A stretch of 64,000 bases of DNA from contig NZ_FTMG01000011.1 of the NCBI RefSeq assembly GCF_900155965.1, positions 124,001-188,000 on the forward strand, read 5' to 3'. Source of the DNA: Mucilaginibacter lappiensis. GTDB taxonomy: Bacteria > Bacteroidota > Bacteroidia > Sphingobacteriales > Sphingobacteriaceae. The notes beneath the pieces were generated by a model, which saw only the letters and a list, made by a program, of their open reading frames with translations, made no database searches and was not told the DNA's origin. Below, in pieces: positions 1-64,000 of the stretch (the first letter of the stretch is position 1; the number at the start of each line of letters is the position of its first letter). Position numbers and translations under genes: made by a program.

Positions 1-641
1 CACAATGTACAGATAAGCGCATTAACCAAGTTACGCCAAAGCTATTTGAACGTTTCCCTACACCAGAGGATCTGGCAGCATCAACTCCCGAAGAGGTTTT
101 TACTTACATACGGAGTGTTAGTTATCCCAATAACAAAGCCAAGCATTTAGTAGGCATGGGTAAAATGCTGGTAGATGTTTTTAATAGTGAAATACCGGAA
201 GGTATCGAGAATCTGCAAAAAATGCCGGGTGTAGGGCGCAAAACCGCCAATGTTATTGCATCTGTAATTTTCGAAGAACCGGCTATGGCTGTAGATACAC
301 ATGTGTTTAGGGTATCTAATCGTATTGGTCTTACTCATAATGCAACCACACCGCTGGCGGTTGAAAAACAACTGATCAAACACATTCCCAAAGAATATAT
401 AGGTGTGGCCCATCATTGGCTCATACTACATGGCCGGTATATTTGCCTGGCCCGGAGCCCTAAATGTGAGATATGTCCGCTAACCTGGTTCTGCAAGTAT
501 TATGAACATAACAATACTGAAACAGCCCTGCTAAAAGCGGAAGCAGCCAAGATCAAAAAAGCTAAAGAAGCCAAAAAGAAAAAAGCATTGAATACCATTA
601 GTAAGGAGCTTAAGAAACGAAGTGTGGATAAAGATATTTGA
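1..641 (+). CDS. nth: Endonuclease III (DNA glycosylase/AP lyase), 5' end cut off by window
   Basis: Base-excision-repair enzyme that removes oxidised pyrimidines and nicks abasic sites. The reading frame is open from base 3, and the first visible residues (QCTDKRIN) match the region about 40 residues into the family, so only the N-terminus is missing. The helix-hairpin-helix reads LQKMPGVGRKTANVI with the catalytic Lys; the catalytic Asp is in AVDTHVFRV; the 4Fe-4S cysteines follow the C-X6-C-X2-C-X5-C pattern in CLARSPKCEICPLTWFC. Beyond the cluster there is a lysine/alanine-rich tail of about 40 residues that is longer than in E. coli Nth and may help bind DNA (inference). Confidence 0.96.
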   Translation, partial: QCTDKRINQVTPKLFERFPTPEDLAASTPEEVFTYIRSVSYPNNKAKHLVGMGKMLVDVFNSEIPEGIENLQKMPGVGRKTANVIASVIFEEPAMAVDTHVFRVSNRIGLTHNATTPLAVEKQLIKHIPKEYIGVAHHWLILHGRYICLARSPKCEICPLTWFCKYYEHNNTETALLKAEAAKIKKAKEAKKKKALNTISKELKKRSVDKDI

Positions 642-687
642 TTGGTATTGGGAGGTTGATTAAGTTTATCTGTTATTATTAAGACTT

Positions 688-763
688 GTCATCCTGAGGA
701 ACGAAGGATCTATTCATCAACTTGCATGTTGCATAATAGATGCTTCACTGCGTTCAGCATGAC
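688..763. repeat. REP-like inverted repeat, GTCATCCTGAG type
   Basis: The sequence starts GTCATCCTGAGGAACGAAGG and ends with the imperfect complement TTCAGCATGAC, giving a hairpin of about 76 bases between nth and recA. Closely related copies lie at 1966-2043 and 39494-39571, with a degenerate copy at 5127-5207. The stem is GC-rich compared with the AT-rich flanks. No coding sequence is present in this gap. Confidence 0.85.
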
Positions 764-824
764 AACTTTGTTAGGGTAGTAAATAAAATTACTAAAAAAA
801 TTAGTATTTTAAAATAAAACATTT

Positions 825-832
825 TATATTTG
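825..832 (+). promoter_or_regulatory. recA promoter -7 box
   Basis: TATATTTG matches the Bacteroidota -7 consensus TAnnTTTG exactly and lies 17 bases before the recA start codon. I do not see a clear -33 TTG, and no E. coli-type or obvious LexA dyad, so SOS control of recA cannot be argued from this sequence. Confidence 0.7.
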
Positions 833-849
833 TTGAAGAAAATTTTAAG

Positions 850-1869
850 ATGAGCACAGATAAAAATAATTCAGATAAGTTGAAAGCATTACAGCTTACT
901 TTAGATAAGCTGGAAAAATCATACGGAAAAGGTACCATCATGAAATTGGGTGATTCCGTTATTGAACCTACAGAAGTAATATCAACCGGCTCTTTAGGGC
1001 TGGATATAGCTTTAGGGGTTGGAGGCTTACCTAAAGGAAGAGTTATTGAAATATACGGACCTGAATCGTCTGGTAAAACCACATTGGCTATACATGCCAT
1101 TGCAGAGTCGCAGAAAAAAGGTGGTATTGCCGCATTTATTGACGCGGAACATGCCTTTGATCGTTTCTATGCTAAAAAATTAGGGGTTGACGTAGAGAAC
1201 CTATTGATCTCTCAACCAGACAATGGTGAGCAGGCATTGGAAATTGCCGACAACCTGATCCGCTCGGGCGCGATAGATATTTTAGTAATTGACTCTGTTG
1301 CTGCATTAGTACCTAAAGCGGAAATTGAAGGTGAAATGGGCGACTCAAAAATGGGTTTGCACGCGCGTTTAATGTCGCAAGCATTGCGTAAATTAACCGG
1401 TACTATTAGTAAAACCGGATGCTGCTGTATATTTATCAACCAATTGCGCGATAAAATCGGTGTAATGTTTGGTAACCCGGAAACCACTACTGGTGGTAAT
1501 GCCTTGAAATTTTACGCTTCAGTTCGTTTGGATGTACGCCGTATATCACAAATTAAAGATACCGACGAGGTTTCAGGTAACCGTGTTAAAGTGAAGATCG
1601 TAAAAAATAAAGTGGCTCCTCCGTTCCGCATAGCAGAGTTTGATATTATGTTTGGCGAAGGTATTTCAAAAGCCGGCGAGATCATTGACCTGGGTGTTGA
1701 ATACAACATCATTAAAAAAGCAGGTTCATGGTTCAGCTACGGCGAAACACGCCTGGGCCAGGGCCGCGATGCCGTTAAACAATTGATACTGGATAATCCA
1801 GAACTACAGGAAGAACTGGAAACCAAAATTAAAGAAACCGTTACCGGCGAAAGCTTGGTGGAAGAATAG
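850..1869 (+). CDS. recA: Recombinase RecA
   Basis: Forms the ATP-dependent filament on single-stranded DNA for homologous recombination and SOS signalling. At 339 residues it is of normal length. The Walker A motif GPESSGKTT is at about residues 70-78, Walker B at [10 protein letters not shown], and the signature segment [15 protein letters not shown] is followed by the usual [15 protein letters not shown] loop region. The acidic C-terminus ends TGESLVEE. The ATG at 850 is supported by the promoter box just upstream. Transcribed alone, with a strong terminator behind it. Confidence 0.99.
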
Positions 1870-1870
1870 A

Positions 1871-1916
1871 CGAATTTCGGATTTTGGAATTTCGATTTCG
1901 GATTTGTGACATTGGG
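1871..1916 (+). repeat. Iterated-word arm (TTTCGGATTT family), single arm
   Basis: Directly after the recA stop codon the sequence repeats the words TTTCGGATTT, TTTCGATTTCGG and similar. The same words form complete inverted repeats at 36117-36239 and 43968-44131 and single arms at 5789-5820 and 41495-41519. Here no complementary arm follows; instead the arm leads straight into the recA terminator. Confidence 0.75.
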
Positions 1917-1917
1917 A

Positions 1918-1945
1918 AGCCTCTCCATTTGGGGGAGGCTTTTTT
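1918..1945 (+). terminator. Rho-independent terminator of recA
   Basis: A stem AGCCTCTCC / GGGGGAGGCT with a short ATTT loop is followed by a run of T. It resembles in sequence the terminator after the aconitase gene (5751-5779). Confidence 0.88.
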
Positions 1946-1965
1946 GTTTATACCAAAACCCTCTT

Positions 1966-2043
1966 GTCATGCTGAACGGAGTGAAGCATCTATTATACAA
2001 CATATAAATTGATGAATAGATCCTTCGCTGCGCTCAGGATGAC
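1966..2043. repeat. REP-like inverted repeat, GTCATCCTGAG type (opposite orientation)
   Basis: Starts GTCATGCTGAACGGAGTGAA and ends GCTGCGCTCAGGATGAC. It is the same element as 688-763 in the reverse orientation; the two copies flank recA. Confidence 0.85.
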
Positions 2044-2086
2044 AAACTTATCAAAGTACCTATCGGCAAGAAGATTATTTATCTTC

Positions 2087-2140
2087 ATCCATAAGTAATA
2101 AATCACTAATTCAACAAATCACTAATTCATTAATTAAACG
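2087..2140. repeat. Short iterated words (AATCACTAATTC)
   Basis: The word AATCACTAATTC appears twice in a row (2101-2125 region) followed by ATTAATTAAAC. It looks like one arm of the iterated-word repeats seen elsewhere but has no complementary arm nearby. Apart from this and the REP-like element, the gap 1946-2162 holds nothing I recognise. Confidence 0.45.
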
Positions 2141-2162
2141 TAATTAATATATTTAGCTCTAC

Positions 2163-3794
2163 ATGAATAAATGGGGCTTATTACTATTTTCTGTACTGAT
2201 TATTCAGTTTTGTGCCTGTCATAACACGGCCCCAGATTCTGGTAAAATCGTTTTTAATATTAACCTGGAGGAAGGGCTTACCTCGCTTGATCCGGCTTTT
2301 TGCCGTAACCACTACACCATTTGGATGGATAACCAGGTTTTTAATGGCCTGGTACAGATCAATGATAGCCTTAAAGTGATTCCCTGTATTGCCAAAAGCT
2401 GGGACATATCAGCCGACGGCCTTTTGTATACTTTTCATTTACGCAATAATGTGTATTTTCATGATGATCCGCATTTTACTGGTGGTGTTGGTCGCAAGGC
2501 CTTAGCCGCCGACTTTGTTTACAGTTTTGGAAGATTAATAGACCCTAAAGTAGCTTCATCCGGCTCCTGGATCTTTAGTGATAAAGTAGAGAGCAAGAAT
2601 TCATTTACTGCGCCTAATGATAGTACCTTCAACATCAGGCTTAAGCACCCCTTTGCACCTTTTTTAAGCATGCTTACGGCACAGTATTGCTCAGTGGTAC
2701 CCAAAGAGGTGGTGGAGTTTTATGGCAAAGATTTCAGGAGCCATCCTATAGGTACGGGGCCTTTTAAGTTCAAATACTGGAAAGAAGGGGAGGTGCTGGT
2801 GCTGCTTAAAAATGAAAAATATTGGGAGAAAGATGATAAAGGCAACCGCTTACCTTACCTCGATGCTGTTAAAGCCAGCTTTATTGCCGATAAACAGACC
2901 TCGTTCCTGGAGTTTATTAAAAAAGAGCTTGATTTTTTAAATGATATCGACGGCAGTTACCGCGATGATATCCTCACCAAATCGGGTAAGGTAACACAAA
3001 AGTATAAAGGCAAATTTGTTTTAAATACAGCCCCATATCTTAATACCATGTACCTGGGTATACTGGTAGATACCAATCTGGCTATTGTTAAAAAGTCGCC
3101 GCTTAAGATATTAAAAGTAAGGCAGGCCATTAATTATGCCATCGATAGGCAGAAGATGATGAAATACTTACGCAACAGCATGGGCACGCCCGGTTACGAA
3201 GGTTTCATTCCGGAAGGTATGCCTGGTTTCAGCAAAAATGTAAAAGGATATACGTATGACCCCGAAAGGGCGCGGCAACTATTGGCTGAAGCCGGTTTTC
3301 CCGATGGTAAAAACTTGCCCGAAATTTCATTGGCCACCACGGTAGGCTACCGTAGTTTGATAGAATACGTGCAGGGACAATTGGATAGAATAGGTATCAA
3401 AACTAACGTAGAGATCACCCAGGGTGCCAGCCTGCGCGAGCTGGTATCAAAAAATGGCATCAACTTCTTTTACGGTCAATGGATAGCTGATTACCCTGAT
3501 GGTGAAAATTATTTGTCGGTATTTTATTCAAAAAACAAGATCCCTTTCGGGCCTAATTATACCGGTTTTAACAATAAGAAATTCGATGCCCTGTTTGAGC
3601 AAACCTATCATGAAAAAAACGATGAAGCCCGCTATGCCCTGTATCAGCAAATGGATGGTTTGGTGATGGAGCAATCGCCGGTGGTGGTGTTATATTATGA
3701 TAAACTGGTGAATTTGTATCAGAATAATATCAGTGGTTATAGCCTGAACGGGCAAAATTTATTAGTACTTAAACGAGTGAAAAAAGCCCCCTGA
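2163..3794 (+). CDS. Peptide-type ABC transporter substrate-binding lipoprotein (SBP_bac_5)
   Basis: A 543-residue extracytoplasmic solute-binding protein of the DppA/OppA family. The N-terminus (MNKWGLLLFSVLIIQFCAC) is a lipoprotein-type signal with Cys17 or Cys19 as the acylated residue; neither lipobox is canonical. The body carries family hallmarks such as TSLDPAF, NGLVQIND, SDGLLYTFHLRNNVYFHDDP and HPIGTGPFKFKYW. No permease or ATPase genes lie nearby, so it is an orphan binding protein that must either work with a distant transporter or has another role, for example peptide sensing (inference). The ligand cannot be told from sequence. Confidence 0.9.
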   Translation: MNKWGLLLFSVLIIQFCACHNTAPDSGKIVFNINLEEGLTSLDPAFCRNHYTIWMDNQVFNGLVQINDSLKVIPCIAKSWDISADGLLYTFHLRNNVYFHDDPHFTGGVGRKALAADFVYSFGRLIDPKVASSGSWIFSDKVESKNSFTAPNDSTFNIRLKHPFAPFLSMLTAQYCSVVPKEVVEFYGKDFRSHPIGTGPFKFKYWKEGEVLVLLKNEKYWEKDDKGNRLPYLDAVKASFIADKQTSFLEFIKKELDFLNDIDGSYRDDILTKSGKVTQKYKGKFVLNTAPYLNTMYLGILVDTNLAIVKKSPLKILKVRQAINYAIDRQKMMKYLRNSMGTPGYEGFIPEGMPGFSKNVKGYTYDPERARQLLAEAGFPDGKNLPEISLATTVGYRSLIEYVQGQLDRIGIKTNVEITQGASLRELVSKNGINFFYGQWIADYPDGENYLSVFYSKNKIPFGPNYTGFNNKKFDALFEQTYHEKNDEARYALYQQMDGLVMEQSPVVVLYYDKLVNLYQNNISGYSLNGQNLLVLKRVKKAP

Positions 3795-3836
3795 TCTTTT
3801 GAAGGGGTAATTGTATAACATTTGATCATCTACTAT

Positions 3837-4325
3837 ATGAATACACAAAATGCAGCTTATTGGATTCAACGATTAACGTTGCAGTCACATCCCGAAGGCG
3901 GATATTATAAAGAGGTGTTCCGGTCAGAACAACAAATAAACCGGACCGGTGAAACAGCTATTAAACAAGCTTGTACATCCATTTATTATTTGCTGGAAGG
4001 TGAAGATTTCTCAGGCTTTCATCGCCTGGTATCAGACGAGCTATGGTATTTCCACGCTGGCTCACCACTTTATATCCATATGATTGATGCTTCCGGAAAT
4101 TATTTTCTACAGGAACTTTCGGCATCAGATACAGGGAGTCTCTCTGTCATCATACCGGGCGGAGCCTGGTTCGCATCAGAAATTCCGTCGAAAGAAGGCT
4201 TTAGCCTGGTAAGTTGTGCCGTAGCCCCGGGATTTGATTTCAGTGAGTTTGAAATGGCTGTAAAAAAGAATCTGACCACCGCATATCCTCGTTTTAGCGA
4301 ATTATTTAACAGACTTTGCCGATAG
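3837..4325 (+). CDS. Cupin_5 (DUF985) family protein
   Basis: A 162-residue single-domain cupin. The family pattern is clear: WIQRLTLQSHPEGGYYKEVFRS, then TSIYYLLEGEDFSGFHRL, ELWYFHAGSPL and a C-terminal GFDFSEFEM. Family members bind small ligands or metals; no reaction is established for most of them. The ATG at 3837 is preferred over an in-frame TTG five codons upstream because family members start close to this point. It is followed 33 bases later by the nucleosidase gene and may be co-transcribed with it. Confidence 0.88.
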   Translation: MNTQNAAYWIQRLTLQSHPEGGYYKEVFRSEQQINRTGETAIKQACTSIYYLLEGEDFSGFHRLVSDELWYFHAGSPLYIHMIDASGNYFLQELSASDTGSLSVIIPGGAWFASEIPSKEGFSLVSCAVAPGFDFSEFEMAVKKNLTTAYPRFSELFNRLCR

Positions 4326-4358
4326 GTCCAGTTTTTTTAACTATTAACATCTACATAT

Positions 4359-5120
4359 ATGGGTGAAAGAATAATTGGCATTATGGGTGCCATGCACGAA
4401 GAAATTAACAGCATCCTTCATCTCATGACAGGTATTGAAGAAATTTCCTTCGGCAGAAGAACATATTATACCGGAACTATCAACACTATTAAAACCGTGG
4501 TCGTTTTTTCCAGATGGGGTAAAGTTGCGGCAGCGACTACGGTAACCAGTCTGATCACCAGGTTTAACATTACCAGCCTGATTTTTATTGGTGTCGCGGG
4601 AGCTATCAATACCGAATTGAAAATAGGGGATGTAGTTATTGCCGACCGACTGGTACAGCATGATATGGATGCGCGGCCATTAATGCCCCAGCATGAAATT
4701 CCGTTACTTGGGATAACTTATTTCGAAGGAGATCCTGATTACATCACCATAGCGAAAAAAACCATTGATGCTATCATTGGCGATCATATCTATTCGTTTA
4801 TTGAGGAGCATGAAATTGAACGCTTTTTATTGCGTAATACACGGGTGTTTACTGGCACTATAGCCAGCGGGGATAAATTCTTTGCTGATCAGGCCGATAA
4901 GGAACAATTGCACGCTGCTCTCCCAGACATACGCTGTGTAGAGATGGAAGGTGCCGCCGTAGCCCAGGTTTGTTATGAATACGAGATTCCCTTCGTGGTT
5001 TTAAGAATTATATCGGATGAATCCAATGAGCATTCATCTATTGATTTTCCTGATTTTATCAAGAATGTTTCCAGCAAGTATGCCTATGAAATCATTAGGA
5101 ATATGTTTGCGTTGCTGTAA
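4359..5120 (+). CDS. mtnN: 5'-methylthioadenosine/S-adenosylhomocysteine nucleosidase-like protein
   Basis: Predicted to hydrolyse MTA and SAH to adenine plus the thioribose, serving methionine salvage and disposal of SAM-cycle by-products in the cytosol. Visible motifs are IGIMGAMHEE at the N-terminus, GVAGAINTELKIGDVVIADR, VEMEGAAVAQVC (ribose/purine-binding Met-Glu) and RIISDESNE with the putative catalytic Asp. At 253 residues it is slightly longer than E. coli MtnN (232), with an insertion around FIEEHEIERFLLRN. A related purine nucleoside phosphorylase-type activity cannot be excluded. Confidence 0.87.
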   Translation: MGERIIGIMGAMHEEINSILHLMTGIEEISFGRRTYYTGTINTIKTVVVFSRWGKVAAATTVTSLITRFNITSLIFIGVAGAINTELKIGDVVIADRLVQHDMDARPLMPQHEIPLLGITYFEGDPDYITIAKKTIDAIIGDHIYSFIEEHEIERFLLRNTRVFTGTIASGDKFFADQADKEQLHAALPDIRCVEMEGAAVAQVCYEYEIPFVVLRIISDESNEHSSIDFPDFIKNVSSKYAYEIIRNMFALL

Positions 5121-5126
5121 AGGGCT

Positions 5127-5207
5127 GTCATGCTGAGCTTCGTCGAAGCATGGTGGGCAAGGCCTCTACTTGCGATCCTTTGACAGGCTCAGCAGGCTCA
5201 GGATAAC
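5127..5207. repeat. Degenerate REP-like inverted repeat
   Basis: Begins GTCATGCTGAGCTTCGTCGA and ends CTCAGGATAAC. It has the same end words as the 688-763 element but with a rearranged middle (CCTTTGACAGGCTCAGCAGG), so it is a divergent member of the family. Confidence 0.7.
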
Positions 5208-5229
5208 AGGTTCTTTTCAAAAATGCAGC

Positions 5230-5625
5230 TTATTTGTTTTGCTTAATCTTAATTTCTTTTTTATCGAGTTCAATAGTAAATGATACTTTATCTTCAACGG
5301 CTTTACCAGTGTCAGTATCTAACGCCGGCTTCCAGGCTGGCGCAGCTATGATCAAAGATCTTAACGCGACTACAAAATCATTTTCGGCAATGGTACCTCC
5401 ACCAATTTGACGTATGATCAATGGTTTGATAAGTATTCCATCGGCAGATATCGTACTGGTATAAACCAATTTGGATATACTAAGATCAGGTGGCGCAATG
5501 CGTTGTATTTGACGTGTTAAAGAATCAGTAAAGGCAGTAGTGAGTACCGGGGGCGTTTTTTGGTTCTGCGCAAAGGCTAGCGTCGTCATTAAACAAACGC
5601 AAAATGCAGCTATTAATTTTTTCAT
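5230..5625 (-). CDS. Small secreted protein, possibly TonB-C-like fold
   Basis: A 131-residue protein with a classic signal peptide (MKKLIAAFCVCLMTTLAFAQ) and a small exported domain. The segment APAWKPALDTDTGKAVEDKV followed by SFTIEL resembles the end of TonB C-terminal-like domains (WKPA...G..V...F.I), so a periplasmic beta-alpha fold is plausible but not certain. It stands alone between two repeats. Function unknown. Confidence 0.7.
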   Translation of the reverse strand: MKKLIAAFCVCLMTTLAFAQNQKTPPVLTTAFTDSLTRQIQRIAPPDLSISKLVYTSTISADGILIKPLIIRQIGGGTIAENDFVVALRSLIIAAPAWKPALDTDTGKAVEDKVSFTIELDKKEIKIKQNK

Positions 5626-5750
5626 GAATAAAGTGGAAATCTGATAGTCAAGTTAGGTCATCTGAACGCTGTAAACAAATAATTTTAAAGGTCACTGTAA
5701 TTGTTATGCTATAGGTTTGGAGTAGATATTGTTCAAAAGGTAATCAACAA

Positions 5751-5779
5751 AAAAGCCTCCCCAAGACGGGAGGCTTTAA
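5751..5779 (-). terminator. Terminator of the aconitase gene, probably bidirectional
   Basis: Stem AAAGCCTCCC / GGGGAGGCTTT with T-runs on both strands. On the minus strand it follows the aconitase stop after a TTTCGG-type repeat arm, the same order as at recA. Confidence 0.85.
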
Positions 5780-5788
5780 AAACATTAA

Positions 5789-5820
5789 AAATCCGAAATC
5801 GAAAATCCGACTTCCGAAAT
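5789..5820 (-). repeat. Iterated-word arm (TTTCGGATTT family) at aconitase stop
   Basis: On the minus strand the aconitase stop codon TAA is the start of the arm TAATTTCGGAAGTCGG, followed by TTTTCGATTTCGGATTT. No complementary arm; a terminator follows. Confidence 0.75.
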
Positions 5821-8087
5821 TAAGATGCCATTTGCTTGCGGATAATGTTCAGCGCACCGCCAGCCTTAAACCACTCAATTTGCTGAGCGTTATAAGTATG
5901 GTTTACCGCGAACGAATCAACAGAACCATCTTTGTGGTGCAATACAACGGTTAACTGTTTGCCTGGAGCAAAAGTAGTTAAGCCGTCAATATCGATCACA
6001 TCATCTTCCTGGATCTTATCATAGTCGTTGGTATCGGTAAAAGTGATACCTAACATGCCTTGTTTTTTAAGGTTGGTTTCGTGGATACGGGCAAATGATT
6101 TTACCAGTATGGCACGTACACCCAGGTGACGTGGCTCCATAGCCGCGTGCTCACGTGATGAACCTTCGCCATAGTTTTCGTCGCCTACTACTACAGTGCC
6201 AATGCCATTCGCTTTGTAATCGCGCTGGGTAGCTGGTACCGGACCGTATTCGCCGGTCAGTTCATTTTTAACGTTATCAGCAGTATTGTTAAAATAGTTG
6301 ATAGCACCAATCAGCATATTGTTAGATATGTTATCCAGGTGACCACGGAATTTTAACCATGGGCCCGCCATAGAGATATGGTCGGTAGTACATTTACCTT
6401 TAGCTTTGATCAGCAATTTTAAGCCTTTCAAATCGGTACCTTCCCATGCTTTAAAGGGCTCCAGCAATTGCAGGCGTGATGATTTTGGATCAACAATAAC
6501 AGATACTTTGCTGCCATCCTCGGCTGGTGCCTGGTAACCTGCGTCTTCAACAGCGTAACCTTTTACCGGCATTTCAATACCTTGTGGTTCATCAAATTTC
6601 ACCTGCTCACCGTTTTCGTTGGTCAAGGTGTCGGTTAATGGGTTAAAGGTAAGGTCGCCTGCGATAGCAAATGCGGTCACAATTTCTGGCGATGCTACGA
6701 AAGCGTGGGTATTAGGATTACCATCCTGGCGTTTAGCAAAGTTACGGTTAAACGAAGTGATGATAGAGTTTTTGCGGGTAGGATCGTCGGTATGACGGGC
6801 CCATTGACCAATACACGGACCGCATGCGTTAGCCAACACCACACCGCCCATTTGACCAAAAGTATCCAGGTAGCCATCACGTTCAACCGTGTAGCGTACC
6901 AGTTCAGATCCCGGGGTAATAGTAAACTCAGCTTTGGTTTTTAATTTTTTATCGATAGCCTGTTTCGCGATAGACGCGGAACGGGTAATATCCTCATAAG
7001 ATGAGTTGGTACAAGAACCAATCAAACCAACCTCTAATTTGGTAGGCCAGTTGTTTTCTTTAACCGCTGTAGCGAATTTAGAAATAGGCCATGCCAGATC
7101 CGGAGTGAACGGACCGTTTACATGTGGCTCTAGTTCAGATAGGTTGATCTCAATCACCTGGTCAAAATATTGCTCAGGGTTAGCATAAACTTCTTCATCA
7201 CCGGTTAAATGTCCGGCTATAGTATTGGCAAGCTCGGCAATATCGCCGCGTTTGGTTCCGGTTAGGTAAGCAGCAATTTTTTCGTCATATCCGAAGATAG
7301 AAGTGGTAGCGCCAATTTCGGCACCCATGTTACAGATGGTGCCTTTACCTGTAGCCGATAGTGAACGTGCACCTTCGCCAAAATATTCAACAATAGCACC
7401 GGTACCACCTTTTACAGTAAGAATACCAGCCACTTTTAATATTACGTCTTTTGCTGATGTCCAGCCAGAAAGTTTACCGGTTAATTTAACACCAATCAGC
7501 TTAGGGAATTTAAGCTCCCATGGTAAGCCTGCCATTACATCGCAAGCATCAGCACCACCAACACCAATAGCAATCATACCCAAACCACCCGCGTTAGGCG
7601 TGTGCGAATCGGTACCGATCATCATACCACCCGGGAAAGCGTAGTTTTCTAAAACAACCTGGTGAATAATACCAGCGCCTGCTTTCCAGAAACCAATACC
7701 ATACTTATCAGAAACAGAGGCTAGGAAATCATAAACCTCGCGGTTTACATCAATAGCAGTATTTAAATCGGCAACAGCGCCAACTTTTGCTTGTATCAGG
7801 TGATCGCAATGTACAGTAGAAGGAACAGCCACTTGCGGACGGCCAGCCTGCATAAACTGCAAAAGGGCCATTTGAGCAGTAGCATCCTGCATAGCTACAC
7901 GGTCTGGTGCAAAATCAACATAATCCACTCCGCGGCCAAATGCTTTTTGAGCATCGCCCTCAGAAAGGTGGGCATATAAAATTTTCTCGGTTAAGGTTAG
8001 ATGTTTACCGGTCGCTTTACGGGCAGCATCCACACGGGTGCTGTAGCGATCGTAAACTTTTTTGATCATATCTAAATCAAAAGCCAT
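5820..8087 (-). CDS. Aconitate hydratase (mitochondrial-type aconitase)
   Basis: Interconverts citrate and isocitrate in the TCA cycle. The protein has 755 residues, the length of mitochondrial-type aconitases rather than of E. coli AcnA (~890) or AcnB. The 4Fe-4S ligands are Cys359 ([10 protein letters not shown]), Cys422 and Cys425 ([10 protein letters not shown]). Substrate-binding segments such as [26 protein letters not shown] and the swivelling-domain [15 protein letters not shown] are all present. Monocistronic, ending in a terminator. The start at 8087 gives [10 protein letters not shown], typical of the family. Confidence 0.98.
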
Positions 8088-8225
8088 TTGTATTTGATTT
8101 TTAGGTGAAAAGTAAACGAATTGATACCAAACCCAGTACCTGGACTCAGTGCGGCGAATTTACAAAAATTACTACTAAAAGCTGTCAGTCAATTGTGTAA
8201 ATGTTATTTGGAGATATTCTAAATA

Positions 8226-8262
8226 GGGTGGCTCCCTAATCTCCTAAAGAGGGAATACAACT
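8226..8262. repeat. C-rich dispersed repeat fragment (CTCCCTAATCTCC type)
   Basis: GGCTCCCTAATCTCCTAAAG followed by AGGGAATACAACTTT is a degenerate form of the CCCCCTAACCCCCTAAAGGGGG element seen at 9411-9443. It sits in the divergent gap between aconitase and the acetyltransferase. Confidence 0.55.
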
Positions 8263-8322
8263 TTCAGCAGGCAGTTTGCGGGGGGCGAGATTATGCTGCT
8301 ATGAAGGTACAGTTGGATGCTA

Positions 8323-8330
8323 TATATTTG
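8323..8330 (+). promoter_or_regulatory. -7 box of the acetyltransferase gene
   Basis: TATATTTG, an exact TAnnTTTG match, ends 9 bases before the ATG at 8340. It decides the start: an upstream in-frame ATG at 8301 would lie before the promoter. The mRNA should be leaderless or have only a few untranslated bases. Confidence 0.7.
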
Positions 8331-8339
8331 CCGGTTCAA

Positions 8340-8786
8340 ATGAAAAGCGAAAATATTTACCCGGTTAACAAAACGGACTATCCACTGGTTATAGAGGTTT
8401 GGGAAGCATCGGTAAGGGCAACACATCATTTTTTAACTGAGGCTGATATTCAGTTTTATAAACCACTGATATTGGATCAATACCTAGATGCAGTTGATCT
8501 TTACTGCACAAAAGCAAACGGTATGATTTCCGGCTTTTTGGGTTTAAGTGATGGTATGGTGCAGATGCTCTTTATCCATCCGGACTCAAGAGGCCTGAGC
8601 ATTGGAAAAGCGTTGCTCCAATTTGCTGTTGAGAAAGGTGTAAAAAAAGTTGATGTTAATGAACAGAACCAACAGGCAGTGGGTTTTTATGAACATATGG
8701 GGTTTGTGGTAACGAACCGTTCTGAAATTGATGGTTCAGGGAAACCATATCCTATACTATCTATGGAATTAACCGATCAGGCTTAA
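8340..8786 (+). CDS. GNAT N-acetyltransferase, YjaB-like
   Basis: A 148-residue acetyl-CoA-dependent acetyltransferase. It aligns along its whole length with E. coli YjaB: EVWEASVRATHHFL near the N-terminus, LFIHPDSRGLSIGKALL (acetyl-CoA pyrophosphate loop), VNEQNQQAVGFYEHMGF and SGKPYPILSMEL at the end. With the ATG at 8340 the N-terminus matches YjaB in length. The next gene starts one base after its stop, so the two are translationally linked. The acyl acceptor is unknown. Confidence 0.9.
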   Translation: MKSENIYPVNKTDYPLVIEVWEASVRATHHFLTEADIQFYKPLILDQYLDAVDLYCTKANGMISGFLGLSDGMVQMLFIHPDSRGLSIGKALLQFAVEKGVKKVDVNEQNQQAVGFYEHMGFVVTNRSEIDGSGKPYPILSMELTDQA

Positions 8787-8787
8787 T

Positions 8788-9381
8788 ATGGAAATAACGA
8801 TAACCGATTATCAGGATAACTGGCCGGATATGTTTGCCAGGGAAAAAGAAAACATCAGCAGGATACTGGCATTTTTGAACCCGGCAATTGTTCATATAGG
8901 CAGTACATCAGTACCCGGGCTTTGTGCCAAGCCGGTAATTGATATACAAGTAGGATTAAAAGATGCCGATGATCTGGATAGAACAATCGGACCGATGCAG
9001 CAGGATTATACCTATGTTAAAATGTTTGAACCCGACTGGCCATCGAGACGATATTACTGCCGTTATGAAAGTGAAAAAGGAGGTGTTATACCATCGCTCA
9101 TTTATGTAAATGATGTGCCATCTTCTAAACAGGGCTTAATATCCTTAACCCATATCCATGTTTTTGTAAAGGATACTGACGATTGGATCAGGCATATCGC
9201 TTTCCGGGATTACCTTGAGGCGCACCCCCATGAGCGCAACGCCTATTGCCAGCTGAAAAAAGAATTATCGAAAGTTGAATATGAAAATATGATAGCTTAT
9301 AAAGATGCCAAGAACGATTTTGTAAAAGAGGTTCAGCAAAAAGCCGTTACATGGTATAAAAAGCTGAATGGGATAAATTGA
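8788..9381 (+). CDS. GrpB/UPF0157 family protein (nucleotidyltransferase-like fold)
   Basis: A 197-residue protein with the GrpB signature at the N-terminus: ITDYQDNWPDMFAREKENIS and then HIGSTSVPGLCAKPVIDIQV. The GSTSVPG...KPVID segment corresponds to the GS..(D/E)-type nucleotidyltransferase core. Some relatives carry this domain fused to dephospho-CoA kinase; this one is free-standing. It forms a two-gene operon with the acetyltransferase. The substrate is unknown. Confidence 0.92.
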   Translation: MEITITDYQDNWPDMFAREKENISRILAFLNPAIVHIGSTSVPGLCAKPVIDIQVGLKDADDLDRTIGPMQQDYTYVKMFEPDWPSRRYYCRYESEKGGVIPSLIYVNDVPSSKQGLISLTHIHVFVKDTDDWIRHIAFRDYLEAHPHERNAYCQLKKELSKVEYENMIAYKDAKNDFVKEVQQKAVTWYKKLNGIN

Positions 9382-9410
9382 TCCGGGTTCCCCGCCTCAT
9401 GTGAACAGCC

Positions 9411-9443
9411 CACTGCATTCCCCCTTTAGGGGGTTAGGGGGCG
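9411..9443. repeat. C-rich palindromic dispersed repeat overlapping the deacetylase 3' end
   Basis: On the minus strand CCCCCTAACCCCC TAAAGGGGG forms a palindrome that contains the stop codon of the deacetylase. Related segments occur at 8226-8262 and, in a different form, at 16060-16200. Confidence 0.6.
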
Positions 9444-10049
9444 AAACTCATACCCCGCCTTACTCCATACTTCCAATGCCCTGGGTAACACGTACTTCAC
9501 CCGCTCATACGCTTTCAGGCTGTCGTGAAATACAATGATAGAACCAGCTTCGGTATGTTTCAAAACATGCTGCAGGCAGGCTTCAGGTTTTAAATTAATA
9601 TCGAAATCGCCGCTTAATACATCCCACATGATAATTTTGATATCCGGGCGGGCAACCTGCAGATCATGGATCTGTTGTCTTTTGATCCTGCCATAAGGCG
9701 GCCGAAAAAGTGGGGTATTTAGTATTTTATCAGCCTGTAAAAAATTATCCAGGTAAGTTTTGTTATCTGTTTTCCAACCTTTGAGGTGATTGTACGTATG
9801 ATTGCCAATAGTATGGCCGTCGTCAATCACCTGCTTGAAAATGTCCGGATGTTTTGCTACATTATCCCCGATACAGAAAAAGGTGGCTTTGGCATTGTAT
9901 TGTTTTAAAATATTTAATATATGTGTTGTAACAATTGGTATAGGCCCATCGTCAAAAGTGAGATAAATGCAACGATTAGCTTTGCTTTTATTCCAGATGA
10001 GTTGGGGGTACAGCTTTTTTAGCAGCCAGGGTGTTTTAATCAGATACAT
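9426..10049 (-). CDS. Polysaccharide deacetylase (NodB-type, carbohydrate esterase 4)
   Basis: Predicted to remove N-acetyl groups from a glycan, probably peptidoglycan or chitooligosaccharide. The NodB motifs are YLTFDDGP (motif 1 with the catalytic and metal-binding Asp pair), GHTIGNHTYNHL (HxxxH metal ligands), LFRPPYGR (motif 3), MWDVLSGDF (motif 4) and IIVFHDS (motif 5). There is no signal peptide, though the N-terminus (MYLIKTPWLLKKLYPQLIW) could be a weak membrane anchor. ATG at 10049 is chosen over an in-frame TTG three codons upstream. The last residues (PLTP) are encoded by a dispersed repeat. Confidence 0.93.
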   Translation of the reverse strand: MYLIKTPWLLKKLYPQLIWNKSKANRCIYLTFDDGPIPIVTTHILNILKQYNAKATFFCIGDNVAKHPDIFKQVIDDGHTIGNHTYNHLKGWKTDNKTYLDNFLQADKILNTPLFRPPYGRIKRQQIHDLQVARPDIKIIMWDVLSGDFDINLKPEACLQHVLKHTEAGSIIVFHDSLKAYERVKYVLPRALEVWSKAGYEFRPLTP

Positions 10050-10104
10050 ATTATACAAAAAGGGCCTTATATGTTTTATTTAAAAAAATAAACAAAAATG
10101 AACA

Positions 10105-10136
10105 TGCAAGGTAAGCATCAGTTGCTTACAATTGCA
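10105..10136. promoter_or_regulatory. Imperfect dyad upstream of the tolC-like gene
   Basis: TGCAAGGTAAGC and GCTTACAATTGCA form an imperfect inverted repeat with a 7-base centre, 12 bases before the start codon of the efflux gene. It could be an operator, but no regulator gene is adjacent. Confidence 0.4.
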
Positions 10137-10147
10137 TATAAAAACTT

Positions 10148-11593
10148 ATGAAACCAACATTGTCACTACCCATTAAAACAACTCTTATAGGTGCTATTGT
10201 ATTTTCGGCACTTGGTTTTCAAGCTAAAGCGCAGGAAGTAATTACTTTACAAAAAGCGATAGACCTTACCCTTGAGCGAAATTTAACCATTAAACAATCA
10301 CAGTTTACCGAGGCAATATCTGAAGAGGATCTGAAGCAATCGAAATATAATCAATTGCCCAACCTTACGGCAGCGCCGCAAGGTGGATTCAACTTTGGTC
10401 GTAATATAGATCAGTCAACCTATCAGTTCATTAATCAGCGCATTTTGCAGGTTTATGGTCAGTTCTCTACACAGGTTACCTTATTTCAGGGTGGGCAGTT
10501 GCGTAACCAGATCATCCAGAACCGGATATTGGTTGATGCCAATAAAACCGCCACATCAAAAGTTAAGAACGACCTGGTATTAAACGTAGTTACCACCTTT
10601 TTGCAGGTATTAACCAACCAGGACCTGGTTAAAGCGTCAAAGCAGCAAATTGAGATATCAAAGCTAACGCTGGATAGGGCACAACAAAATTATAATGTCG
10701 GTAATCAAACTCTTGCCGATCTTTCACAGGCAAAGGCCCAGCTTTCGACCTCAGAACTTGACTATACCAATGCTCAAAATCAGCTGGAATCATCCATGCT
10801 TACCTTAAAGCAATACATGGAGATGAACCCGGCTACCGAAATAGATGTGCAAAAACCGGATATAGGTAAATTGAGCGACATTAAAGTAATATATGACCCA
10901 CAGGATATATTAAAAACGGCATTGAACGTAAATCCGGATGTACTGCTTGCAGAGGTTCAGCAAAAATCATATGAACAAGCCATAAAAGTTGCTAAAGGCA
11001 ATTATTATCCCACTGTTACACTGGTTGGGCAGGCCGGTTCTAACTACTCCAATGCAAAAAATACAATTGACCAGGTAATATCAACCGGTACATTGACTCC
11101 TATAGGTGTTGTGCAAGGTACTAATCAGGTAGTTGTACAACCAGGCTTTACCCAAACGTATAAAAGCAACCCATTTTTTACCCAGCTAAGTAATAATTTT
11201 AACCAGGCTGTAGCTTTAAACTTACAGATACCAATTTTTGGCAGGTTTACTGCACGTACCTCTGTACGCAAAGCAAAACTTCAGGCTCAAAACGCGGAGG
11301 TGACTGCTCAACTGGCTCGTAATACCCTGAGCAAAGTTATTTATCAGGCGGTTTGGGATTTGCGTGCTGCCGAAAAGAAATTTTTATCAACTACACAAAC
11401 TTATAAGGCCAATAAAGATGCCTTTAATATTACACAGCAACGATTCACGGTTGGTTTAGTAAACTCACTGGATTACAATACCTCGTTAACCAATCTCAAT
11501 AAATCACAGTTTGATATGATTGAGGCTCAATACCAGCTCATTTTCAGGAGTAAGGTAATTGATTATTACCTGGGCAATCCAATAACGCTGTAA
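10148..11593 (+). CDS. TolC-family outer-membrane efflux protein
   Basis: Forms the outer-membrane exit duct of a tripartite exporter. The 481-residue protein has a signal peptide ending in ALGFQAKAQ, and two OEP repeats with the typical pattern VITLQKAIDLTLERN, SKYNQLPNL, LNLQIPIFGRFTAR and the coiled-coil helix segments rich in Q, A and K. The second repeat ends with QRFTVGLVNSLDYNTSL and IDYYLG. It is 52 bases upstream of the adaptor gene and in the same operon. Confidence 0.94.
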   Translation: MKPTLSLPIKTTLIGAIVFSALGFQAKAQEVITLQKAIDLTLERNLTIKQSQFTEAISEEDLKQSKYNQLPNLTAAPQGGFNFGRNIDQSTYQFINQRILQVYGQFSTQVTLFQGGQLRNQIIQNRILVDANKTATSKVKNDLVLNVVTTFLQVLTNQDLVKASKQQIEISKLTLDRAQQNYNVGNQTLADLSQAKAQLSTSELDYTNAQNQLESSMLTLKQYMEMNPATEIDVQKPDIGKLSDIKVIYDPQDILKTALNVNPDVLLAEVQQKSYEQAIKVAKGNYYPTVTLVGQAGSNYSNAKNTIDQVISTGTLTPIGVVQGTNQVVVQPGFTQTYKSNPFFTQLSNNFNQAVALNLQIPIFGRFTARTSVRKAKLQAQNAEVTAQLARNTLSKVIYQAVWDLRAAEKKFLSTTQTYKANKDAFNITQQRFTVGLVNSLDYNTSLTNLNKSQFDMIEAQYQLIFRSKVIDYYLGNPITL

Positions 11594-11645
11594 CACCACA
11601 AGCTTAATTTTTTAAACATATAATAAAATATCGAAACGCACAGTC

Positions 11646-12980
11646 ATGGGAAAAACTACTAAATATATTTTGATAGCTCTGGGGGCAATAATTGTATTGC
11701 TCATTTTAGCAAAGGCGACCGGCATTATTGGTAAGCCGTCTTTAACCCAGATAGCCACCGAAAAAGCCGACGTGCGTGAGATTAATGAAACGGTATCTGC
11801 CAGCGGTAAAATAAAACCGCATGTGGAAGTAAAAATAACCTCAGAAGTATCTGGTGAGATTGTTGAACTGCCTGTTAAAGAAGGAGACGTGGTTAAAAAA
11901 GGTCAGCTGGTTTGTCGTGTACGTCCTGATATATTAAAATCTGGATATGACCGCGCTGTGGCAAGTTACAGTACCCAAAAAGCAACTATAGGCAATATGG
12001 CACAATTGCTTAAACAGGCAGAGGCTACTTTTGCTAACCAGGAAGCTACTTTTAACCGCACCAAAACACTTTTTCAAAATAAAGTGCTTACCGTGTCTGA
12101 ATTTGACAATGCCAAAGCCAGCTACGAAGGTGCTAAAGCCAGTTTAGAAGCAGCCAGGCAAAACCTGGTTGGTGCACAGTTTGGGCTCCAACAACAATCA
12201 GCTTCGGTTAAGGAAGCACAGGATAACCTGGCTAAAACCAGCCTTTATTCGCCGGTTGATGGGGTGATCTCCAAACTGGTGATTCAAAAAGGCGAGCGTG
12301 TTTTGGGTACCCAGCAGTTTGCGGGTACCGAGATCATGACCATATCTGATTTGAGTAAAATGGATGTGAATGTTGACGTAAACGAAAATGATATTAACCG
12401 CATAACCATAAATGACCCTGCAAATATTGAGATCGACGCGTTTTCCGGTAAAAAATTTACAGGTTCGGTAATTGAGATAGGAAGCTCGGCAAATGTATTG
12501 GGTACCACTGCCGATCAGGTAACCAACTTTACGGTTAAAGTACGTATTGATGCAGATTCCTATACTGCGCTGCTGAAAAAGACCGTCGATAATCCGTCGC
12601 CTTTCCGTCCGGGTTTAACCGCTACAGTTGATATTAACACTAACCATGTAAAATCATTGTCGGTTCCTATTCAATCGGTAACTACCCGTGATGAGAAGAA
12701 AGATACAGGTGCAGCGGCGGCTTCAAAGGATGATAAGAAGTCACAGATTAGCGCTCCGGCTAAAGAGTATGTGTTTGTTTACTCGGCTCCGGGCAAATTA
12801 AAGCAGGTGCAGGTAACTACCGGTATCCAGAATGATACTTATATTCAGATCCTATCCGGCTTAAAAGGCGGCGAAGAAGTAGTATCTGCCCCATATTCCG
12901 CCATATCAAAAACATTAGCAGACGGTATGATGGTTCAAAAAGTGGATAAATCAAAACTATTTAATACAGATAACAAGTAA
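11646..12980 (+). CDS. Periplasmic adaptor of a tripartite exporter (HlyD/MacA-like)
   Basis: Links an inner-membrane pump to TolC across the periplasm. One N-terminal membrane helix (YILIALGAIIVLLILAKATG), then a biotinyl-lipoyl-like half domain (SGEIVELPVKEGDVVKKGQL), a long coiled-coil hairpin (about residues 95-195, AxxxxAxxxL patterns), the second half lipoyl domain (LYSPVDGVISKLVIQKGE) and a beta-barrel with a membrane-proximal domain (GLKGGEEVVSAPYSAISKTL). The arrangement is closest to MacA. A MacB-type ABC permease would be expected next, but a strong terminator ends the operon here. Confidence 0.92.
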   Translation: MGKTTKYILIALGAIIVLLILAKATGIIGKPSLTQIATEKADVREINETVSASGKIKPHVEVKITSEVSGEIVELPVKEGDVVKKGQLVCRVRPDILKSGYDRAVASYSTQKATIGNMAQLLKQAEATFANQEATFNRTKTLFQNKVLTVSEFDNAKASYEGAKASLEAARQNLVGAQFGLQQQSASVKEAQDNLAKTSLYSPVDGVISKLVIQKGERVLGTQQFAGTEIMTISDLSKMDVNVDVNENDINRITINDPANIEIDAFSGKKFTGSVIEIGSSANVLGTTADQVTNFTVKVRIDADSYTALLKKTVDNPSPFRPGLTATVDINTNHVKSLSVPIQSVTTRDEKKDTGAAAASKDDKKSQISAPAKEYVFVYSAPGKLKQVQVTTGIQNDTYIQILSGLKGGEEVVSAPYSAISKTLADGMMVQKVDKSKLFNTDNK

Positions 12981-13002
12981 TCCCAATCGGGAATAAAATC
13001 AT

Positions 13003-13041
13003 AAAAAAGGGCTGCTTCAAATTTTTGGAGCAGCCCTTTTT
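13003..13041 (+). terminator. Terminator of the tolC/adaptor operon
   Basis: AAAAAGGGCTGCT and AGCAGCCCTTTTT form a 13-base stem with a loop of about 13 bases and flanking A and T runs, so it can act in both directions. It serves the plus-strand efflux operon and the minus-strand DUF1634 gene. Confidence 0.92.
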
Positions 13042-13059
13042 GTTTACTATTGATGTGGT

Positions 13060-13458
13060 TTAAACTTTTAACCCTCCGAAAATGCTGAACATCATCACAC
13101 TCAAAACCACAAAAGTGATCAGGATATAAAGCCTGTCTTTTTCCAGTATAAAACCTATCAATGAAAAAAAGATGCGTAAAATAGGTGTGGCAATTAATAC
13201 CAGTACGCCCAGTTGTATAATGCCTTTAGCGTTAAATGTACCAACGCCACTGAAGATCTGGCTGATGGTGGTAAAGCCTGCCTGCTCACCCACAAAGGTG
13301 TGATACGCAGGTATGCTGCTATGTTGATATTGGTGCAGATAAATAATACCGCCGATAAAAACAATAAGGCTTGCGGTGATCACCCCGTATCTTAATAAAT
13401 AACCAATCAGTTTTTCTATATCCTGGTCAGCGGTAAAACTTGAAAATATCTTTTTCAT
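13060..13458 (-). CDS. DUF1634 membrane protein
   Basis: A 132-residue protein with three predicted membrane helices (YGVITASLIVFIGGIIYL, GIIQLGVLVLIATPILRIFF, LYILITFVVLSVMMFSIFGG). DUF1634 proteins are commonly found next to TauE/SafE-type exporters, as here, and are probably accessory subunits (family knowledge). It is the last gene of the GntR-TSUP-DUF1634 operon, 12 bases behind the exporter. Confidence 0.88.
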   Translation of the reverse strand: MKKIFSSFTADQDIEKLIGYLLRYGVITASLIVFIGGIIYLHQYQHSSIPAYHTFVGEQAGFTTISQIFSGVGTFNAKGIIQLGVLVLIATPILRIFFSLIGFILEKDRLYILITFVVLSVMMFSIFGGLKV

Positions 13459-13470
13459 GATCTTGTTTTT

Positions 13471-14304
13471 TTAGAATTTGTGGTTATAACCATTAAATAT
13501 CATTTCGACAGCAACAAAGGTGATAGCTACGCAGAAGATATATTTTAACACTTTGGGATCCATGCGGGTAAGCAGTTTGGAGCCGGTAAACGCGCCGCCC
13601 AGTACGCCCAACATCACCGGGAAAGCAATGCCCGGATCCATGTAACCTCTTTGCAGGTATACCACCGCGCTGGCAGCGGCAGTAACGCCAATCATGAAAT
13701 TGCTGGTGGTGGTACTCACCTTAAAGGGTATGTGCATAGCCGAATCCATAGCCAAAACTTTTAAAGCCCCGGAGCCAATACCTAACAGCCCTGATAAAAC
13801 GCCGGCCAGGGTCATGATAGAAAAGCCTGCACCTACGTTTTTTAATTTGTATTCCACCTCGCCATCTTTGGTGGGGTAGCTGCTATTGAGTTTTAATTTA
13901 TAGGAGAGCTTGCTGCCTTCGGTTAAGGCTGCCATGTTCTTTTTACGGAGAGTCATAGCAGCCGAAAATAACAGGATGACACCGAAAAGAATTGCGATGG
14001 TATTGGTTGGTGTATACACCGCGATGATAGCGCCGCAAACAGCTCCCACTGTAGTGGCTATCTCCAGGAACATTCCTAAACGGATATTGGTGATGCCCTC
14101 TTTGATATAGGCGCTTGCCGCGCCTGATGAATTGGCGATAGATGCCAGCAAAGCCGCGCCGATGGCGTAGCGTATATCTACATGAAATACGAGTGTGAGC
14201 AACGGGATAACCACTACGCCGCCGCCTAAGCCGGTGAGTGAACCAACCAGGCCGGCCAGGTAGGCCCCTGCCAATAAAATGAGGGTGAATGTTATGATGG
14301 TCAT
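13471..14304 (-). CDS. TSUP-family (TauE/SafE) anion exporter
   Basis: A 277-residue integral membrane protein of the 4-toluene sulfonate uptake/sulfite export family. Two related halves are visible: the N-terminal AYLAGLVGSLTGLGGGVVVI and the C-terminal GVLSGLLGIGSGALKV loops are the repeat signature. The substrate is probably a sulfur-containing or organic anion such as sulfite or sulfoacetate but cannot be fixed. It lies 11 bases behind the GntR regulator, which likely controls it. Confidence 0.92.
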   Translation of the reverse strand: MTIITFTLILLAGAYLAGLVGSLTGLGGGVVVIPLLTLVFHVDIRYAIGAALLASIANSSGAASAYIKEGITNIRLGMFLEIATTVGAVCGAIIAVYTPTNTIAILFGVILLFSAAMTLRKKNMAALTEGSKLSYKLKLNSSYPTKDGEVEYKLKNVGAGFSIMTLAGVLSGLLGIGSGALKVLAMDSAMHIPFKVSTTTSNFMIGVTAAASAVVYLQRGYMDPGIAFPVMLGVLGGAFTGSKLLTRMDPKVLKYIFCVAITFVAVEMIFNGYNHKF

Positions 14305-14315
14305 GGTATAGGATA

Positions 14316-14969
14316 TTAATAGTTGTTATTTAAAATTTGCTGTATTAGTTGTTCTGCCTGTTTAACTTTTTGGGCTTTGATGGCCTTAAACAGCTGCTCA
14401 TGTAAGTGATGACTCATGGCAAAATGACTGATGCCTTGAGACTCGCGTTTGGAAAAGAAATCGCGGATGATGAGGGTGAAACTTTCATAAAGATCGGCCA
14501 GTACGTTGTTGAGGGAGGCATGAGCTATGGCCATGTGAAAGGCTACGTCGGCATCAACACAGGCTTGCCGCTGCTCGGATTGGATAGCTTGCTTTCTTTT
14601 TTCCAGGCATTCCTCAATTTGAGTTATATGTGCTTCGGAACGATTTTGTGCTGCCAGTCTTACTATTTCACCTTCCAGTAATATCCTTACTGCATTGATC
14701 TGATCGAAATCCGCATTTTTTAAACGCTGTTCGATGGTTTGCTCGCTTATAAACGAGTTTACAAATGTTCCGGAGCCCTGCTGCACTTTAAGTATGCCGG
14801 CCGTGGCCAGGGTTTTAATGGCTTCCCGAATGGTGGAACGGCCAACACCGTATAGCTGCATCAATTCGGGCTCGGCAGGTATTTTTTCGTTGAGCTTGAA
14901 TTTGCCCTGCGCTATATCATTCCTGATTTGGCTGATGACGCGGCTGCCGAGAGTTTCTTTCTTATCCAT
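14316..14969 (-). CDS. GntR-family (FadR/FCD) transcriptional regulator
   Basis: DNA-binding regulator with an N-terminal winged helix (residues 1-75: IRNDIAQGKFKLNEKIPAEP, YGVGRSTIREAIKTLATAGI, GSGTFV) and a C-terminal FCD ligand domain (about 95-215) whose metal ligands probably include D in ADVAFHMAIA and the histidines of AMSHHLHEQL. It heads the operon with the exporter. A 22-base perfect palindrome just upstream is a likely autoregulatory operator; the ligand is probably the exported anion or a precursor (inference). Confidence 0.93.
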   Translation of the reverse strand: MDKKETLGSRVISQIRNDIAQGKFKLNEKIPAEPELMQLYGVGRSTIREAIKTLATAGILKVQQGSGTFVNSFISEQTIEQRLKNADFDQINAVRILLEGEIVRLAAQNRSEAHITQIEECLEKRKQAIQSEQRQACVDADVAFHMAIAHASLNNVLADLYESFTLIIRDFFSKRESQGISHFAMSHHLHEQLFKAIKAQKVKQAEQLIQQILNNNY

Positions 14970-14989
14970 ATCGTTGATGATTTGATATG

Positions 14990-14997
14990 CAAAGGTG
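14990..14997 (-). promoter_or_regulatory. Probable -7 box of the gntR-TSUP operon
   Basis: On the minus strand CACCTTTG matches TAnnTTTG in all but the first base and lies about 20 bases before the start codon, directly next to the palindrome at 14998-15019. Confidence 0.5.
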
Positions 14998-15019
14998 TGA
15001 TGTTTTAATTAAAACATCA
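14998..15019. promoter_or_regulatory. 22-bp perfect palindrome, predicted GntR operator
   Basis: The halves TGATGTTTTAA and TTAAAACATCA are exact complements. The palindrome abuts the -7 box of the GntR operon, so a bound dimer would cover the promoter spacer. A further half-like sequence GATGTTTAAAA follows at 15020. FadR-type regulators generally bind such dyads near their own promoters. Confidence 0.75.
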
Positions 15020-15087
15020 GATGTTTAAAATATTATGACATTGGTATGACAGGATGGGGGTTTGTACGAAGAGAATAAAAGAAAAAT

Positions 15088-15170
15088 GTCATTGCGGGGA
15101 GGAACGACGAAGCAATCTCCTAGCGTTTAATATGCAAATGAGGAGATTGCCACGCTGCGCTCGCAATGAC
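15088..15170. repeat. REP-like inverted repeat, GTCATTGCG type
   Basis: Begins GTCATTGCGGGGAGGAACGA, contains CGAAGCAATCTCC and the complementary GAGATTGC, and ends GCGCTCGCAATGAC. It shares the GTCAT/ATGAC ends with the other REP-like families in this window but has its own stem. Confidence 0.85.
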
Positions 15171-15213
15171 ATAATGGGAATTGAAGCAGGAATAAAGTAG
15201 GGAGACGTATTAT

Positions 15214-16050
15214 TTATTCCATCACCCCCTGCAAACTCATCACTGCCTGGTCAAGGAAATTGGGGATCAGCGTGTGCTGGGTATGGGTTATTTTGTCCGG
15301 ATCGCCCAGGCGGTCGAGCATTTCGCGGTACTTTACTTCGCCGTGCTCATTGATCACTTCTTCTTTTTTCTCTTCCCGTAACAGCATGTCCTTCATGCCG
15401 GCGGCATCCGCTTCGGGGTGAAACTGGGTAGCAAAAAAATAATCGTTATAACGAATCGCCATCATGGCTCGTGGAAACTCTACATGCGGGCGTTCTTTTT
15501 CAATAGCTACCAATTGCATGCCTAATTCCCGGAAACGTTTTTCGTCGGGATTGATCACCTGCCAGCTGCGCGAGTCGACGGCATAGAATGGATCGCCCAA
15601 GCCTTCAAAAACAGGTTCATGGGCACCCGCCGGGGTTTGATTAACCGGCAGCACACCAAATGATGGCGAGCGGCGCATATTGATATCGCCCAGTTTATAA
15701 TGGCGGCACATCAGTTGAAAAGAGTGGCAAACAAACAGCGTATGTTTTTTATCGGTGGTGTTGGAAAGGTTGTGATCTTCCAGTTTTTCTATCAATCTGA
15801 AATATTTTTTCTCCCATTCGGTACCTTCCGATATCAGCGGATCGCCGGGGCCACCGCTGGAAATATAAATGTCGAAATTGGTACCCGGCATTTCACAGCG
15901 CCGGCGCACATCAAATATCTGATAACTTAAATTCAGCTCATGCTGTGCCTTATACCGGTTCAAAATTTCCTGGAAACCACGCATTCCCTCATTAGCTATC
16001 CCATCATATAAGTCGAGTATCGCTACCCTGATTTCCGGTTTTGTTGTCAT
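15214..16050 (-). CDS. Class I glutamine amidotransferase-like protein
   Basis: A 278-residue GATase1-fold protein related to the amidotransferase part of GMP synthase. The nucleophile Cys is in FVCHSFQLM, and the His-Glu of the triad is in ATQFHPEAD. The oxyanion segment is SSGGPGDPL. It probably releases ammonia from glutamine for an amide-forming partner. It is the promoter-distal member of a minus-strand cluster with a GCS2-type ligase and an ATP-grasp ligase, which are natural partners. It could also be an inactive sensor or a gamma-glutamyl hydrolase. No synthetase domain is fused. Confidence 0.85.
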   Translation of the reverse strand: MTTKPEIRVAILDLYDGIANEGMRGFQEILNRYKAQHELNLSYQIFDVRRRCEMPGTNFDIYISSGGPGDPLISEGTEWEKKYFRLIEKLEDHNLSNTTDKKHTLFVCHSFQLMCRHYKLGDINMRRSPSFGVLPVNQTPAGAHEPVFEGLGDPFYAVDSRSWQVINPDEKRFRELGMQLVAIEKERPHVEFPRAMMAIRYNDYFFATQFHPEADAAGMKDMLLREEKKEEVINEHGEVKYREMLDRLGDPDKITHTQHTLIPNFLDQAVMSLQGVME

Positions 16051-16059
16051 AAGCCCCCT

Positions 16060-16200
16060 CTAAATCTCCCCCGGTAGGGGAGACTTTTTGTTTTAGTTTA
16101 ATAATTTATTTAAGTCCTCACTTAAAGCCCCTCTAACTCCCCGGTAGGGGAACTTTTTTATTTAAAGCCCTCCCTTCCGGGGAGGGTTTGGGTGGGGCTG
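16060..16200. repeat. Three C-rich/G-rich hairpins in tandem
   Basis: Between the GCS2 stop and the amidotransferase start lie three related hairpins: AAATCTCCCCCGGTAGGGGA, AACTCCCCGGTAGGGGAA and CCCTCCCTTCCGGGGAGGG, each followed or preceded by AT-rich spacer (TTTTTG, TTTTTTATTT). They are variants of one dispersed element. They may weaken read-through between the two genes. Confidence 0.75.
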
Positions 16201-16205
16201 TGTGC

Positions 16206-17303
16206 CTACAATCCCTTTAAAGTTTGCGAGGTAATATAGTCAACCACGTCTACAAAGCTACTGTTTTGTTGGTAAACGGCTAACTGCCTGTCGGCGCCGG
16301 TGCCATGTTCCAGTATTTTGTGTACGTATTGCAGATCATCGCGCGAACCTAATTCGTCTACCACATCATCCACAAAATCCAATAGTTCCAATACCAGCGA
16401 ACGGGTATTTACTTCCATCTCCTTACCAAAATCGATCATTTTACCGTCGATGCCATAGCGGGCCGCCCGCCATTTATTTTCATTGATAAGGGCACGCGAA
16501 TAGGTGATGAACGTCATATTCTGCTGCCTTAGCTTATACAGTTTGGCGCACAGCGCCTGGAACAAGGCTGTAAAGGCAATGGTTTCATCAACCAGCATGG
16601 GGCAATCACAAATCCGGAATTCAATGGTCTCGAAGAAAGGGTGTACGCGGATATCCCACCAGATCTTTTTGGCATTATCAATACAATTGGTTTTTACTAG
16701 TAGCTTGATATAGCTATCATACTCCTCAATACTGCTGAAAGTATCTGGTATACCTGTACGCGGAAACTTATCAAACACTTTTGTGCGGAAGGATCTGAAT
16801 CCGGTGTTGCGCCCTTCCCAAAAAGGAGAGTTGGTTGATAAGGCGAAAACATGCGGCAGAAAGTACCGCACCTGGTTGGCTATATGAATAGCCATATCGC
16901 GCGATTGAATGCCCACGTGCACATGTAAACCAAAAATAAGGTTGGAACGTGCGGCTTCCTGCATTTCGTCCACGATCTCAAAATATCTCGGATGATCGGT
17001 AATTAGCTGGTGCTGCCAGTGCGAAAACGGGTGCGTACCCGCGGCGCCGATACGTAAACCAATGTCGCCGGCTAGTTGAGCCACCGTAGTACGCAGTTTG
17101 CTTACCTCCTGACGGGCCTCCTGGGTATTGTGGCAAATATGCGTGCCCACCTCCACCACAGCCTGGTGCATTTCGGCCTTTACCTGATCCTCGTGGATCT
17201 TTTGGGCACTATCCACAATTCGCTGCTCGTGCGATTTTAGCTCCCTGGTCACGGGATCAATCACCATAAATTCTTCTTCAACACCTAAGGTAAACTCGTT
17301 CAT
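16206..17303 (-). CDS. Carboxylate-amine ligase, YbdK/GCS2 type
   Basis: A 365-residue member of the glutamate-cysteine ligase family 2, whose fold is related to glutamine synthetase. Motifs: FTLGVEEEFMVIDP (acidic metal/ATP site), VEVGTHICHN, LIFGLHVHVGI, FRSFRTKVFDKFPRTG and WWDIRVHPFFETIEFRICD. Some members ligate glutamate with cysteine weakly; most have unknown amine acceptors. Its neighbours suggest a role in building a small amide- or isopeptide-linked compound. The 376-base gap to the ATP-grasp gene is filled by a composite repeat, so it may have its own promoter. Confidence 0.92.
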   Translation of the reverse strand: MNEFTLGVEEEFMVIDPVTRELKSHEQRIVDSAQKIHEDQVKAEMHQAVVEVGTHICHNTQEARQEVSKLRTTVAQLAGDIGLRIGAAGTHPFSHWQHQLITDHPRYFEIVDEMQEAARSNLIFGLHVHVGIQSRDMAIHIANQVRYFLPHVFALSTNSPFWEGRNTGFRSFRTKVFDKFPRTGIPDTFSSIEEYDSYIKLLVKTNCIDNAKKIWWDIRVHPFFETIEFRICDCPMLVDETIAFTALFQALCAKLYKLRQQNMTFITYSRALINENKWRAARYGIDGKMIDFGKEMEVNTRSLVLELLDFVDDVVDELGSRDDLQYVHKILEHGTGADRQLAVYQQNSSFVDVVDYITSQTLKGL

Positions 17304-17348
17304 AATTGGTTAGGTTATCATTACTCATTCAAGCAACTGTCATTCTTC

Positions 17349-17656
17349 TACCTGCGCTCGTTTGCAACGACTGCTTAACATGGGTTTGCGTTTAAAACGC
17401 TATGGCGATGCAATCGCCGCACCATAATAAGCACTCGTTGCAAACCACAGGTGTTGGGAAGACCGACTTTTTATAAAAGTTGTCATTTCGATAGAGCTTG
17501 GGTGGGAATAAGCGTTGTGCGAAAGAGAAATCTTATACGCGACGCAAAGCTATAATTGCAAATTGTATAAGATTTCTCCTCGTTCCTCGTTCGAAATGAC
17601 AGCAAGTTTATGTCTTCCCAACACCTGTGGTTGCAAACGAGCGCAAGGTTGTAGGG
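17349..17656. repeat. Nested composite palindromic element
   Basis: The gap 17304-17679 is filled by a nested structure. The left end CTACCTGCGCTCGTTTGCAA is complementary to the right end TTGCAAACGAGCGCAAGG. Inside the left part TTTGCAACGACTGCTTA (17361-17377) pairs with TAAGCACTCGTTGCAAA (17428-17444) around two small perfect hairpins, GCGTTTAAAACGC (17388-17400) and GCGATGCAATCGC (17406-17418). A second long stem pairs 17438-17463 with 17612-17638, and in its loop sits a complete REP-like copy (17482-17600). Confidence 0.85.
17482..17600. repeat. REP-like inverted repeat, GTCATTTCGA type
   Basis: Starts GTCATTTCGATAGAGC and ends CTCGTTCGAAATGAC; internal arms GAAATCTTATAC and GTATAAGATTTC pair. 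The same type is at 30924-31011. It lies inside the composite element at 17349-17656. Confidence 0.85.
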
Positions 17657-17679
17657 GAATCGCACTTACCCTCCACTTT

Positions 17680-18843
17680 TTATTTCTTAGCAGCAGGTTT
17701 TTTGGCTGCTTTCTTTACCTCTTTTTCCTTTTTCGGTTTTGCTTCAGCCTTAGGCTTAACTGGCTGAGCCACTTCTTTAACCGGAGCAGCAGCTTTCACC
17801 ACTTTCACCACTTTTTTTACTTTGCTCTCCGTTTCAACAGGGGGAATTACCTTACCAATATAAATTTCCTTTTTTACAGGTTTAGGGCTTACCAGCGGTG
17901 TTTTGGCTGCCGATGTTTTTACATATTCGCCCCAGGTGAGATTATCCAGACCAGCTTTTTGTTTTTTGGCGCGATCAATGGCATAATCAGCAGCGGTTTC
18001 CACCACCCAGTCAAAATTTTCCTGACCCACGCTGGTTACTTCTGCATCGGGAGCGGGGTTGCAAAAATCAATAGCGTAAGGGATACCATCGCGAACAGCA
18101 AATTCAACGGTATTAAAATCGTAACCCAAATATTGGTTTAGTTTGATGACATAGTCTTTAACCGTGTCCAGTAATTTTTTGGACGCCGGGGCCTTGCCAT
18201 GTTCATAACGCAGGTGATGCGGGTTGCGGGGCTCGTACTGCATAATGCGTACATATTTGCCGCCAATGCAGTAACAACGGAAATAATCGTCGAATACCAC
18301 CTCTTCCTGCAGCATCATTACGTATTGTTTGGTTTGATCATATTTGTTAAAAAAATCATCCCGGTTTTGCAATTGGTAAACCTCTTTCCAGCCACCGCCG
18401 TCAAAAGGTTTCATGTAGGCCGGGAAACCTACATAGTTAAAAATGCCATCCCAATCTAAGGGATAAGCCAGGTTGCGGAATGATCTGTCGGTAGTATCAT
18501 CAGGCAGTTCCTTGGAAGGTAGAATCACCGTTTTCGGTACGGGTACGCCCAGCTTTACGGCCAGGGCATTATTAAAAAACTTTTCGTCGGCACTCCACCA
18601 AAATGGATTGTTGATCACCGCGGTGCCGCAGATAGCAGCGTTTTTGAGAGCGGCCCGATAAAAGGGCACATCCTGTGATATCCGGTCTACAATCACCGCG
18701 TAATCCAATGGTTCGGCCTGTAAAACCTTATCTATGCGCACAAATTCTGCCGAGATATTTTTTTCGGCCTTTTGATTGATGCGATCAACAAATGCCTGTG
18801 GAAATGAATTTTCCTGTCCGAATAAGATGCCTATTTTTTTCAT
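17680..18843 (-). CDS. ATP-grasp ligase (RimK-like) with Lys/Ala/Pro-rich tail
   Basis: A 387-residue ATP-dependent carboxylate-amine ligase of the RimK/D-Ala-D-Ala ligase superfamily. The nucleotide-binding half shows AYMKPFDGGGWKEVYQL (Gly-rich loop) and MMLQEEVVFDDYFRCY; the metal site is FAVRDGIPYAIDFCNPAPD, with the acidic residue and the D.N pair of ATP-grasp enzymes. From about residue 320 to the end the chain is a low-complexity tail of K, A, P and V (KKVVKVVKAAAPVK and similar), like histone H1 or AlgP tails, which is unusual for the family. It likely works with the GCS2-type ligase and the amidotransferase downstream. Confidence 0.88.
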   Translation of the reverse strand: MKKIGILFGQENSFPQAFVDRINQKAEKNISAEFVRIDKVLQAEPLDYAVIVDRISQDVPFYRAALKNAAICGTAVINNPFWWSADEKFFNNALAVKLGVPVPKTVILPSKELPDDTTDRSFRNLAYPLDWDGIFNYVGFPAYMKPFDGGGWKEVYQLQNRDDFFNKYDQTKQYVMMLQEEVVFDDYFRCYCIGGKYVRIMQYEPRNPHHLRYEHGKAPASKKLLDTVKDYVIKLNQYLGYDFNTVEFAVRDGIPYAIDFCNPAPDAEVTSVGQENFDWVVETAADYAIDRAKKQKAGLDNLTWGEYVKTSAAKTPLVSPKPVKKEIYIGKVIPPVETESKVKKVVKVVKAAAPVKEVAQPVKPKAEAKPKKEKEVKKAAKKPAAKK

Positions 18844-18856
18844 GGTAGTTGATGTT

Positions 18857-18905
18857 TTAAATCCTAAGTTCTAAGCTCTAAATACTAAAAGAGATTAAAT
18901 TCTAA
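18857..18905. repeat. Iterated words (CTAAGTTCTAAGCTCTAA)
   Basis: In front of the ATP-grasp gene the sequence repeats CTAA-based words (CCTAAGTTCTAAGCTCTAAA, TACTAAAAGAG). It looks like one arm of an iterated-word repeat without a clear complementary arm. Confidence 0.45.
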
Positions 18906-18927
18906 TCCAAAAAGAGCAATATTATTT

Positions 18928-18963
18928 GTCCTGTAGTCCCAACGTCTCCAAGTCCCATAGTCT
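18928..18963 (-). repeat. Iterated-word arm (GGACTATGGGACT family) at an esterase stop codon
   Basis: On the minus strand the esterase stop TAG is the first triplet of TAGACTATGGGACTTGGAGA, followed by GTTGGGACTACAGGAC. The same words form inverted repeats at 46452-46600 and 47693-47826. Confidence 0.65.
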
Positions 18964-19669
18964 ATTTAATCGTTGACAAATAATGCGGGAACATTTCGCG
19001 CCAGATGGGCCAGTCGTGTTTGGCAAAGGGGCGAATATCCAGCCAATGTTTAATGTTTTTTTGTTTTAAAATGCTTGATAACTGCAGGTTATATTCTTTA
19101 CAGATGTCATACTCGGATGTTCCTAGAATGATGTTCATGTTCCATAGGTCCGGGGCATTATCGTCCGGTAAAAAATCAACAGGGTTGTTGTAAAATATAT
19201 CATCATCATAAAAGCCGTCAGTAAACATTTTAATATCAAATGCGCCCCCCATGGTAAACAGGTTGCTTACTTTTTCGGGGTGCTTAAACGCGAAATTGGC
19301 GGCATGGTAGCCGCCAAAACTACAGCCAGCCATGGCTACTTTACCCACGCCGGTTTCGTGCATGGCCCAGGGCACCAGCTCATCAATAAGCATTTTATCG
19401 TACCAGGTATAGTTACGGGCACGATCGGCAGGGGAGATGCCTTTGTCGTACCAGCTGCGGTCGTCAATAGTGTCGGGACAATATATTTTTACGAGGCCCT
19501 GGTCAATAAACCATCTTACACTTTCTATCAGCCCAAAATCTTTATTCTGATAATAACGACCTTTGGTTGTGGGGAACAGGATCACGGGGTAACCGCGATC
19601 GCCAAACACCAGCATTTCCAGGTCGGCACTTAAATTTGGCGAATGCCAGCGGTGATATTTTTCGGTCAA
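18962..19669 (-). CDS. Alpha/beta-hydrolase-fold esterase (COG4947-like)
   Basis: A 235-residue serine hydrolase without a signal peptide. The nucleophile elbow is GCSFGGYHA, the acid probably lies in GTSEYDICKEYN, and the His in FAKHDWPIW. The N-terminus WHSPNLSADLEMLVFGDRGY and the CPDTIDDRSWYDKG segment are typical of a family often annotated as putative esterase. It is the first gene of the minus-strand cluster with the ATP-grasp and GCS2 ligases, 118 bases ahead of the former. It may hydrolyse an ester or amide made by them (inference). Confidence 0.85.
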   Translation of the reverse strand: MTEKYHRWHSPNLSADLEMLVFGDRGYPVILFPTTKGRYYQNKDFGLIESVRWFIDQGLVKIYCPDTIDDRSWYDKGISPADRARNYTWYDKMLIDELVPWAMHETGVGKVAMAGCSFGGYHAANFAFKHPEKVSNLFTMGGAFDIKMFTDGFYDDDIFYNNPVDFLPDDNAPDLWNMNIILGTSEYDICKEYNLQLSSILKQKNIKHWLDIRPFAKHDWPIWREMFPHYLSTIK

Positions 19670-19770
19670 AATAATAGATTTTTGGTTTCAGACGGTAAGT
19701 TAAGTGGTTTGATTGAAAAAGGCAACAGTCTGATAAATTAAAGGTTAGCCCAAAAAACGAAAAGTATTTT

Positions 19771-19778
19771 TACTTTTG
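19771..19778 (+). promoter_or_regulatory. -7 box of the divergent esterase gene
   Basis: TACTTTTG fits TAnnTTTG exactly and is followed by CACCC, a pattern shared with the bipA promoter (TACCTTTGCGCC). It lies 22 bases before the start at 19801. Confidence 0.65.
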
Positions 19779-19800
19779 CACCCTTAAAATTTAGATAAAG

Positions 19801-20616
19801 ATGTATTGGGGCTGGGCTGAAACGGAAATGACGATCACTAAAAAAAATATCACTATAAATTCTGCATTGCTTAACCGAGAGGTTACCTGCACATTGGTTA
19901 TGCCCGATGAGCAGGAGATTACCGAACCGCTGAATTTATTATTGTTGAACGACGGGCAGGAGTTCGAAAACCTGCAGTTACTGGCAACCCTGGAGCAATT
20001 ATATAACACCAACCGTATAAAACCGGTACTGGTAGTAGCTATATATGCAGGCGAAGATCGTATACTGGAATATGGTGTAGCCGGCAAACCCGATTTTAAA
20101 AAGCGGGGCTCGAAGGCCGATATTTATACAGCATTTATAAAAACCGAATTGCTGCCGCAGCTTAAAGAACAAACCGGCATTAGTGATTTTGAAACCACGG
20201 CCTTTGCGGGCTTTTCCTTAGGTGGGCTATCGGCTTTTGATATTGCCTGGAACAACAGCGATGTATTTGATAAAACGGGCGTGTTTTCCGGATCGTTCTG
20301 GTGGCGGAGTAAGGATCTGGCTAAGGGCTATACCGATGCTGATCGTATCATACACTCCGTTATCAGGAACAGTGCCGACAAACCCGATCTAGAGTTCTGG
20401 CTACAAACCGGCACCAAAGATGAAACAACCGATCGTAATAAGAATGGAATTATCGATGCTATTGATGATACCATTGATTTGATCAAAGAACTAGAAAACA
20501 AAGGCTATACCCGCCCAACTGATATTCAATATGTAGAAATGGTTGGTGGTACCCATGACACAACTACCTGGGCCAAAGCTTTGCCTAAGTTCTTGACTTG
20601 GGCTTTTGGGCGGTAA
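19801..20616 (+). CDS. Esterase D/IroE-type alpha/beta hydrolase
   Basis: A 271-residue putative esterase. The nucleophile elbow is AGFSLGGLSAFD, the acid is probably in QTGTKDETTDRNK, and the His in VGGTHDTTTWAKAL. NDGQEFENLQLL and GKPDFKKRGSKADIYTAFI are features of the enterochelin-esterase/EstD family. Divergent from the amidoligase cluster and sharing its 131-base intergenic region, it is probably part of the same pathway. The start may be the ATG at 19801 or the in-frame ATG at 19828 (MTITKKN); the promoter allows both. Confidence 0.85.
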   Translation: MYWGWAETEMTITKKNITINSALLNREVTCTLVMPDEQEITEPLNLLLLNDGQEFENLQLLATLEQLYNTNRIKPVLVVAIYAGEDRILEYGVAGKPDFKKRGSKADIYTAFIKTELLPQLKEQTGISDFETTAFAGFSLGGLSAFDIAWNNSDVFDKTGVFSGSFWWRSKDLAKGYTDADRIIHSVIRNSADKPDLEFWLQTGTKDETTDRNKNGIIDAIDDTIDLIKELENKGYTRPTDIQYVEMVGGTHDTTTWAKALPKFLTWAFGR

Positions 20617-20617
20617 T

Positions 20618-21367
20618 TTACTGAGTTAAATATTTACAGGGAACATTAGGAGGGATATAATCAATCCCATACGCTTGTTTCATCAACAGCGAAACTATCT
20701 CAGCAACAACTTTTTCTTTCCGGTGCATTTGTGGCAACAGGCCCATCATGGCGTAACTGATGGGGTTTACCGCGGAGATAAAGGTTTCCCATTCATATCC
20801 CTTACCCCATATGAGGCCTTTCACGGTATGGCTTAAATCTGCCTTATTTCCCAATAAAAAATGCAGCATTTCTATCGAGTTATTCCCGTTTTGATTAACA
20901 GTATGAAAAATAGGGGTGTGCCCGCCAAAACCATGTTTATCCAGACCAGCCTTTGCGTTTACATCTGCACCATATTGAACCAGTAGTCTGGCGCACGCTA
21001 CACTGTTGTATTCGGCACAAAAATGCAACAATGTAGACTCGGTTAGCTGGGTATAGGCATTATTGACCAAGCTATAAGTTTTGTTGACCACTAATACCGG
21101 GTCATTTTCCAGGCTGCGTTTTAACTTTTCAACGTCATCAGCTAAAACCGCCAACAGGGCATTATCTTCAAAATCAAGGCCTGCGTCAATAAAAGCCTGC
21201 ACGCAATCTTTAAGCCGTGGTGTACGGGTATACATTTCCAGCAGAGTTATAAAAACCGGAACCTCATTATAAACGTCATTCGGGGTACCGCCTTCGTCAA
21301 AATAGCGGCGTATACCGGCAACGGAATGAATTTCCATATCATAAAGCAACTGCGTGTGGTTGGGCAT
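20618..21367 (-). CDS. Ankyrin-repeat protein
   Basis: A 249-residue cytosolic protein built mostly of ankyrin repeats. The clearest are STLLHFCAEYNSVACARLLV with QYGADVNAKAG, and HTPIFHTVNQNGNNSIEMLH with FLLGNKADLSH. Weaker repeats lie at the N-terminus (VAGIRRYFDEGGTPNDV; DCVQAFIDAGLDFE). Likely a protein-interaction scaffold. It is convergent with the esterase gene, the two stop codons being one base apart, so there is no room for a separate terminator. Confidence 0.85.
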   Translation of the reverse strand: MPNHTQLLYDMEIHSVAGIRRYFDEGGTPNDVYNEVPVFITLLEMYTRTPRLKDCVQAFIDAGLDFEDNALLAVLADDVEKLKRSLENDPVLVVNKTYSLVNNAYTQLTESTLLHFCAEYNSVACARLLVQYGADVNAKAGLDKHGFGGHTPIFHTVNQNGNNSIEMLHFLLGNKADLSHTVKGLIWGKGYEWETFISAVNPISYAMMGLLPQMHRKEKVVAEIVSLLMKQAYGIDYIPPNVPCKYLTQ

Positions 21368-21432
21368 GGTATATAGTGAAAATATAATTAAAGAGTTATA
21401 CTTTAATCTACAGTTTTATGAAGGTTCAGGCT

Positions 21433-21939
21433 TTAATTGCTTACAATAATTGATGAAAAAAAATAGTCTTTGGTCTTTGTGTCAACACTATTTTTTAGTA
21501 TGGTCGACATGCTGTACAATTTACTGCCGGCAATAAACATAAACATATAATACTTTATCTTTTTAGGATCGCTGCCTGCGCTGCTATAACTTGTTAAACC
21601 TTTCCATGTAGCACTTTTAAAATCTTCAAGGGTTACAGTGGGAAGGCTAATCTTTATACCCTCTTTAAGTTTGGCTGCAAATTCAGGTGTATCTTTAACC
21701 AGCGCCAGGGTTGCCGAATCAAGATTGGCAACTTCCTTAAAATCAACTACGGTAAGTACACAGGCTATGGAGGTGTCTTTATTGGTCGAAATATAAGAAC
21801 CCCTGACCACTTCTCTGGGTTCGCTTGGAAATCTAACCGAAATGCGGTTATCGGCCTTGTGTGTTACCCAGCCATTTTGGGCATAAGCTATATTTACTAC
21901 AAATGCAGTAGTAAATAGTAGTGATAGGAGTTTTTTCAT
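21433..21939 (-). CDS. Secreted protein of unknown function
   Basis: A 168-residue protein with a signal peptide (MKKLLSLLFTTAFVVNIAYAQ). The mature part begins GWVTHKADNRISVRFPSEPR and continues with short beta-strand-like segments (SIACVLTVVDF, KIKYYMFMFIAGSKLYSMST). The pattern W..(H)..D..FSV.FPs.P resembles small periplasmic proteins in which a FPG/FPSxP motif precedes a PsbP/PsiF-like fold, but I cannot assign it. Likely periplasmic. Confidence 0.72.
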   Translation of the reverse strand: MKKLLSLLFTTAFVVNIAYAQNGWVTHKADNRISVRFPSEPREVVRGSYISTNKDTSIACVLTVVDFKEVANLDSATLALVKDTPEFAAKLKEGIKISLPTVTLEDFKSATWKGLTSYSSAGSDPKKIKYYMFMFIAGSKLYSMSTILKNSVDTKTKDYFFSSIIVSN

Positions 21940-22075
21940 GATGCTGATTTAAAGTTATGTAAATTTTAGTTAATCAATACTTTAAATTGTATCTGCATAA
22001 CACCAATATGGTAATCAAATTGTATAAATCTTTCTCCTTTAGCCGATAAAGCTTTAAAATCTCATATATTAACCG

Positions 22076-22083
22076 TACCTTTG
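22076..22083 (+). promoter_or_regulatory. bipA promoter -7 box
   Basis: TACCTTTG, an exact TAnnTTTG match, followed by CGCC. It overlaps an in-frame TTG at 22081 that could be taken for a start, which argues for the ATG at 22108. Confidence 0.72.
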
Positions 22084-22107
22084 CGCCAAATTTATAGGGC
22101 ATATTTC

Positions 22108-23919
22108 ATGCAAAAAATAAGAAACATTGCGATCATCGCACACGTTGACCACGGTAAAACCACTTTGGTTGACAAAATTTTACACAGTTGCGCCATTTTT
22201 CGCGAAGGCCAAGAAACTGGTGAATTGATATTGGATAATAACGACCTGGAACGTGAACGTGGTATTACCATCGTATCAAAAAACGTTTCGGTAATGTATA
22301 AAGACGTTAAGATCAATATTATTGATACTCCTGGTCACGCCGACTTTGGCGGCGAGGTGGAACGCGTATTGAAAATGGCCGATGGTGTATTATTACTTTG
22401 TGATGCGTTTGAAGGCGCTATGCCTCAAACCCGCTTTGTAACCCAAAAGGCTTTGGCTTTAGGCTTAAAACCAATTGTGGTTGTAAACAAGGTTGATAAA
22501 GAAAACTGTCGCCCGGAAGAAGTTTACGAGCAAATCTTTGAATTATTCTTTAACCTTGAGGCAACTGAAGATCAACTGGATTTCCCGGTTATCTATGGTT
22601 CATCAAAACAAGGTTGGATGAGCACCGACTGGAAAGTACCTACCGATAATATTTTCCCGTTAATGGATGCTATCCTGGAAAACATTCCACCGGCTCCTAT
22701 TGCCGAAGGTACATTACAAATGCAGATCACCTCGTTAGATTATTCATCTTTCGTAGGTCGTATCGCTATTGGTCGTGTTGCCCGTGGTACTATCAAAGAA
22801 AACATGCCGGTATCTTTGGTAAAACGTGATGGTACTATCCAAAAATCAAGAATAAAAGAACTGTATACCTTTGAGGGTTTGGGTAAAGTACGTGCTACAG
22901 AAGTAGCTTCTGGCGATATCTGTGCTGTAGTTGGTATTGAAGGTTTTGATATTGGCGATACCATTGCCGATTTTGAAAAACCAGAACAACTGGCTGTTAT
23001 ACATATTGATGAGCCTACTATGAACATGTTGTTCACCATCAATACTTCACCTTTCTTTGGTAAAGAAGGTAAATTCGTTACTTCCCGTCACTTACGTGAC
23101 CGTTTATATAAAGAAATGGAAAAAAACCTGGCGCTTAAGGTTGTTGAAACCGAATCGCCTGATTCATACCTGGTGTATGGTCGTGGTATTCTCCATTTAT
23201 CTGTATTGATCGAAACCATGCGTCGCGAAGGTTACGAATTACAGGTAGGTCAGCCGCAGGTAATTATTAAAGAAATTGACGGTGTTAAATGTGAGCCGGT
23301 TGAAACATTAATTGTTGATGTACCGGGTGATGTTGCAGGTAAAGTTATTGAGTTGGTAACACAACGCAAAGGCGACCTGTTGATCATGGAGCCTAAAGGC
23401 GACTTACAACACTTGGAGTTTGATATCCCTGCACGTGGTATTATCGGTTTACGTAACAACGTACTGACCGCTACCGGTGGCGAGGCTATCATGGCTCACC
23501 GCTTTAAAGCATACGAACCATGGAAAGGTACTATCCCGGGCCGTTTAAATGGTGTATTGGTATCTATGGATACTGGTAAAACCACTGCTTTCGCTATTGA
23601 TAAATTGCAGGATCGTGGTCGTTTCCACATTGATCCGGGAGTTGATGTTTACGAAGGACAAGTTTTAGGCGAGCACATCCGCGATAACGATTTGGTAATT
23701 AACTTAACCAAAGGCAAGCAGTTAACCAACATGCGTGCATCTGGTAGCGATACCAACGTGCGTATAGCCCCTGCTATCAAATTCTCGTTAGAAGAATCAA
23801 TGGAGTATATCCAGGCCGACGAATATATTGAGGTAACCCCACAAAGCATCCGTTTACGTAAAATATTCCTGAACGAAAACGAAAGAAGAATTAACGCTAA
23901 AAGGTTTACTAATCAATAA
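22108..23919 (+). CDS. typA: Ribosome-associated translational GTPase BipA/TypA
   Basis: Elongation-factor-like GTPase that acts on the ribosome during 50S assembly and stress adaptation. With the ATG at 22108 it has 603 residues. G1 is AHVDHGKTT (11-19), G2 includes RERGITI, G3 DTPGHADFGGEVERV, G4 NKVDK. The EF-Tu domain II, the two EF-G-like alpha/beta domains and the BipA-specific C-terminal domain (RGIIGLRNN; THIDPGVDVYEGQ-like; TNMRASGSD) follow in the usual order. Single gene between its promoter and terminator. Confidence 0.98.
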   Translation: MQKIRNIAIIAHVDHGKTTLVDKILHSCAIFREGQETGELILDNNDLERERGITIVSKNVSVMYKDVKINIIDTPGHADFGGEVERVLKMADGVLLLCDAFEGAMPQTRFVTQKALALGLKPIVVVNKVDKENCRPEEVYEQIFELFFNLEATEDQLDFPVIYGSSKQGWMSTDWKVPTDNIFPLMDAILENIPPAPIAEGTLQMQITSLDYSSFVGRIAIGRVARGTIKENMPVSLVKRDGTIQKSRIKELYTFEGLGKVRATEVASGDICAVVGIEGFDIGDTIADFEKPEQLAVIHIDEPTMNMLFTINTSPFFGKEGKFVTSRHLRDRLYKEMEKNLALKVVETESPDSYLVYGRGILHLSVLIETMRREGYELQVGQPQVIIKEIDGVKCEPVETLIVDVPGDVAGKVIELVTQRKGDLLIMEPKGDLQHLEFDIPARGIIGLRNNVLTATGGEAIMAHRFKAYEPWKGTIPGRLNGVLVSMDTGKTTAFAIDKLQDRGRFHIDPGVDVYEGQVLGEHIRDNDLVINLTKGKQLTNMRASGSDTNVRIAPAIKFSLEESMEYIQADEYIEVTPQSIRLRKIFLNENERRINAKRFTNQ

Positions 23920-23941
23920 TTGATAAACCTTTAATCTATAC

Positions 23942-23972
23942 AAAAGCCTTCAGGATTTCCTGGAGGCTTTTT
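23942..23972 (+). terminator. Terminator of typA
   Basis: AAAGCCTTCAGGA / TCCTGGAGGCTTT with an ATT loop and a run of T. The promoter of the next gene starts almost immediately behind it. Confidence 0.9.
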
Positions 23973-23976
23973 TTAT

Positions 23977-23984
23977 TATATTTG
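23977..23984 (+). promoter_or_regulatory. -7 box of the LamG lipoprotein gene
   Basis: TATATTTG, exact TAnnTTTG, 17 bases before the start codon and only a few bases after the T-run of the typA terminator; the -33 region would overlap the terminator stem. Confidence 0.65.
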
Positions 23985-24001
23985 AATATAAACTTTATTA
24001 C

Positions 24002-24796
24002 ATGAACAGATATATAACTTTATTAATTGTGGCCTTATGCTTGAGTGCCATGAGCATTTCTTTTACTTCCTGTAGCAAAAAAAATAATCCTAAACCAATG
24101 GTTGATAGTCTTAAAGTAGGCTTGCTGGCTTATTATCCTTTTAATAACAATGCTATTGATTCATCCGGAAAGGGTAATGATGGTGCCGTTAACAATATTA
24201 CATCGGCATCAAACCGTTTTGGCAAAGCTAATACTGCTTATTATTTCAATGGAACTTCCAGCTATATCAGGATAAAAGATAACCCGGCATTACGGTTAAG
24301 CAGCACCGATTTTACGATCAATTACTGGGTTAATCTTGACGATTATATAGTTTACTCGGGCAGCGCGGTGCTGGCCAAGGCTAACGGCCCTTATCAAAAT
24401 GGATGGAACACCTCTATCACTGGGTACGGTTCTGTAGGAGGTGAGGGCGGAGGACCAGGATTCGCGTTTTATAATGTGTCTGGTGGCGGCGATCCCTTTG
24501 CTGTCGGTCATAGTGTTATCTCCATTGGTCAATGGACAATGATCACCGTACAATATAGTAATCAGTTTAAGGCATTAGCCTTTTACATAAATGGTGTTGC
24601 GGATGCAGTGATAAGTAATATACCTACTCCAAATCCAGCCACTGCTGTTGATCTGTTTATTGGCAAAAATAGCTATGCTGATCCTAGCGGCAGCACCCCG
24701 GAATACTTTATAAAAGGTAAGCTTGATGATATCAGGATATATAATCGTGTAATATCTCCAGGGCAGATCAATAATTTGTTTAAATTAACGTATTGA
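24002..24796 (+). CDS. LamG-domain (concanavalin-like) lipoprotein
   Basis: A 264-residue lipoprotein: signal with lipobox FTSC (Cys24), a short linker, then one LamG/LamG-3-type jelly-roll domain. The domain start is GLLAYYPFNNNAIDSSGKGN followed by DGAVNN and YYFNGTSSYIRI; the end is GKLDDIRIYNRVISPGQINN. Such domains bind glycans or surface proteins. It probably sits in the outer membrane. It lies directly before the PLL-like lipoprotein gene in the same direction, 175 bases apart. Confidence 0.88.
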   Translation: MNRYITLLIVALCLSAMSISFTSCSKKNNPKPMVDSLKVGLLAYYPFNNNAIDSSGKGNDGAVNNITSASNRFGKANTAYYFNGTSSYIRIKDNPALRLSSTDFTINYWVNLDDYIVYSGSAVLAKANGPYQNGWNTSITGYGSVGGEGGGPGFAFYNVSGGGDPFAVGHSVISIGQWTMITVQYSNQFKALAFYINGVADAVISNIPTPNPATAVDLFIGKNSYADPSGSTPEYFIKGKLDDIRIYNRVISPGQINNLFKLTY

Positions 24797-24971
24797 TGCG
24801 TATTATAATATAAGTAAATATTGTGAGGATCACCAAAAGGTGGTCCTTTTGCTTAATGTGGTTTTTGGATAGAATATGCATGAATGAAATAAATACATAT
24901 TTAATATTAAAAATATATGAATTAAACATAATAGTTGTAGATTGCCATTCATAAAAACCTATAACAACACA

Positions 24972-25955
24972 ATGACAACCTTCACAAAAAATCTTACACA
25001 TGCTGTAATAGGCGTGCTGTTAACAGGCGCGCTCGCCTCATGCCAAAAAGGGAACGACAAAATTGTTGACCCGGCCTCAAAAAAAGTATCGGCTTCAAAC
25101 AAAAGTGTAAATGGTATTACCGGCACCTCTATCGCTGTAGAAGTTGGCGCTGTTACTAAAAAAGGCAGCGGTACCATTGATCTGTTCGGCAGAAGCACTA
25201 CCAACACCCTGTTACACAAAACTTGGACAAGCGCCGGCGGATGGACTGCCTGGGAAGACCTGGGCGGTAACATCGTTTCTGCTCCAACTGCTTCTTCAAG
25301 ACAATCAAATGCTATCAATGTATTTGCACAAGGGCCAACCGGCCACCTGATGCAGATATATTATGTAGATGGCCAGGGCTGGTCGCCATGGATCGATCTG
25401 GGTGGTAATATCACATCCGCGCCATCATCTACGTCTCAAACAGCTAATGACCTTTCTGTTTTTGCAAAAGGTGCAAATAACGACCTGGTTGTGCTTACCT
25501 GGAATGCCGGACCAGGATGGGGCTCATGGGTAAGTTTGGGAGGTACCATTACTTCAGCTCCTGCTGCTGTATCCAGAAGCTCATCAACTATCAATGTTTA
25601 TGCTAAAGGCAGCAATAACAACTTATTACAAATTTATTCAGTTTCGGGAAGCTGGTCATCATGGGTAGATCTGGGCGGTACCATTTCATCGGCACCTACC
25701 GCGATAACCCGCTCGGTTAATGACCTTAATGTTTATGCCAAAGGCACATCAAACACCCTGAAACAAATTTACTGGACAGCAAGTGCTGGCTGGTCGTCAT
25801 GGATCGACCTGGGTGGCAGTATCACCTCTGCACCGGCTGCTAATGCAAGAGATGCTAATGATATTAACGTATTCGCATTAAACAATACCAGTCTGATGCA
25901 AATCTATTGGACCTCGGCCGGTGGCTGGGTTAACTGGTTCAACATGCCTCAATAA
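24972..25955 (+). CDS. Lipoprotein with six PLL-like (DUF346) propeller repeats
   Basis: A 327-residue lipoprotein: signal with lipobox LASC (Cys24), a Ser/Lys linker, then six tandem repeats of about 46 residues (residues 56-327). Each repeat runs through a GW..W.DLGG.I.SAP core, then S.N.INV(F/Y)AKG...LLQIYW. This is the pattern of fucose-binding PLL/PHL-type beta-propeller lectins, which also carry GW..W.(S/D)LGG turns. Six repeats would form a six-bladed propeller, or seven with partners; PLL has seven. ATG at 24972 is preferred over an upstream TTG. Glycan binding is inference. Confidence 0.85.
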   Translation: MTTFTKNLTHAVIGVLLTGALASCQKGNDKIVDPASKKVSASNKSVNGITGTSIAVEVGAVTKKGSGTIDLFGRSTTNTLLHKTWTSAGGWTAWEDLGGNIVSAPTASSRQSNAINVFAQGPTGHLMQIYYVDGQGWSPWIDLGGNITSAPSSTSQTANDLSVFAKGANNDLVVLTWNAGPGWGSWVSLGGTITSAPAAVSRSSSTINVYAKGSNNNLLQIYSVSGSWSSWVDLGGTISSAPTAITRSVNDLNVYAKGTSNTLKQIYWTASAGWSSWIDLGGSITSAPAANARDANDINVFALNNTSLMQIYWTSAGGWVNWFNMPQ

Positions 25956-25982
25956 GGAATAAATTAACTGATCAATTATGGG

Positions 25983-26012
25983 GGCGGCGCTTTTACAGTG
26001 CCGCCTTTTTTT
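25983..26012 (+). terminator. Terminator of the PLL-like lipoprotein gene
   Basis: GGCGGCGC / GTGCCGCC with a TTTTACA loop (one mismatch) and a run of seven T. Confidence 0.88.
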
Positions 26013-26019
26013 GTGTCCT

Positions 26020-26255
26020 CATTTTGCGCTGGTTTGTAACCACTAATATGAGGAAGCCTAAAATGCCAAAAAGTGGGTTAACATGTTTTATATGATTTAC
26101 TACTAAAAATTAATTTAAATTATTGATTATCAATTATATATAATCATGTTAACCATAAAATGTGTAAACCATGTAAACCCACTTTTTACCATAACTTGCG
26201 CTTGTTTGTAACGAGTGCTTAATATGGGTGAGCGTTTATAACGCGAATTTGTTGC
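26020..26255. repeat. Palindromic noncoding element between PLL-like gene and flippase
   Basis: The 335-base gap 25956-26290 holds, after the terminator, an AT-rich inverted repeat: AAAAAGTGGGTTAACATG (26068-26085) and CATGTAAACCCACTTTTT (26170-26187), 17 of 18 bases complementary. It is flanked by two similar direct sequences, TTTGCGCTGGTTTGTAACCA (26022) and CTTGCGCTTGTTTGTAACGA (26205); the second continues GTGCTTAATATGGG, which matches part of the composite at 17352-17385. No transposase is present. Confidence 0.7.
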
Positions 26256-26290
26256 TGGCGTACATGCACTAACAGAGGGTCGGGGTGTTT

Positions 26291-27772
26291 TTATTTGCCC
26301 TTCAATTTCACAATAACACCATCAATAATGCTGTTGATATCCTCCGATAGTTTCAAAAAGTAAACGGCCGGTAAATAAAGCGCGGTGATAAAGGCGGTAC
26401 GTACAATGGTATCAACGTAATAATTACCGATGTGCGGCAGTATCCATAACGACAGATAATAAACCAGCACACCTGTAACTAATGCCAGAAGGCATTTAAG
26501 GTCAAATGGTTGCATTTTAAATTTTATCCATATAAATATAAACCTGAACAGGTTAAATATAAAATAGGTTACTGCCGATGCGATAGCCGATCCGGTTATG
26601 CCATAAATGGGGATCAGGACTAAATTTAAAATAACAATAACGGGCACCAGCAACAGATTAAATAGTGCCTCGTATCTGAAATATTTTGATGTAGCCAATA
26701 TCACCAGGTTAATGCCTGTGGCGGAGTCGATAAAATAACCCAGACCAACAAAAAATACGGCGTACTTACCAGCTTTAAAATCAGGTGGTAAAAACGCAAA
26801 CACATTGTCAATACTGGCCCATATCAGCACAAAAAGGAATAGTGCGCTGATGATCTGGTTTACGCAGCTTTTCTTATAAACTGTGCTGATGTTTTTCAGG
26901 TCGTTTGTTTTCCATGATTCAGATACGATGGTGTAAGAAATGCTATACAATGAACGCGAGGGCAACGAAATGATGGTGCCAAAGCTAAATGCCAGTGCGT
27001 ACACACCCGTGTGGGCAAGGTCCAGCTTTTTGGAGATGAGCAAGGTGTCAATATTCTGAATAATTAAAGGCGATGAACCGGTTAAAATGGTAAAAAAACA
27101 AATGCCAACCAGCTTATTGATCATGTCTTTATCCAGGAATTCAAAATTGGGCTTAAGCGAAAACTGCTTGTCTTTGATAAGCCTGGCCATGATCTGGAAG
27201 GTACCTATCACGTTGGCCACCAGCCAAAGTATCATGAAGAGATCAAAATTGATCAGTTTAAAATACGCCAGTAAAATGGGGACCAGTATAAAAATCCTCT
27301 TGGTAAATTCCCGCAGTATCAGGCCCGTAGTGATGTTATAAAGCATGCGGGCATACAGATCAAATACGTTGAAGAACAACGTGAAAAAGGTAAGTGGTAG
27401 CAAATACCAATAATATTGTTTAAATAAAACAGTTTTGGCATTCTTGCCTACAATTACATCTTTAAATACATACATGAACAGTAAAAGCAATACAGTACCC
27501 AACAAGGCTACCATGCACGCTAAAAATAAATAACCGTGATGTTGTTTTTCTTCACTGCGGAAGTAGGGGAAATATCTTGCCGTACCGTTGAATCCAAGTA
27601 TAGCAAACTGTGCAAATAAGGCCGATAGAGATGCAAGTAATGTAATAAGACCTATTTGTGCAGTATCTCTCAATGCATAGGGCTGAAGGACACTTACTGT
27701 TAAAAAACCAATTAAAACGCCCAGGTACGAATAAATGGAACCTTTAATGGTTTGTTGCTTTATTATGCCCAT
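26291..27772 (-). CDS. Polysaccharide flippase-like membrane protein (Wzx/MOP superfamily)
   Basis: A 493-residue polytopic membrane protein with about 12-14 predicted helices. The N-terminus MGIIKQQTIKGSIYSYLGVL and the YALRDTAQIGLITLLASLSA segment are typical of O-antigen/capsule repeat-unit flippases of Bacteroidota. It should move lipid-linked sugar units across the inner membrane. Divergently transcribed from a glycosyltransferase gene 53 bases away and part of the surface-polysaccharide cluster that extends to 33.5 kb. A lipid II flippase role is less likely given the neighbours. Confidence 0.88.
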   Translation of the reverse strand: MGIIKQQTIKGSIYSYLGVLIGFLTVSVLQPYALRDTAQIGLITLLASLSALFAQFAILGFNGTARYFPYFRSEEKQHHGYLFLACMVALLGTVLLLLFMYVFKDVIVGKNAKTVLFKQYYWYLLPLTFFTLFFNVFDLYARMLYNITTGLILREFTKRIFILVPILLAYFKLINFDLFMILWLVANVIGTFQIMARLIKDKQFSLKPNFEFLDKDMINKLVGICFFTILTGSSPLIIQNIDTLLISKKLDLAHTGVYALAFSFGTIISLPSRSLYSISYTIVSESWKTNDLKNISTVYKKSCVNQIISALFLFVLIWASIDNVFAFLPPDFKAGKYAVFFVGLGYFIDSATGINLVILATSKYFRYEALFNLLLVPVIVILNLVLIPIYGITGSAIASAVTYFIFNLFRFIFIWIKFKMQPFDLKCLLALVTGVLVYYLSLWILPHIGNYYVDTIVRTAFITALYLPAVYFLKLSEDINSIIDGVIVKLKGK

Positions 27773-27808
27773 TCAGTTTTTAGCGCTGTATTGTATGAAG
27801 TAAAATGA

Positions 27809-27816
27809 TAATTTTG
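27809..27816 (+). promoter_or_regulatory. -7 box of the GT2 gene
   Basis: TAATTTTG, exact TAnnTTTG, ends 9 bases before the ATG at 27826. It rules out the in-frame ATG at 27805 and implies a near-leaderless mRNA. Confidence 0.65.
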
Positions 27817-27825
27817 GAGCATTCC

Positions 27826-28836
27826 ATGGCAAATATAAAATATAAAGTGTGTGTGTTAACGCTTACTTATGCAAATAGGTGGCAATTTCTGGAGCAGGTG
27901 TTAAAACGCGTGCTCTCTTTTGCCCCTGTTACACAGGTAGTGGTGGTGAATAATGCCGCGCTTTATAATGTAGAAGAATATGCCGGCCAATTGAACGATA
28001 GCCGTGTAAAGGTTTTAAACAATACCGAAAACCTGGGTTCGGCCGGTGGCTATAAACAGGCCCTCGAATATGCTTATCAGCAAACGAATGCCGATATGGT
28101 TTGGCTGTTGGATGATGATAATTTGCCCGATGTAAACGCACTGGATATCCTGCTGCACAACTGGGAGAAAATCGAAGGGGCCAATGATCAAAAAGCATTG
28201 TACTGCCTGCGCGAAGACAGGCCTCCCCATGTAAAAATAGCCCGGGGACAGGATCCCGGCAGATATTACCTGGTGCCCAATAATTTTATGGGTTTCAGCA
28301 TATTCAACATTTTTAAAAATCGTTTATCCAAAGCACGTGATCAATTTTCGGGTTCTTCGGCATATCTGGCTAGGGCAACTATGCCTTATGTGCCTTACGG
28401 CGGCTTGCTCATGCACCGGGCCATGATCGAACTGATTGGGTTCCCTGACGAAAAGTTTTATTTATATGTAGATGATTCGGAATATACTTACCGCATCACC
28501 AAAAACGGTGGCACCATATGGCTGATACCGGCATGCAAGGTGGTGGATATTGATCAATCACAAGGCTTAACTTATCAGCCCAAAGCCTTTCATTCGCATT
28601 TGCTCGATCAGTGGAGCTTCCGTACCTATTACGCCGTCAGGAACCGGATGTATTTTTATTCCCGCAACGCGATGAGTTCCAGATTGATCTTCGGGATCAA
28701 CAAAAACTTATACTTGGTCTATTTGTGGGTCATCAGCATATTGAGTTCCAAACGGAAAGAGTATCGTAAGTTTTTAACAGCCGTGAAGGATGGACTTAAA
28801 GGTAAAATGGGTAAGGCACAGCCTGGAAAATGGTGA
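27826..28836 (+). CDS. Glycosyltransferase family 2 (rhamnosyl/galactofuranosyl-type)
   Basis: A 336-residue GT-A enzyme. Motifs: YKVCVLTLTYANR at the N-terminus, VVVVNNA, NNTENLGSAGGYKQALEYAY, and the metal-binding DDDN (VWLLDDDNLPD) where DXD is expected; the acceptor-side ED-like motif is FYLYVDDSEYTYR. The NLGSAGG signature is typical of GlfT2/rhamnosyltransferase-like members acting on surface glycans. The donor sugar cannot be told. No membrane helix. Confidence 0.9.
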   Translation: MANIKYKVCVLTLTYANRWQFLEQVLKRVLSFAPVTQVVVVNNAALYNVEEYAGQLNDSRVKVLNNTENLGSAGGYKQALEYAYQQTNADMVWLLDDDNLPDVNALDILLHNWEKIEGANDQKALYCLREDRPPHVKIARGQDPGRYYLVPNNFMGFSIFNIFKNRLSKARDQFSGSSAYLARATMPYVPYGGLLMHRAMIELIGFPDEKFYLYVDDSEYTYRITKNGGTIWLIPACKVVDIDQSQGLTYQPKAFHSHLLDQWSFRTYYAVRNRMYFYSRNAMSSRLIFGINKNLYLVYLWVISILSSKRKEYRKFLTAVKDGLKGKMGKAQPGKW

Positions 28837-28879
28837 TAATATATAATGGGTAAGAAATAAGTTATTTGGCAGATCAAGT

Positions 28880-28986
28880 TCTCTCACCACGGGAGGGGCG
28901 CGATGGTTAGTGTTGTGGCAGGGAGGGGTTTCTGCGACATATATTACGAATAAACCCCTCCCTGCACCTCCCGTGGGGAGGGAATC
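28880..28986. repeat. Inverted repeat, CCCCTCCC/GGGAGGGG type
   Basis: TTCTCTCACCACGGGAGGGG pairs with the later CACCTCCCGTGGGGAGGGAA, and GCAGGGAGGGGTTT pairs with AAACCCCTCCCTGC around CTGCGACATATATTACGAAT. It belongs to the same broad family of C-rich dispersed palindromes as 16060-16200. Confidence 0.75.
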
Positions 28987-29115
28987 GCACTGGGCCAGTG
29001 TTTTTATACTGATTTAGCGATTGCATAAAAACATGGCTAAATTTTTAATTAACTCAAAAATTTTACCTGCTTAAAAACATAAACATTAAAGTGATAGTTT
29101 TACATTCGTAAACTC

Positions 29116-29889
29116 ATGCAGGAATCAATTATTGGCGGAAACTATAAAACCGCGTACGATCAGTTTTATCAAAAGCACGACGAAGCCTGGCGTATGCTCA
29201 GCGCCAAATACAAGGCGCAGCATATCATAGAGGTTTGCCGTGGATTAACCTTTACCAAAGTGCTGGAAGTAGGTGCGGGTGATGGCAGTATCCTCAAAAT
29301 ACTGTCGGATAATAACTTCGCGGCTGAATATCATGCCGTGGAAATATCAGGCAGCGGGGTGGAGTATATTCAGTCGCGCGGGATTAAAGATCTGAAATCG
29401 GCGCAGGTGTTTGATGGCTATAAGTTGCCTTTTGAGGATAACAGCTTCGATCTGATCATCCTGTCGCACGTGCTGGAACATGTGGAGCATGAACGACTAC
29501 TGCTGCGCGAATTAAGGCGTGTAGGCAAACAATGCGTTATTGAAGTACCCCGTGATTATAAAACCGGGGTGGATGTCCGCATCAAACATTTTTTGGCTTA
29601 CGGCCACATCAACGTCTATACGCCAACATCGCTGCGCTACCTGCTGCGTACCGAAGGTTTTGAGATCGAAAACGACCTTACATCCATGATTGAGCCCGAA
29701 GTAACCCGCTTTAACGCTTATATAAATCAGAAAAAAAACAAAAGCTTTGTAAAGGATCTGAAGATAGCTGCGGAGTTTACTGTGAAGCAAAGCCTGGGAA
29801 AAATTTTCGGAAAAAAAGTAACAGAACAATTTGCCAACGCTTATACCGTTTTGTGTAAGAAAACCAACCAGCAGCCCGAACTATTCTAA
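29116..29889 (+). CDS. Class I SAM-dependent methyltransferase
   Basis: A 257-residue methyltransferase (Methyltransf_11/23 type). SAM-binding motif I is VLEVGAGDGSILKIL, motif II/III region SFDLIILSHVLEHVEHERLL; the C-terminal part after VIEVPRDYKTGVDVR holds a small lid domain. In a polysaccharide cluster it may methylate a sugar or a lipid-linked intermediate (inference). The upstream TAGTTTTA (29094-29101) is a near -7 box. Confidence 0.88.
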   Translation: MQESIIGGNYKTAYDQFYQKHDEAWRMLSAKYKAQHIIEVCRGLTFTKVLEVGAGDGSILKILSDNNFAAEYHAVEISGSGVEYIQSRGIKDLKSAQVFDGYKLPFEDNSFDLIILSHVLEHVEHERLLLRELRRVGKQCVIEVPRDYKTGVDVRIKHFLAYGHINVYTPTSLRYLLRTEGFEIENDLTSMIEPEVTRFNAYINQKKNKSFVKDLKIAAEFTVKQSLGKIFGKKVTEQFANAYTVLCKKTNQQPELF

Positions 29890-29980
29890 TAGTATCAAGT
29901 AGTTAGTATCAAGTATCACGACAGCTACAGAAGACGGAGCTCTTAGTTTTAAAAAGTCTTGATACTAGCTACTTGATACC
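29890..29980. repeat. Iterated-word inverted repeat (AGTATCAAGTAG family)
   Basis: Immediately after the methyltransferase stop TAA: TAGTATCAAGTAGTTAGTAT and CAAGTAT, then a 40-base loop, then CTTGATACTAGCTACTTGAT. A second member lies at 55299-55386, also directly behind a stop codon. Confidence 0.85.
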
Positions 29981-30009
29981 GCCCATCAATACCCAACAAA
30001 AAAATAACT

Positions 30010-30909
30010 ATGCAGCAACTTGCTCCTATAGCCTTATTTGTTTATAACCGGCCCGATCATACGCGCCGTACATTGATCCATTTGCAAAAAAATGTATTGG
30101 CAGATGAATCCAGGTTATATATTTTTTGTGATGCCGCCAAAACCGATGCCGACCGCGACAAAGTGGAGCAGGTAAGGCAGATAGCCCGTGAAACTACCGG
30201 TTTTAAATCGGTAAAAGTTATTGAGCGCGACCATAACCTGGGCCTTGCCGAATCCATCATCAGCGGGGTAACCCAACTGGTATATGAGTATGGCAAGGTG
30301 ATTGTTTTTGAGGATGATCTGCTGTCGTCGCCCTATACACTTGAATATTTTAACGAAGCGCTAACCTATTATGCCAACCAGGAAAAGGTGATGCATATAG
30401 GCGCCTACATGTATAACCTGAAGGATAAGGACCTGCCCGAATCCTTCTTTTACCGCGCGGCCAGCAGCTGGGGCTGGGCAACCTGGGCACGTGCCTGGAA
30501 CCATTTTGAACCGGACATTGACAAGCTGATAGCCCAGTTTGATACGCTCAGCATTATCCGTTTTTCGATAGAAGGGAAGATGAATTTTTGGCGTCAGATA
30601 CAGGAATTTAAAGCCGGGAAAAACAACTCCTGGGCCATCCGCTGGTATGCCTCCATCTTTTTAAAAGGAGGTCTTACGCTTAACCCTTCGCGTTCACTCA
30701 TCAACAACATCGGGCACGACGGTACCGGCGTACACTCCAACCGCGAAAACATGTACGATGTGCATATCTCGCAGCAGCCTGTCAAAAAATTCCCTAATGT
30801 GATTGAAGAAAATGAAAAAGCCTACCAGGCCATCAAACATTTCCTGGCGCATCGCAAGGGTAATCTGTTTAAACGGATGGTTAGGTTTGTGAAGCAAAGG
30901 GTAGGGTAA
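30010..30909 (+). CDS. Glycosyltransferase, GT-A fold
   Basis: A 299-residue glycosyltransferase-like protein. The N-terminus PIALFVYNRPDHTRRTLIHL and the metal-site segment VIVFEDDLLSSP are typical of a Bacteroidota group distantly related to GT2 and to N-acetylglucosaminyltransferase I-like enzymes; SSWGWATWARAWNHFEPD is a further strong family signature. It lies in the polysaccharide cluster, 120 bases after the methyltransferase. The donor and acceptor are unknown. Confidence 0.85.
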   Translation: MQQLAPIALFVYNRPDHTRRTLIHLQKNVLADESRLYIFCDAAKTDADRDKVEQVRQIARETTGFKSVKVIERDHNLGLAESIISGVTQLVYEYGKVIVFEDDLLSSPYTLEYFNEALTYYANQEKVMHIGAYMYNLKDKDLPESFFYRAASSWGWATWARAWNHFEPDIDKLIAQFDTLSIIRFSIEGKMNFWRQIQEFKAGKNNSWAIRWYASIFLKGGLTLNPSRSLINNIGHDGTGVHSNRENMYDVHISQQPVKKFPNVIEENEKAYQAIKHFLAHRKGNLFKRMVRFVKQRVG

Positions 30910-30923
30910 GCCCCCGCAAATTT

Positions 30924-31011
30924 GTCATCTCGAACGAGGTACGAGGAGAGATCTTTTACAATTGGCTTATACCACGTATAAGATTTCTCCTCGTACCTCG
31001 TTCGAAATGAC
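30924..31011. repeat. REP-like inverted repeat, GTCATTTCGA type
   Basis: Starts GTCATCTCGAACGAGGTACG and ends CTCGTTCGAAATGAC, with internal GAGATCTTTTAC / GTATAAGATTTC. It is the same type as 17482-17600 but with a more perfect stem. Confidence 0.88.
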
Positions 31012-31049
31012 ATAAAGGAATTGCCTCTCCCCAATTTTTTTCCCGTCAA

Positions 31050-31335
31050 AAAAATCCGTATATTTGTATATACCACGGCCCGGTTATCCGATCAAAAAGG
31101 ATAACCGGGCTGTTTTATTAAAGGAAAAAAGGGAACAAAAACCAACCGTTTGGTATGTTTTATTTGACAATCAATAAATTAATACTTTTTAAAGTTTTTA
31201 AAACACGCTAAAACCGCGTTAAAATTTGTTAAAAAGTGTTAAAATGGGGTATTTTGAATCAATTTTTGACTGTTTTTACCCTGCTTTTGAACAGAAAAGT
31301 GTTAAAATTTAAGGTTTAAAAAGTTTTTACGAGAC
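31050..31335 (+). other. Structured dispersed noncoding element, copy A
   Basis: The 538-base gap 30910-31447 contains, after the REP-like unit, an element that is homologous to the reverse complement of 39145-39450. In order: -7-like box TATATTTG (31059-31066); TATACCAC; a 12-bp stem GCCCGGTTATCC / GGATAACCGGGC (31078-31089, 31099-31110); GCTGTTT.GTTAAAGGAA-like block; AAAAACCAACCGTTT; TTGACAATCAAT; TTAATACTTTTTAA; phased GTTAAAA boxes; and CAGAAAAGTGTTAAAAT before GGTTTAAAAAGT. In copy B the stem has different bases but the same pairing. It may encode a small RNA or act as a leader or regulatory region for the glycosyltransferase gene that starts at 31448. Confidence 0.75.
31207..31244 (+). 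promoter_or_regulatory. Phased (G)TTAAAA boxes, copy A
   Basis: GCTAAAA at 31207 and GTTAAAA at 31218, 31228 and 31238 are spaced 11, 10 and 10 bases; another lies at 31301 (63 bases on, six helical turns). Copy B has the same boxes with spacings of 11, 11, 10 and 52. Such phasing puts them on one face of the DNA and would also bend it. Confidence 0.7.
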
Positions 31336-31419
31336 TGATTGAAATTGAATTGTTAAAAAGCGGGTCGCCGAATATTCAGCAAAAACAAAACGGGTTTTTA
31401 GGACTGACCGGTATTTAGG

Positions 31420-31429
31420 TTCGGCCGAA
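31420..31429. promoter_or_regulatory. 10-bp palindrome TTCGGCCGAA next to the GT4 promoter
   Basis: The perfect palindrome TTCGGCCGAA sits six bases upstream of the -7 box of the glycosyltransferase gene. It might be an operator; no copy is seen at the other promoters. Confidence 0.35.
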
Positions 31430-31435
31430 TAAATG

Positions 31436-31443
31436 TATTTTTG
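31436..31443 (+). promoter_or_regulatory. -7 box of the GT4 gene
   Basis: TATTTTTG, exact TAnnTTTG, ends 4 bases before ATG 31448 and makes the in-frame ATG at 31433 impossible as a start on this transcript. The mRNA would be leaderless. Confidence 0.68.
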
Positions 31444-31447
31444 GAGC

Positions 31448-32731
31448 ATGTTAAAAGTAGTGCATTTGAACACCTATGATGGCAATGGCGGCGCGGGTCG
31501 GGCCTGTATGCGCCTTAACCGGGCATTGCTCAGTCAAAATGTCGATTCAAAGGTCATCGTTCACTATAAGTTTGGGAAAAACCCGCAGATAGGCACTTTT
31601 AACACCAATCCTTTACAGAAAGCCTATACTGCCGCTACCATTGTTCTGGAACGAATACTGGCCAAAAGGTACCTGACACCTTTATCGCGCACCCCTTTTT
31701 CATTTACCTGGTTCGGACGGTCGGTTATCCGCCATCCCGAGGTGAAAAATGCCGATATTATACACCTGCATTGGGTAAATCACGGTTTCCTGGATCCGAA
31801 ACATATAGCCGAGATAGCCAAACTGAACAAACCCGTGATATGGACCTTTCATGACAGTAATGCCTTTACCGGCGGCTGCCATGTACGCTATGCTTGTGAC
31901 CATTATATGCGGGAATGCGGTAATTGTCCGCTGCTGATTCATACCGGGGATAACGATATATCACACCAAATATGGCAGCAAAAGCATAAGGCATATGATA
32001 TGCTCAACTTTACCATTGCCGCTCCAAGTACCTGGATGAAGGCATCGATAAAAAACAGCAGTTTGATGCAGGGTAAGGCGGTAAACCATATCCCCAATAC
32101 TCTGGAAACCGATATTTTTAAACCCGCTGATAAAAAACAGGCCAAACAAAAAGCCGGACTACCTGCGGATAAGTTTATTTTCCTGAGTGGATTTATGCCG
32201 TCCCGAAAAGACTTGCATAAGGGAACCCAATACTTACTGGATAGCCTGGAACTGCTAAAACAGCGTTTAGGCGCAGATGCAAACAAAGTAGAGCTGGTGA
32301 TATTTGGAAACCGCGGAACAGAAGGTGTGCCCGATTTCCCTTTCAAAACCAGTTTTTTAGGTACTATCAATAATGATGAACAACTGGCCCAATACTATGC
32401 TGCTGCCGATGCTTTCCTGATTCCATCACTGGAGGATAATCTGCCTTATACGGTAATGGAGAGCCTGTCCTGCGGAACGCCTGTAATAGCCTTTACAACA
32501 GGTGGCATACCAGATATGGTACGGCATGAACACAACGGCTACCTGGCCGCTTATAAGTCGGCAGAGAGCTTTACAGATGGTATGGAATGGATCATTAAGC
32601 ATCCTGATCAGGAGCTGATACAACAACAGGCTAGGCAAACGATCATGGATACTTTTTCAGAAAAAGTTATTGCTCAAAAGCATATCAGCCTTTATGAAAG
32701 CCTGCTAAAAAAGGAGGGTGCTGATGTTTGA
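31448..32731 (+). CDS. Glycosyltransferase family 4 (GT-B fold)
   Basis: A 427-residue retaining glycosyltransferase. The N-terminus MLKVVHLNTYDGNGGAGRAC is the acceptor-side Gly-rich loop; the donor site is in FLSGFMPSRKDLHKGTQYLL and SLEDNLPYTVMESLSCGTPV, the EX7E motif with the nucleotide-sugar contacts; HDSNAFTGGCHVRYACDHYM followed by ECGNCP is a Cys-containing segment typical of WcaC/colanic-type members. It overlaps the next glycosyltransferase gene by 8 bases, so both are translated together. Confidence 0.92.
   Translation: MLKVVHLNTYDGNGGAGRACMRLNRALLSQNVDSKVIVHYKFGKNPQIGTFNTNPLQKAYTAATIVLERILAKRYLTPLSRTPFSFTWFGRSVIRHPEVKNADIIHLHWVNHGFLDPKHIAEIAKLNKPVIWTFHDSNAFTGGCHVRYACDHYMRECGNCPLLIHTGDNDISHQIWQQKHKAYDMLNFTIAAPSTWMKASIKNSSLMQGKAVNHIPNTLETDIFKPADKKQAKQKAGLPADKFIFLSGFMPSRKDLHKGTQYLLDSLELLKQRLGADANKVELVIFGNRGTEGVPDFPFKTSFLGTINNDEQLAQYYAAADAFLIPSLEDNLPYTVMESLSCGTPVIAFTTGGIPDMVRHEHNGYLAAYKSAESFTDGMEWIIKHPDQELIQQQARQTIMDTFSEKVIAQKHISLYESLLKKEGADV
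32711..32718 (+). promoter_or_regulatory. Strong Shine-Dalgarno sequence before the second glycosyltransferase
   Basis: AAGGAGGG lies 5 bases before the ATG at 32724, inside the end of the preceding gene. Such a match to the anti-SD is rare in Bacteroidota and in this window; it decides for ATG 32724 over GTG 32718. Confidence 0.6.
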
Positions 32732-33476
32732 GCCTAAGTTAAGCGTGATCACCATTGTCTATAATAATGTACGTGATATTGAGCGTACTATGCTTTCGGT
32801 TTTAGGGCAAACGTATTCTCCTATCGAATATATTATAGTCGATGGCTTATCAACTGATGGTACGCTGGAGGTGATTAATACATACCAGGATCGCATCAGT
32901 AAATTGATCAGCGAAAAGGATAAGGGCATCTATGACGCCATGAACAAAGGTTTGGCTGTAGCTACAGGTGATTATGTGATCTTTATGAACTCTGGCGACG
33001 AATTTTATGACAAAGATACCGTAGCAGCAGTTTTTGCCTCGGCTGATGAGGCCGACATCTATTATGGCGAAACAGAGATGATAGATGATAACAGCCAAAG
33101 TTTGGGGCAACGCCGCCATCGGGCTCCAGCTACATTTACCTGGCGTAGTTTTAAATATGGTATGAGCATTAGTCACCAGGCTATATATATCAGGCGAAGT
33201 TTAACAGAACCTTACGATAACATGTATCAGCTCAGCGCCGATATCGACTGGATCATCCGAGCCGCCAAAAAGACTAAAAAAATAGTGAATGTGAACAGGT
33301 ACGTAGCCAGATACCTGGTAGGAGGAATGTCGAAAAAAAGGCACCGCCAAAGCCTGCAGGAGCGTTTTAATATTATGAAACGATACTACGGATTGATCCC
33401 GACTGTATTCTATCATTTTGTAATAGCCTTTAACCTGGGCTGGTATTGGCTCAAAAATAAACGTACTAACGACTAG
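32724..33476 (+). CDS. Glycosyltransferase family 2
   Basis: A 250-residue GT-A transferase of the WcaA type. Motifs: KLSVITIVYNNVRDIERTML at the N-terminus, EYIIVDGLSTDGT, DKGIYDAMNKGLAVATGDYV and the DXD-equivalent FMNSGDEFYDKDT. After the fold comes SHQAIYIRRS and a basic C-terminus. It starts within the end of the GT4 gene and ends before a terminator, so the pair forms a two-gene operon under the promoter at 31436. Confidence 0.92.
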   Translation: MFEPKLSVITIVYNNVRDIERTMLSVLGQTYSPIEYIIVDGLSTDGTLEVINTYQDRISKLISEKDKGIYDAMNKGLAVATGDYVIFMNSGDEFYDKDTVAAVFASADEADIYYGETEMIDDNSQSLGQRRHRAPATFTWRSFKYGMSISHQAIYIRRSLTEPYDNMYQLSADIDWIIRAAKKTKKIVNVNRYVARYLVGGMSKKRHRQSLQERFNIMKRYYGLIPTVFYHFVIAFNLGWYWLKNKRTND

Positions 33477-33498
33477 CGGCCTTTTGAGATATAAAAAA

Positions 33499-33522
33499 AG
33501 CGATGGATCTGAACCCATCGCT
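33499..33522 (-). terminator. Terminator between the glycosyltransferase operon and yfhO-like gene
   Basis: AGCGATGG / CCATCGCT with an 8-base loop. On the minus strand the T-run is perfect (TTTTTTT), serving the yfhO-like gene; on the plus strand the T-run is weak (CTTC). Confidence 0.82.
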
Positions 33523-33543
33523 CTTCATTAATATAGTTGAGCC

Positions 33544-36048
33544 TTATGCTTTTTTGGCGGCAGGCTTAACTGCAGGTTTCTTTTTGGTTTCGGTGTAAAT
33601 TGCACCACCAAGGGCCAGCACCAACAGGATAGATCCAGCTAAAGAGATATTTTCACCGGCATAATAGGATGTTGGGTGGAATATGAATTCGATCTTGTGG
33701 TTACCAACCGGTATCTGCGCAGCACGTAAAAGGTAATCAGCACGGAAGTATGGTTTTTCAACCCCGTCGATCAGCATTTTCCATCCTTTATTATAATACA
33801 CTTCAGAGAAAACAGCGATTTGTGAGGCGGTTGAACCACTTTGGTATATCATATGATCAGGATTGTAACTCACCAGGTCTATTTTGCCGGCAGGATCGGT
33901 CCCTAATGTTTTTTCGTCAATATCGCTTTTGTACTGCTTATCAACGATGGCTTCGTCTTTAGGGGAAAAACTGCTGATTGCCTGCATTTCCTGGTCGGCA
34001 TTTTCAGCGTATTTGATGCTTTTTATAAACCAGGCATGTCCGCAAGCTGTTGGATTTACCTGCATACCTAAGTTTTGCGTTTTTTGGTCTTGTGTAATAA
34101 TGTATTTGGTATTTAGCATATCCAAAACATCCTGGTTAATGCTTTTGGAGAATTGATTATCTATAAGCTCATCGAATCTTTTTAATCGAGCTGCAGAATA
34201 TCCGCTTATTGATTTATGAAAAAACGGATTAAATAAATCATATTTAATACTGGCGCTTACGTCAAATACGCGATAGTCAGGATCTTTATCTTTCATTATA
34301 AATTGGTCAACCTCACGAGGTTTAACCGCCTGATCGGCCTCAATTTTATCCTGAAAATTCTCATTCTTCAAATAACGCCGGTCTACCTGCCACATATCAA
34401 CCAATGTTAAGGCAAGTAAGGCAACCGAAAGCGTAACTATATTTATTTTCTGTTTGATAAATGCCCATACAATACCAAATGTTAATAACACAAATATTAA
34501 TGAGCGTATAGCATCTGCACGTGCCAAAGATACCCTGTCTTTAATAATGGCATTAGCCACATCATTAGCTAATGCAGCATTACTCTTGAACGCTTGCGTA
34601 AGATAGTTTATTCCAGCAGCTTGATCTTCGGCTCTAAAGCTTAGAATAAGATCGGGTAACACAGCAAATAACAGGGTAAGCCCACCAACTATGTAAAGAG
34701 AGAGCATCAATTTTTTAAGTATAGGGTTTCTGTCTTTGGTATCAATAATTTCCTGAACTGCCAAGAATGCCAGTATCGGGAAACATATACTGGCCACAGC
34801 CAATATAGATTCCACCGCACGGAACTTATTGTATAAGGGGAAATAGTTGAAAAAGATATCAGATAGAAATGGCATGTTGCGACCAAAGGACAATAACATG
34901 GTTAATACCACAGTAGCTAACAACCACCATTTTAAACGGTTTTTAACTGTCAGTAGGCCAAATAAGAATAAAAAGCAAACTACGGCACCAAAATAATATG
35001 GGCCGGCCGTACCCGGTTTGTTACCCCAATAGGTTGTCATGCCCGGTACCGATGAGGTAATCTGTTGTGTATAATTAACTGCTTGCTCCTGGGGAATACC
35101 ATTTGTCATCAACACTTTAGCAGTTTCTGAGTTTTGATCTAATGGCTCCGTACTTGGAGAGGCACCGCCATATATATTCGGGATCAGGAAAGTAAAAGAT
35201 TCACCCACCCCCTGGCTCCATTGATAAGCATAATCTTTTGCAAGGCCATTGCTGGGCTCTTTGGAGGTTTGGGTAAGGTTTGATTTTCCGCGTATGGTTT
35301 CTTTACCAAAGTCGTAAGTACTCCATAAACTGGATGCGTTCACAGCCAATGCAAGCAAGGTTGCACCCCCTATGTAAGCCAATGACTTTAAGAAGGGCTG
35401 CGTGTTTTTTGTTTTAATTGCATGATACAATTCAATTCCCACTAATATGATCAGCGATAGCAACAAATAATAAGTCATTTGTACGTGGTTAGCTCTGATC
35501 TCCATAGCCAGGAAAAATGCCGTTAGCGCACCACCTAATATGTGTTTTCCTCTTAGTGTTAGGATAATACCACCTAATATGGGGGCAAAAAATGCAATAG
35601 CAAAGGCCTGGTTTGAGTGCCCTGCAACGAGTAGGATGATATTGTATGATGAAAATGTAAATGCAACTGCACCAGCAGCAGCAAGCCACGGGTTTAATTT
35701 AAGTACAATAAACAAAAAGTAGGTACCTAATAAAAGCAATAATACAGTATCAACAGGATTAGGAAATGTGACTTTTAGTGCTGTTACAATATGTGTAGTA
35801 ATGTTGTCAGGATATGGTGCCCATATTTGAAATGCAGGCATACCACCAAATATCTGGTTTGTCCAAAGTATAGTTGTATCCTTTGCCCGGTAATCCATTA
35901 TTTCTTTTTGAGTGGATTGGGCTCCAAGAACATCGCTTTGGCCTAATGTTTTACCCTGGAAGGCGGGTGTAAGGAAAAAAAAGCATATAGCTACAAAAAT
36001 TGCAATAACGGCCAGATGAGTACCATTACGTTTAAACCAGTTGTTCAT
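33544..36048 (-). CDS. YfhO-family membrane protein (GT-C-like)
   Basis: An 834-residue polytopic membrane protein. About 12-13 helices in the first 560 residues (AVIAIFVAICFFFLTPAFQG first), then a periplasmic domain, then a last helix (ISLAGSILLVLALGGAIYTE) and a Lys/Ala/Pro tail. The segment ILWTNQIFGGMPAFQIWAPY is typical of Bacteroidota YfhO. YfhO in Firmicutes is needed for glycosylation of teichoic acids, and the fold resembles lipid-linked-sugar glycosyltransferases, so a role in decorating surface glycans is plausible, fitting the polysaccharide genes next to it. Confidence 0.88.
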   Translation of the reverse strand: MNNWFKRNGTHLAVIAIFVAICFFFLTPAFQGKTLGQSDVLGAQSTQKEIMDYRAKDTTILWTNQIFGGMPAFQIWAPYPDNITTHIVTALKVTFPNPVDTVLLLLLGTYFLFIVLKLNPWLAAAGAVAFTFSSYNIILLVAGHSNQAFAIAFFAPILGGIILTLRGKHILGGALTAFFLAMEIRANHVQMTYYLLLSLIILVGIELYHAIKTKNTQPFLKSLAYIGGATLLALAVNASSLWSTYDFGKETIRGKSNLTQTSKEPSNGLAKDYAYQWSQGVGESFTFLIPNIYGGASPSTEPLDQNSETAKVLMTNGIPQEQAVNYTQQITSSVPGMTTYWGNKPGTAGPYYFGAVVCFLFLFGLLTVKNRLKWWLLATVVLTMLLSFGRNMPFLSDIFFNYFPLYNKFRAVESILAVASICFPILAFLAVQEIIDTKDRNPILKKLMLSLYIVGGLTLLFAVLPDLILSFRAEDQAAGINYLTQAFKSNAALANDVANAIIKDRVSLARADAIRSLIFVLLTFGIVWAFIKQKINIVTLSVALLALTLVDMWQVDRRYLKNENFQDKIEADQAVKPREVDQFIMKDKDPDYRVFDVSASIKYDLFNPFFHKSISGYSAARLKRFDELIDNQFSKSINQDVLDMLNTKYIITQDQKTQNLGMQVNPTACGHAWFIKSIKYAENADQEMQAISSFSPKDEAIVDKQYKSDIDEKTLGTDPAGKIDLVSYNPDHMIYQSGSTASQIAVFSEVYYNKGWKMLIDGVEKPYFRADYLLRAAQIPVGNHKIEFIFHPTSYYAGENISLAGSILLVLALGGAIYTETKKKPAVKPAAKKA

Positions 36049-36116
36049 TTAAGTTTTTTGAAATGGATAATATATATTCCTCAAAAATAGAAATTTGAAT
36101 GACAATTGAGTTACAT

Positions 36117-36239
36117 AATTCGGATTTCGGATGTTCGATTTCGGATTTGGGAAAATTTGCTGATTTTGAAAATTAAAAAAGTAGGATTTGGTACAGCTTC
36201 AAACTAAATCCGAAATCGAACATCCGAATTCCGAAATTA
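36117..36239. repeat. Iterated-word inverted repeat (TTTCGGATTT family)
   Basis: Arm 36117-36150 is TTCGGATTTCGGATGTTCGA followed by TTTCGGATTTGGG; arm 36206-36239 is AAATCCGAAATCGAACATCC followed by GAATTCCGAAATT; about 25 of 30 bases pair. On the minus strand the upstream gene (36244-36540) ends 5-8 bases before the arm, so the repeat follows a stop codon. Confidence 0.88.
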
Positions 36240-36243
36240 AAAA

Positions 36244-36540
36244 TTAGCAGGTAAGCTCGCGACTACGTAGCAGGATAAACAACAATATCATACCTGCAAG
36301 GCTCACGACATAGGCTATCACCTGGGGTTTGCCATAATCTTCCCTGTATTTGCGTATGCTGAAAAAGTTATATAAGGCAAGGGCACCTAAAACCACCCAA
36401 AAGAATGTGCCTATCTTGGCGCAGGTAGCAAATAGCTGCAGCGCAACTGTAAATACAATGTAATTGGCCACAATGAGTATAACAGACTCGGAGGTATTGT
36501 TATGGTTTGGGCGTCTTTTGTATACTTCTTCTGGCAGCAT
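36244..36540 (-). CDS. Small membrane protein of unknown function
   Basis: 98 residues with three predicted helices (VILIVANYIVFTVALQLFAT, GTFFWVVLGALALYNFFSI, VIAYVVSLAGMILLFILLR). The gene starts 5 bases after the DUF4834 gene and is co-transcribed with it. I do not recognise the family; similar small proteins accompany DUF4834 in relatives, as far as I can judge from memory. Confidence 0.78.
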   Translation of the reverse strand: MLPEEVYKRRPNHNNTSESVILIVANYIVFTVALQLFATCAKIGTFFWVVLGALALYNFFSIRKYREDYGKPQVIAYVVSLAGMILLFILLRSRELTC

Positions 36541-36545
36541 AGGGT

Positions 36546-36794
36546 TTATTTCACTTCTTCATAATCAACAAACTCGCCTTCAGAATCAGGCACGGTACCC
36601 CTTTTCCCCTGTGGGATATAATCAACCTTGATAGCACCATCTGGACGTCTGGTGGATTGACGTTGCTGCTGCTGAGCTTGTTGCTGGGCCTTATTCACCA
36701 CGCTTTCAAAAAGGAAAGGTAGCAGATATCGTACTAAACTGCGTATGATATATAGTATACAAATTGATATGAGTAGAAAACGAATTAAAAGCAT
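36546..36794 (-). CDS. DUF4834 family protein
   Basis: 82 residues: one N-terminal membrane helix (IRFLLISICILYIIRSLVRY), then a Gln-rich stretch (KAQQQAQQQQRQSTRR) and a conserved C-terminal tail (DYIPQGKRGTVPDSEGEFVD). Single-pass membrane protein with a cytoplasmic tail, found in Bacteroidota. Function unknown. ATG at 36794 is preferred over the GTG one codon upstream. Confidence 0.88.
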   Translation of the reverse strand: MLLIRFLLISICILYIIRSLVRYLLPFLFESVVNKAQQQAQQQQRQSTRRPDGAIKVDYIPQGKRGTVPDSEGEFVDYEEVK

Positions 36795-36860
36795 CACATT
36801 AATTTTTAGCTTACAAATATAAGTTATATAACGTAAAAATTGTTTTAATATGATTGAAGA

Positions 36861-36949
36861 TAGATGTACAGATGTGCGGATTACGGATGTGCGGATGAAA
36901 AATCTACTTTTGTATGATACTCATTTGCTATCTGTAATCTGCACATCTA
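36861..36949. repeat. Iterated-word inverted repeat (GATGTGCGGATTACG family)
   Basis: Arm 1 repeats GATGTACAGATGTGCGGATT and ACGGATGTGCGGATG; arm 2 (36929-36949) is GCTATCTGTAATCTGCACAT. Arm 2 contains the uvrB stop codon (minus-strand TAG ATGTGCAGATTACAGATAG). Only one repeat of this word is seen in the window. Confidence 0.75.
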
Positions 36950-38971
36950 AAACTTCTCTTCCATCATTTTTTCTAAGGCAAACATCTCATCGCGCAGTTT
37001 GGCGGCCTGTAAAAAGTCCATATCCTTGGCCGCTGCGAGCATGTCTTTTTTAGTATTGTCAATTGATTTTTTCAGATCGGCCTTGGTCATGTACTGCACT
37101 ATCGGATCGGCAGCCAGTGATATGGAATCAGCTTCCACATAAGCTTTTTGTACACCACCCTGAAAGTCGACCACAGAGGTTTGCTCCATGATCTCTTCGC
37201 GCGTTTTACCAACCGTGGTTGGCGTTATGCCGTGTGTTGTATTGTAGGCTATCTGTATATCGCGGCGGCGATTGGTCTCATCCATTGTAATCTGCATAGA
37301 ATCGGTGATCTTGTCGGCATACATGATCACCCGGCCGCGATCGTTACGGGCGGCACGACCAATAGTTTGTATCAGCGAGCGCTCAGAACGCAGGAACCCT
37401 TCCTTATCGGCATCCAGAATGGCTACCAGGGATACTTCCGGCAGATCAAGCCCTTCGCGCAATAAGTTGATACCGATCAATACATCAAACTCACCCAGTC
37501 GTAAGCCTCTTAATATCTCTACCCTTTGCAGGGTTTTTACTTCGGAATGGATGTAACGGCATTTGATACCCAGGCGGTCCATATACTTAGCCAATTCCTC
37601 GGCCATACGTTTGGTGAGGGTGGTTACGAGAATACGGTCACCCATTTTGATGGTCTTATCTACCTCATCCAGCAGATCGTCAACCTGGTTGATCACCGGG
37701 CGAACTTCAATAACGGGGTCAAGTAAGCCGGTAGGGCGTATCACCTGCTGCACTACCACGCCTTCAGATTTCTCCAGTTCAAAATCGCCGGGGGTAGCAC
37801 TTACATAAATGGTTTGCGGAGCCAGTTTCTCAAACTCCTGAAAATTTAGCGGACGGTTATCCATAGCAGCCGGCAGCCGGAAACCATAATCGACCAATGA
37901 TATTTTACGTGACCGGTCTCCACCATACATGGCCCTGATCTGCGGAACGGTTACGTGACTTTCGTCAATCACCATCAGATAATCATCCGGGAAATAATCT
38001 AGCAGGCAGAAGGGGCGCGCCCCAGGCTGCCGTCCGTCAAAAAAGCGCGAATAGTTCTCGATGCCCGAGCAATAGCCCAGTTCGCGTATCATTTCCAGAT
38101 CATAGTTAACCCGCTCTTCCAGGCGCTTGGCCTCCAGGAAACGGCCATCATCAATAAACTGCTTTTTACGGGTTTCCAGCTCTTCCTGTATAGCCCAGAT
38201 AGATTGGGTAAAACGCTCCCGTGGCGCAACGTACAGGTTTGCCGGATACACGACCATATGGGTCATTTTTTCAACGGTCTTTCCCGTAGTGACATCAAAA
38301 GTGCTGAGCTCTTCAATGTCATCCCCGAAAAAGGATATGCGGTAAGCATAATCCAGGTAGGCCGGGAAAATATCAACCGTATCACCCTTTACCCGGAAAG
38401 TACCGCGCTTAAAATCGGCAGTAGTGCGGGCATAAAGTATCTCTACCAGGCGGTGTAAAAAAGCATTGCGACTAATACGCGTACCTACTGCGAACTTGAA
38501 AACAGAGTCGGCAAAGTCATCCGGGTTACCCATACCATAGATGCAGGATATAGATGATACCACGATAACATCCCTGCGACCCGACATTAGGGCCGAAGTA
38601 GTGCGCAAACGTAATTTCTCTATCTCCTCGTTTATTTGCAGGTCTTTTTCAATATAGGTGTTGGTGGTGGGTATAAACGCTTCGGGCTGATAATAATCAT
38701 AGTACGACACAAAGTAGTTTACCGCGTTTTCCGGGAAAAACTGCTTAAACTCGCCGTACAGCTGTGCTGCCAGTGTTTTATTGTGGCTCAGTATCAGCGT
38801 AGGCTTTTGCGTTTGCTGTATCACATTGGCAATAGAAAATGTTTTACCCGATCCGGTAACACCTAGCAAGGTTTGAAAAGGATCGCCATTATTTACACCT
38901 TCCACCAGTTGACGGATAGCTTCGGGCTGATCGCCGGTGGGGAAGTATTGGGAGGTTAAATTAAAATCCAT
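36947..38971 (-). CDS. uvrB: Excinuclease ABC subunit B
   Basis: Damage-recognition helicase-like subunit of nucleotide excision repair. 674 residues, normal length. Walker A LLGVTGSGKT (35-44), the beta-hairpin YYDYYQPEAFIPTTNTYIEK, DYFPDDYLMVIDESHVT (motif II), YVSATPGD, motif V/VI LREGLDLPEVSL and QTIGRAARN, and a C-terminal UVR domain (DMDFLQAAKLRDEMFALEKM). Its long upstream region (38972-39635) contains the structured element copy B in the same orientation. Confidence 0.98.
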   Translation of the reverse strand: MDFNLTSQYFPTGDQPEAIRQLVEGVNNGDPFQTLLGVTGSGKTFSIANVIQQTQKPTLILSHNKTLAAQLYGEFKQFFPENAVNYFVSYYDYYQPEAFIPTTNTYIEKDLQINEEIEKLRLRTTSALMSGRRDVIVVSSISCIYGMGNPDDFADSVFKFAVGTRISRNAFLHRLVEILYARTTADFKRGTFRVKGDTVDIFPAYLDYAYRISFFGDDIEELSTFDVTTGKTVEKMTHMVVYPANLYVAPRERFTQSIWAIQEELETRKKQFIDDGRFLEAKRLEERVNYDLEMIRELGYCSGIENYSRFFDGRQPGARPFCLLDYFPDDYLMVIDESHVTVPQIRAMYGGDRSRKISLVDYGFRLPAAMDNRPLNFQEFEKLAPQTIYVSATPGDFELEKSEGVVVQQVIRPTGLLDPVIEVRPVINQVDDLLDEVDKTIKMGDRILVTTLTKRMAEELAKYMDRLGIKCRYIHSEVKTLQRVEILRGLRLGEFDVLIGINLLREGLDLPEVSLVAILDADKEGFLRSERSLIQTIGRAARNDRGRVIMYADKITDSMQITMDETNRRRDIQIAYNTTHGITPTTVGKTREEIMEQTSVVDFQGGVQKAYVEADSISLAADPIVQYMTKADLKKSIDNTKKDMLAAAKDMDFLQAAKLRDEMFALEKMMEEKF

Positions 38972-39060
38972 GTTGTTATGTAAAAATACAAATATTCCTG
39001 CAATAGGTTTTGCAATTCAAAATAAGTGCAGGATAATGACAACCTTATGTCAGCAGGATT

Positions 39061-39088
39061 TGAGTGTGTCGAAAAATCTTCACACTCA
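39061..39088. other. Hairpin in the uvrB upstream region
   Basis: TGAGTGTG / CACACTCA with a 12-base loop, between the structured element and the uvrB start. No T-run follows on either strand; role unknown. Confidence 0.4.
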
Positions 39089-39144
39089 TCCGGATTAATT
39101 TTTCACCAACTTTTTACCCCACAAAAACGAAACTTACAAAATTC

Positions 39145-39450
39145 AAACCGGGCATCCTCTTCGGGGTACTTTTTAAACCTTTATTTTAACACTTTTCTGC
39201 TCAAAAACGATATAAAAAGGTGTGCTTATTACCCGGTTTAACTAAATTTTAACGCCATTTTAACACTTTTTAACAAATTTTTGATGGGTTTTGAAAAAGT
39301 TAAAAAGTATTAAATAATTGATTGTTAAATAACTATATACAAAACGGTTGGTTTTTGGCTTGTTTTGTTCCTTTAACCAAACAGCCCTGCTTACAATTTT
39401 CAAAGTAAGCAGGGCTGGCCTGTGGTATACTTAAAGATACAAAAAATAGT
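39145..39450 (-). other. Structured dispersed noncoding element, copy B
   Basis: Read on the minus strand: near -7 box TATCTTTA, TATACCAC, stem AGCCCTGCTTAC / GTAAGCAGGGCT (plus coordinates 39383-39394 and 39405-39416), GCTGTTTGGTTAAAGGAACA, AAAAACCAACCGTTTTGTAT, TTAACAATCAAT, TTAATACTTTTTAA, phased GTTAAAA boxes, GAGCAGAAAAGTGTTAAAAT and AGGTTTAAAAAGTACC. Block order and spacing match copy A (31050-31335). It lies between the MarR gene and uvrB, pointing at uvrB. The rest of the 663-base gap holds a REP-like unit, a hairpin and nothing else I recognise. Confidence 0.75.
39237..39274 (-). promoter_or_regulatory. Phased GTTAAAA boxes, copy B
   Basis: On the minus strand the G of each GTTAAA(A) is at 39274, 39264, 39253 and 39242, i.e. 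10, 11 and 11 bases apart, with a further GTTAAAAT at 39190 (52 bases, five turns). This parallels copy A at 31207-31301. Confidence 0.7.
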
Positions 39451-39493
39451 TGGGATGTGCAAGGGGATGAACCGGAACTACTCTTAGTTTTTT

Positions 39494-39571
39494 GTCATCC
39501 TGAGCGATAGCGAAGGATCTTCTTCGGCATGCCTGGCGCACAATAGATGCTTCACTGTCGTTCAGCATGAC
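39494..39571. repeat. REP-like inverted repeat, GTCATCCTGAG type
   Basis: GTCATCCTGAGCGATAGCGA at one end and CACTGTCGTTCAGCATGAC at the other; same type as 688-763 and 1966-2043. Confidence 0.88.
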
Positions 39572-39635
39572 AAATTCCCACCCTCTTTCCGCCCCGGGCG
39601 AAGCGCAGACGGGGTGAGTCGTCTGCGTAATCCAA

Positions 39636-40115
39636 CTAGCCCGTTAAACTAATCCGCTTAGCCCGTTCAAAAAGACTGAGGCGTTTCATTTGTTCTTCCA
39701 CCTCGCTTATGGCTTGCAGGAGATTATTTTGTGTGGTGGTGAGCTCCGTTAAAGCTGCTACCATCACCTCCCAAACTGGTTTCATTTGCTCAATCAGTTC
39801 CTGGCCTTTGGCGGTTAGCTGGATCAGGCGTTTTCTTTCATCAGCCTTATCCTTTTTGGAGCGGATCAGCTTTACTTTTTCCAGCTCTTTCAGCAAACTG
39901 ATGGTGGACGGGTGGGTGTAGCCAATTTCATTGGCAATTTCCACCACGCTCAAAACCGATCTTAAGTGCAGGGTGTAGATCACCGGGAACCATTTGGGTT
40001 CAAAATCAACACCGTTGGCCTTATATATCAGAACGCCATCCTTACGGAACTGGTCGCTAAGGCGTTGCAATCTGGTTGCAATGGCTAAAATGCCCGATTC
40101 ATCTATCACATTCAT
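39636..40115 (-). CDS. MarR-family transcriptional regulator
   Basis: 159 residues, winged helix-turn-helix dimer. The recognition region is SVVEIANEIGYTHPSTISLL followed by KELEKVKLIRSKKDKADERK, whose DERKR wing is the MarR signature. It follows the GNAT gene by 14 bases in one operon; an operator-like double palindrome overlaps the promoter of that operon, so it probably represses itself and the acetyltransferase. Confidence 0.92.
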   Translation of the reverse strand: MNVIDESGILAIATRLQRLSDQFRKDGVLIYKANGVDFEPKWFPVIYTLHLRSVLSVVEIANEIGYTHPSTISLLKELEKVKLIRSKKDKADERKRLIQLTAKGQELIEQMKPVWEVMVAALTELTTTQNNLLQAISEVEEQMKRLSLFERAKRISLTG

Positions 40116-40129
40116 GTATAAACCCGTGC

Positions 40130-40627
40130 TTAATTTGTCAAATGTAGGTGATAAAAAATAGTATCTGCGCTCATCAACGGAAATGATTGCGGCAATTCAT
40201 TTTTGGCCAGCCTGGTGAAGCCATTGCGTTCATAAAAACGATGAGCCGCTTTGAGTACGTCAACCGTTCCTAAATAAATATCGGCGATCTGGTTTTGGCG
40301 GCAATAATCAATCAGTGTATCAAGCAGCAATTGACCGGTGCCCCACTCTTTGCCACGGTAATCTTTCCGAACAAACATTTTACGGATAGCGCCGGCATGC
40401 TTATCGAAAGCAATTAAGCCTATAGTGCCCACCAGGAGTTCGTTGTGTTTGGCTCCCCAGAAGTTGCCTCCGGTTTGATGATAGTTTTTCTCGATATCTA
40501 ACAGGTCGGGTTGATCCTGGATCGTAATGGGAACGTTAAACTCAATTTGCTGTATGGGCAAAACAATGTCAATGATCTGTTCGCAGTAATCATTATTTAA
40601 GGGGGTAATAGCAGAAAGTATGTTCAT
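40130..40627 (-). CDS. GNAT N-acetyltransferase
   Basis: 165 residues. The acetyl-CoA loop is VRKDYRGKEWGTGQLLLDTL and the C-terminal motif HRFYERNGFTRLAKNELPQS followed by FPLM. MarR/GNAT pairs are common and a few natural proteins fuse both domains; here they are separate adjacent genes under one promoter. The substrate is unknown; self-resistance to a toxic small molecule is one option (inference). Confidence 0.9.
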   Translation of the reverse strand: MNILSAITPLNNDYCEQIIDIVLPIQQIEFNVPITIQDQPDLLDIEKNYHQTGGNFWGAKHNELLVGTIGLIAFDKHAGAIRKMFVRKDYRGKEWGTGQLLLDTLIDYCRQNQIADIYLGTVDVLKAAHRFYERNGFTRLAKNELPQSFPLMSADTIFYHLHLTN

Positions 40628-40644
40628 GGTTATAAATTTATATT

Positions 40645-40665
40645 CAAAACTACGTAGTTAACTAC
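40645..40665 (-). promoter_or_regulatory. Promoter and predicted MarR operator of the GNAT-marR operon
   Basis: On the minus strand TAGTTTTG (40645-40652) fits TAnnTTTG exactly. It is overlapped by two interlocked perfect palindromes, AACTACGTAGTT (40648-40659) and GTAGTTAACTAC (40654-40665). TAGTTAACTA-like dyads are typical MarR-family sites, and the overlap with the -7 box predicts repression. Confidence 0.75.
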
Positions 40666-40700
40666 ATATATTCATAATTGAATTGTAAAAAAACTTGTTA

Positions 40701-40832
40701 GAATCAGGAATCAAGAGCCAGGAATCAAGAAAAAGATGGAAAAAATATCCTTTTACTGCTGTGACACTTAAATATTCCTTAAATTGTGGCATACATTTAG
40801 CTGTTTTCCTGATTCCTGGCTCTTGATTCTTG
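40701..40832. repeat. Iterated-word inverted repeat (AATCAAGAGCCAGGAATCAAG family)
   Basis: Arm 40701-40730 is GAATCAGGAATCAAGAGCCA followed by GGAATCAAGA; arm 40805-40832 is TTCCTGATTCCTGGCTCTTG followed by ATTCTTGA. The loop of about 75 bases contains AT-rich DNA with a near -7 box (TACATTTA, 40793-40800) for upp. It lies between divergent genes; the related 61907-61997 repeat is also in a divergent gap. Confidence 0.85.
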
Positions 40833-40849
40833 ACTCTAAATCTACAAGC

Positions 40850-41494
40850 ATGATCTTTATTCTCAATAAAACCAATACCATTGCCAACCAGTTTTTGGCC
40901 GAACTGCGAGACACCGACATACAGCAGGATAAAGCGCGTTTTAGGCTTAACCAGGAAAAACTGGGACAGATACTGGCTTATGAGCTCAGTAAAACACTTC
41001 AGTATGAGGATAAGGAAGTGCAGACCTCATTAGGCACAGCCAGTGTAAGCGTACCTGTTGATCAACCGGTGTTGGGGACTATTTTGCGTGCCGGCCTGCC
41101 TTTTCACCAGGGTTTTATGCAGTATTTTGATCAATCGGCTTCGGCTTTTATTACTGCCTATCGTAAAGTAAAGCGTACCGGCGATTTTGTGATCCAGGTT
41201 GATCATATCTCCACCCCAAATCTCGATGGTAAAATATTTATCCTGTGCGATACCATGCTGGCCACCGGGCAAAGCATCGTAGTGGTATGTAAGGAACTCA
41301 TGGCCCAGTATAAAATAAAAGAGCTGCATATAGCTGCCGTAATAGCCAGTACCGAAGGCGTGGCACATGTAAGGGCCAACCTGCCCAAGGCCAAGTTATG
41401 GTTGTGTGCTGTTGATGATGAAATGACCAGCAAAGCTTATATAGTGCCCGGCCTGGGTGATGCCGGTGACCTGGCTTTCGGAGACAAGTCCTGA
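40850..41494 (+). CDS. upp: Uracil phosphoribosyltransferase
   Basis: Converts uracil and PRPP to UMP in pyrimidine salvage. With the ATG at 40850 it has 214 residues, the usual length; the longer frame upstream is repeat sequence. The PRPP loop reads IFILCDTMLATGQSIVVV (most UPRTs have DPMLATG), the uracil-binding tail is YIVPGLGDAGDLAFGDK, and LGTILRAGLPFHQGFMQYF is the conserved N-terminal region. The Pro-to-Thr change in the PRPP loop and the Leu in GDLAFG are deviations from the E. coli sequence. Confidence 0.92.
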   Translation: MIFILNKTNTIANQFLAELRDTDIQQDKARFRLNQEKLGQILAYELSKTLQYEDKEVQTSLGTASVSVPVDQPVLGTILRAGLPFHQGFMQYFDQSASAFITAYRKVKRTGDFVIQVDHISTPNLDGKIFILCDTMLATGQSIVVVCKELMAQYKIKELHIAAVIASTEGVAHVRANLPKAKLWLCAVDDEMTSKAYIVPGLGDAGDLAFGDKS

Positions 41495-41583
41495 GTTTGG
41501 ATTTCGGATTTAGAAGGGGAATAGTTTAATTTTGCCTCTAATATTCATAAAGAACGCGTCATTGCAATGACGTGGTGTTAAAA
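41495..41583 (+). repeat. Duplicated intergenic block, copy 1 (with promoter)
   Basis: From the upp stop codon on: GTTTGGATTTCGGATTTAGA, GAATAGTTTAATTTTGCCTC, TAATATT and GTCATTGCAATGAC with GTGGTG. The same order with few differences is found at 43985-44077. The block includes a -7 box TAATTTTG (41527-41534) and a 14-base perfect palindrome GTCATTGCAATGAC (41558-41571), a collapsed form of the REP-like family. Confidence 0.85.
41527..41534 (+). promoter_or_regulatory. -7 box in front of the M60-like peptidase gene
   Basis: TAATTTTG followed by CC(T)C. It would give a leader of about 145 bases for the peptidase mRNA. The identical box recurs at 44014-44021 in the duplicated block. Confidence 0.55.
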
Positions 41584-41684
41584 CCTTTTGTTTGTGGTTT
41601 TTGTTAAAAAAAGTTAATGCTTGCGGTAATATTATTTGTTTTAAGGTTTTATATGTTCCTTTATGTAAACCAATCATTTACCTC

Positions 41685-43967
41685 ATGTTCTGCAAACCCT
41701 ATCGCCTGTTACTTTGCTTTTCTTTACTACTTGTTAACGTGTTTACTTTACAAGCCCAGGATATAAAGACTTTATTGCTTAAACATATTGATAGCCTCCC
41801 TATGCCGCCGCTGCCGGAGGGGACTTCCTTCTTTATTACTATAAATAGGCAGCCGGAGATTATCGCTATGGCCATGTCCGATTTTCAGGATCAGCCTTTT
41901 AAGGCAAACGCCATTGTTTCATCTACCCTTGGTAAGGGCAAGGTATTATTGTTTGGTCCGTCGGCATATTTAAAAGCCGAAATGCTGACTAATAAGGATG
42001 TATCACAATTATTAAAAAATGCTTTAAACTGGGCTAGCCCAGGCAACAGAACGCGCCGGATTGCGGTAACCGGGGGCATGGAAAAAGGTTTCACTGATTT
42101 TTTGCAGCAACAAAACGCCACTGTTTACATCACTCCAAATTTCAAGCTTAAAAAGAATACCAGCCTGCTGGTTTTAAATAAAGATATAACCGATGTTAAG
42201 GAATTGCAGCTGATAGAGGATTTTATTACTGCCGGCGGTACCCTATTATTTGCATCGCCATATTCGGATCTGTATAACAGTAAAGACACCATAAAAAATC
42301 TGCAATATCTTGATCTGGGTATTAACAAACTATTAGCTAAAGCCGGTTTGGTTAATCCAAATGCGTTGATCGTGCAATCGCCAAAATACACAGCATTGGT
42401 TATCGATAGCGTGCCCGATTATGTGCAGCTAAAAACTCTATTGCCGTTGATACAAAGTAAAAAAACGTTAAGTGAAAGTGTTGATTTTTTTACCAAGCTA
42501 ACCATCGAACAGGTACTTAAATATAATGATCCTGGTGCCCCTGTTATTTACGAAATGAAACAGGCTTTTGATATCCCGGCCGTGTTGCCGGTGCCATCGC
42601 CATCTGCTCCGGTATTAAACAGTACGCCCGCACTTAAAGTGGCCACTAAAGCAGGGTATTGGTTTTATGCCAAACAGCAGGATTTTATTCATCATCCCGA
42701 AGCAAAAGCTGCTGGTTATCAAATATTTCCTGGTGATGTGCCCGCAAACGCCCTACGTGTAAACCAAACAGTTGTTATTCCGGTAAAAGTGGGTACGCAG
42801 GGACTTAATGATCCTGAGCCTGTTTATTACCGGCCACACAGTACAGGTTTGTATGTACCTGCGGGCGAAAAGGTTACTATTACCATCAGCACCGATGATA
42901 TAAAGCAGCATTTAAAAGCGCAGATAGGTGTGCATGATGACGACCTGACCCATATGGATCAATTTAAACGTACCCCCGTTGATTTAACGGCGAAATTTAG
43001 CCTCGATCAAAAACAAATTGATATATATTCTCCTTATGGTGGTTTGCTGCTAATTAATATTGCAGATACCAGCAAATTAAAAACCATTAAGATAAATGTT
43101 AGCGGTGCCGTAAAAGCGCCATACTTTAAACTGGGCAAAACCAGCGAGCAGGAGTGGAATACCACCATCCGCAACAACCCAGCGCCCTGGGCCGAACTGG
43201 CTACAGATAATATTGTGCTCACCGTACCATCGTACCGTATCCGTAACCTAAATAACCCGGTTAAGTTAATGCAATTTTGGGATGAGGTGATGAATGCAGA
43301 TGCCGATCTGGCGGCGATTTCGCCAAAGCGTGCGCACCAGGAACGCATTATTGTAGATATTGATGCGGCCTATGGGTATATGTTTACCACCTACGAAAAA
43401 ATAGTGGTGCCCGACGATCAAAGCTGCGAATGGATGCTCAATGAGGCATTTATCCGCTCGCATGGCTCATGGGGTGCTTTTCATGAACTTGGCCACCGGC
43501 ACCAGTTTTGGAAATTGGATTTTCCGGGGACAATAGAAGTTACCGAGAACTTATTTTCTATGTATACCTATGATAAAGTATTGCATAAAGGCATTTATAA
43601 TCATGAAAATATTTCCAGCCAGCCCGAGGTAATAAAAAATATAAAAGTGTACCTGGCTAATAACCCCAGTTATGAAAAATGGTGTAATGATCCTTTCCTG
43701 GCTTTAAGCATGTATATTGAGCTTATTAACCAATTTGGCTGGGACGCCATTAAATCCGCCAATACAGTCTACCGGAATCTGCCCAGTGACCAATACCCCA
43801 AAAACGATCAGGATAAACGCGATCTGTGGTTTACCACCATCAGCAAGGCAACAAATAGCAATCTGGGCCGTTTTTTTGATGTATGGAAAATTCCGGTTTC
43901 CGAAACCGCGAAAAAACAAGTTTCAATTTACAAGCCATGGTTCCCGAAGGAGTTGGAAGGTAACTAA
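41685..43967 (+). CDS. M60-like (enhancin/viral-type) zinc metallopeptidase, secreted
   Basis: A 760-residue exported protein with signal peptide MFCKPYRLLLCFSLLLVNVF ending TLQAQ. The C-terminal half holds the gluzincin motif: HELGH at residues 600-604 and a downstream Glu in TIEVTENLF (about 618-621), the HExxH...E arrangement of peptidase M60, whose members cleave glycoproteins such as mucins. The N-terminal 300 residues look like a GATase-like/ThuA-like alpha-beta domain (KGKVLLFGPSAYLKAE, GGTLLFASPYSDLY). The ATG at 41685 is preferred because it starts the signal peptide. Host or biofilm glycoprotein degradation is inference. Confidence 0.88.
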   Translation: MFCKPYRLLLCFSLLLVNVFTLQAQDIKTLLLKHIDSLPMPPLPEGTSFFITINRQPEIIAMAMSDFQDQPFKANAIVSSTLGKGKVLLFGPSAYLKAEMLTNKDVSQLLKNALNWASPGNRTRRIAVTGGMEKGFTDFLQQQNATVYITPNFKLKKNTSLLVLNKDITDVKELQLIEDFITAGGTLLFASPYSDLYNSKDTIKNLQYLDLGINKLLAKAGLVNPNALIVQSPKYTALVIDSVPDYVQLKTLLPLIQSKKTLSESVDFFTKLTIEQVLKYNDPGAPVIYEMKQAFDIPAVLPVPSPSAPVLNSTPALKVATKAGYWFYAKQQDFIHHPEAKAAGYQIFPGDVPANALRVNQTVVIPVKVGTQGLNDPEPVYYRPHSTGLYVPAGEKVTITISTDDIKQHLKAQIGVHDDDLTHMDQFKRTPVDLTAKFSLDQKQIDIYSPYGGLLLINIADTSKLKTIKINVSGAVKAPYFKLGKTSEQEWNTTIRNNPAPWAELATDNIVLTVPSYRIRNLNNPVKLMQFWDEVMNADADLAAISPKRAHQERIIVDIDAAYGYMFTTYEKIVVPDDQSCEWMLNEAFIRSHGSWGAFHELGHRHQFWKLDFPGTIEVTENLFSMYTYDKVLHKGIYNHENISSQPEVIKNIKVYLANNPSYEKWCNDPFLALSMYIELINQFGWDAIKSANTVYRNLPSDQYPKNDQDKRDLWFTTISKATNSNLGRFFDVWKIPVSETAKKQVSIYKPWFPKELEGN

Positions 43968-44131
43968 TTTCGGATTTGAGATGTTCGGTTTCGGATTTGG
44001 GAAGCGAATAGTTTAATTTTGCCCCTAATATTAATGAAGCACGCGTCATTGCTTCGTAACTCGCAATGACGTGATGGTAAAATATTCTGTCAATCCATGA
44101 AATCCGAAATCGAACATCCGAAATCCGAAAT
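43968..44131. repeat. Iterated-word inverted repeat (TTTCGGATTT family) with duplicated block inside
   Basis: Arm 1 (43968-44001) starts at the peptidase stop codon: TTTCGGATTTGAGATGTTCG, GTTTCGGATTTGGG. Arm 2 (44100-44131) is AAATCCGAAATCGAACATCC followed by GAAATCCGAAAT and lies inside the YjjG coding sequence. Between them is copy 2 of the duplicated block (43985-44077) including the mini-palindrome GTCATTGC...GCAATGAC (44045-44070) and -7 box TAATTTTG (44014-44021). Confidence 0.88.
44014..44021 (+). promoter_or_regulatory. -7 box in front of the yjjG-like gene (duplicated)
   Basis: TAATTTTG followed by CCCC, in the same block as 41527-41534. It lies 75 bases before the yjjG start. Confidence 0.55.
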
Positions 44132-44822
44132 AAAATACAAGCACATCTTCTTTGATCTCGACCATACCATCTGGGATTTTGATAAAAACGCGGAGGAAAC
44201 CCTGCACGAGCTTTTTATACTGCACCGTTTACAGGAGATTGGCTTACCATCGGCCGATCTGTTCATCGAAACTTATACCCGTAATAACCACGAGCTTTGG
44301 GCTCAATATCATACAGGGGTTATCACGAAGGAGGAGTTGCGTAATGCCCGTTTTAAAAAAACGTTTACCCAGCTTGGCTTGCATCCCGACCTGATTCCGG
44401 CCGATTTTGAAGACGCGTATGTACGGCTTTGCCCCACCAAAACCAACCTGTTTCCGCACGCGCACGAAACGCTGCAGTACCTGCAAGGTAAATACACCCT
44501 GCACCTCATTTCCAATGGATTTAAAGAATCGCAGCAGTTAAAGATCTCGGGTACCAACCTTGGGCGGTATTTTCAGCATATTATCGTATCTGAAGATGTG
44601 GGCGTCAATAAGCCCGATAAGGCCATATTTGAATATGCTGTTAACCTGGCGGGTACTACCAAAGCCGAAAGCGTGATGATAGGTGATAGTTTAGAAGCGG
44701 ATATTTACGGAGCGCTTCATTATGGGATGGATGCAATCTTCTTTAATCCGTTCAACGCACTCAAACCCAATGATGTGCCTGTACAAATTACTCATTTAAA
44801 AGAGCTAACTTTATTATTATGA
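44097..44822 (+). CDS. HAD-type nucleotidase, YjjG family
   Basis: A 241-residue HAD phosphatase like E. coli YjjG, which hydrolyses noncanonical and pyrimidine nucleoside monophosphates. HAD motif I FFDLDHTIWDF, motif II HLISNGFKESQ, motif III region VGVNKPDKAIFEYA and motif IV MIGDSLEADIYGA are complete. Family members normally begin at K(Y)KHIFFDLDHT; here the N-terminus is extended by 12 residues (MKSEIEHPKSEI) encoded by a repeat arm, and the codon where the usual Met would be is ATA. The start codon probably came with the repeat. The next gene overlaps by 4 bases. Confidence 0.9.
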   Translation: MKSEIEHPKSEIKYKHIFFDLDHTIWDFDKNAEETLHELFILHRLQEIGLPSADLFIETYTRNNHELWAQYHTGVITKEELRNARFKKTFTQLGLHPDLIPADFEDAYVRLCPTKTNLFPHAHETLQYLQGKYTLHLISNGFKESQQLKISGTNLGRYFQHIIVSEDVGVNKPDKAIFEYAVNLAGTTKAESVMIGDSLEADIYGALHYGMDAIFFNPFNALKPNDVPVQITHLKELTLLL

Positions 44823-45337
44823 GCATTGGAAAAGAGCTTAGTGCCATTGAAACCGCACTGGATAGTTACCGCGAACTGCTGGATACCATCCCCGATGATC
44901 TGTTTGCCGAAACACCAGCAGGTGGCGGGTGGTCGTCGGCCGAGGTTTACAGCCATGTAATGCAGGCAACCCTTCGCTCGTCCATAGCTATTGAACGTTG
45001 TGCCCATAGTAACTGCCCCCCTACCAAAAAGGGCCCGAGTTTACAAGGGTACTTTACGTTGCTTTTTAGTCGTTTCCCGCCTGTAAAGATCAAAATGCTG
45101 GATATTATGAATGTAGAGAAGATCAGTAAGGAGGATGCCCGCAACCTGATTATCAAATGCCGCAAACGGATAGAAGATATTGCACCGCTTATTGTAAAGG
45201 CCTCGCCAAGTGTGCGTTACGGGCACCCGCGTTTAGGTATGCTTAATGCCAAACAATGGTTTAAGTTTACCCGTATACATTTACTGCACCATTTAAAACA
45301 ATTAGAACAGATCAAAAATAAATTTCACGCCGCGTGA
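44819..45337 (+). CDS. DinB-like (YfiT/DinB_2) four-helix protein
   Basis: 172 residues, four-helix bundle of the DinB superfamily. Probable metal ligands are H in VYSHVMQATL and the pair in RIHLLHHLKQLEQ. WSSAEVYSHV and FTRIHLLHHLKQ are the two typical helices. These proteins are thiol- or small-molecule-dependent transferases in some families; the function here is unknown. ATGA overlap with the yjjG-like gene indicates co-translation. Confidence 0.85.
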   Translation: MSIGKELSAIETALDSYRELLDTIPDDLFAETPAGGGWSSAEVYSHVMQATLRSSIAIERCAHSNCPPTKKGPSLQGYFTLLFSRFPPVKIKMLDIMNVEKISKEDARNLIIKCRKRIEDIAPLIVKASPSVRYGHPRLGMLNAKQWFKFTRIHLLHHLKQLEQIKNKFHAA

Positions 45338-45410
45338 AACCTTTTATATTTAACAGAGTCTTAACAGTAAGATAATTTAGTTTACCGACATTTGTTAAAA
45401 TCATTTTACG

Positions 45411-45521
45411 ATGAATTTTGAGTATGCGTATTTGGTTGTTATAAGTTTGCTGCTCCTGGTTGGGGCCTTTTATATCAGCCCTTATGAATTGAATGTTAAT
45501 GAAGACGAAGACGACGAGTAA
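45411..45521 (+). CDS. Small membrane protein (36 residues)
   Basis: An ATG at 45411 opens a 36-codon frame ending with TAA at 45521. The product is one membrane helix (YAYLVVISLLLLVGAFYI) with a short polar middle and a strongly acidic C-terminus (NVNEDEDDE), which is a good topology for a small inner-membrane accessory protein. It lies alone between the DinB-like gene and the phosphoesterase gene. The acidic end and the helix are unlikely in random AT-rich DNA, but there is no homology evidence. Confidence 0.6.
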   Translation: MNFEYAYLVVISLLLLVGAFYISPYELNVNEDEDDE

Positions 45522-45596
45522 TCGTTTGTTAAGCATTTCAACTAGATATATTAACCGGCAGCGCCTGCCGGATGAGAAATTAACCCCTCTATTTTA

Positions 45597-46451
45597 ATGT
45601 CAAAACGCGAAGTTGATATCGTAGTAATATCTGACGTGCATCTGGGTACTTACGGTTGTCATGCCAAAGAATTACTAAAGTATTTAAAAAGTATTAAACC
45701 TAAAATGCTTATCCTGAACGGTGATATTATTGATATCTGGCAGTTTAGCAAATCGTACTGGCCCGAGGCCCACATGAAAGTGGTTCGCCGCATACTCAAA
45801 TTTGTTACTGATGGCATCCCCGTACATTACCTCACCGGTAACCACGACGAAATGCTCCGTAAATTCACCGATTTTAACCTGGGATCGTTCCAGTTGCTGA
45901 ATAAAATTGTACTTAATATCGATGGTAAAAAAGCCTGGATATTTCATGGCGATATATTCGACGTAACCATGCAGCACTCTAAATGGCTGGCCAAATTGGG
46001 CGCAGTGGGGTACGACAGTCTTATTTTGATCAATAGTTTTGTGAACTGGTTTTTAACGGCCTTGGGTCGTCAAAAAATGAGCTTTTCACAAAAGGTAAAA
46101 GCTAGTTTTAAAGAGGCTGTAAAATTTATTAACCAGTTTGAACAAACGGCGGCCGACCTGGCTGTCGACAAAAACTACCAATACGTTATTTGCGGGCATA
46201 TTCATCATGCCGAGATCAGGACTATTGAGAATACCGAAAAAACCGGCTCGGTATTATACTTAAACTCGGGCGACTGGGTGGAGAGCCTTACCTCACTGGA
46301 GTATTATAAAGGTGAATGGAATATATTTAAATATAATCCAGACGACTTTAAAACCGATACCGACGACGATGATAAAACCGATGCCGAAGACCTGGATGCC
46401 AAGCTGGATGTAAAAAGCTTACTCGAACGCTTTAAACAGGAACCGCACTGA
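45597..46451 (+). CDS. UDP-2,3-diacylglucosamine diphosphatase-like metallophosphoesterase
   Basis: 284 residues of the COG2908/LpxH-like calcineurin phosphoesterase group. Metal ligands: DVHLG (D.H), NGDIID, TGNHDEML, FHGDIFD and CGHIHHAE. LpxH hydrolyses UDP-diacylglucosamine to lipid X in lipid A synthesis; this larger group often has related but unproven roles. After the domain there is an Asp/Lys-rich low-complexity tail (DDFKTDTDDDDKTDAEDLDA) that is not part of the fold. A glycosyltransferase gene follows, which suggests a glycolipid pathway. Confidence 0.85.
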   Translation: MSKREVDIVVISDVHLGTYGCHAKELLKYLKSIKPKMLILNGDIIDIWQFSKSYWPEAHMKVVRRILKFVTDGIPVHYLTGNHDEMLRKFTDFNLGSFQLLNKIVLNIDGKKAWIFHGDIFDVTMQHSKWLAKLGAVGYDSLILINSFVNWFLTALGRQKMSFSQKVKASFKEAVKFINQFEQTAADLAVDKNYQYVICGHIHHAEIRTIENTEKTGSVLYLNSGDWVESLTSLEYYKGEWNIFKYNPDDFKTDTDDDDKTDAEDLDAKLDVKSLLERFKQEPH

Positions 46452-46600
46452 GGATAGACTTTGGGATTATAGGATTTTGGGGACTATGAGACTGGGAGAA
46501 CGAGGATTTTTAGAGAAGTGAACAAAGAGGGCAGTGTAAGTGTTATTATTCCCTATTCCAAAAGTCCCATAGTCTAAAAATCTCATAGTCCTAAAATCCA
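46452..46600. repeat. Iterated-word inverted repeat (GGACTATGAGACTGGGAG family)
   Basis: Arm 1 follows the phosphoesterase stop (TGA) at once: GGATAGACTTTGGGATTATA, GGATTTTGGGGACTATGAGA. Arm 2 (46551-46599): CCCTATTCCAAAAGTCCCAT, AGTCTAAAAATCTCATAGTC. The same words occur at 47693-47826 and, as a single arm, at 18928-18963. Confidence 0.85.
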
Positions 46601-46610
46601 TTTTCTTTAC

Positions 46611-46618
46611 TAACTTAC
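46611..46618 (+). promoter_or_regulatory. Candidate -7 box for the GT28-like gene
   Basis: TAACTTAC followed by CCCCCCG. It differs from TAnnTTTG in two positions but shares the CCCGTTATAAA downstream sequence with the glyA upstream region. Confidence 0.4.
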
Positions 46619-46705
46619 CCCCCGTTATAAAAATATAATGTTTGAAACTGTAACAGAAATGGAGCATTTACCATCTCAGTTAAAGTAAAAACACGCTTAC
46701 TACAA

Positions 46706-47692
46706 ATGAAAATACTTTTTGGCATACAGGGAACCGGTAACGGGCATATAAGCAGGGCCCGTGAAATTGTGCCTTTACTACAGCAATATGGCGAGGTTGA
46801 CCTGTTAATAAGCGGCACCGAAGCCGAGGTTTCCTTATCGCAGCCCCTCAAATATCGTTTTCACGGCTTTAGTTTTGTGTTTGGCAAAAAAGGTGGTGTT
46901 GATAACTGGGCAACGTTTAAAATTATGAACCTGCCCCAGCTTTGGCGCGATATGCACAGCCTGCCGTTGAGCCAGTACGACCTGATCATTAATGATTTTG
47001 AGCCGGTAAGTGCCTGGGCATGCCGCCTGCAAAAGGTGCCGTCGGTATCATTAAGTCATCAATGCTCCTTTGTTTCGCCCAATACACCTCGGCCCAAAAA
47101 GTGGAACTATGCCGAATGGCTGTTCAAATATTATTCGCCAACCACGCATCATGTAGGTTTCCACTTTGAGCGATACGACGATTTTATACATACCCCGGTG
47201 ATCAGGAGCGAGATCCGTGAAATGGAAACCGCCAACCTTGGGCACTATACTGTTTATCTGCCAGCCTATGACGACAAAACACTGCTGAAGCACTTGAGCC
47301 AAACCGAGGCTCAATGGCAGATATTTTCAAAACGGCAGAAAACACCCTATCGCTCGGGTAATGTGGAGATCTTCCCGGTAAATAACGAGGCATTTAATAC
47401 CAGCCTGGCCAATTGCGAAGGTCTGCTTACCGGCGGAGGTTTTGAAGGCCCGGCCGAAGCATTGTTCCTAAAAAAGAAGGTGCTCATGATACCCATGAAA
47501 GGGCAATACGAGCAGCAATGCAACGCCCTGGCGGCATCAAAATTGGGTGTGCCGGTGGTAAACGAGATCAATGATAAGTTTGCGGGTCATCTGAATAACT
47601 GGATACAGGACGATAAAAAAGTGATCGTCAATTTCCCCAACGAAACCGCCCAAATTGTCGACGATTTGGTAAAGCGGTACGCGAGGAAGTAG
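46706..47692 (+). CDS. Glycosyltransferase-like protein (TIGR00661 family)
   Basis: 328 residues, GT-B fold related to MurG/UDP-GlcNAc transferases. N-terminal Gly-rich loop FGIQGTGNGHISRAREIVPL, C-terminal donor-site GLLTGGGFEGPAEALFLKKK with the GG.. and Glu/Gln residues of GT28-like enzymes, and IPMKGQYEQQCNALAAS. The archaeal/bacterial family TIGR00661 has no fixed reaction. Neighbouring LpxH-like phosphoesterase suggests transfer of a sugar to a lipid (inference). Confidence 0.85.
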   Translation: MKILFGIQGTGNGHISRAREIVPLLQQYGEVDLLISGTEAEVSLSQPLKYRFHGFSFVFGKKGGVDNWATFKIMNLPQLWRDMHSLPLSQYDLIINDFEPVSAWACRLQKVPSVSLSHQCSFVSPNTPRPKKWNYAEWLFKYYSPTTHHVGFHFERYDDFIHTPVIRSEIREMETANLGHYTVYLPAYDDKTLLKHLSQTEAQWQIFSKRQKTPYRSGNVEIFPVNNEAFNTSLANCEGLLTGGGFEGPAEALFLKKKVLMIPMKGQYEQQCNALAASKLGVPVVNEINDKFAGHLNNWIQDDKKVIVNFPNETAQIVDDLVKRYARK

Positions 47693-47826
47693 GGTTTTTG
47701 GACTATGAGACTGGGAGAAAGGCGTAAGGATTTTTGAAATACGGAATAAAGATATTTGAAGGGATAAGAAATCCTTACCCCTTGGTCCCCAAAATCCCAT
47801 AGTCCCTAAGTAGCATAGTCCAAAAC
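47693..47826. repeat. Iterated-word inverted repeat (GGACTATGAGACTGGGAG family)
   Basis: Arm 1 begins at the stop codon TAG: GGTTTTTGGACTATGAGACT, GGGAGAAAGG; arm 2 (47784-47822): GGTCCCCAAAATCCCATAGT, CCCTAAGTAGCATAGTCC. Inner words AAGGATTTTTGAAATA and AAGAAATCCTT also pair. Second copy of the repeat at 46452. Confidence 0.85.
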
Positions 47827-47867
47827 ATCAGTTTTTCTGCTAATTTTACGCCGCAAACAGCGCTCAT

Positions 47868-48854
47868 ATGATCAATCTTTTCAGAACTTTTAATCCATTC
47901 AACGCTTTATGGCTGGTTATCATATTGTTTTTGTCGCGGGTGGGTTATTTGTTTCATGTTCCGGATAAGCTGGAATTTATTTTTGTGGAGCCCTTTGCCC
48001 GCTTGCTGGTACCGGTAGCTTATGAATACGCGCTTTCGCCGGTTTTAAATATCTTTTTGGCGGCGGTACTGGTTTTTATACAGGCGCTGTTATTAAATTA
48101 CCTCATCAATTTTCATAATTTGCTGGGCAAGCCTACGTTTTTGCCTGCATTAATGTATGTTACCTTATCGGGTTTATTTGCCCCGTTCCTAATATTGAGC
48201 GCCCCGCTCATCTGCAATTTTCTGCTGATATGGATGCTGTTTAAACTATTTAGCCTGTACAAAGGAGAGGATGCCAAGTCGACCGTGTATGATCTGGGGA
48301 TGATCGTAGCCCTGGGGTCGCTCATCTATTTCCCGTTTATTTATTTGTTTTTATCTATCTGGATAGCCCTGGTGCTTTTTAAACCATTTAACTGGCGCGA
48401 GTGGGTGGCAGGAATATTAGGCTATGCCACTGTATTTTTCTTCCTGGCGGTTTTCTATTATCTGAATGATCGTATTAAAAACTTTGGCAATATCTGGCTT
48501 CCGTTGGGAACCAAATTTCCTGATCATATCAGTATCAACTCCTATAATTACCTGCTGCTTATCCCGGTGATCATGATCCTGGTGCTTTGTTTTTTTAAAT
48601 TGCAGCAAAACTTCTTTAAAAGTTACGTGCAAACCCGTAAGTCGTTCCAGTTATTATTCCTCATTTTTCTGATCACTGCTTTTTCATTTTATGTAAACGC
48701 GGCTTTCCATTTGAATCACTTTTTATTGTGTTTAGCCCCGGTTGCCGTGTTTTTTGCTTACTATTTTTTGTATTCAACCCGGAAATGGTTTTATGAAAGC
48801 CTGTTCTTATTGCTGCTAATCAGCATTATCTGCTTTCAGTTTAACAAATTTTAA
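47868..48854 (+). CDS. Multi-pass membrane protein (DUF6427-like)
   Basis: 328 residues with about 8-9 predicted helices and short loops. FNPFNALWLVIILFLSRVGY at the N-terminus and FIYLFLSIWIALVLFKPFNW are the most conserved-looking segments; FNWREWVAGILGY is typical of a Bacteroidota family found near purine/pyrimidine genes and DUF4834. Function unknown; possibly a partner in lipid or LPS metabolism. Upstream TAATTTTA followed by CGCCGC (47841-47848) is a near -7 box. Confidence 0.82.
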   Translation: MINLFRTFNPFNALWLVIILFLSRVGYLFHVPDKLEFIFVEPFARLLVPVAYEYALSPVLNIFLAAVLVFIQALLLNYLINFHNLLGKPTFLPALMYVTLSGLFAPFLILSAPLICNFLLIWMLFKLFSLYKGEDAKSTVYDLGMIVALGSLIYFPFIYLFLSIWIALVLFKPFNWREWVAGILGYATVFFFLAVFYYLNDRIKNFGNIWLPLGTKFPDHISINSYNYLLLIPVIMILVLCFFKLQQNFFKSYVQTRKSFQLLFLIFLITAFSFYVNAAFHLNHFLLCLAPVAVFFAYYFLYSTRKWFYESLFLLLLISIICFQFNKF

Positions 48855-48887
48855 CTTTTACATTCGTTCAAATTTCAGCGGTTATAT

Positions 48888-48895
48888 TAGTTTTG
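48888..48895 (+). promoter_or_regulatory. -7 box of purQ
   Basis: TAGTTTTG fits TAnnTTTG exactly and ends 4 bases before the purQ ATG at 48900; the transcript should start at or next to the A of the ATG. Confidence 0.7.
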
Positions 48896-48899
48896 TAGC

Positions 48900-49592
48900 A
48901 TGAAGTTTGGAGTAGTTATATTTCCCGGGTCTAATTGTGATGAAGACATCATATATGTATTAGAAAAAATAATGGGTCAGCAGGTAGTTAGATTATGGCA
49001 TAAAGACCATGATTTGCAAGGTGTTGACTTTGTTGTTTTACCAGGCGGTTTTTCTTTTGGCGATTATCTTCGCTCTGGCGCGATATCCCGTTTTTCACCC
49101 ATCATGCAGGAGGTTATACAATTTGCAGCAAAAGGTGGCTATGTAATGGGTATTTGCAACGGGTTCCAGATATTGACCGAAGCCGGCCTGCTTGATGGTG
49201 CTTTGTTACACAATGAAAACCGCAAGTTTATTTGCCGCAACATTTATTTAAAGCCGCAAACCACTCAATCATTGCTTACTGCCCAGCTGGTACAGGATCA
49301 GGCTTATAAAATACCTATCGCTCATGGCGAGGGTAACTATTTTGCCAGTGCCGATGTAGTGAAGGCGCTGAATGATAATGACCAGGTATTGTTCAGGTAT
49401 TGCGATGAGGCCGGTAACATTGTTGCCGATGCCAATCCTAACGGATCATTGGAAAATATTGCCGGTATCTGCAACATCAGCAGGAACGTGTTTGGATTAA
49501 TGCCTCACCCTGAACGCGCTGCCGACAGTTTGCTGGCCAATGAAGATGGACTGGCTATTTTTGAATCTATATTATCACTAATTAAGGCCTGA
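48900..49592 (+). CDS. purQ: Phosphoribosylformylglycinamidine synthase, glutaminase subunit
   Basis: Glutamine amidotransferase subunit of FGAM synthase in purine synthesis. 230 residues, GATase1 fold: N-terminal GVVIFPGSNCDEDIIYVLEK, nucleophile Cys in MGICNGFQILTEAGL, catalytic His/Glu in GLMPHPERAADSL. PurQ normally works with PurL and PurS; those genes are not in the window. The next gene (coaX) overlaps its stop by one base (TGATG), so they are co-transcribed. Confidence 0.97.
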   Translation: MKFGVVIFPGSNCDEDIIYVLEKIMGQQVVRLWHKDHDLQGVDFVVLPGGFSFGDYLRSGAISRFSPIMQEVIQFAAKGGYVMGICNGFQILTEAGLLDGALLHNENRKFICRNIYLKPQTTQSLLTAQLVQDQAYKIPIAHGEGNYFASADVVKALNDNDQVLFRYCDEAGNIVADANPNGSLENIAGICNISRNVFGLMPHPERAADSLLANEDGLAIFESILSLIKA

Positions 49593-50335
49593 TGACCAAT
49601 TTGGTTATCGATATTGGTAATACATATACAAAAATTGCGGTTTTTAAACTGAATGAACTGTTAGCAGTAATGCAGTTTGAAACGGTTGACCCAGACACGC
49701 TTGATAATTTTTTGAATAATTATCAGATTGACAGGGCAATAGTATCATCTGTAAAAAAAAATGTGGAACCATGGCAAACCGGTTTAGAAGCAAAAATGTC
49801 GGTAACCTATTTCAACGCGTTAATAAACAGCGGTATACATAACCATTATTTAACCCCTGGAACACTTGGTACCGATCGTTTAGCAGCTGTTATAGGAGCA
49901 AGCCATACCTATCCAGCCTTAAACAGTCTGGTAATTACCGGCGGAACCGCCATAACATATGATTACATAGATGCAGCCGGAAATTATTTTGGCGGCAGTA
50001 TATCACCGGGACTAAATATGCGTTATAAGGCTTTAAATTATTATACCGCCGGCCTGCCATTGATTAGTACAGACGCCACCTTTAATGCAACATATGGCGG
50101 CAGCACCGAAACAGCTATACGCTCGGGGGTGCAAAACGGAATAAAATATGAACTCATGGGGTTTATTGAAAGCTATAAAGCCAACAATTCCCAATTAAAT
50201 ATTGTGTTAAGTGGGGGCGACAGTATTTTTTTTGATACTCTATTGAAAAATAGCATCTTTGCCCCCTATATTAAAATTGAACCTTATTTGGTTTTAAAAG
50301 GATTAAACGCAGCTATACAAAAGCATAATGATTAA
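49592..50335 (+). CDS. coaX: Type III pantothenate kinase
   Basis: First enzyme of CoA synthesis; phosphorylates pantothenate. 247 residues, ASKHA fold: phosphate-1 motif LVIDIGNTYTKIAVFKL, GTDRLAAVIGASHTY, phosphate-2 SLVITGGTAITYDYID, and GGSISPGLNMRYKALNYYTA with the conserved S-P-G. Type III enzymes need K+ or NH4+ and are not inhibited by CoA (family knowledge). Overlaps the following outer-membrane protein gene by 8 bases. Confidence 0.96.
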   Translation: MTNLVIDIGNTYTKIAVFKLNELLAVMQFETVDPDTLDNFLNNYQIDRAIVSSVKKNVEPWQTGLEAKMSVTYFNALINSGIHNHYLTPGTLGTDRLAAVIGASHTYPALNSLVITGGTAITYDYIDAAGNYFGGSISPGLNMRYKALNYYTAGLPLISTDATFNATYGGSTETAIRSGVQNGIKYELMGFIESYKANNSQLNIVLSGGDSIFFDTLLKNSIFAPYIKIEPYLVLKGLNAAIQKHND

Positions 50336-51668
50336 ATATACCAGGTTTCTTATAACACTTTTATTAGCTGTTAGCTCATTTGCAGCATTTGCACAATCAA
50401 CGGCAACCACCAGCTCTCCATATTCCAGATATGGTATAGGCGATATTGATCCGCAGTTAATGCCCCAAAATATAGCTATGGGTGGTATTGGTGTGGCCAC
50501 TAACAGAATAAGTTTGTTTAACAATATCAATATAGTAAACCCGGCTTCGTATGGTGCCATCAACCTTACTACTATTGATATAGGTATTTACAGCAATTTT
50601 TTAACCTTGAGCCAGGCGGGTGCTGCCAGCCAAAAAAACAGTAACTTCAGGCTGAGCCATGTGGCTTTTGCTATACCGGTAACCAAACGTTCGGCATTGA
50701 GCTTTGGTTTGGTACCTTATAGCGAGCGTGGTTATAACTATAAAAACACCGTTAAAGGAAACGGCGCTATACCTGCCGATACTAACCTTACCAATTATAC
50801 TTACAGCGGCGATGGTGGTTTATCAAAAGCATATTTTGGTTATGGTTTTGGTATAGGTAAACACCTGTTAATTGGTGCTAACGTATCTTACATTTTTGGT
50901 ACCTTAAAAGATATTAGTACCACAGAAATAAATACTAATATTAACGGGGTAATATATCCGTTACCGGGTACAACCAACTCAAAAATTGAATCGAGCAATT
51001 CTATAGCAGGGTTGAATTACGATTACGGTGTACAATATTCTGTCGATTTTTCTGATACCAAACACCTTACTTTTGGGTATTCAGGTTCGTTAAATTCCAA
51101 ACTCAATTCCACCAGCAGTTTTATTGTAAGCCAGTATTTTAACGATAACAGTGGTAATGAAGATATTCCGCTGGATAGCGTGGTCAATAGACAGAGCGCT
51201 AAAACAAAAATAAAACTTCCGCTAACCAACCGGTTTGGTATATCGTTTCAAAATGATGGCAAGTTCCTGGTAGGCGCTGATTATACCATGAGTAAATGGT
51301 CGCAACTATCCATTGGTGGTGAAAATCAGGGATTGCAGGATAGCCGTACGTTTAACATTGGTGGTCAGTATACCCCAAACATCGCTACCTTACGTAACTA
51401 TCTGGCTTCTGTTGATTACCGTTTAGGGGCTCTATATGATGAAACTTATATGGTGGTTAATAATACCAGGATTAAGCGTTATGCCGTTACCGCTGGTGTA
51501 GGTATGCCTTTAAGACCTAACAACGGTAGCTTTTACAAGATCAATATCTCTGCCGAAGTAGGTAGAAGAGGCTCTTTGGTAAATGGCTTGGTGCGTGAAA
51601 ACTACGTGAATATCCATTTAGGCTTTACGCTGAACGATAAGTGGTTCCAGAAATATAAATTTGATTAA
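50328..51668 (+). CDS. Predicted outer-membrane beta-barrel protein
   Basis: 446 residues with a signal peptide (AVSSFAAFAQ). The sequence alternates aromatic, Gly and polar residues in strand-like blocks (PYSRYGIGDIDPQ, NIAMGGIGVAT, FGYGFGIGKHLLIGANVSYI) and ends in KWFQKYKFD, with a terminal aromatic/Phe typical of barrel proteins. N-terminal part resembles FadL/OmpP1-type plugs (SLFNNINIVNPASYG). Located between coaX and lptC, a context conserved in Bacteroidota, so it may be linked to LPS or lipid transport. Function unknown. Confidence 0.78.
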   Translation: MIKYTRFLITLLLAVSSFAAFAQSTATTSSPYSRYGIGDIDPQLMPQNIAMGGIGVATNRISLFNNINIVNPASYGAINLTTIDIGIYSNFLTLSQAGAASQKNSNFRLSHVAFAIPVTKRSALSFGLVPYSERGYNYKNTVKGNGAIPADTNLTNYTYSGDGGLSKAYFGYGFGIGKHLLIGANVSYIFGTLKDISTTEINTNINGVIYPLPGTTNSKIESSNSIAGLNYDYGVQYSVDFSDTKHLTFGYSGSLNSKLNSTSSFIVSQYFNDNSGNEDIPLDSVVNRQSAKTKIKLPLTNRFGISFQNDGKFLVGADYTMSKWSQLSIGGENQGLQDSRTFNIGGQYTPNIATLRNYLASVDYRLGALYDETYMVVNNTRIKRYAVTAGVGMPLRPNNGSFYKINISAEVGRRGSLVNGLVRENYVNIHLGFTLNDKWFQKYKFD

Positions 51669-51677
51669 TAAAACAGC

Positions 51678-52265
51678 ATGTATAACCGGGTGAAACATTG
51701 GAAAGGCTTATGCCTGTTGTTGCCCGTGCTGATGCTTTTTATATCATCCTGTGTAAACGATCTGAATAAAGTTAAAGAGATTGCATCAAACGAGGTAGGT
51801 ACCATCGTAGAACCTACCACGGGTGTTGATCTCATTATGAGCGACTCGGCCAGGGTGACGATACACTTGACTGCACCCTTAATATTACAGTACAACCCCC
51901 AGAATCCCAAAACTACCTACAAAGTAGCGCCTAAGGGTATTAAAATAATTCATTACGACAAGTTGACCCAAAAGCAGGATGGTACCATTATTGCCGATAC
52001 CGGCATACTGCACGCGGGCGAAAAGCTGTATGAGTTCCGCAAAAACGTAGTAGCTACCAATGCCCAGGGCGATGTTTATAAATCGGACGAGTTGTTTTGG
52101 AATTCGGCAACTAAAAAAGTATACTCTCATAAAAATGTGGAAGTTTTTATGAAAAGCGGGAATGTGATGAATGGAGATGATTTTGAGAGTGATGATACCT
52201 TTTTGCACCCCTCTCTTAGAAAAAGTACAGGAGTGTTTCATGTGGACGAAAACGGGGCTCAGTAA
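51678..52265 (+). CDS. lptC: LPS export protein LptC (lipoprotein form)
   Basis: Periplasmic protein that carries LPS from the LptB2FG complex to LptA. Bacteroidota LptC is here a lipoprotein: lipobox FISSC (Cys25) after a hydrophobic stretch (LCLLLPVLML). The beta-jellyroll repeats are RVTIHLTAPLILQYNP, YEFRKNVVATNAQGDVYKS and YSHKNVEVFMKSGNVMNGDD, matching the LptA/C-type repeat. 195 residues, normal length. Follows the barrel protein by 9 bases; likely one operon from purQ to here. Confidence 0.9.
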   Translation: MYNRVKHWKGLCLLLPVLMLFISSCVNDLNKVKEIASNEVGTIVEPTTGVDLIMSDSARVTIHLTAPLILQYNPQNPKTTYKVAPKGIKIIHYDKLTQKQDGTIIADTGILHAGEKLYEFRKNVVATNAQGDVYKSDELFWNSATKKVYSHKNVEVFMKSGNVMNGDDFESDDTFLHPSLRKSTGVFHVDENGAQ

Positions 52266-52270
52266 CGGAG

Positions 52271-52350
52271 TAAGTCAAAATTCAAAATTCAAAATTCAAA
52301 ACCGAAAAGCTGTGTTTGGGCTAGGTTTTTTGACTTTTGAATTTTGAATT
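52271..52350. repeat. Iterated-word inverted repeat (TTCAAAATTCAAAA family)
   Basis: Arm 52274-52302 repeats TCAAAATTCAAAATTCAAAA; arm 52324-52350 is GGTTTTTTGACTTTTGAATT followed by TTGAATT. It begins 6 bases after the lptC stop. Confidence 0.8.
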
Positions 52351-52381
52351 ATTTTGTGTTATAGAATTTTACTAAAAATTG

Positions 52382-52508
52382 TATCTTGCGCCCTCTTTTG
52401 AGCAATAGAAACCATCGTAAGCTGTCCTTTAAAAGAATAGATTAGCACGTGATAGCTTCATGGCCTTTAAAGGGAAGATTATTATAAGAAAATAATTATA
52501 AAAAGTAT
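52382..52508 (+). promoter_or_regulatory. Candidate promoter and long leader of the ppiD-like gene
   Basis: TATCTTGC followed by GCCC at 52382 resembles the TAnnTTnGCNCC promoter type; the leader to the start at 52509 is over 100 bases. It contains the dyad CCTTTAAAGG (52469-52478) and repeats of CTTTAAA, so a structured 5' leader is possible. Confidence 0.4.
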
Positions 52509-54626
52509 ATGGGTATAATGGGTTATTTGCGCGACCGGATGGGGAAAATTGTTGCCATCCTTATTGGTTTAGCGCTCCTTGCTTTTATTGTAGGCGAGGT
52601 TGTAAAGTCAGGCGGCTCTTTTTTGAGGGACGATAATAACGAATTGGCCGTGGTAAACGGCGAAAAAGTGCCTTACGATGAGTTTCAGAAAAAATTGGAT
52701 CAAAATAGTGCTCAGTTTAAACAGTCGGGGCAGGCTATTTCTCCGCAAATCACCAGTTACATACAGGAAACTACCTGGAACCAGGTAGTAAGCCAGTTGC
52801 TGATGAACAAGGAGATTGAAAAATTAGGTATTGTAGTGGGTTCCGACGAAAGCACATCAATGGTTAATGGCAATAGCCCTGATCCGCAGATTGCACGTCA
52901 GTTCTCTGATCCGCAGACCGGCCAGTTTGACCGTAACAAGTTAAACCAGTTTTTGAGTTACCTGCAATCAGCTAAGGCCGATCCGAATCAAAAACAAGCC
53001 TGGACCGATTTTCTGACCCAATTGATTGAAGCAAAAAAAGCAACAAAATACATGGCTTTGGTTACCAACGGGCTGTATGTAAACTCGCTGGATGCAAAAG
53101 ATGATTATGAAGCTAAAAACAAACTGGTGAATTTCAAATATGCCACATTGGATTATGCTTCTATCCCTGATGCTAAAGTTACTTTAAGCGATGAAGACTA
53201 CAGCACTTACTATAACGCGCACAAAGGCGAATTTAAAAACCCGCAGGATGTACGTTCATTTGAGTATGTAAGCTTTAACGCTGCACCCTCGAAAGAAGAT
53301 AGCGTTGCAATAAAGGCGCAGATTGATAAACTGGCTGAGGCCTTTAAAACCAGTACAAACGATTCGCTTTTTGTACAGATCAATTCTGAAACAAAAACGC
53401 CTATCAGCTTCCAGAAAAAAGGTGGATTAGAGCCAAAACTGGATACCGTGATGTTTAACGCGGCCAAAGGTTTTGTATATGGTCCTTACATATCAAACGG
53501 CAGCTATAAACTGGCTAAATTAACCGACGAAAAAACAACTTTTGATTCGGTAAGAACCCGTCATATATTAATTAACCCGGCTACCGAAGGTGGTGTGGAA
53601 AAAGCGATTGCTAAAGCAGATTCTATCAAAAAGCTGATTCAGGGTGGTAAATCATTTGCCGATCTGGCTGCAACTTTCTCTGTTGATAAGGGAAGTGGCT
53701 CTAAAGGCGGTGAGATACCTGCATTTGATGTTAATGGCGCCATGGGTGGCGGTCAGGGACAAATTACTCCAGAATATACCAATGCTGCTTTCAAAGCAGG
53801 CAAAGGCGATCTGATTGTGGTTACTTCACAATTTGGTGTACACCTGATCCAGATTGAAGATCAAAAAGGATCTGTAAAAGTGGTAAAGGTTGCTGTTGTT
53901 GATAAGCCAATAGCCGCAAGCAGCAAAACCCAAACGGTAGCATACAGCCATGCACAACAGTTCCTGGGTAACCTTACCAAAGATAACTTTGAGGCAGAGG
54001 TAAAAAAAGAAGGCTTAAAAAAGAGCGTAGCTGAAGACTTTACAGGTGTTGCCGCCAGCTTACCAGGCCTGGATAATGCACGCGACATAGTAAGATGGGC
54101 GTACAAAGCCGAAAAAGGTGATATTACCGATAAAGTATTCACCGTAGGTGATCAGTACATTGTAACCCGCCTAACCGAAATTAAACCTAAAGGCATACTA
54201 TCTTTAGATGCGGTTAAGAAACAAATAGAGCCGGCAGTGCGCAATGAAGTAAAAGCTAAACAACTGGATGAGAAATTAAGCGGTGGATCGTCAATTGACC
54301 AGGTTGCTCAAAAAGCAGGTGTTAAAGTTATTCCGGTTCAAAACATAGTATTTGCCAACCCGATCATTCCGGGTGCATCATTAGAATACAAAGTGATTGG
54401 TTCTGTTTTTGGTTCACAGCCTAATAAGCTTTCCAAACCGGTTAATGGTCAGCAAGGTGTTTATGTATATGTTGTAGATGGTTTCACCAACCCTCCTGCA
54501 CTTTCAAATAACGTAAGAGAGAAACAACAAATAGCCCAGGCATTAATGCAACGCGCAGCAGGCCAGGTACTGGATGCCTTGAAAGATAATGCAATTGTAA
54601 AAGATAACAGGGCTAAACTGTTATAA
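52509..54626 (+). CDS. Peptidylprolyl isomerase, PpiD-type periplasmic chaperone
   Basis: 705 residues. N-terminal membrane helix (KIVAILIGLALLAFIVGEVV) anchors it in the inner membrane; SurA-N-like chaperone domain (residues ~40-230, ELAVVNGEKVPYDEFQKKL), then PpiC-type parvulin domain (RTRHILINPATEGG ... SKGGEIPAFDVNG ... FGVHLIQIED). The C-terminal part is another SurA-like region. Helps outer-membrane proteins fold after leaving the Sec machinery. Length fits the PpiD family of Bacteroidota. Monocistronic, with terminator. Confidence 0.94.
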   Translation: MGIMGYLRDRMGKIVAILIGLALLAFIVGEVVKSGGSFLRDDNNELAVVNGEKVPYDEFQKKLDQNSAQFKQSGQAISPQITSYIQETTWNQVVSQLLMNKEIEKLGIVVGSDESTSMVNGNSPDPQIARQFSDPQTGQFDRNKLNQFLSYLQSAKADPNQKQAWTDFLTQLIEAKKATKYMALVTNGLYVNSLDAKDDYEAKNKLVNFKYATLDYASIPDAKVTLSDEDYSTYYNAHKGEFKNPQDVRSFEYVSFNAAPSKEDSVAIKAQIDKLAEAFKTSTNDSLFVQINSETKTPISFQKKGGLEPKLDTVMFNAAKGFVYGPYISNGSYKLAKLTDEKTTFDSVRTRHILINPATEGGVEKAIAKADSIKKLIQGGKSFADLAATFSVDKGSGSKGGEIPAFDVNGAMGGGQGQITPEYTNAAFKAGKGDLIVVTSQFGVHLIQIEDQKGSVKVVKVAVVDKPIAASSKTQTVAYSHAQQFLGNLTKDNFEAEVKKEGLKKSVAEDFTGVAASLPGLDNARDIVRWAYKAEKGDITDKVFTVGDQYIVTRLTEIKPKGILSLDAVKKQIEPAVRNEVKAKQLDEKLSGGSSIDQVAQKAGVKVIPVQNIVFANPIIPGASLEYKVIGSVFGSQPNKLSKPVNGQQGVYVYVVDGFTNPPALSNNVREKQQIAQALMQRAAGQVLDALKDNAIVKDNRAKLL

Positions 54627-54648
54627 GAAAATTTTAAAGTAATTTTGT

Positions 54649-54680
54649 ATCCGGGATCAGTCTGAGTACTGTTCCCGGAT
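54649..54680 (+). terminator. Terminator of the ppiD-like gene
   Basis: ATCCGGGA / TCCCGGAT stem with a 16-base loop and TTTTT tail. Confidence 0.88.
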
Positions 54681-54699
54681 TTTTTATTTTTGTTGAGTT

Positions 54700-54776
54700 G
54701 CTCACTGGTTCATTGGTACAAGATTGGTAATCTTGCAGACCATTTGCTAAAACTAATGAACCTATAAACTAATGCG
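54700..54776. repeat. Iterated-word inverted repeat (GGTTCATTGGT type)
   Basis: GTTCATTGGTACAAGATTGG followed by TAATCTTGC and later ACTAATGAACC; the centre CAAGATT / AATCTTG is a perfect dyad (54719-54735). It lies between the terminator and the DUF2480 start. Confidence 0.7.
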
Positions 54777-55292
54777 ATGGATATACAGGAAAATATAGTG
54801 AATAAAGTAGCTCAAAGTGGCCTTGTCACCTTGGATCCTGCTGCTTTTTATCCCGCCGGCGAGCGTGTTATTTATGATATCAAGGATAACCTGTTCCACA
54901 GTTTGATGCTGCGGGAAAAAGATTTCAGGGAGTTTATCAAAGAACATGACTGGACTCGGTATACCGACAAAAATGTAGGTATCACCTGCACTGCCGATGC
55001 CATTGTACCTGCATGGGCCTATATGCTTTTGGCTAACCGCATGGCTCCTTACGCCCGGGAAATTGTTTTTGGCGACGAAGCTGTTTTAGAAACCGTATTG
55101 TTTGAAAAGGAAATAGCCAAGGCCGATTTTGAGCAATATCGCGATCAGCGTATTGTATTAAAAGGCTGCGGCGATACGGAAGTACCTGTTTCGGCCTATG
55201 TGGAATTAACTAAAAAACTCACCCCTATAGTAAAAAGCTTGATGTTCGGAGAGCCTTGCTCAACCGTGCCTATTTATAAGCGAAAAGATTAA
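54777..55292 (+). CDS. DUF2480 family protein
   Basis: 171 residues, cytosolic. Characteristic segments: GLVTLDPAAFYP, YDIKDNLFHSLMLREKDFRE, DWTRYTDKNVGITCTADAIV and CGDTEVPVSAYVELTKKLTP. Bacteroidota-specific family of unknown function, often near DUF3108 and DUF3109 genes as here. Confidence 0.88.
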   Translation: MDIQENIVNKVAQSGLVTLDPAAFYPAGERVIYDIKDNLFHSLMLREKDFREFIKEHDWTRYTDKNVGITCTADAIVPAWAYMLLANRMAPYAREIVFGDEAVLETVLFEKEIAKADFEQYRDQRIVLKGCGDTEVPVSAYVELTKKLTPIVKSLMFGEPCSTVPIYKRKD

Positions 55293-55298
55293 TTTTTT

Positions 55299-55386
55299 TA
55301 GTATCAAGTAGCTAGTATCAAGATTTATTGCGGGTTGTAAATACCTTTTTTTAAGTCTTGATACTTGATACTAGTTACTTGATACT
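55299..55386. repeat. Iterated-word inverted repeat (AGTATCAAGTAG family)
   Basis: Arm 1 TAGTATCAAGTAGCTAGTAT, CAAG; arm 2 (55356-55386) CTTGATACTTGATACTAGTT, ACTTGATAC. Same family as 29890-29980; both follow a stop codon closely. Confidence 0.85.
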
Positions 55387-55439
55387 TCCTCCTAGCACAA
55401 TAAAAGCGCGATTAAATCATTTATAGTAAAGCTTTGTCA

Positions 55440-55447
55440 TATCTTCG
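55440..55447 (+). promoter_or_regulatory. Candidate -7 box of the DUF3108 gene
   Basis: TATCTTCG followed by GCCCGTTAT; shares the CCCGTTAT sequence with the glyA and GT28 upstream regions. Confidence 0.38.
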
Positions 55448-55496
55448 GCCCGTTATTTGTCGATGGGTGTAATGATATAAGAAGCAATTGCTGTTA

Positions 55497-56273
55497 ATGA
55501 GAAAATCCCTTTTTTATACCATGCTATTCATTTTATGGGGTAGCAAAGTTTTTTCGCAGGAACTAACAAAAATCAGCGAACCTGTTTTTAAAGTAGGCGA
55601 AAAGCTAAGCTATAAAATGAAGTACGGTGTATTTACTGCTGCCGAAGCCGATATCCGGGTTGAGGCCAGTGATAAAAAACTCGACGGCCCTGCTTTTCAT
55701 TTAATAGCAGAGGGTAAAACAGCAGGCTCTTTTGATCTTTTTTACAAGGTGCGTAATAAGTATGAATCGTACGTTGATCAAAATACCCTGATGCCTTATT
55801 TTTATACAGAAAACAGGCGCGAAGGGAAATGGAAACATACCGATAATGTGACCTTTGATCACAAAGATGGTAAAGTAAAGGCCGATAAAGGGGTATTCGC
55901 GTTCAAGGGACAAACATTTGACTTTGTATCGGCCTATTATTTTGCGCGTACTATTGATGTTTCTAAAATGAAAGTGGGGGAGAAGTTTGAGCTGCAGTAC
56001 TTCCTGGAAGATGGTTTCCACTCCATGGGTATTACCTATGTAGGTACCGAAGTGGTTAGTTGTTCGATGGGGAAATTCAATTGTCTTAAATTTAATCCAA
56101 CAATCATCCCTGGTCGTATTTTCAGAAAGGATAGTAAGTTGTACCTTTGGATAACCAATGATGGCAACAGGATACCTGTAAAAGCACATGTGGAAGTTAT
56201 ATTAGGCAGTGTTACCATGGATTTGCAGGCGGCAAGCGGCCTGAAGTATCCATTGAACCCTGTAAAAAATTAA
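55497..56273 (+). CDS. DUF3108 family exported protein
   Basis: 258 residues with a signal peptide (SLFYTMLFILWGSKVFSQ). The mature domain starts FKVGEKLSYKMKYGVFTAAE and contains NRREGKWKHTDNVTFDHKDG and GTEVVSCSMGKFNCLKFNPT. DUF3108 proteins are periplasmic and are often found near LPS or exopolysaccharide genes; a beta-barrel lipid-binding-type fold is likely. The ATG at 55497 gives the best signal peptide; an in-frame TTG lies three codons earlier. It ends 9 bases before DUF3109. Confidence 0.87.
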   Translation: MRKSLFYTMLFILWGSKVFSQELTKISEPVFKVGEKLSYKMKYGVFTAAEADIRVEASDKKLDGPAFHLIAEGKTAGSFDLFYKVRNKYESYVDQNTLMPYFYTENRREGKWKHTDNVTFDHKDGKVKADKGVFAFKGQTFDFVSAYYFARTIDVSKMKVGEKFELQYFLEDGFHSMGITYVGTEVVSCSMGKFNCLKFNPTIIPGRIFRKDSKLYLWITNDGNRIPVKAHVEVILGSVTMDLQAASGLKYPLNPVKN

Positions 56274-56282
56274 ATAAAGAAT

Positions 56283-56846
56283 ATGATTGAGGTTGGTCAT
56301 GTATTGGTGCACGAGGATGTGGTGAAAGAGAATTTTGTTTGTAACCTTAACAAATGCAAAGGTGCCTGTTGTTTAGAGGGTGATTCGGGCGCGCCTTTAA
56401 ATGCTGATGAGCTTGATATTTTAAAAGATATATATCCAAAAGTGAAACCCTACCTTACCGAAAAAGGGATCAGAACCATTGAAAAGGTGGGCACTTATGT
56501 AAAAGATTTTGAAGGCGACTATACTACGCCTTGTGTTGATGTAAATAAAGAATGCGCCTATGTAATATGGGAAAACGGTATCACTAAATGTGGTATCGAG
56601 AAAGCTTATGAGCAGGGTGCTATCAGTTGGAAAAAACCGATCTCCTGTCATTTATACCCTATACGCATAACCACCTATCCCGAGTTTGATGTACTGAATT
56701 ACGATCGCTGGAGCATTTGCAGCCCTGCATGTTCATTTGGTAACGAGCTTAAAGTGCGTGTACATGAATTTTTAAAAGATCCCCTGATACGCAAATATGG
56801 AAAGGATTGGTATCAGGAGTTGGAGAACGAAGTATCAGGTATATAA
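56283..56846 (+). CDS. DUF3109 (YkgJ-type cysteine-cluster) protein
   Basis: 187 residues with a conserved Cys cluster: CNLNKCKGACCLEGDSG near the N-terminus, then TPCVDVNKECAYV, GITKCGIEKAYEQG, ISCHLYPIRIT and WSICSPACSFG. These cysteines probably bind an Fe-S cluster or zinc; related YkgJ proteins are thought to be Fe-S proteins. Cytosolic, co-transcribed with DUF3108. Function unknown. Confidence 0.9.
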   Translation: MIEVGHVLVHEDVVKENFVCNLNKCKGACCLEGDSGAPLNADELDILKDIYPKVKPYLTEKGIRTIEKVGTYVKDFEGDYTTPCVDVNKECAYVIWENGITKCGIEKAYEQGAISWKKPISCHLYPIRITTYPEFDVLNYDRWSICSPACSFGNELKVRVHEFLKDPLIRKYGKDWYQELENEVSGI

Positions 56847-56849
56847 GAG

Positions 56850-57007
56850 AGCAAAGATTTTTGGAGCAAGGAACAAGGATTTTTGGAATAAGGATAACAG
56901 ATGGCTACTGTCCTTATTCCAAAAATATTTGTCCTATAATTGTTCCTTTTTCCCCAGATCCTTGTTCTAAAAATACCATACTCCAAAAATCCTTACTTTA
57001 AAAATCT
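56850..57007. repeat. Iterated-word inverted repeat (AAGGATTTTTGGA family)
   Basis: Arm 1 (56850-56905): GAGCAAAGATTTTTGGAGCA, AGGAACAAGGATTTTTGGAA, TAAGG. Arm 2 (56920-57007): CCTTATTCCAAAAATATTTG, CCTTGTTCTAAAAATACCAT, ACTCCAAAAATCCTTACTTT. Begins 4 bases after the DUF3109 stop codon. Confidence 0.85.
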
Positions 57008-57065
57008 TAATTCTCATTGTTTTTGGATAATATTGTAACTTATAAGTCATATCCAATAAACACTT

Positions 57066-58202
57066 ATGAAAACAGCTTTAATAACGGGTATAACAGGTCA
57101 GGATGGGGCGTATCTCGCCGAATTCTTACTGAAAAAGGGCTATGCTGTTCATGGTGTAAAACGACGTTCGTCATTATTTAATACCGATCGAATTGACCAC
57201 CTATATCATGACCCGCATGAACCCAATGTAAAGTTTAAGCTGCATTACGGCGATTTAACCGATTCTACCAACCTCATCAGGCTGGTGCAGGAAGTTCAGC
57301 CCGATGAAATATATAACCTGGCCGCGCAAAGCCACGTAAAAGTGAGCTTTGATACACCTGAATATACAGCCAACGCCGATGGTATTGGTACCCTGCGCGT
57401 CCTGGAAGCTGTACGGTTGTTAGGTCTTACCCAAAAAACACGGATATACCAGGCCTCCACATCCGAGCTTTATGGCTTGGTACAGGCTGTTCCTCAAAGT
57501 GAAACTACGCCATTTTATCCACGGTCACCGTATGCGGTAGCTAAGCTATATGGCTACTGGATCATTGTAAATTATCGCGAAGCATATAATATGTATGCCT
57601 GTAACGGTATTTTGTTTAATCATGAAAGCCCAATCCGCGGCGAAACTTTTGTTACCCGTAAAATTACCCGTGCCGCGGCAAAAATAGCCTTAGGTTTGCA
57701 AGATTGCCTGTATGTTGGTAATCTTTCGGCCCAACGCGACTGGGGCCATGCTAAAGACTATATTGAAGCCATGTGGCTAATGCTGCAGCAAGAAAAGGCC
57801 GAGGATTTTGTAATAGCTACCGGTGTTACTACCACCGTTCGTGATTTTATAAAGATGACTTTCAATGAATTAGGCATCGAGGTGGAGTTTAGCGGTAAGG
57901 ATGAGCACGAGCGTGGCGTGATTATTGATATCGATGAACAAAAGGCGAAAGAGCTTGGCTTAAATATAGATGCCCTTAAGTTTGGGCAAACCGTAGTAAA
58001 AGTGGATGCTAAATATTTTAGACCAACAGAGGTTGAACTGTTAATTGGAGATGCTACAAAGGCTTTTGAAAAATTAGGGTGGAAACCTAAATATGACCTT
58101 CAGGCCCTGGTTACCGATATGATATTATCAGATCTGCACCTGGTTAAAAAGGATGATTATCTGAAAAAAGGCGGTTTTAAAACGCTTAATTATTTTGAAT
58201 AA
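57066..58202 (+). CDS. gmd: GDP-mannose 4,6-dehydratase
   Basis: Converts GDP-mannose to GDP-4-keto-6-deoxymannose, the precursor of GDP-fucose, GDP-rhamnose and related sugars. 378 residues, SDR fold: NAD(P) loop [20 protein letters not shown], catalytic T/S-Y-K set in STSELYG and [15 protein letters not shown], and the substrate region [20 protein letters not shown]. Provides donor sugars for the glycosyltransferases at 26-33 kb. No fcl (GDP-fucose synthase) gene is in the window. The next gene begins 16 bases after its stop. Confidence 0.97.
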
Positions 58203-58218
58203 AACTTATCAATTCTGC

Positions 58219-59805
58219 ATGAAGAAAATATTTACCTGTGTTATACTATTATTTTTAATAAGCGGGGTTGTAAAAGCGCAATCAGTATACCAACCATACT
58301 CATATCAGTTTTATCAGAAACTGGATGCTGACGTTTATTCTACACAAACGCGGGTGCATAGCTCGTTAAAGCCATTTTTTGTTGATGATTCACTTGTAAA
58401 GCATCATTACGATTCCTTAATGAATTTGAACGAGCTTAAAGGAAAGTTTTTTACCCAGCATCAGATTGATGTGAAGGGGAAGGGCTATACTTTTTATACC
58501 GATCTTTTGCCCGATTTTAATCTGAGCAGGGATTTCTCCAATAAAAAGAATACCAACTCGGGTTCGCTTGGGTTGCAGGTTGGGGGTACCGTTGGTAGCA
58601 AATTGTCTTATAACGTTAGCGCTTATGAAAATAGGGCCGTACTGCCTGATTACCTGGCTACTTATACCAACCAGGTAGGTATAGCTCCCGGGCAGGCCTA
58701 TGCCGGTATCTATGGCAATGAATATCGTTGGTCGTACATTACTGCATTGGTATCATATACACCCAATAAATATTTGAATATAACCGCAGGGCGCGATAAA
58801 ACTTTTATTGGTGATGGTTACCGCTCTGAACTGTTATCTGATTATGCTTCACCGTATCCGTTCATTAAGCTAACCGCCACTCTTGGTAACGTAAGGTATA
58901 TGGCGATGTGGGCCTATTTTAATGATCCGCTATCGGTTAAAGTGGATGGCGGCGATCGTAAAAAGTATGGTGTATTTCATTACCTGGATTGGAATGTAAG
59001 TAACCGGCTTTCATTTGGCTTTTTTGATGCGGTTATCTGGCCTGCTAAGGACGACCTTGGTCATGAACGTGGTTTTGATTTTACTTACATCAATCCTGTT
59101 ATATTCTTACGGCCTGTTGAGGCAACAAACGGCTCGCCAGATAATGCTTTGATCGGGTTAACGGGTAAATATAAACTTACCGACGGCGTTACAGTATATG
59201 GTCAGTTTGCGCTTGACGAGTTTGAGTCAAAGAATTTTTTCTCCAGCAATGGTAGTTCCCGTAATAAATATGGATGGCAGCTTGGACTTAGAGGTGCAAA
59301 CCTGTTTAATGTCAGTGGATTAAATTATTTGCTGGAAACCAATAACGTAAAGCCATATACCTACTCAGAACGTAGCTCCATAGTTAACTATTCTGAAAAT
59401 GGCGAGCCTTTAGCGCATCCATGGGGTGCAAACTTTCGTGAAGTGGTTGGTTTGTTGAATTACTCCTATAAAAGATTTGATTTTTCCGGTGAGCTTGATT
59501 ATGGACACTATGGCTTGGATATGAATAATCTTAATTTTGGTAAGGATATCTTCCAACAATATGTTGACCCGGCAAGGGCATTTGGCAACTATACGGGCCA
59601 GGGCTTAACAACCAATATGGTTTACTTGGAGGGTAAGGTAGCTTATTTGCTAAACCCTAAATATAACCTGCGTTTTGAATTGGGTGGGCTTTATCGTTCT
59701 GAAAAGAACAGCCAGTTTCATGACAAAACAGGCATGATCACCTTAGGCTTACGCAGCTCGTTCCGCGCTATTTACAATGATATAGCAAGTTATAAAACGC
59801 ACTAA
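58219..59805 (+). CDS. Outer-membrane beta-barrel protein, RemB-like
   Basis: 528 residues with a signal peptide (KIFTCVILLFLISGVVKAQS). The N-terminal segment SVYQPYSYQFYQKLDADVYS is followed by many amphipathic strand blocks (GSLGLQVGGTVGSKLSYNVS, YLNITAGRDKTFIGDGYRSE, GVFHYLDWNVSNRLSFGFFD). The pattern matches the RemB/capsule-assembly Wzi-like barrel proteins of Bacteroidota, where RemB is linked to gliding motility. No other gliding gene is in the window, so polysaccharide attachment is equally possible; the neighbour gmd supports that. ATG at 58219 gives the signal peptide; 58195 is less likely. Confidence 0.72.
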   Translation: MKKIFTCVILLFLISGVVKAQSVYQPYSYQFYQKLDADVYSTQTRVHSSLKPFFVDDSLVKHHYDSLMNLNELKGKFFTQHQIDVKGKGYTFYTDLLPDFNLSRDFSNKKNTNSGSLGLQVGGTVGSKLSYNVSAYENRAVLPDYLATYTNQVGIAPGQAYAGIYGNEYRWSYITALVSYTPNKYLNITAGRDKTFIGDGYRSELLSDYASPYPFIKLTATLGNVRYMAMWAYFNDPLSVKVDGGDRKKYGVFHYLDWNVSNRLSFGFFDAVIWPAKDDLGHERGFDFTYINPVIFLRPVEATNGSPDNALIGLTGKYKLTDGVTVYGQFALDEFESKNFFSSNGSSRNKYGWQLGLRGANLFNVSGLNYLLETNNVKPYTYSERSSIVNYSENGEPLAHPWGANFREVVGLLNYSYKRFDFSGELDYGHYGLDMNNLNFGKDIFQQYVDPARAFGNYTGQGLTTNMVYLEGKVAYLLNPKYNLRFELGGLYRSEKNSQFHDKTGMITLGLRSSFRAIYNDIASYKTH

Positions 59806-59816
59806 AGGAGGGGAGT

Positions 59817-59880
59817 AGTTGATTGGGTTGATTAAGTGAATGGTTTGAAAACTTAATCAACCCAATCACTTAATCAACTT
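59817..59880. repeat. Iterated-word inverted repeat between convergent genes
   Basis: AGTTGATTGGGTTGATTAAG and CTTAATCAACCCAATCACTT with TAATCAACTT; near-perfect stem of about 22 bases with a 13-base loop. It follows the RemB-like stop by 11 bases and, on the minus strand, the dxs stop by 10, so it can serve both as a 3' structure. Confidence 0.85.
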
Positions 59881-59890
59881 AGCAACCGTT

Positions 59891-61828
59891 TTATGAAGCT
59901 ATAGTATGTGCATTATGCTTGGCACCTAAACTTCTAACCTGTGCTATAATGTGTTGGGCATCATATCCACATTCGGCCCAAAGTTCGGGTTGTTCACCGT
60001 GCTCTACGATCTTATCTGGTATACCAAGACGTTTTACCTGTGTATTTTGATAGCCGTTATCAGCCATAAATTCCAGTATCGCGCTTCCCATTCCTCCTTC
60101 AAGACAACCGTCCTCAACCGTAATTACTTTGCTGAATTTTTTAAATACTTCGTGAAGTAAAGCTTCGTCAAGCGGTTTTACAAAGCGCAGGTCATAATGC
60201 GCAGGATAATAGCCTTCAGTATTTAGTTCGGCAGTGGCTTTTACCACTTCGTTACCAATGGCACCTATCGATAAGATAGCTACTTCTTCACCATCACAAA
60301 CTTTGCGGCCTTTACCAACAGGTATAGCCTTGAAAGGGCGCCGCCAATCCACCATAACACCGTTACCACGAGGATACCGGATCACAAATGGCCCCATGTT
60401 TTCCTGTTGAGCGGTAAACATGAGGTTACGCAACTCTTCTTCGTTCATAGGGGCAGATACCGTCATGTTGGGTATACAGCGCATAAAAGCCAGGTCATAC
60501 GCGCCATGATGTGTTGGCCCATCGGCACCTACAAGGCCGGCTCTGTCCAGGCAAAATATCACATTGAGATTTTGAATGGCCACGTCATGTATTACCTGGT
60601 CATATGCCCTTTGCATAAAACTGGAATATATATTACAAAAGGGTACCAAACCCTGGGTAGCCAATCCTGCCGAAAAGGTTACTGCATGTTGTTCGGCAAT
60701 ACCTACGTCAAAAGCACGCGTTGGCATGGCTTTCATCATGAGGTTAAGCGAGCATCCCGAAGGCATGGCCGGAGTAATGCCCATGATTTTAGGATTTTGC
60801 TCGGCCAGTTCAATAATACTGTGCCCAAAAACATCCTGGTATTTGGGAGGCTGTGGTTTGTCGTATTTGGTTTTCTTGATCTCGCCGGTTATCTTGTCAA
60901 ACAAGCCGGGAGCATGCCACTTGGTTTGGTCTTTTTCGGCCAGGGCATAGCCTTTACCTTTGGTGGTAATGCAATGTAATAACTTCGGACCGGGTATATC
61001 ACGCAGATCTTTCAGCACTTTTACGAGGTGGTTTACATCATGACCATCAATAGGGCCAAAATATCTGAACTTAAGGGCCTCAAAAAAGTTGCTGCGTTTT
61101 AACAGCGTACCCTTGATGCTTTTTTCTATCTTCTGCGCTATTTTAAAGGCATCAGGGCCAATAGCCGATAACTTGGCCAGTACATGAGCTATATCGTCCC
61201 TGAAGCGATTATATGGCTTGGAAGTGGTGATATCTGTAAGGTATTCCTTTAACGCGCCCACATTGGGGTCTATCGACATATTATTGTCGTTCAGGATCAC
61301 CAGTAAATTCGAATTTTCGATGCCGGCATGGTTAAGCGCTTCAAAAGCCATACCCGCGGTCATGGCGCCATCGCCAATAACGGCTACGTGCTGCCTGTCG
61401 GTTTCACCTTTATAGTGCGAAGCTACTGCCATGCCTAACGCTACAGAAATAGAGGTAGAGGAGTGTCCTACACCAAAAGTATCGTATTCGCTTTCAGAGC
61501 GTTTAGGGAAGCCACTTAGTCCTTTATATACACGGTTGGTATGAAACTCGTCACGGCGGCCGGTCAGTATTTTATGGCCGTAAGCCTGATGGCCTACATC
61601 CCAAACTAATTGATCGTAGGGCGTGTTCAGTACGTATTGAAGAGCCACGGTTAACTCTACAACACCTAAACTGGCAGCAAAATGGCCACCATTTACCGAT
61701 ACCACATCAATAATATACTGGCGCAGTTCCTGGCAAACCTGTTCAAGCTCGGTTTCGTTAAGTCGCTTTAAATCAGATGGATAATTTATCGTTTTTAATA
61801 AATCCCCGGCTGGTACCTGCATTGACAT
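59891..61828 (-). CDS. dxs: 1-deoxy-D-xylulose-5-phosphate synthase
   Basis: First enzyme of the MEP isoprenoid pathway; joins pyruvate and glyceraldehyde 3-phosphate with thiamine diphosphate. 645 residues. ThDP-binding GDGAMTAGMAFEALNHAG and NDNNMSIDPNVG (Mg/ThDP motif), HVINAL-type loop replaced by HCITTKGKGY, and transketolase C-terminal motif FCLDRAGLVGADGPTHHGAY. Full length. Divergent from scpA across a repeat-filled gap. Confidence 0.97.
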   Translation of the reverse strand: MSMQVPAGDLLKTINYPSDLKRLNETELEQVCQELRQYIIDVVSVNGGHFAASLGVVELTVALQYVLNTPYDQLVWDVGHQAYGHKILTGRRDEFHTNRVYKGLSGFPKRSESEYDTFGVGHSSTSISVALGMAVASHYKGETDRQHVAVIGDGAMTAGMAFEALNHAGIENSNLLVILNDNNMSIDPNVGALKEYLTDITTSKPYNRFRDDIAHVLAKLSAIGPDAFKIAQKIEKSIKGTLLKRSNFFEALKFRYFGPIDGHDVNHLVKVLKDLRDIPGPKLLHCITTKGKGYALAEKDQTKWHAPGLFDKITGEIKKTKYDKPQPPKYQDVFGHSIIELAEQNPKIMGITPAMPSGCSLNLMMKAMPTRAFDVGIAEQHAVTFSAGLATQGLVPFCNIYSSFMQRAYDQVIHDVAIQNLNVIFCLDRAGLVGADGPTHHGAYDLAFMRCIPNMTVSAPMNEEELRNLMFTAQQENMGPFVIRYPRGNGVMVDWRRPFKAIPVGKGRKVCDGEEVAILSIGAIGNEVVKATAELNTEGYYPAHYDLRFVKPLDEALLHEVFKKFSKVITVEDGCLEGGMGSAILEFMADNGYQNTQVKRLGIPDKIVEHGEQPELWAECGYDAQHIIAQVRSLGAKHNAHTIAS

Positions 61829-61906
61829 TTGTAAGAATATTTAACTTACAAAGTAAGTTAAATATTTATAAAAACTGGTTATCTAAATGTATTTATTGTT
61901 TCTGGA

Positions 61907-61997
61907 ATAGAGAGCCAAGAAATAAGAATCAAGAAACAAGACTCATTTTTTTGTGATTCCAATCTCTTGTGTCTTGATTCTTATCTCTTTGGTTCTA
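61907..61997. repeat. Iterated-word inverted repeat (AATCAAGAAACAAGA type), divergent gap
   Basis: Arm 1 (61907-61944): AATAGAGAGCCAAGAAATAA, GAATCAAGAAACAAGACTC; arm 2 (61954-61997): GATTCCAATCTCTTGTGTCT, TGATTCTTATCTCTTTGGTT. Related to the 40701-40832 repeat, also in a divergent gap. Confidence 0.8.
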
Positions 61998-62008
61998 TGA
62001 AAAAGTCT

Positions 62009-62016
62009 TATTTTTG
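62009..62016 (+). promoter_or_regulatory. -7 box of scpA
   Basis: TATTTTTG, exact TAnnTTTG, ends 10 bases before ATG 62027; it decides against the upstream in-frame ATGs at 61967 and 61997, which lie before or in the promoter. Confidence 0.7.
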
Positions 62017-62026
62017 CAATAGATAT

Positions 62027-62773
62027 ATGACCGACGACAGCTTTGCTATAAAATTACCCCAGTTTGAAGGTCCGTTTGATCTGCTGCTTTTTTTTATCGA
62101 AAGGGATGAGCTGGATATACATGATATACCCATAGCCCGTATAGCCGACGATTTTTTAAACTATATACACCAAATGACCAGCCTTAACATGGAGCTGGCC
62201 AGTGAGTTTATTTTTGTGGCAGCCACCCTGATGCGTATTAAGGCAAAAATGTTGTTACCCCGTTACGATGCTGATGATGCCGGTGACGAAGCCGATACCA
62301 AAGAAAACCTGATCAGGAAACTGATAGAGTATAAAAAGTTTAAAGAACTGTGCGACGAATTGCGCCCTTATGAAGAAGAGCGTTTTAAACAGGAAAAGCG
62401 GGGTAACATTAAACATGATCTGGAACAGGTTGAAAAGGTTACCCATCCCGGCGAAGAATTATCGGAACTAAGCTTATACAAACTGATGATGGTACATGAG
62501 CGGCTAATGCGAAATTACCTTAATCGTAGTGAAGAGGTAAAACATACCGTTGTTCAATATCCGTACACTATCGAAAAGCAGAAGAAAGCAGTAAGCGATC
62601 TACTCAAGATCAATAAAATGCTTGATTTTAAAGCTATTGCCAACCATTCGGAAAATAAGGTGCATTTTGTTTACAATTTTCTGGCTGTTTTAGAAATGCT
62701 GCAGCAGGAGCTGATTGATATACAGATTGGTTTAGGATATAATAATTTTTGGATATCAGCCAGGGAGATTTGA
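62027..62773 (+). CDS. scpA: Segregation and condensation protein A
   Basis: Kleisin subunit of the SMC-ScpAB condensin; bridges the SMC dimer heads. 248 residues with the kleisin N-terminus FAIKLPQFEGPFDLLLFFIE and RDELDIHDIPIARIADDFLN, the ScpA signature LAATLMRIKAKMLLPR-type segment (LASEFIFVAATLMRIKAKML) and the C-terminal winged helix (NKVHFVYNFLAVLEMLQQEL). ScpB and SMC genes are not in the window. Promoter and start are clear. Confidence 0.96.
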   Translation: MTDDSFAIKLPQFEGPFDLLLFFIERDELDIHDIPIARIADDFLNYIHQMTSLNMELASEFIFVAATLMRIKAKMLLPRYDADDAGDEADTKENLIRKLIEYKKFKELCDELRPYEEERFKQEKRGNIKHDLEQVEKVTHPGEELSELSLYKLMMVHERLMRNYLNRSEEVKHTVVQYPYTIEKQKKAVSDLLKINKMLDFKAIANHSENKVHFVYNFLAVLEMLQQELIDIQIGLGYNNFWISAREI

Positions 62774-62886
62774 GATGTTAGATATGAGATGTGAGACAAG
62801 AAAAGCATAGAGCTTGTTGTTCATTTATAATTAATTACAAAAGCTATTTTTTTAATCTCAAATCTCATATCTAACATCTCAAATCT
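62771..62886. repeat. Iterated-word inverted repeat (GAGATGTTAGATATGAGATG family)
   Basis: The scpA stop TGA is the first triplet of arm 1: TGAGATGTTAGATATGAGAT, GTGAGAC. Arm 2 (62854-62886): ATCTCAAATCTCATATCTAA, CATCTCAAATCT. Loop of about 56 bases is AT-rich. Confidence 0.85.
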
Positions 62887-62895
62887 AATTTTTGC

Positions 62896-62903
62896 TAACT
62901 TAG
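62896..62903 (+). promoter_or_regulatory. Candidate -7 box of glyA
   Basis: TAACTTAG followed by CGCCCGTTATAAA. Two mismatches to TAnnTTTG; the downstream CGCCCGTTATAAA is shared with other promoters in the window. Confidence 0.42.
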
Positions 62904-62941
62904 CGCCCGTTATAAACACAGTGCCGTTTTAATTATATATA

Positions 62942-64000
62942 ATGAAAAGAGACAAATTAATTTTTAAGTTATTGGATGAAGAGCAGCAACGCCAGGAAGA
63001 AGGTATTGAGCTGATAGCATCTGAGAATTTTGTGAGCCGTCAGGTTATGGAAGCTGCAGGTTCTGTTGCTACTAATAAATATGCCGAAGGTTTACCAGGC
63101 AAACGTTATTATGGCGGCTGCCAGGTAGTTGATGAAATTGAAACCATTGCTATTGAAAGAGCCAAGCAACTGTTCAATGCTGAATGGGCGAACGTTCAGC
63201 CGCATTCTGGCGCTCAGGCCAATGCCGCCGTGATGCTGGCCGTGCTTCAACCAGGCGACAAAATATTAGGATTTGATCTGTCACATGGTGGCCACTTAAC
63301 TCATGGCTCACCGGTTAACTTTTCAGGTAAATTATATGAGCCGCACTTTTACGGTGTGGTTAGAGAAACCGGCTTGGTTGATTATAAGCAATTGGAAAAA
63401 GTTGCCCTTAAAGAAAAGCCAAAACTGATCATCTGCGGTGCTTCGGCTTACTCGCGTGATTGGGATTATGAATTTATACGTAAAGTGGCCGATAAGATAG
63501 GCGCTTTAGTGCTGGCCGATATATCGCACCCTGCCGGACTTATTGCCAGGGGATTATTAAACGATCCGCTGCCGCATTGCCATATTGTTACTACTACTAC
63601 ACACAAAACATTACGTGGCCCGCGTGGTGGTTTGATCTTGTTAGGTAAGGATTTTGAAAACCCATTCGGTATCAAAACACCAAAAGGCGAAGTAAGGATG
63701 ATGTCGTCATTACTGGATATGGCTGTTTTCCCAGGTACACAGGGTGGCCCGTTAGAGCATATTATAGCTGCTAAAGCAATTGCCTTTGGCGAAGCCCTAA
63801 GCGAAGGCTATATGAAGTACATCCTGCAGGTTAAAAAGAATGCCGAGGCTATGGCCGAAGCCTTTGTTAAACGGGGTTATGAGATCATATCAGGCGGAAC
63901 AGATAACCATTTGATGCTGATTGATTTGCGTAATAAAAACATTACCGGTAAAGCGGCCGAAAACGCTTTGGTAACTGCGGATATTACGGTGAATAAAAAC
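62942..64000 (+). CDS. glyA: Serine hydroxymethyltransferase, 3' end cut off by window
   Basis: Interconverts serine and glycine with tetrahydrofolate; supplies one-carbon units. 353 residues are visible, open to the window edge. N-terminus [20 protein letters not shown], then [40 protein letters not shown] and the PLP Schiff-base Lys222 in [15 protein letters not shown]. Bacterial SHMTs are about 420 residues, so roughly 70 are missing. ATG at 62942 matches the family start. Confidence 0.98.

Follow-up and report, generated by a model that had tools for sequence, protein, structure and literature searches.

We describe a family of intergenic elements that is present in about a hundred scattered copies in the genome of a soil bacterium, Mucilaginibacter lappiensis, and that was not described previously within the literature listings searched or in Rfam. 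At the level of sequence we could document the family itself, the base pairing of its hairpin, a strand bias, the spacing of its parts, their helical phasing and the inheritance of the copies. Our preferred reading, to which we assign a probability of about one half, is that the element is a once-mobile and now vertically inherited unit at the borders of transcription units, which would combine a promoter and a terminator-like RNA hairpin (module P) with a protein-binding module of bent DNA (module C).

Copies in the window

The window is the whole stretch of 64,000 nucleotides that was analysed. It contains two copies, A and B, whose parts are as follows.

31055-31327, forward strand: copy A, whole element (P module, linker and C module); match to profile R1 at model positions 3-275, nhmmer 4.9e-76
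31059-31066, forward strand: copy A, -7-type promoter box TATATTTG, read from the sequence
31076-31112, forward strand: copy A, covarying hairpin, from sequence and covariation
31184-31194, forward strand: copy A, inverted repeat M1 ACTTTTTAAAG, from sequence and alignment A4
31195-31314, forward strand: copy A, phased A/T-tract spacer of 120 bp, from the phasing and curvature computation
31315-31324, forward strand: copy A, inverted repeat M2 TTTAAAAAGT with a sharp right end, from sequence and alignments
31433-32731, forward strand: right-hand ORF of copy A, from the ORF list
39168-39444, reverse strand: copy B, whole element; profile R1 match C27:163168-163444, nhmmer 3e-56
39432-39439, reverse strand: copy B, -7-type box TATCTTTA, read from the sequence
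39382-39417, reverse strand: copy B, hairpin with a stem sequence unlike that of copy A, read from the sequence
39298-39308, reverse strand: copy B, M1 ACTTTTTAAC, read from the sequence
39168-39177, reverse strand: copy B, M2 TTTAAAAAGT, read from the sequence
36947-38971, reverse strand: right-hand ORF of copy B, from the ORF list

The original prediction had proposed two copies with common blocks in the same order and with stems whose bases differ while the pairing is kept. Both statements agree with the sequence and the element was placed correctly, but its extents were drawn slightly too wide compared to the profile matches (31055-31327 forward, 39444-39168 reverse). AAAAACCAACCGTTT and GTTAAAAAGTGTTAAAAT each occur exactly twice in the window. 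At the -33 position copy A carries TTT, not TTG. Across the whole 64 kb, the five 142-bp windows with the strongest curvature start at 31111-31151, which corresponds to the linker and most of the spacer of copy A. Following the earlier naming, we take the right-hand ORF of copy A to be a glycosyltransferase and that of copy B to be uvrB. In SG564 one copy (L148) lies upstream of an ORF with an N-terminus identical to that of the latter.

At the gathering threshold Rfam gave no matches in the window, and scanning L010 and copy B at permissive thresholds yielded matches below gathering only. The plasmid and phage collections gave no match to copy L010.

Family size and distribution

With copy A as the query we found at least 40 places in its own genome at E ≤ 4.7e-51 and five weak echoes (best 40 of 183 candidates), so the likeness of copies A and B is far beyond chance. 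The profile search of the same genome gave at least 146 matches at E ≤ 1 (best 150 of 5386 candidates). There were at least 111 full-length matches, counted by hand as rows covering model positions ≤14 to ≥272, with copy A at rank 8 and copy B at rank 82. The possibility that no copies exist outside this locus is hence refuted. Three relatives showed at least 109-129 profile matches each (best 150 candidates per genome) and three further relatives at least 7-25 each among the matches listed. In a wider survey we scored the best 12 candidates per genome; among the matches listed the sequence family is limited to a few species.

For the alignment we started from 148 matches, 137 of them full-length, and removed repeats of one copy, leaving 113 distinct full-length copies (37 from the own genome). 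Copies from G061, G098 and G116 are called far, and for the count of wobble pairs L094 was placed there as well. Alignment A4 holds 40 sequences (37 of the 44 listed plus three C-only copies, with L193 left out) and alignment A5 holds 42 of the 44. Three loci (L349-L351) were assigned to G156, G020 and G164 by row order.

Promoter-type box and hairpin

The -7-like box that had been proposed for the start of the element precedes the hairpin in all 113 distinct full-length copies, allowing up to two mismatches. At the -33 distance these copies show T in 71%, T in 66% and G in 43% of the cases. The strict -33/-7 form of the Bacteroidetes promoter consensus was observed in 36 of 113 copies, compared to a mean of 6.6 and a maximum of 10 for shuffled flanks; in the far copies the -33 box was not clear.

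The hairpin mostly starts 11 nt past the promoter box and ends in a GUUUNGUUAA tail. In 11 of its 14 pairs both sides change. Its cells are paired in 93.8% of the cases (83.1% after shuffling) and 69 cells are double changes (18.3 after shuffling); for either measure none of 500 shuffles was as high. Judged by the alignment the hairpin is under base-pair selection, and its pairing is kept in the genome-wide copies. An earlier covariation count placed 8 of 11 double-changed pairs inside the hairpin, the other three each coming from a single sequence. The free covariation scan over the element, with 143 of 150 sequences, supported no helix except the 5' hairpin. By eye the linker plausibly contains another RNA hairpin (CCAACCGTTTGG-like), but this was absent from the top covarying pairs, and a pairing of M1 with M2 as an RNA helix was dropped since M1 changes in G098 and M2 does not. 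The proposal of a structured element is thus supported for the 5' hairpin, but not for the whole ~300 bp as a single structured RNA, as no other helix covaries.

Over all wobble cells we counted 114 G-U compared to 60 C-A (p 5e-5). As G-U cells exceed C-A cells, the hairpin looks like an RNA structure on the promoter strand of the element; in the far genomes (23 G-U, 20 C-A) the bias is absent. The tail contains on average 5.3 T in 8. Other terminators appear by eye to be stronger-tailed. Of 77 GCCCGG terminator-like hairpins 71 fall inside elements, and the outer stem AGCCCGG is largely element-specific.

Predicted bent DNA and geometry

In module C the inverted repeats ACTTTTTAAAG and TTTAAAAAGT, also read as AAAACTTTTTAAAG and CTTTAAAAAGTTTT, flank about 120 bp with 11 A/T-tracts at a phase of 10.5 bp. 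As terminal inverted repeats they bound module C and not the P and C unit as a whole. From the end of the hairpin to M1 we measured 73-75 bp in 117 of 121 near copies and 71-75 bp in 23 of 27 far copies. From M1 to M2 the distance was 119-122 bp in all 122 near copies and 118-120 bp in 22 of 24 far copies; this sample, also used for the phasing, leaves out L094, L185 and copies with no recognisable M1 or M2. Because full-length copies only were entered, strongly altered copies are missed in the spacing counts. Across the linker and T-tract stretch near and far copies share an identity of only 0.55 while the spacer lengths hold.

The power at 10.5 bp was 7.05 compared to 0.58 in the near copies and 6.24 compared to 0.64 in the far copies, where the strand of the A/T-tracts is free. 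A/T-tracts in phase with the helical repeat are the hallmark of intrinsically curved DNA, and judged by sequence module C carries it. The modelled curvature was 0.667 compared to 0.882 for shuffled sequences, with assumed wedge parameters; between 2.6% (near) and 4.6% (far) of the shuffles were equally bent. Module C is accordingly predicted to be strongly bent. What is conserved in the 3' half is the helical phase of its A/T-tracts and a fixed spacing, and both are features of DNA geometry and not of RNA structure.

Six modules outside the clade, in other Mucilaginibacter, were located by their ends alone and are also phased although their interiors differ; these six and nine other pattern matches were divided after viewing, with L347 (gap 112) put among the others. 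L334 is the sole pattern match of its genome. G072 retains P together with M1, M2 and a phase of 11 bp around a different interior. The geometry is not absolute, since SG564 has P alone at one site and C alone at another and since in some copies (132-bp pattern matches) the spacer falls about 10 bp below the usual length. We also considered that P and C might flank a parent element, but the two split copies (L295, L296) resemble later insertions near M1.

Gene neighbourhoods

A right-hand gene was predicted for 111 of the 113 copies analysed, and in 83 of these it points away from the element. A same-orientation gene downstream, as had been claimed, is right for copies A and B and does not extend to the 28 of 111 copies in which it is reversed. 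This orientation would suit the line taken in the original prediction, in which the element is a noncoding RNA of ~270 nt present in many copies or a 5' leader that controls the gene to its right, as would the promoter box with its RNA-strand hairpin and the complete lack of strict -33/-7 promoters in the 63 of 83 element-to-gene intervals examined (60-260 bp). At orthologous sites both flanks were kept in 47 pairs, the right flank alone in 36, which also points this way, and the left alone in three, one being a weak 327-bp match; the pairs are non-independent and one G083 locus was counted twice (L095, L198). However, 26 of the 28 genes facing the element end within 30 bp of it, the right-hand genes (names presumed from their N-termini) are diverse, and 18 of 63 intervals contain a -7 box compared to 4.1 after shuffling. 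Covariation is limited to the 5' hairpin, and a fixed spacing with no structure would be odd for an RNA. A leader role is moreover a poor fit because 13 of 106 copies stand between converging genes. We regard this explanation as improbable, if slightly less so than the two below.

Inheritance and possible mobility

Gene neighbourhoods of copies are kept across species. Upstream of ffh the element is absent in 12 of 16 relatives inspected, several of which have a plain terminator there, and a sister clade is without it at this site. In G020 a further candidate repeat family upstream of ffh proved to be a single copy. The identities between copies fit one burst preceding the species split; concerted evolution was set aside, as one burst with later unequal divergence accounts for them equally well.

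The copies might be decaying, now functionless remains of that burst, alike by common descent only. The restriction to few species among the matches listed and the identities would agree with this, as would the right end of the element, which encodes the last codons (K-T-F-stop) of two neighbouring genes. Decay is nevertheless hard to reconcile with a spacer length that survives sequence drift, double changes that restore stem pairing, a helical phase that persists where the interior differs, and at least 111 full-length compared to about 10 partial matches listed in the own genome; we consider it unlikely. Equally doubtful is that the modules are recognition ends for transposition in trans and the geometry a transposase requirement: the inverted repeats on module C, the empty orthologous sites and the C-only copies of SG564, three of four beginning near M1, are consistent with it, but no target-duplication offset is common to more than 6 of 148 copies, and copies at sites of long-shared ancestry are no less canonical than the rest, which transposition alone would not maintain.

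Comparison with known systems

The nearest analogues by description appear to be the Correia elements of Neisseria and the BIMEs of E. coli. Correia repeat enclosed elements comprise more than 120 intergenic copies with promoters, inverted repeats and a site for the bending protein IHF, and one of them drives uvrB (PMC10969869). High copy number, intergenic position, promoter, inverted repeats and bending are thus parallels by description. In contrast to the single IHF site given there, our element would bend by phased tracts; it also differs in its covarying promoter-proximal hairpin, its nearly fixed hairpin-repeat geometry and the lack of a consistent target duplication among the 148 copies. 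REP/BIME sequences of enterobacteria are likewise high-copy extragenic palindromes, and they have been proposed to act in supercoiling, in termination and in stabilising mRNA. Unlike them, our unit has 276 bp, a promoter box and ~140 bp of bent DNA, and in 31 aligned copies we found one hairpin per unit and no short palindromes in alternating arrays. Like MITEs it is short, non-coding and repeated, with inverted ends on one module (PMC10969869), but it shows long vertical retention, a near-constant length and no target duplication that we could find. Intrinsic terminators of Mucilaginibacter share a hairpin, often soon past a stop codon, and a T-containing tail, and at ffh the element occupies the position where relatives have a plain one; it differs by its AGCCCGG outer stem, weaker tail and upstream promoter box.

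Proposed function and significance

In our preferred reading of a promoter-hairpin and bent-DNA unit, the two modules, which keep an almost constant distance from each other, are dispersed together between genes. Module P combines a promoter box of the Bacteroidetes type with a hairpin in the RNA of that strand and would most likely yield a short hairpin RNA and act as a weak terminator or insulator. About 74 bp beyond it module C would present a strongly bent stretch of ~140 bp, bounded by M1 and M2 and helically phased in between. A protein that dimerises or wraps DNA (HU-like, gyrase or other) would most likely grip it at both repeats. At transcription-unit borders left-hand transcription would be ended and module C would serve as an architectural or topological nucleoid site beside the right-hand gene. 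Transposition probably dispersed the unit in the ancestor of one Mucilaginibacter clade, after which it was vertically inherited. More tentatively, it may represent a new class of bacterial chromosome-architecture element: a DNA wrap or mini-loop of fixed length, with ~12 helical turns separating the inverted protein sites, which would be bent by phased tracts of free sequence and coupled in phase to a hairpin RNA driven by a promoter. About a hundred such units would stand at the borders of transcription units and be bound by a putative Bacteroidota nucleoid protein.

If true, selection for RNA base pairing and for DNA helical phase within one repeated unit would be unusual. To our knowledge the DNA-bending and organising proteins of Bacteroidota are poorly known, and a high-copy bent site of near fixed geometry would therefore be good bait for such proteins. 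Since several related genomes carry about a hundred copies each and other species have empty orthologous sites, effects on the neighbouring genes are directly testable.

Copies of the element and their distribution

The original prediction had described two inverted copies of a structured noncoding element, and both are seen in the window as it described them:

31055-31327, forward strand: copy A
39444-39168, reverse strand: copy B

The element is an intergenic repeat of two modules. Module P holds a promoter box and a hairpin and module C, predicted to be bent, has the inverted repeats M1 and M2 at its ends. With copy A as DNA query we detected at least 40 places in its own genome at E ≤ 4.7e-51, plus 5 weak echoes (best 40 of 183 candidates scored). 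A sequence profile built from 31 copies (R1) gave at least 146 matches at E ≤ 1 in this genome (150 candidates scored); by hand count at least 111 of these 146 span the whole element, about ten are partial and the remaining ones are weak echoes, mostly on the reverse strand. Across the genus R1 matched 8 of 149 genomes at E ≤ 1e-8. Among the matches listed at E ≤ 1e-6 there were at least 109 in Mucilaginibacter sp. SG564 (G022), at least 111 in relative G083, at least 129 in Mucilaginibacter sp. OK268 (G155), 25 in G061, 11 in G098, 7 in G116 and 1 in G077. The counts for the last four genomes may be underestimates because the copies there have diverged. A profile of module C alone matched strongly in the same seven carriers (G077 excepted), and in eight further genomes it gave near-background matches alone (E ≥ 4.8e-6). 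The plasmid and phage collections searched contained no match to the element. In the following, far copies are those of G061, G098 and G116 (for the G-U count also locus L094) and near copies are those of the close genomes.

Hairpin and promoter box

Across 31 copies, 8 of 11 double-changed pairs and 42 of 45 double-change cells fall in the 14-bp hairpin. An alignment of 46 rows, near and far copies together, had 93.8% of the hairpin cells paired, 11 of the 14 pairs changed on both sides and 69 double-change cells; none of 500 shuffles reached these values and all pairing measures dropped when the alignment was slid by 1-3 columns. The length of the hairpin varies from 29 to 38. Transition intermediates favoured G-U on the promoter strand (114 vs 60 cells overall), with 91 vs 40 cells in the near group and no difference in the far group (23 vs 20). 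Taken together, the covariation, the shuffle results and the G-U bias argue that the hairpin is under selection, in near genomes at least as RNA of the element's own strand. A long structured RNA is unlikely because we found no further helices: a free column-pair scan of 143 copies placed the hairpin pairs at the top ranks and yielded no nested helix beyond them, and the other strong signals were mostly short-range (positions 197-218) and reflect sequence subtypes.

The box TAT[A/C]TTT is almost invariant in 113 copies, with more freedom at its fourth base. At the distance that separates the -33 and -7 boxes in the Bacteroidetes promoter consensus, TTG is enriched. A strict promoter occurs in 36 of these 113 copies, compared to a mean of 6.6 (maximum 10) with the upstream letters shuffled. 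The -33 signal was also looked for in the far copies and is not clear there. The distance from box to stem is 11-12 nt in 84/120 near and 19/26 far copies.

Phasing and curvature of module C

Between M1 and M2 eleven A/T-tracts step at 10-11 bp. The spectral power at 10.5 bp was 7.05 for 122 near copies (0.58 run-shuffled) and 6.24 for 24 far copies (0.64 run-shuffled). In the far copies a given tract can be A or T, and where a near and a far copy occupy a shared site the identity of their T-tract stretches is 0.55; the right half of the element is kept less as sequence than as tracts. The M1-M2 spacer measures 120 in 89/122 near copies, and none of the 122 falls outside 119-122; in 22/24 far copies it measures 118-120. 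From hairpin end to M1 we counted 73-75 bp in 117/121 near and 71-75 bp in 23/27 far copies. Neutral decay seems unlikely because of this length constancy. Outside both sets some pattern matches are ~10 bp shorter (132 vs 140-142 bp), a difference of nearly one turn of the helix.

Under a wedge model module C is predicted to be bent, with an end-to-end distance over contour of 0.667 for near (0.882 shuffled) and 0.673 for far copies (0.889 shuffled). When all 142-bp windows of the 64 kb are ranked by curvature, the top five begin at 31111-31151; they take in the linker of copy A together with most of its spacer. Copy B comes ninth, and between the two copies ranks a coding stretch near 58,081. 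There, at 58071-58232, the window's next most curved stretch after copy A lies at the junction of two ORFs and has no match to the element. Module C is partly self-complementary (0.447 vs 0.308 shuffled, near copies), mainly via its ends; for the inner part the values are 0.344 vs 0.301 in near and 0.290 vs 0.292 in far copies.

Related modules in other genomes

Using a covariance model of module P (R3) we detected diverged copies in relative G072. These retain the P hairpin, M1 and M2, with an M1-M2 gap of 113-114 in 4/4. GG and TTTGG are frequent in their interior, where GG and A3/T3 runs are phased at 11 bp, a value reached by 2/300 under a stricter run-shuffle. We also scanned 149 genomes for the two module ends alone, taking the reversed pattern as control (10 hits in all); 23 genomes matched, among them the seven main carriers. 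There were three or more counts each in G072, G077, G117, G156 and G020, a single place being able to score on both strands, and two in G128; one match each in ten genomes corresponds to the chance level. Six of these modules with gaps of 112-115 show a 10.5-bp power of 4.51 vs 0.59 (0/300) and nine other hits show no such phasing, a split made after viewing. In G077 (L336) and G156 (L349, assigned by row order) an ordinary-looking CAACCC...GGGTTG hairpin directly precedes an M1-phased-M2 module, a sister arrangement, and in the own genome a copy of module C only (L299) comes after an ordinary-looking terminator. The modules in G072, the ends-only matches and the arrangements with other hairpins indicate that the architecture is somewhat wider than the sequence family.

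Genomic context

We analysed the context of 113 copies, 37 of them from the own genome. Only two (L136 and L097) overlap a predicted coding stretch by >25 bp.

Orientation of the flanking genes (left/right)
Pair: at the element; other neighbour pairs at the same named loci
+/+: 51; 142
-/+: 29; 54
-/-: 13; 103
+/-: 13; 58

The right-hand gene lies on the + strand in 83/111 cases, at a median distance of 113 bp; when it lies on the - strand (28 cases), 26 end ≤30 bp from the element. The intervals from element to right-hand gene contain a -7 box in 18 of 63 cases (shuffled 4.1, maximum 7) and a strict -33/-7 promoter in 0 of 63. These genes are diverse and, judging by their N-termini, presumably include alaS, thrS, valS, ffh, glgB, mnmE, murB, htpG and uvrB. 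For two right-hand genes, at L108 and L027, the right end of the element supplies the last codons (K-T-F-stop), which indicates that the element was inserted there.

Other inverted-repeat sequences lie directly left of both copies in the window:

30925-31015: left of copy A (CGAACGAGGTACGAGGAGA...)
39470-39575: left of copy B (...AGGATGACAAA)

Similar short repeats are seen again on the left side of many fetched copies and look like a separate REP-type family.

History of the element

Comparing the flanks of fetched copies across species we found 47 pairs sharing both flanks, 36 the right flank only and 3 the left only; these pairs are not independent of each other. The element identity at shared sites averages 0.78-0.85 in the near group, with individual values of 0.57-0.73 to the far genomes, and own-genome paralogs share 0.77. 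As far as sequence comparison goes, these identities fit a single burst in a shared ancestor with vertical inheritance afterwards. Of 16 relatives inspected upstream of ffh (own genome counted; 30 loci fetched), 4 have the element and 12 lack it, several of the latter having a plain terminator instead. At the carriers' element position upstream of ffh, G020 has a single-copy AT-rich stretch (L219) with T-tracts that look phased by eye. SG564 has retained P alone at site L014 and C alone at site L026, the latter being empty in G061 and G098. Two split copies of the own genome, L295 (C34:140200-146000) and L296 (C22:83000-85800), are both broken near the same point, M1, by insertions of 3.6 kb and 0.46 kb; the break is flanked by what look like short duplications.

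Interpretation

The sequences show that RNA pairing and DNA phase are both selected within one unit. Correia elements are described with a promoter, bending, inverted repeats and a copy before uvrB (PMC10969869). The present element resembles them in this plan, and kinship in sequence is not implied. We infer that P would be transcribed and terminate, that M1 and M2 would be bound by a protein and that the unit may insulate or organise transcription units.
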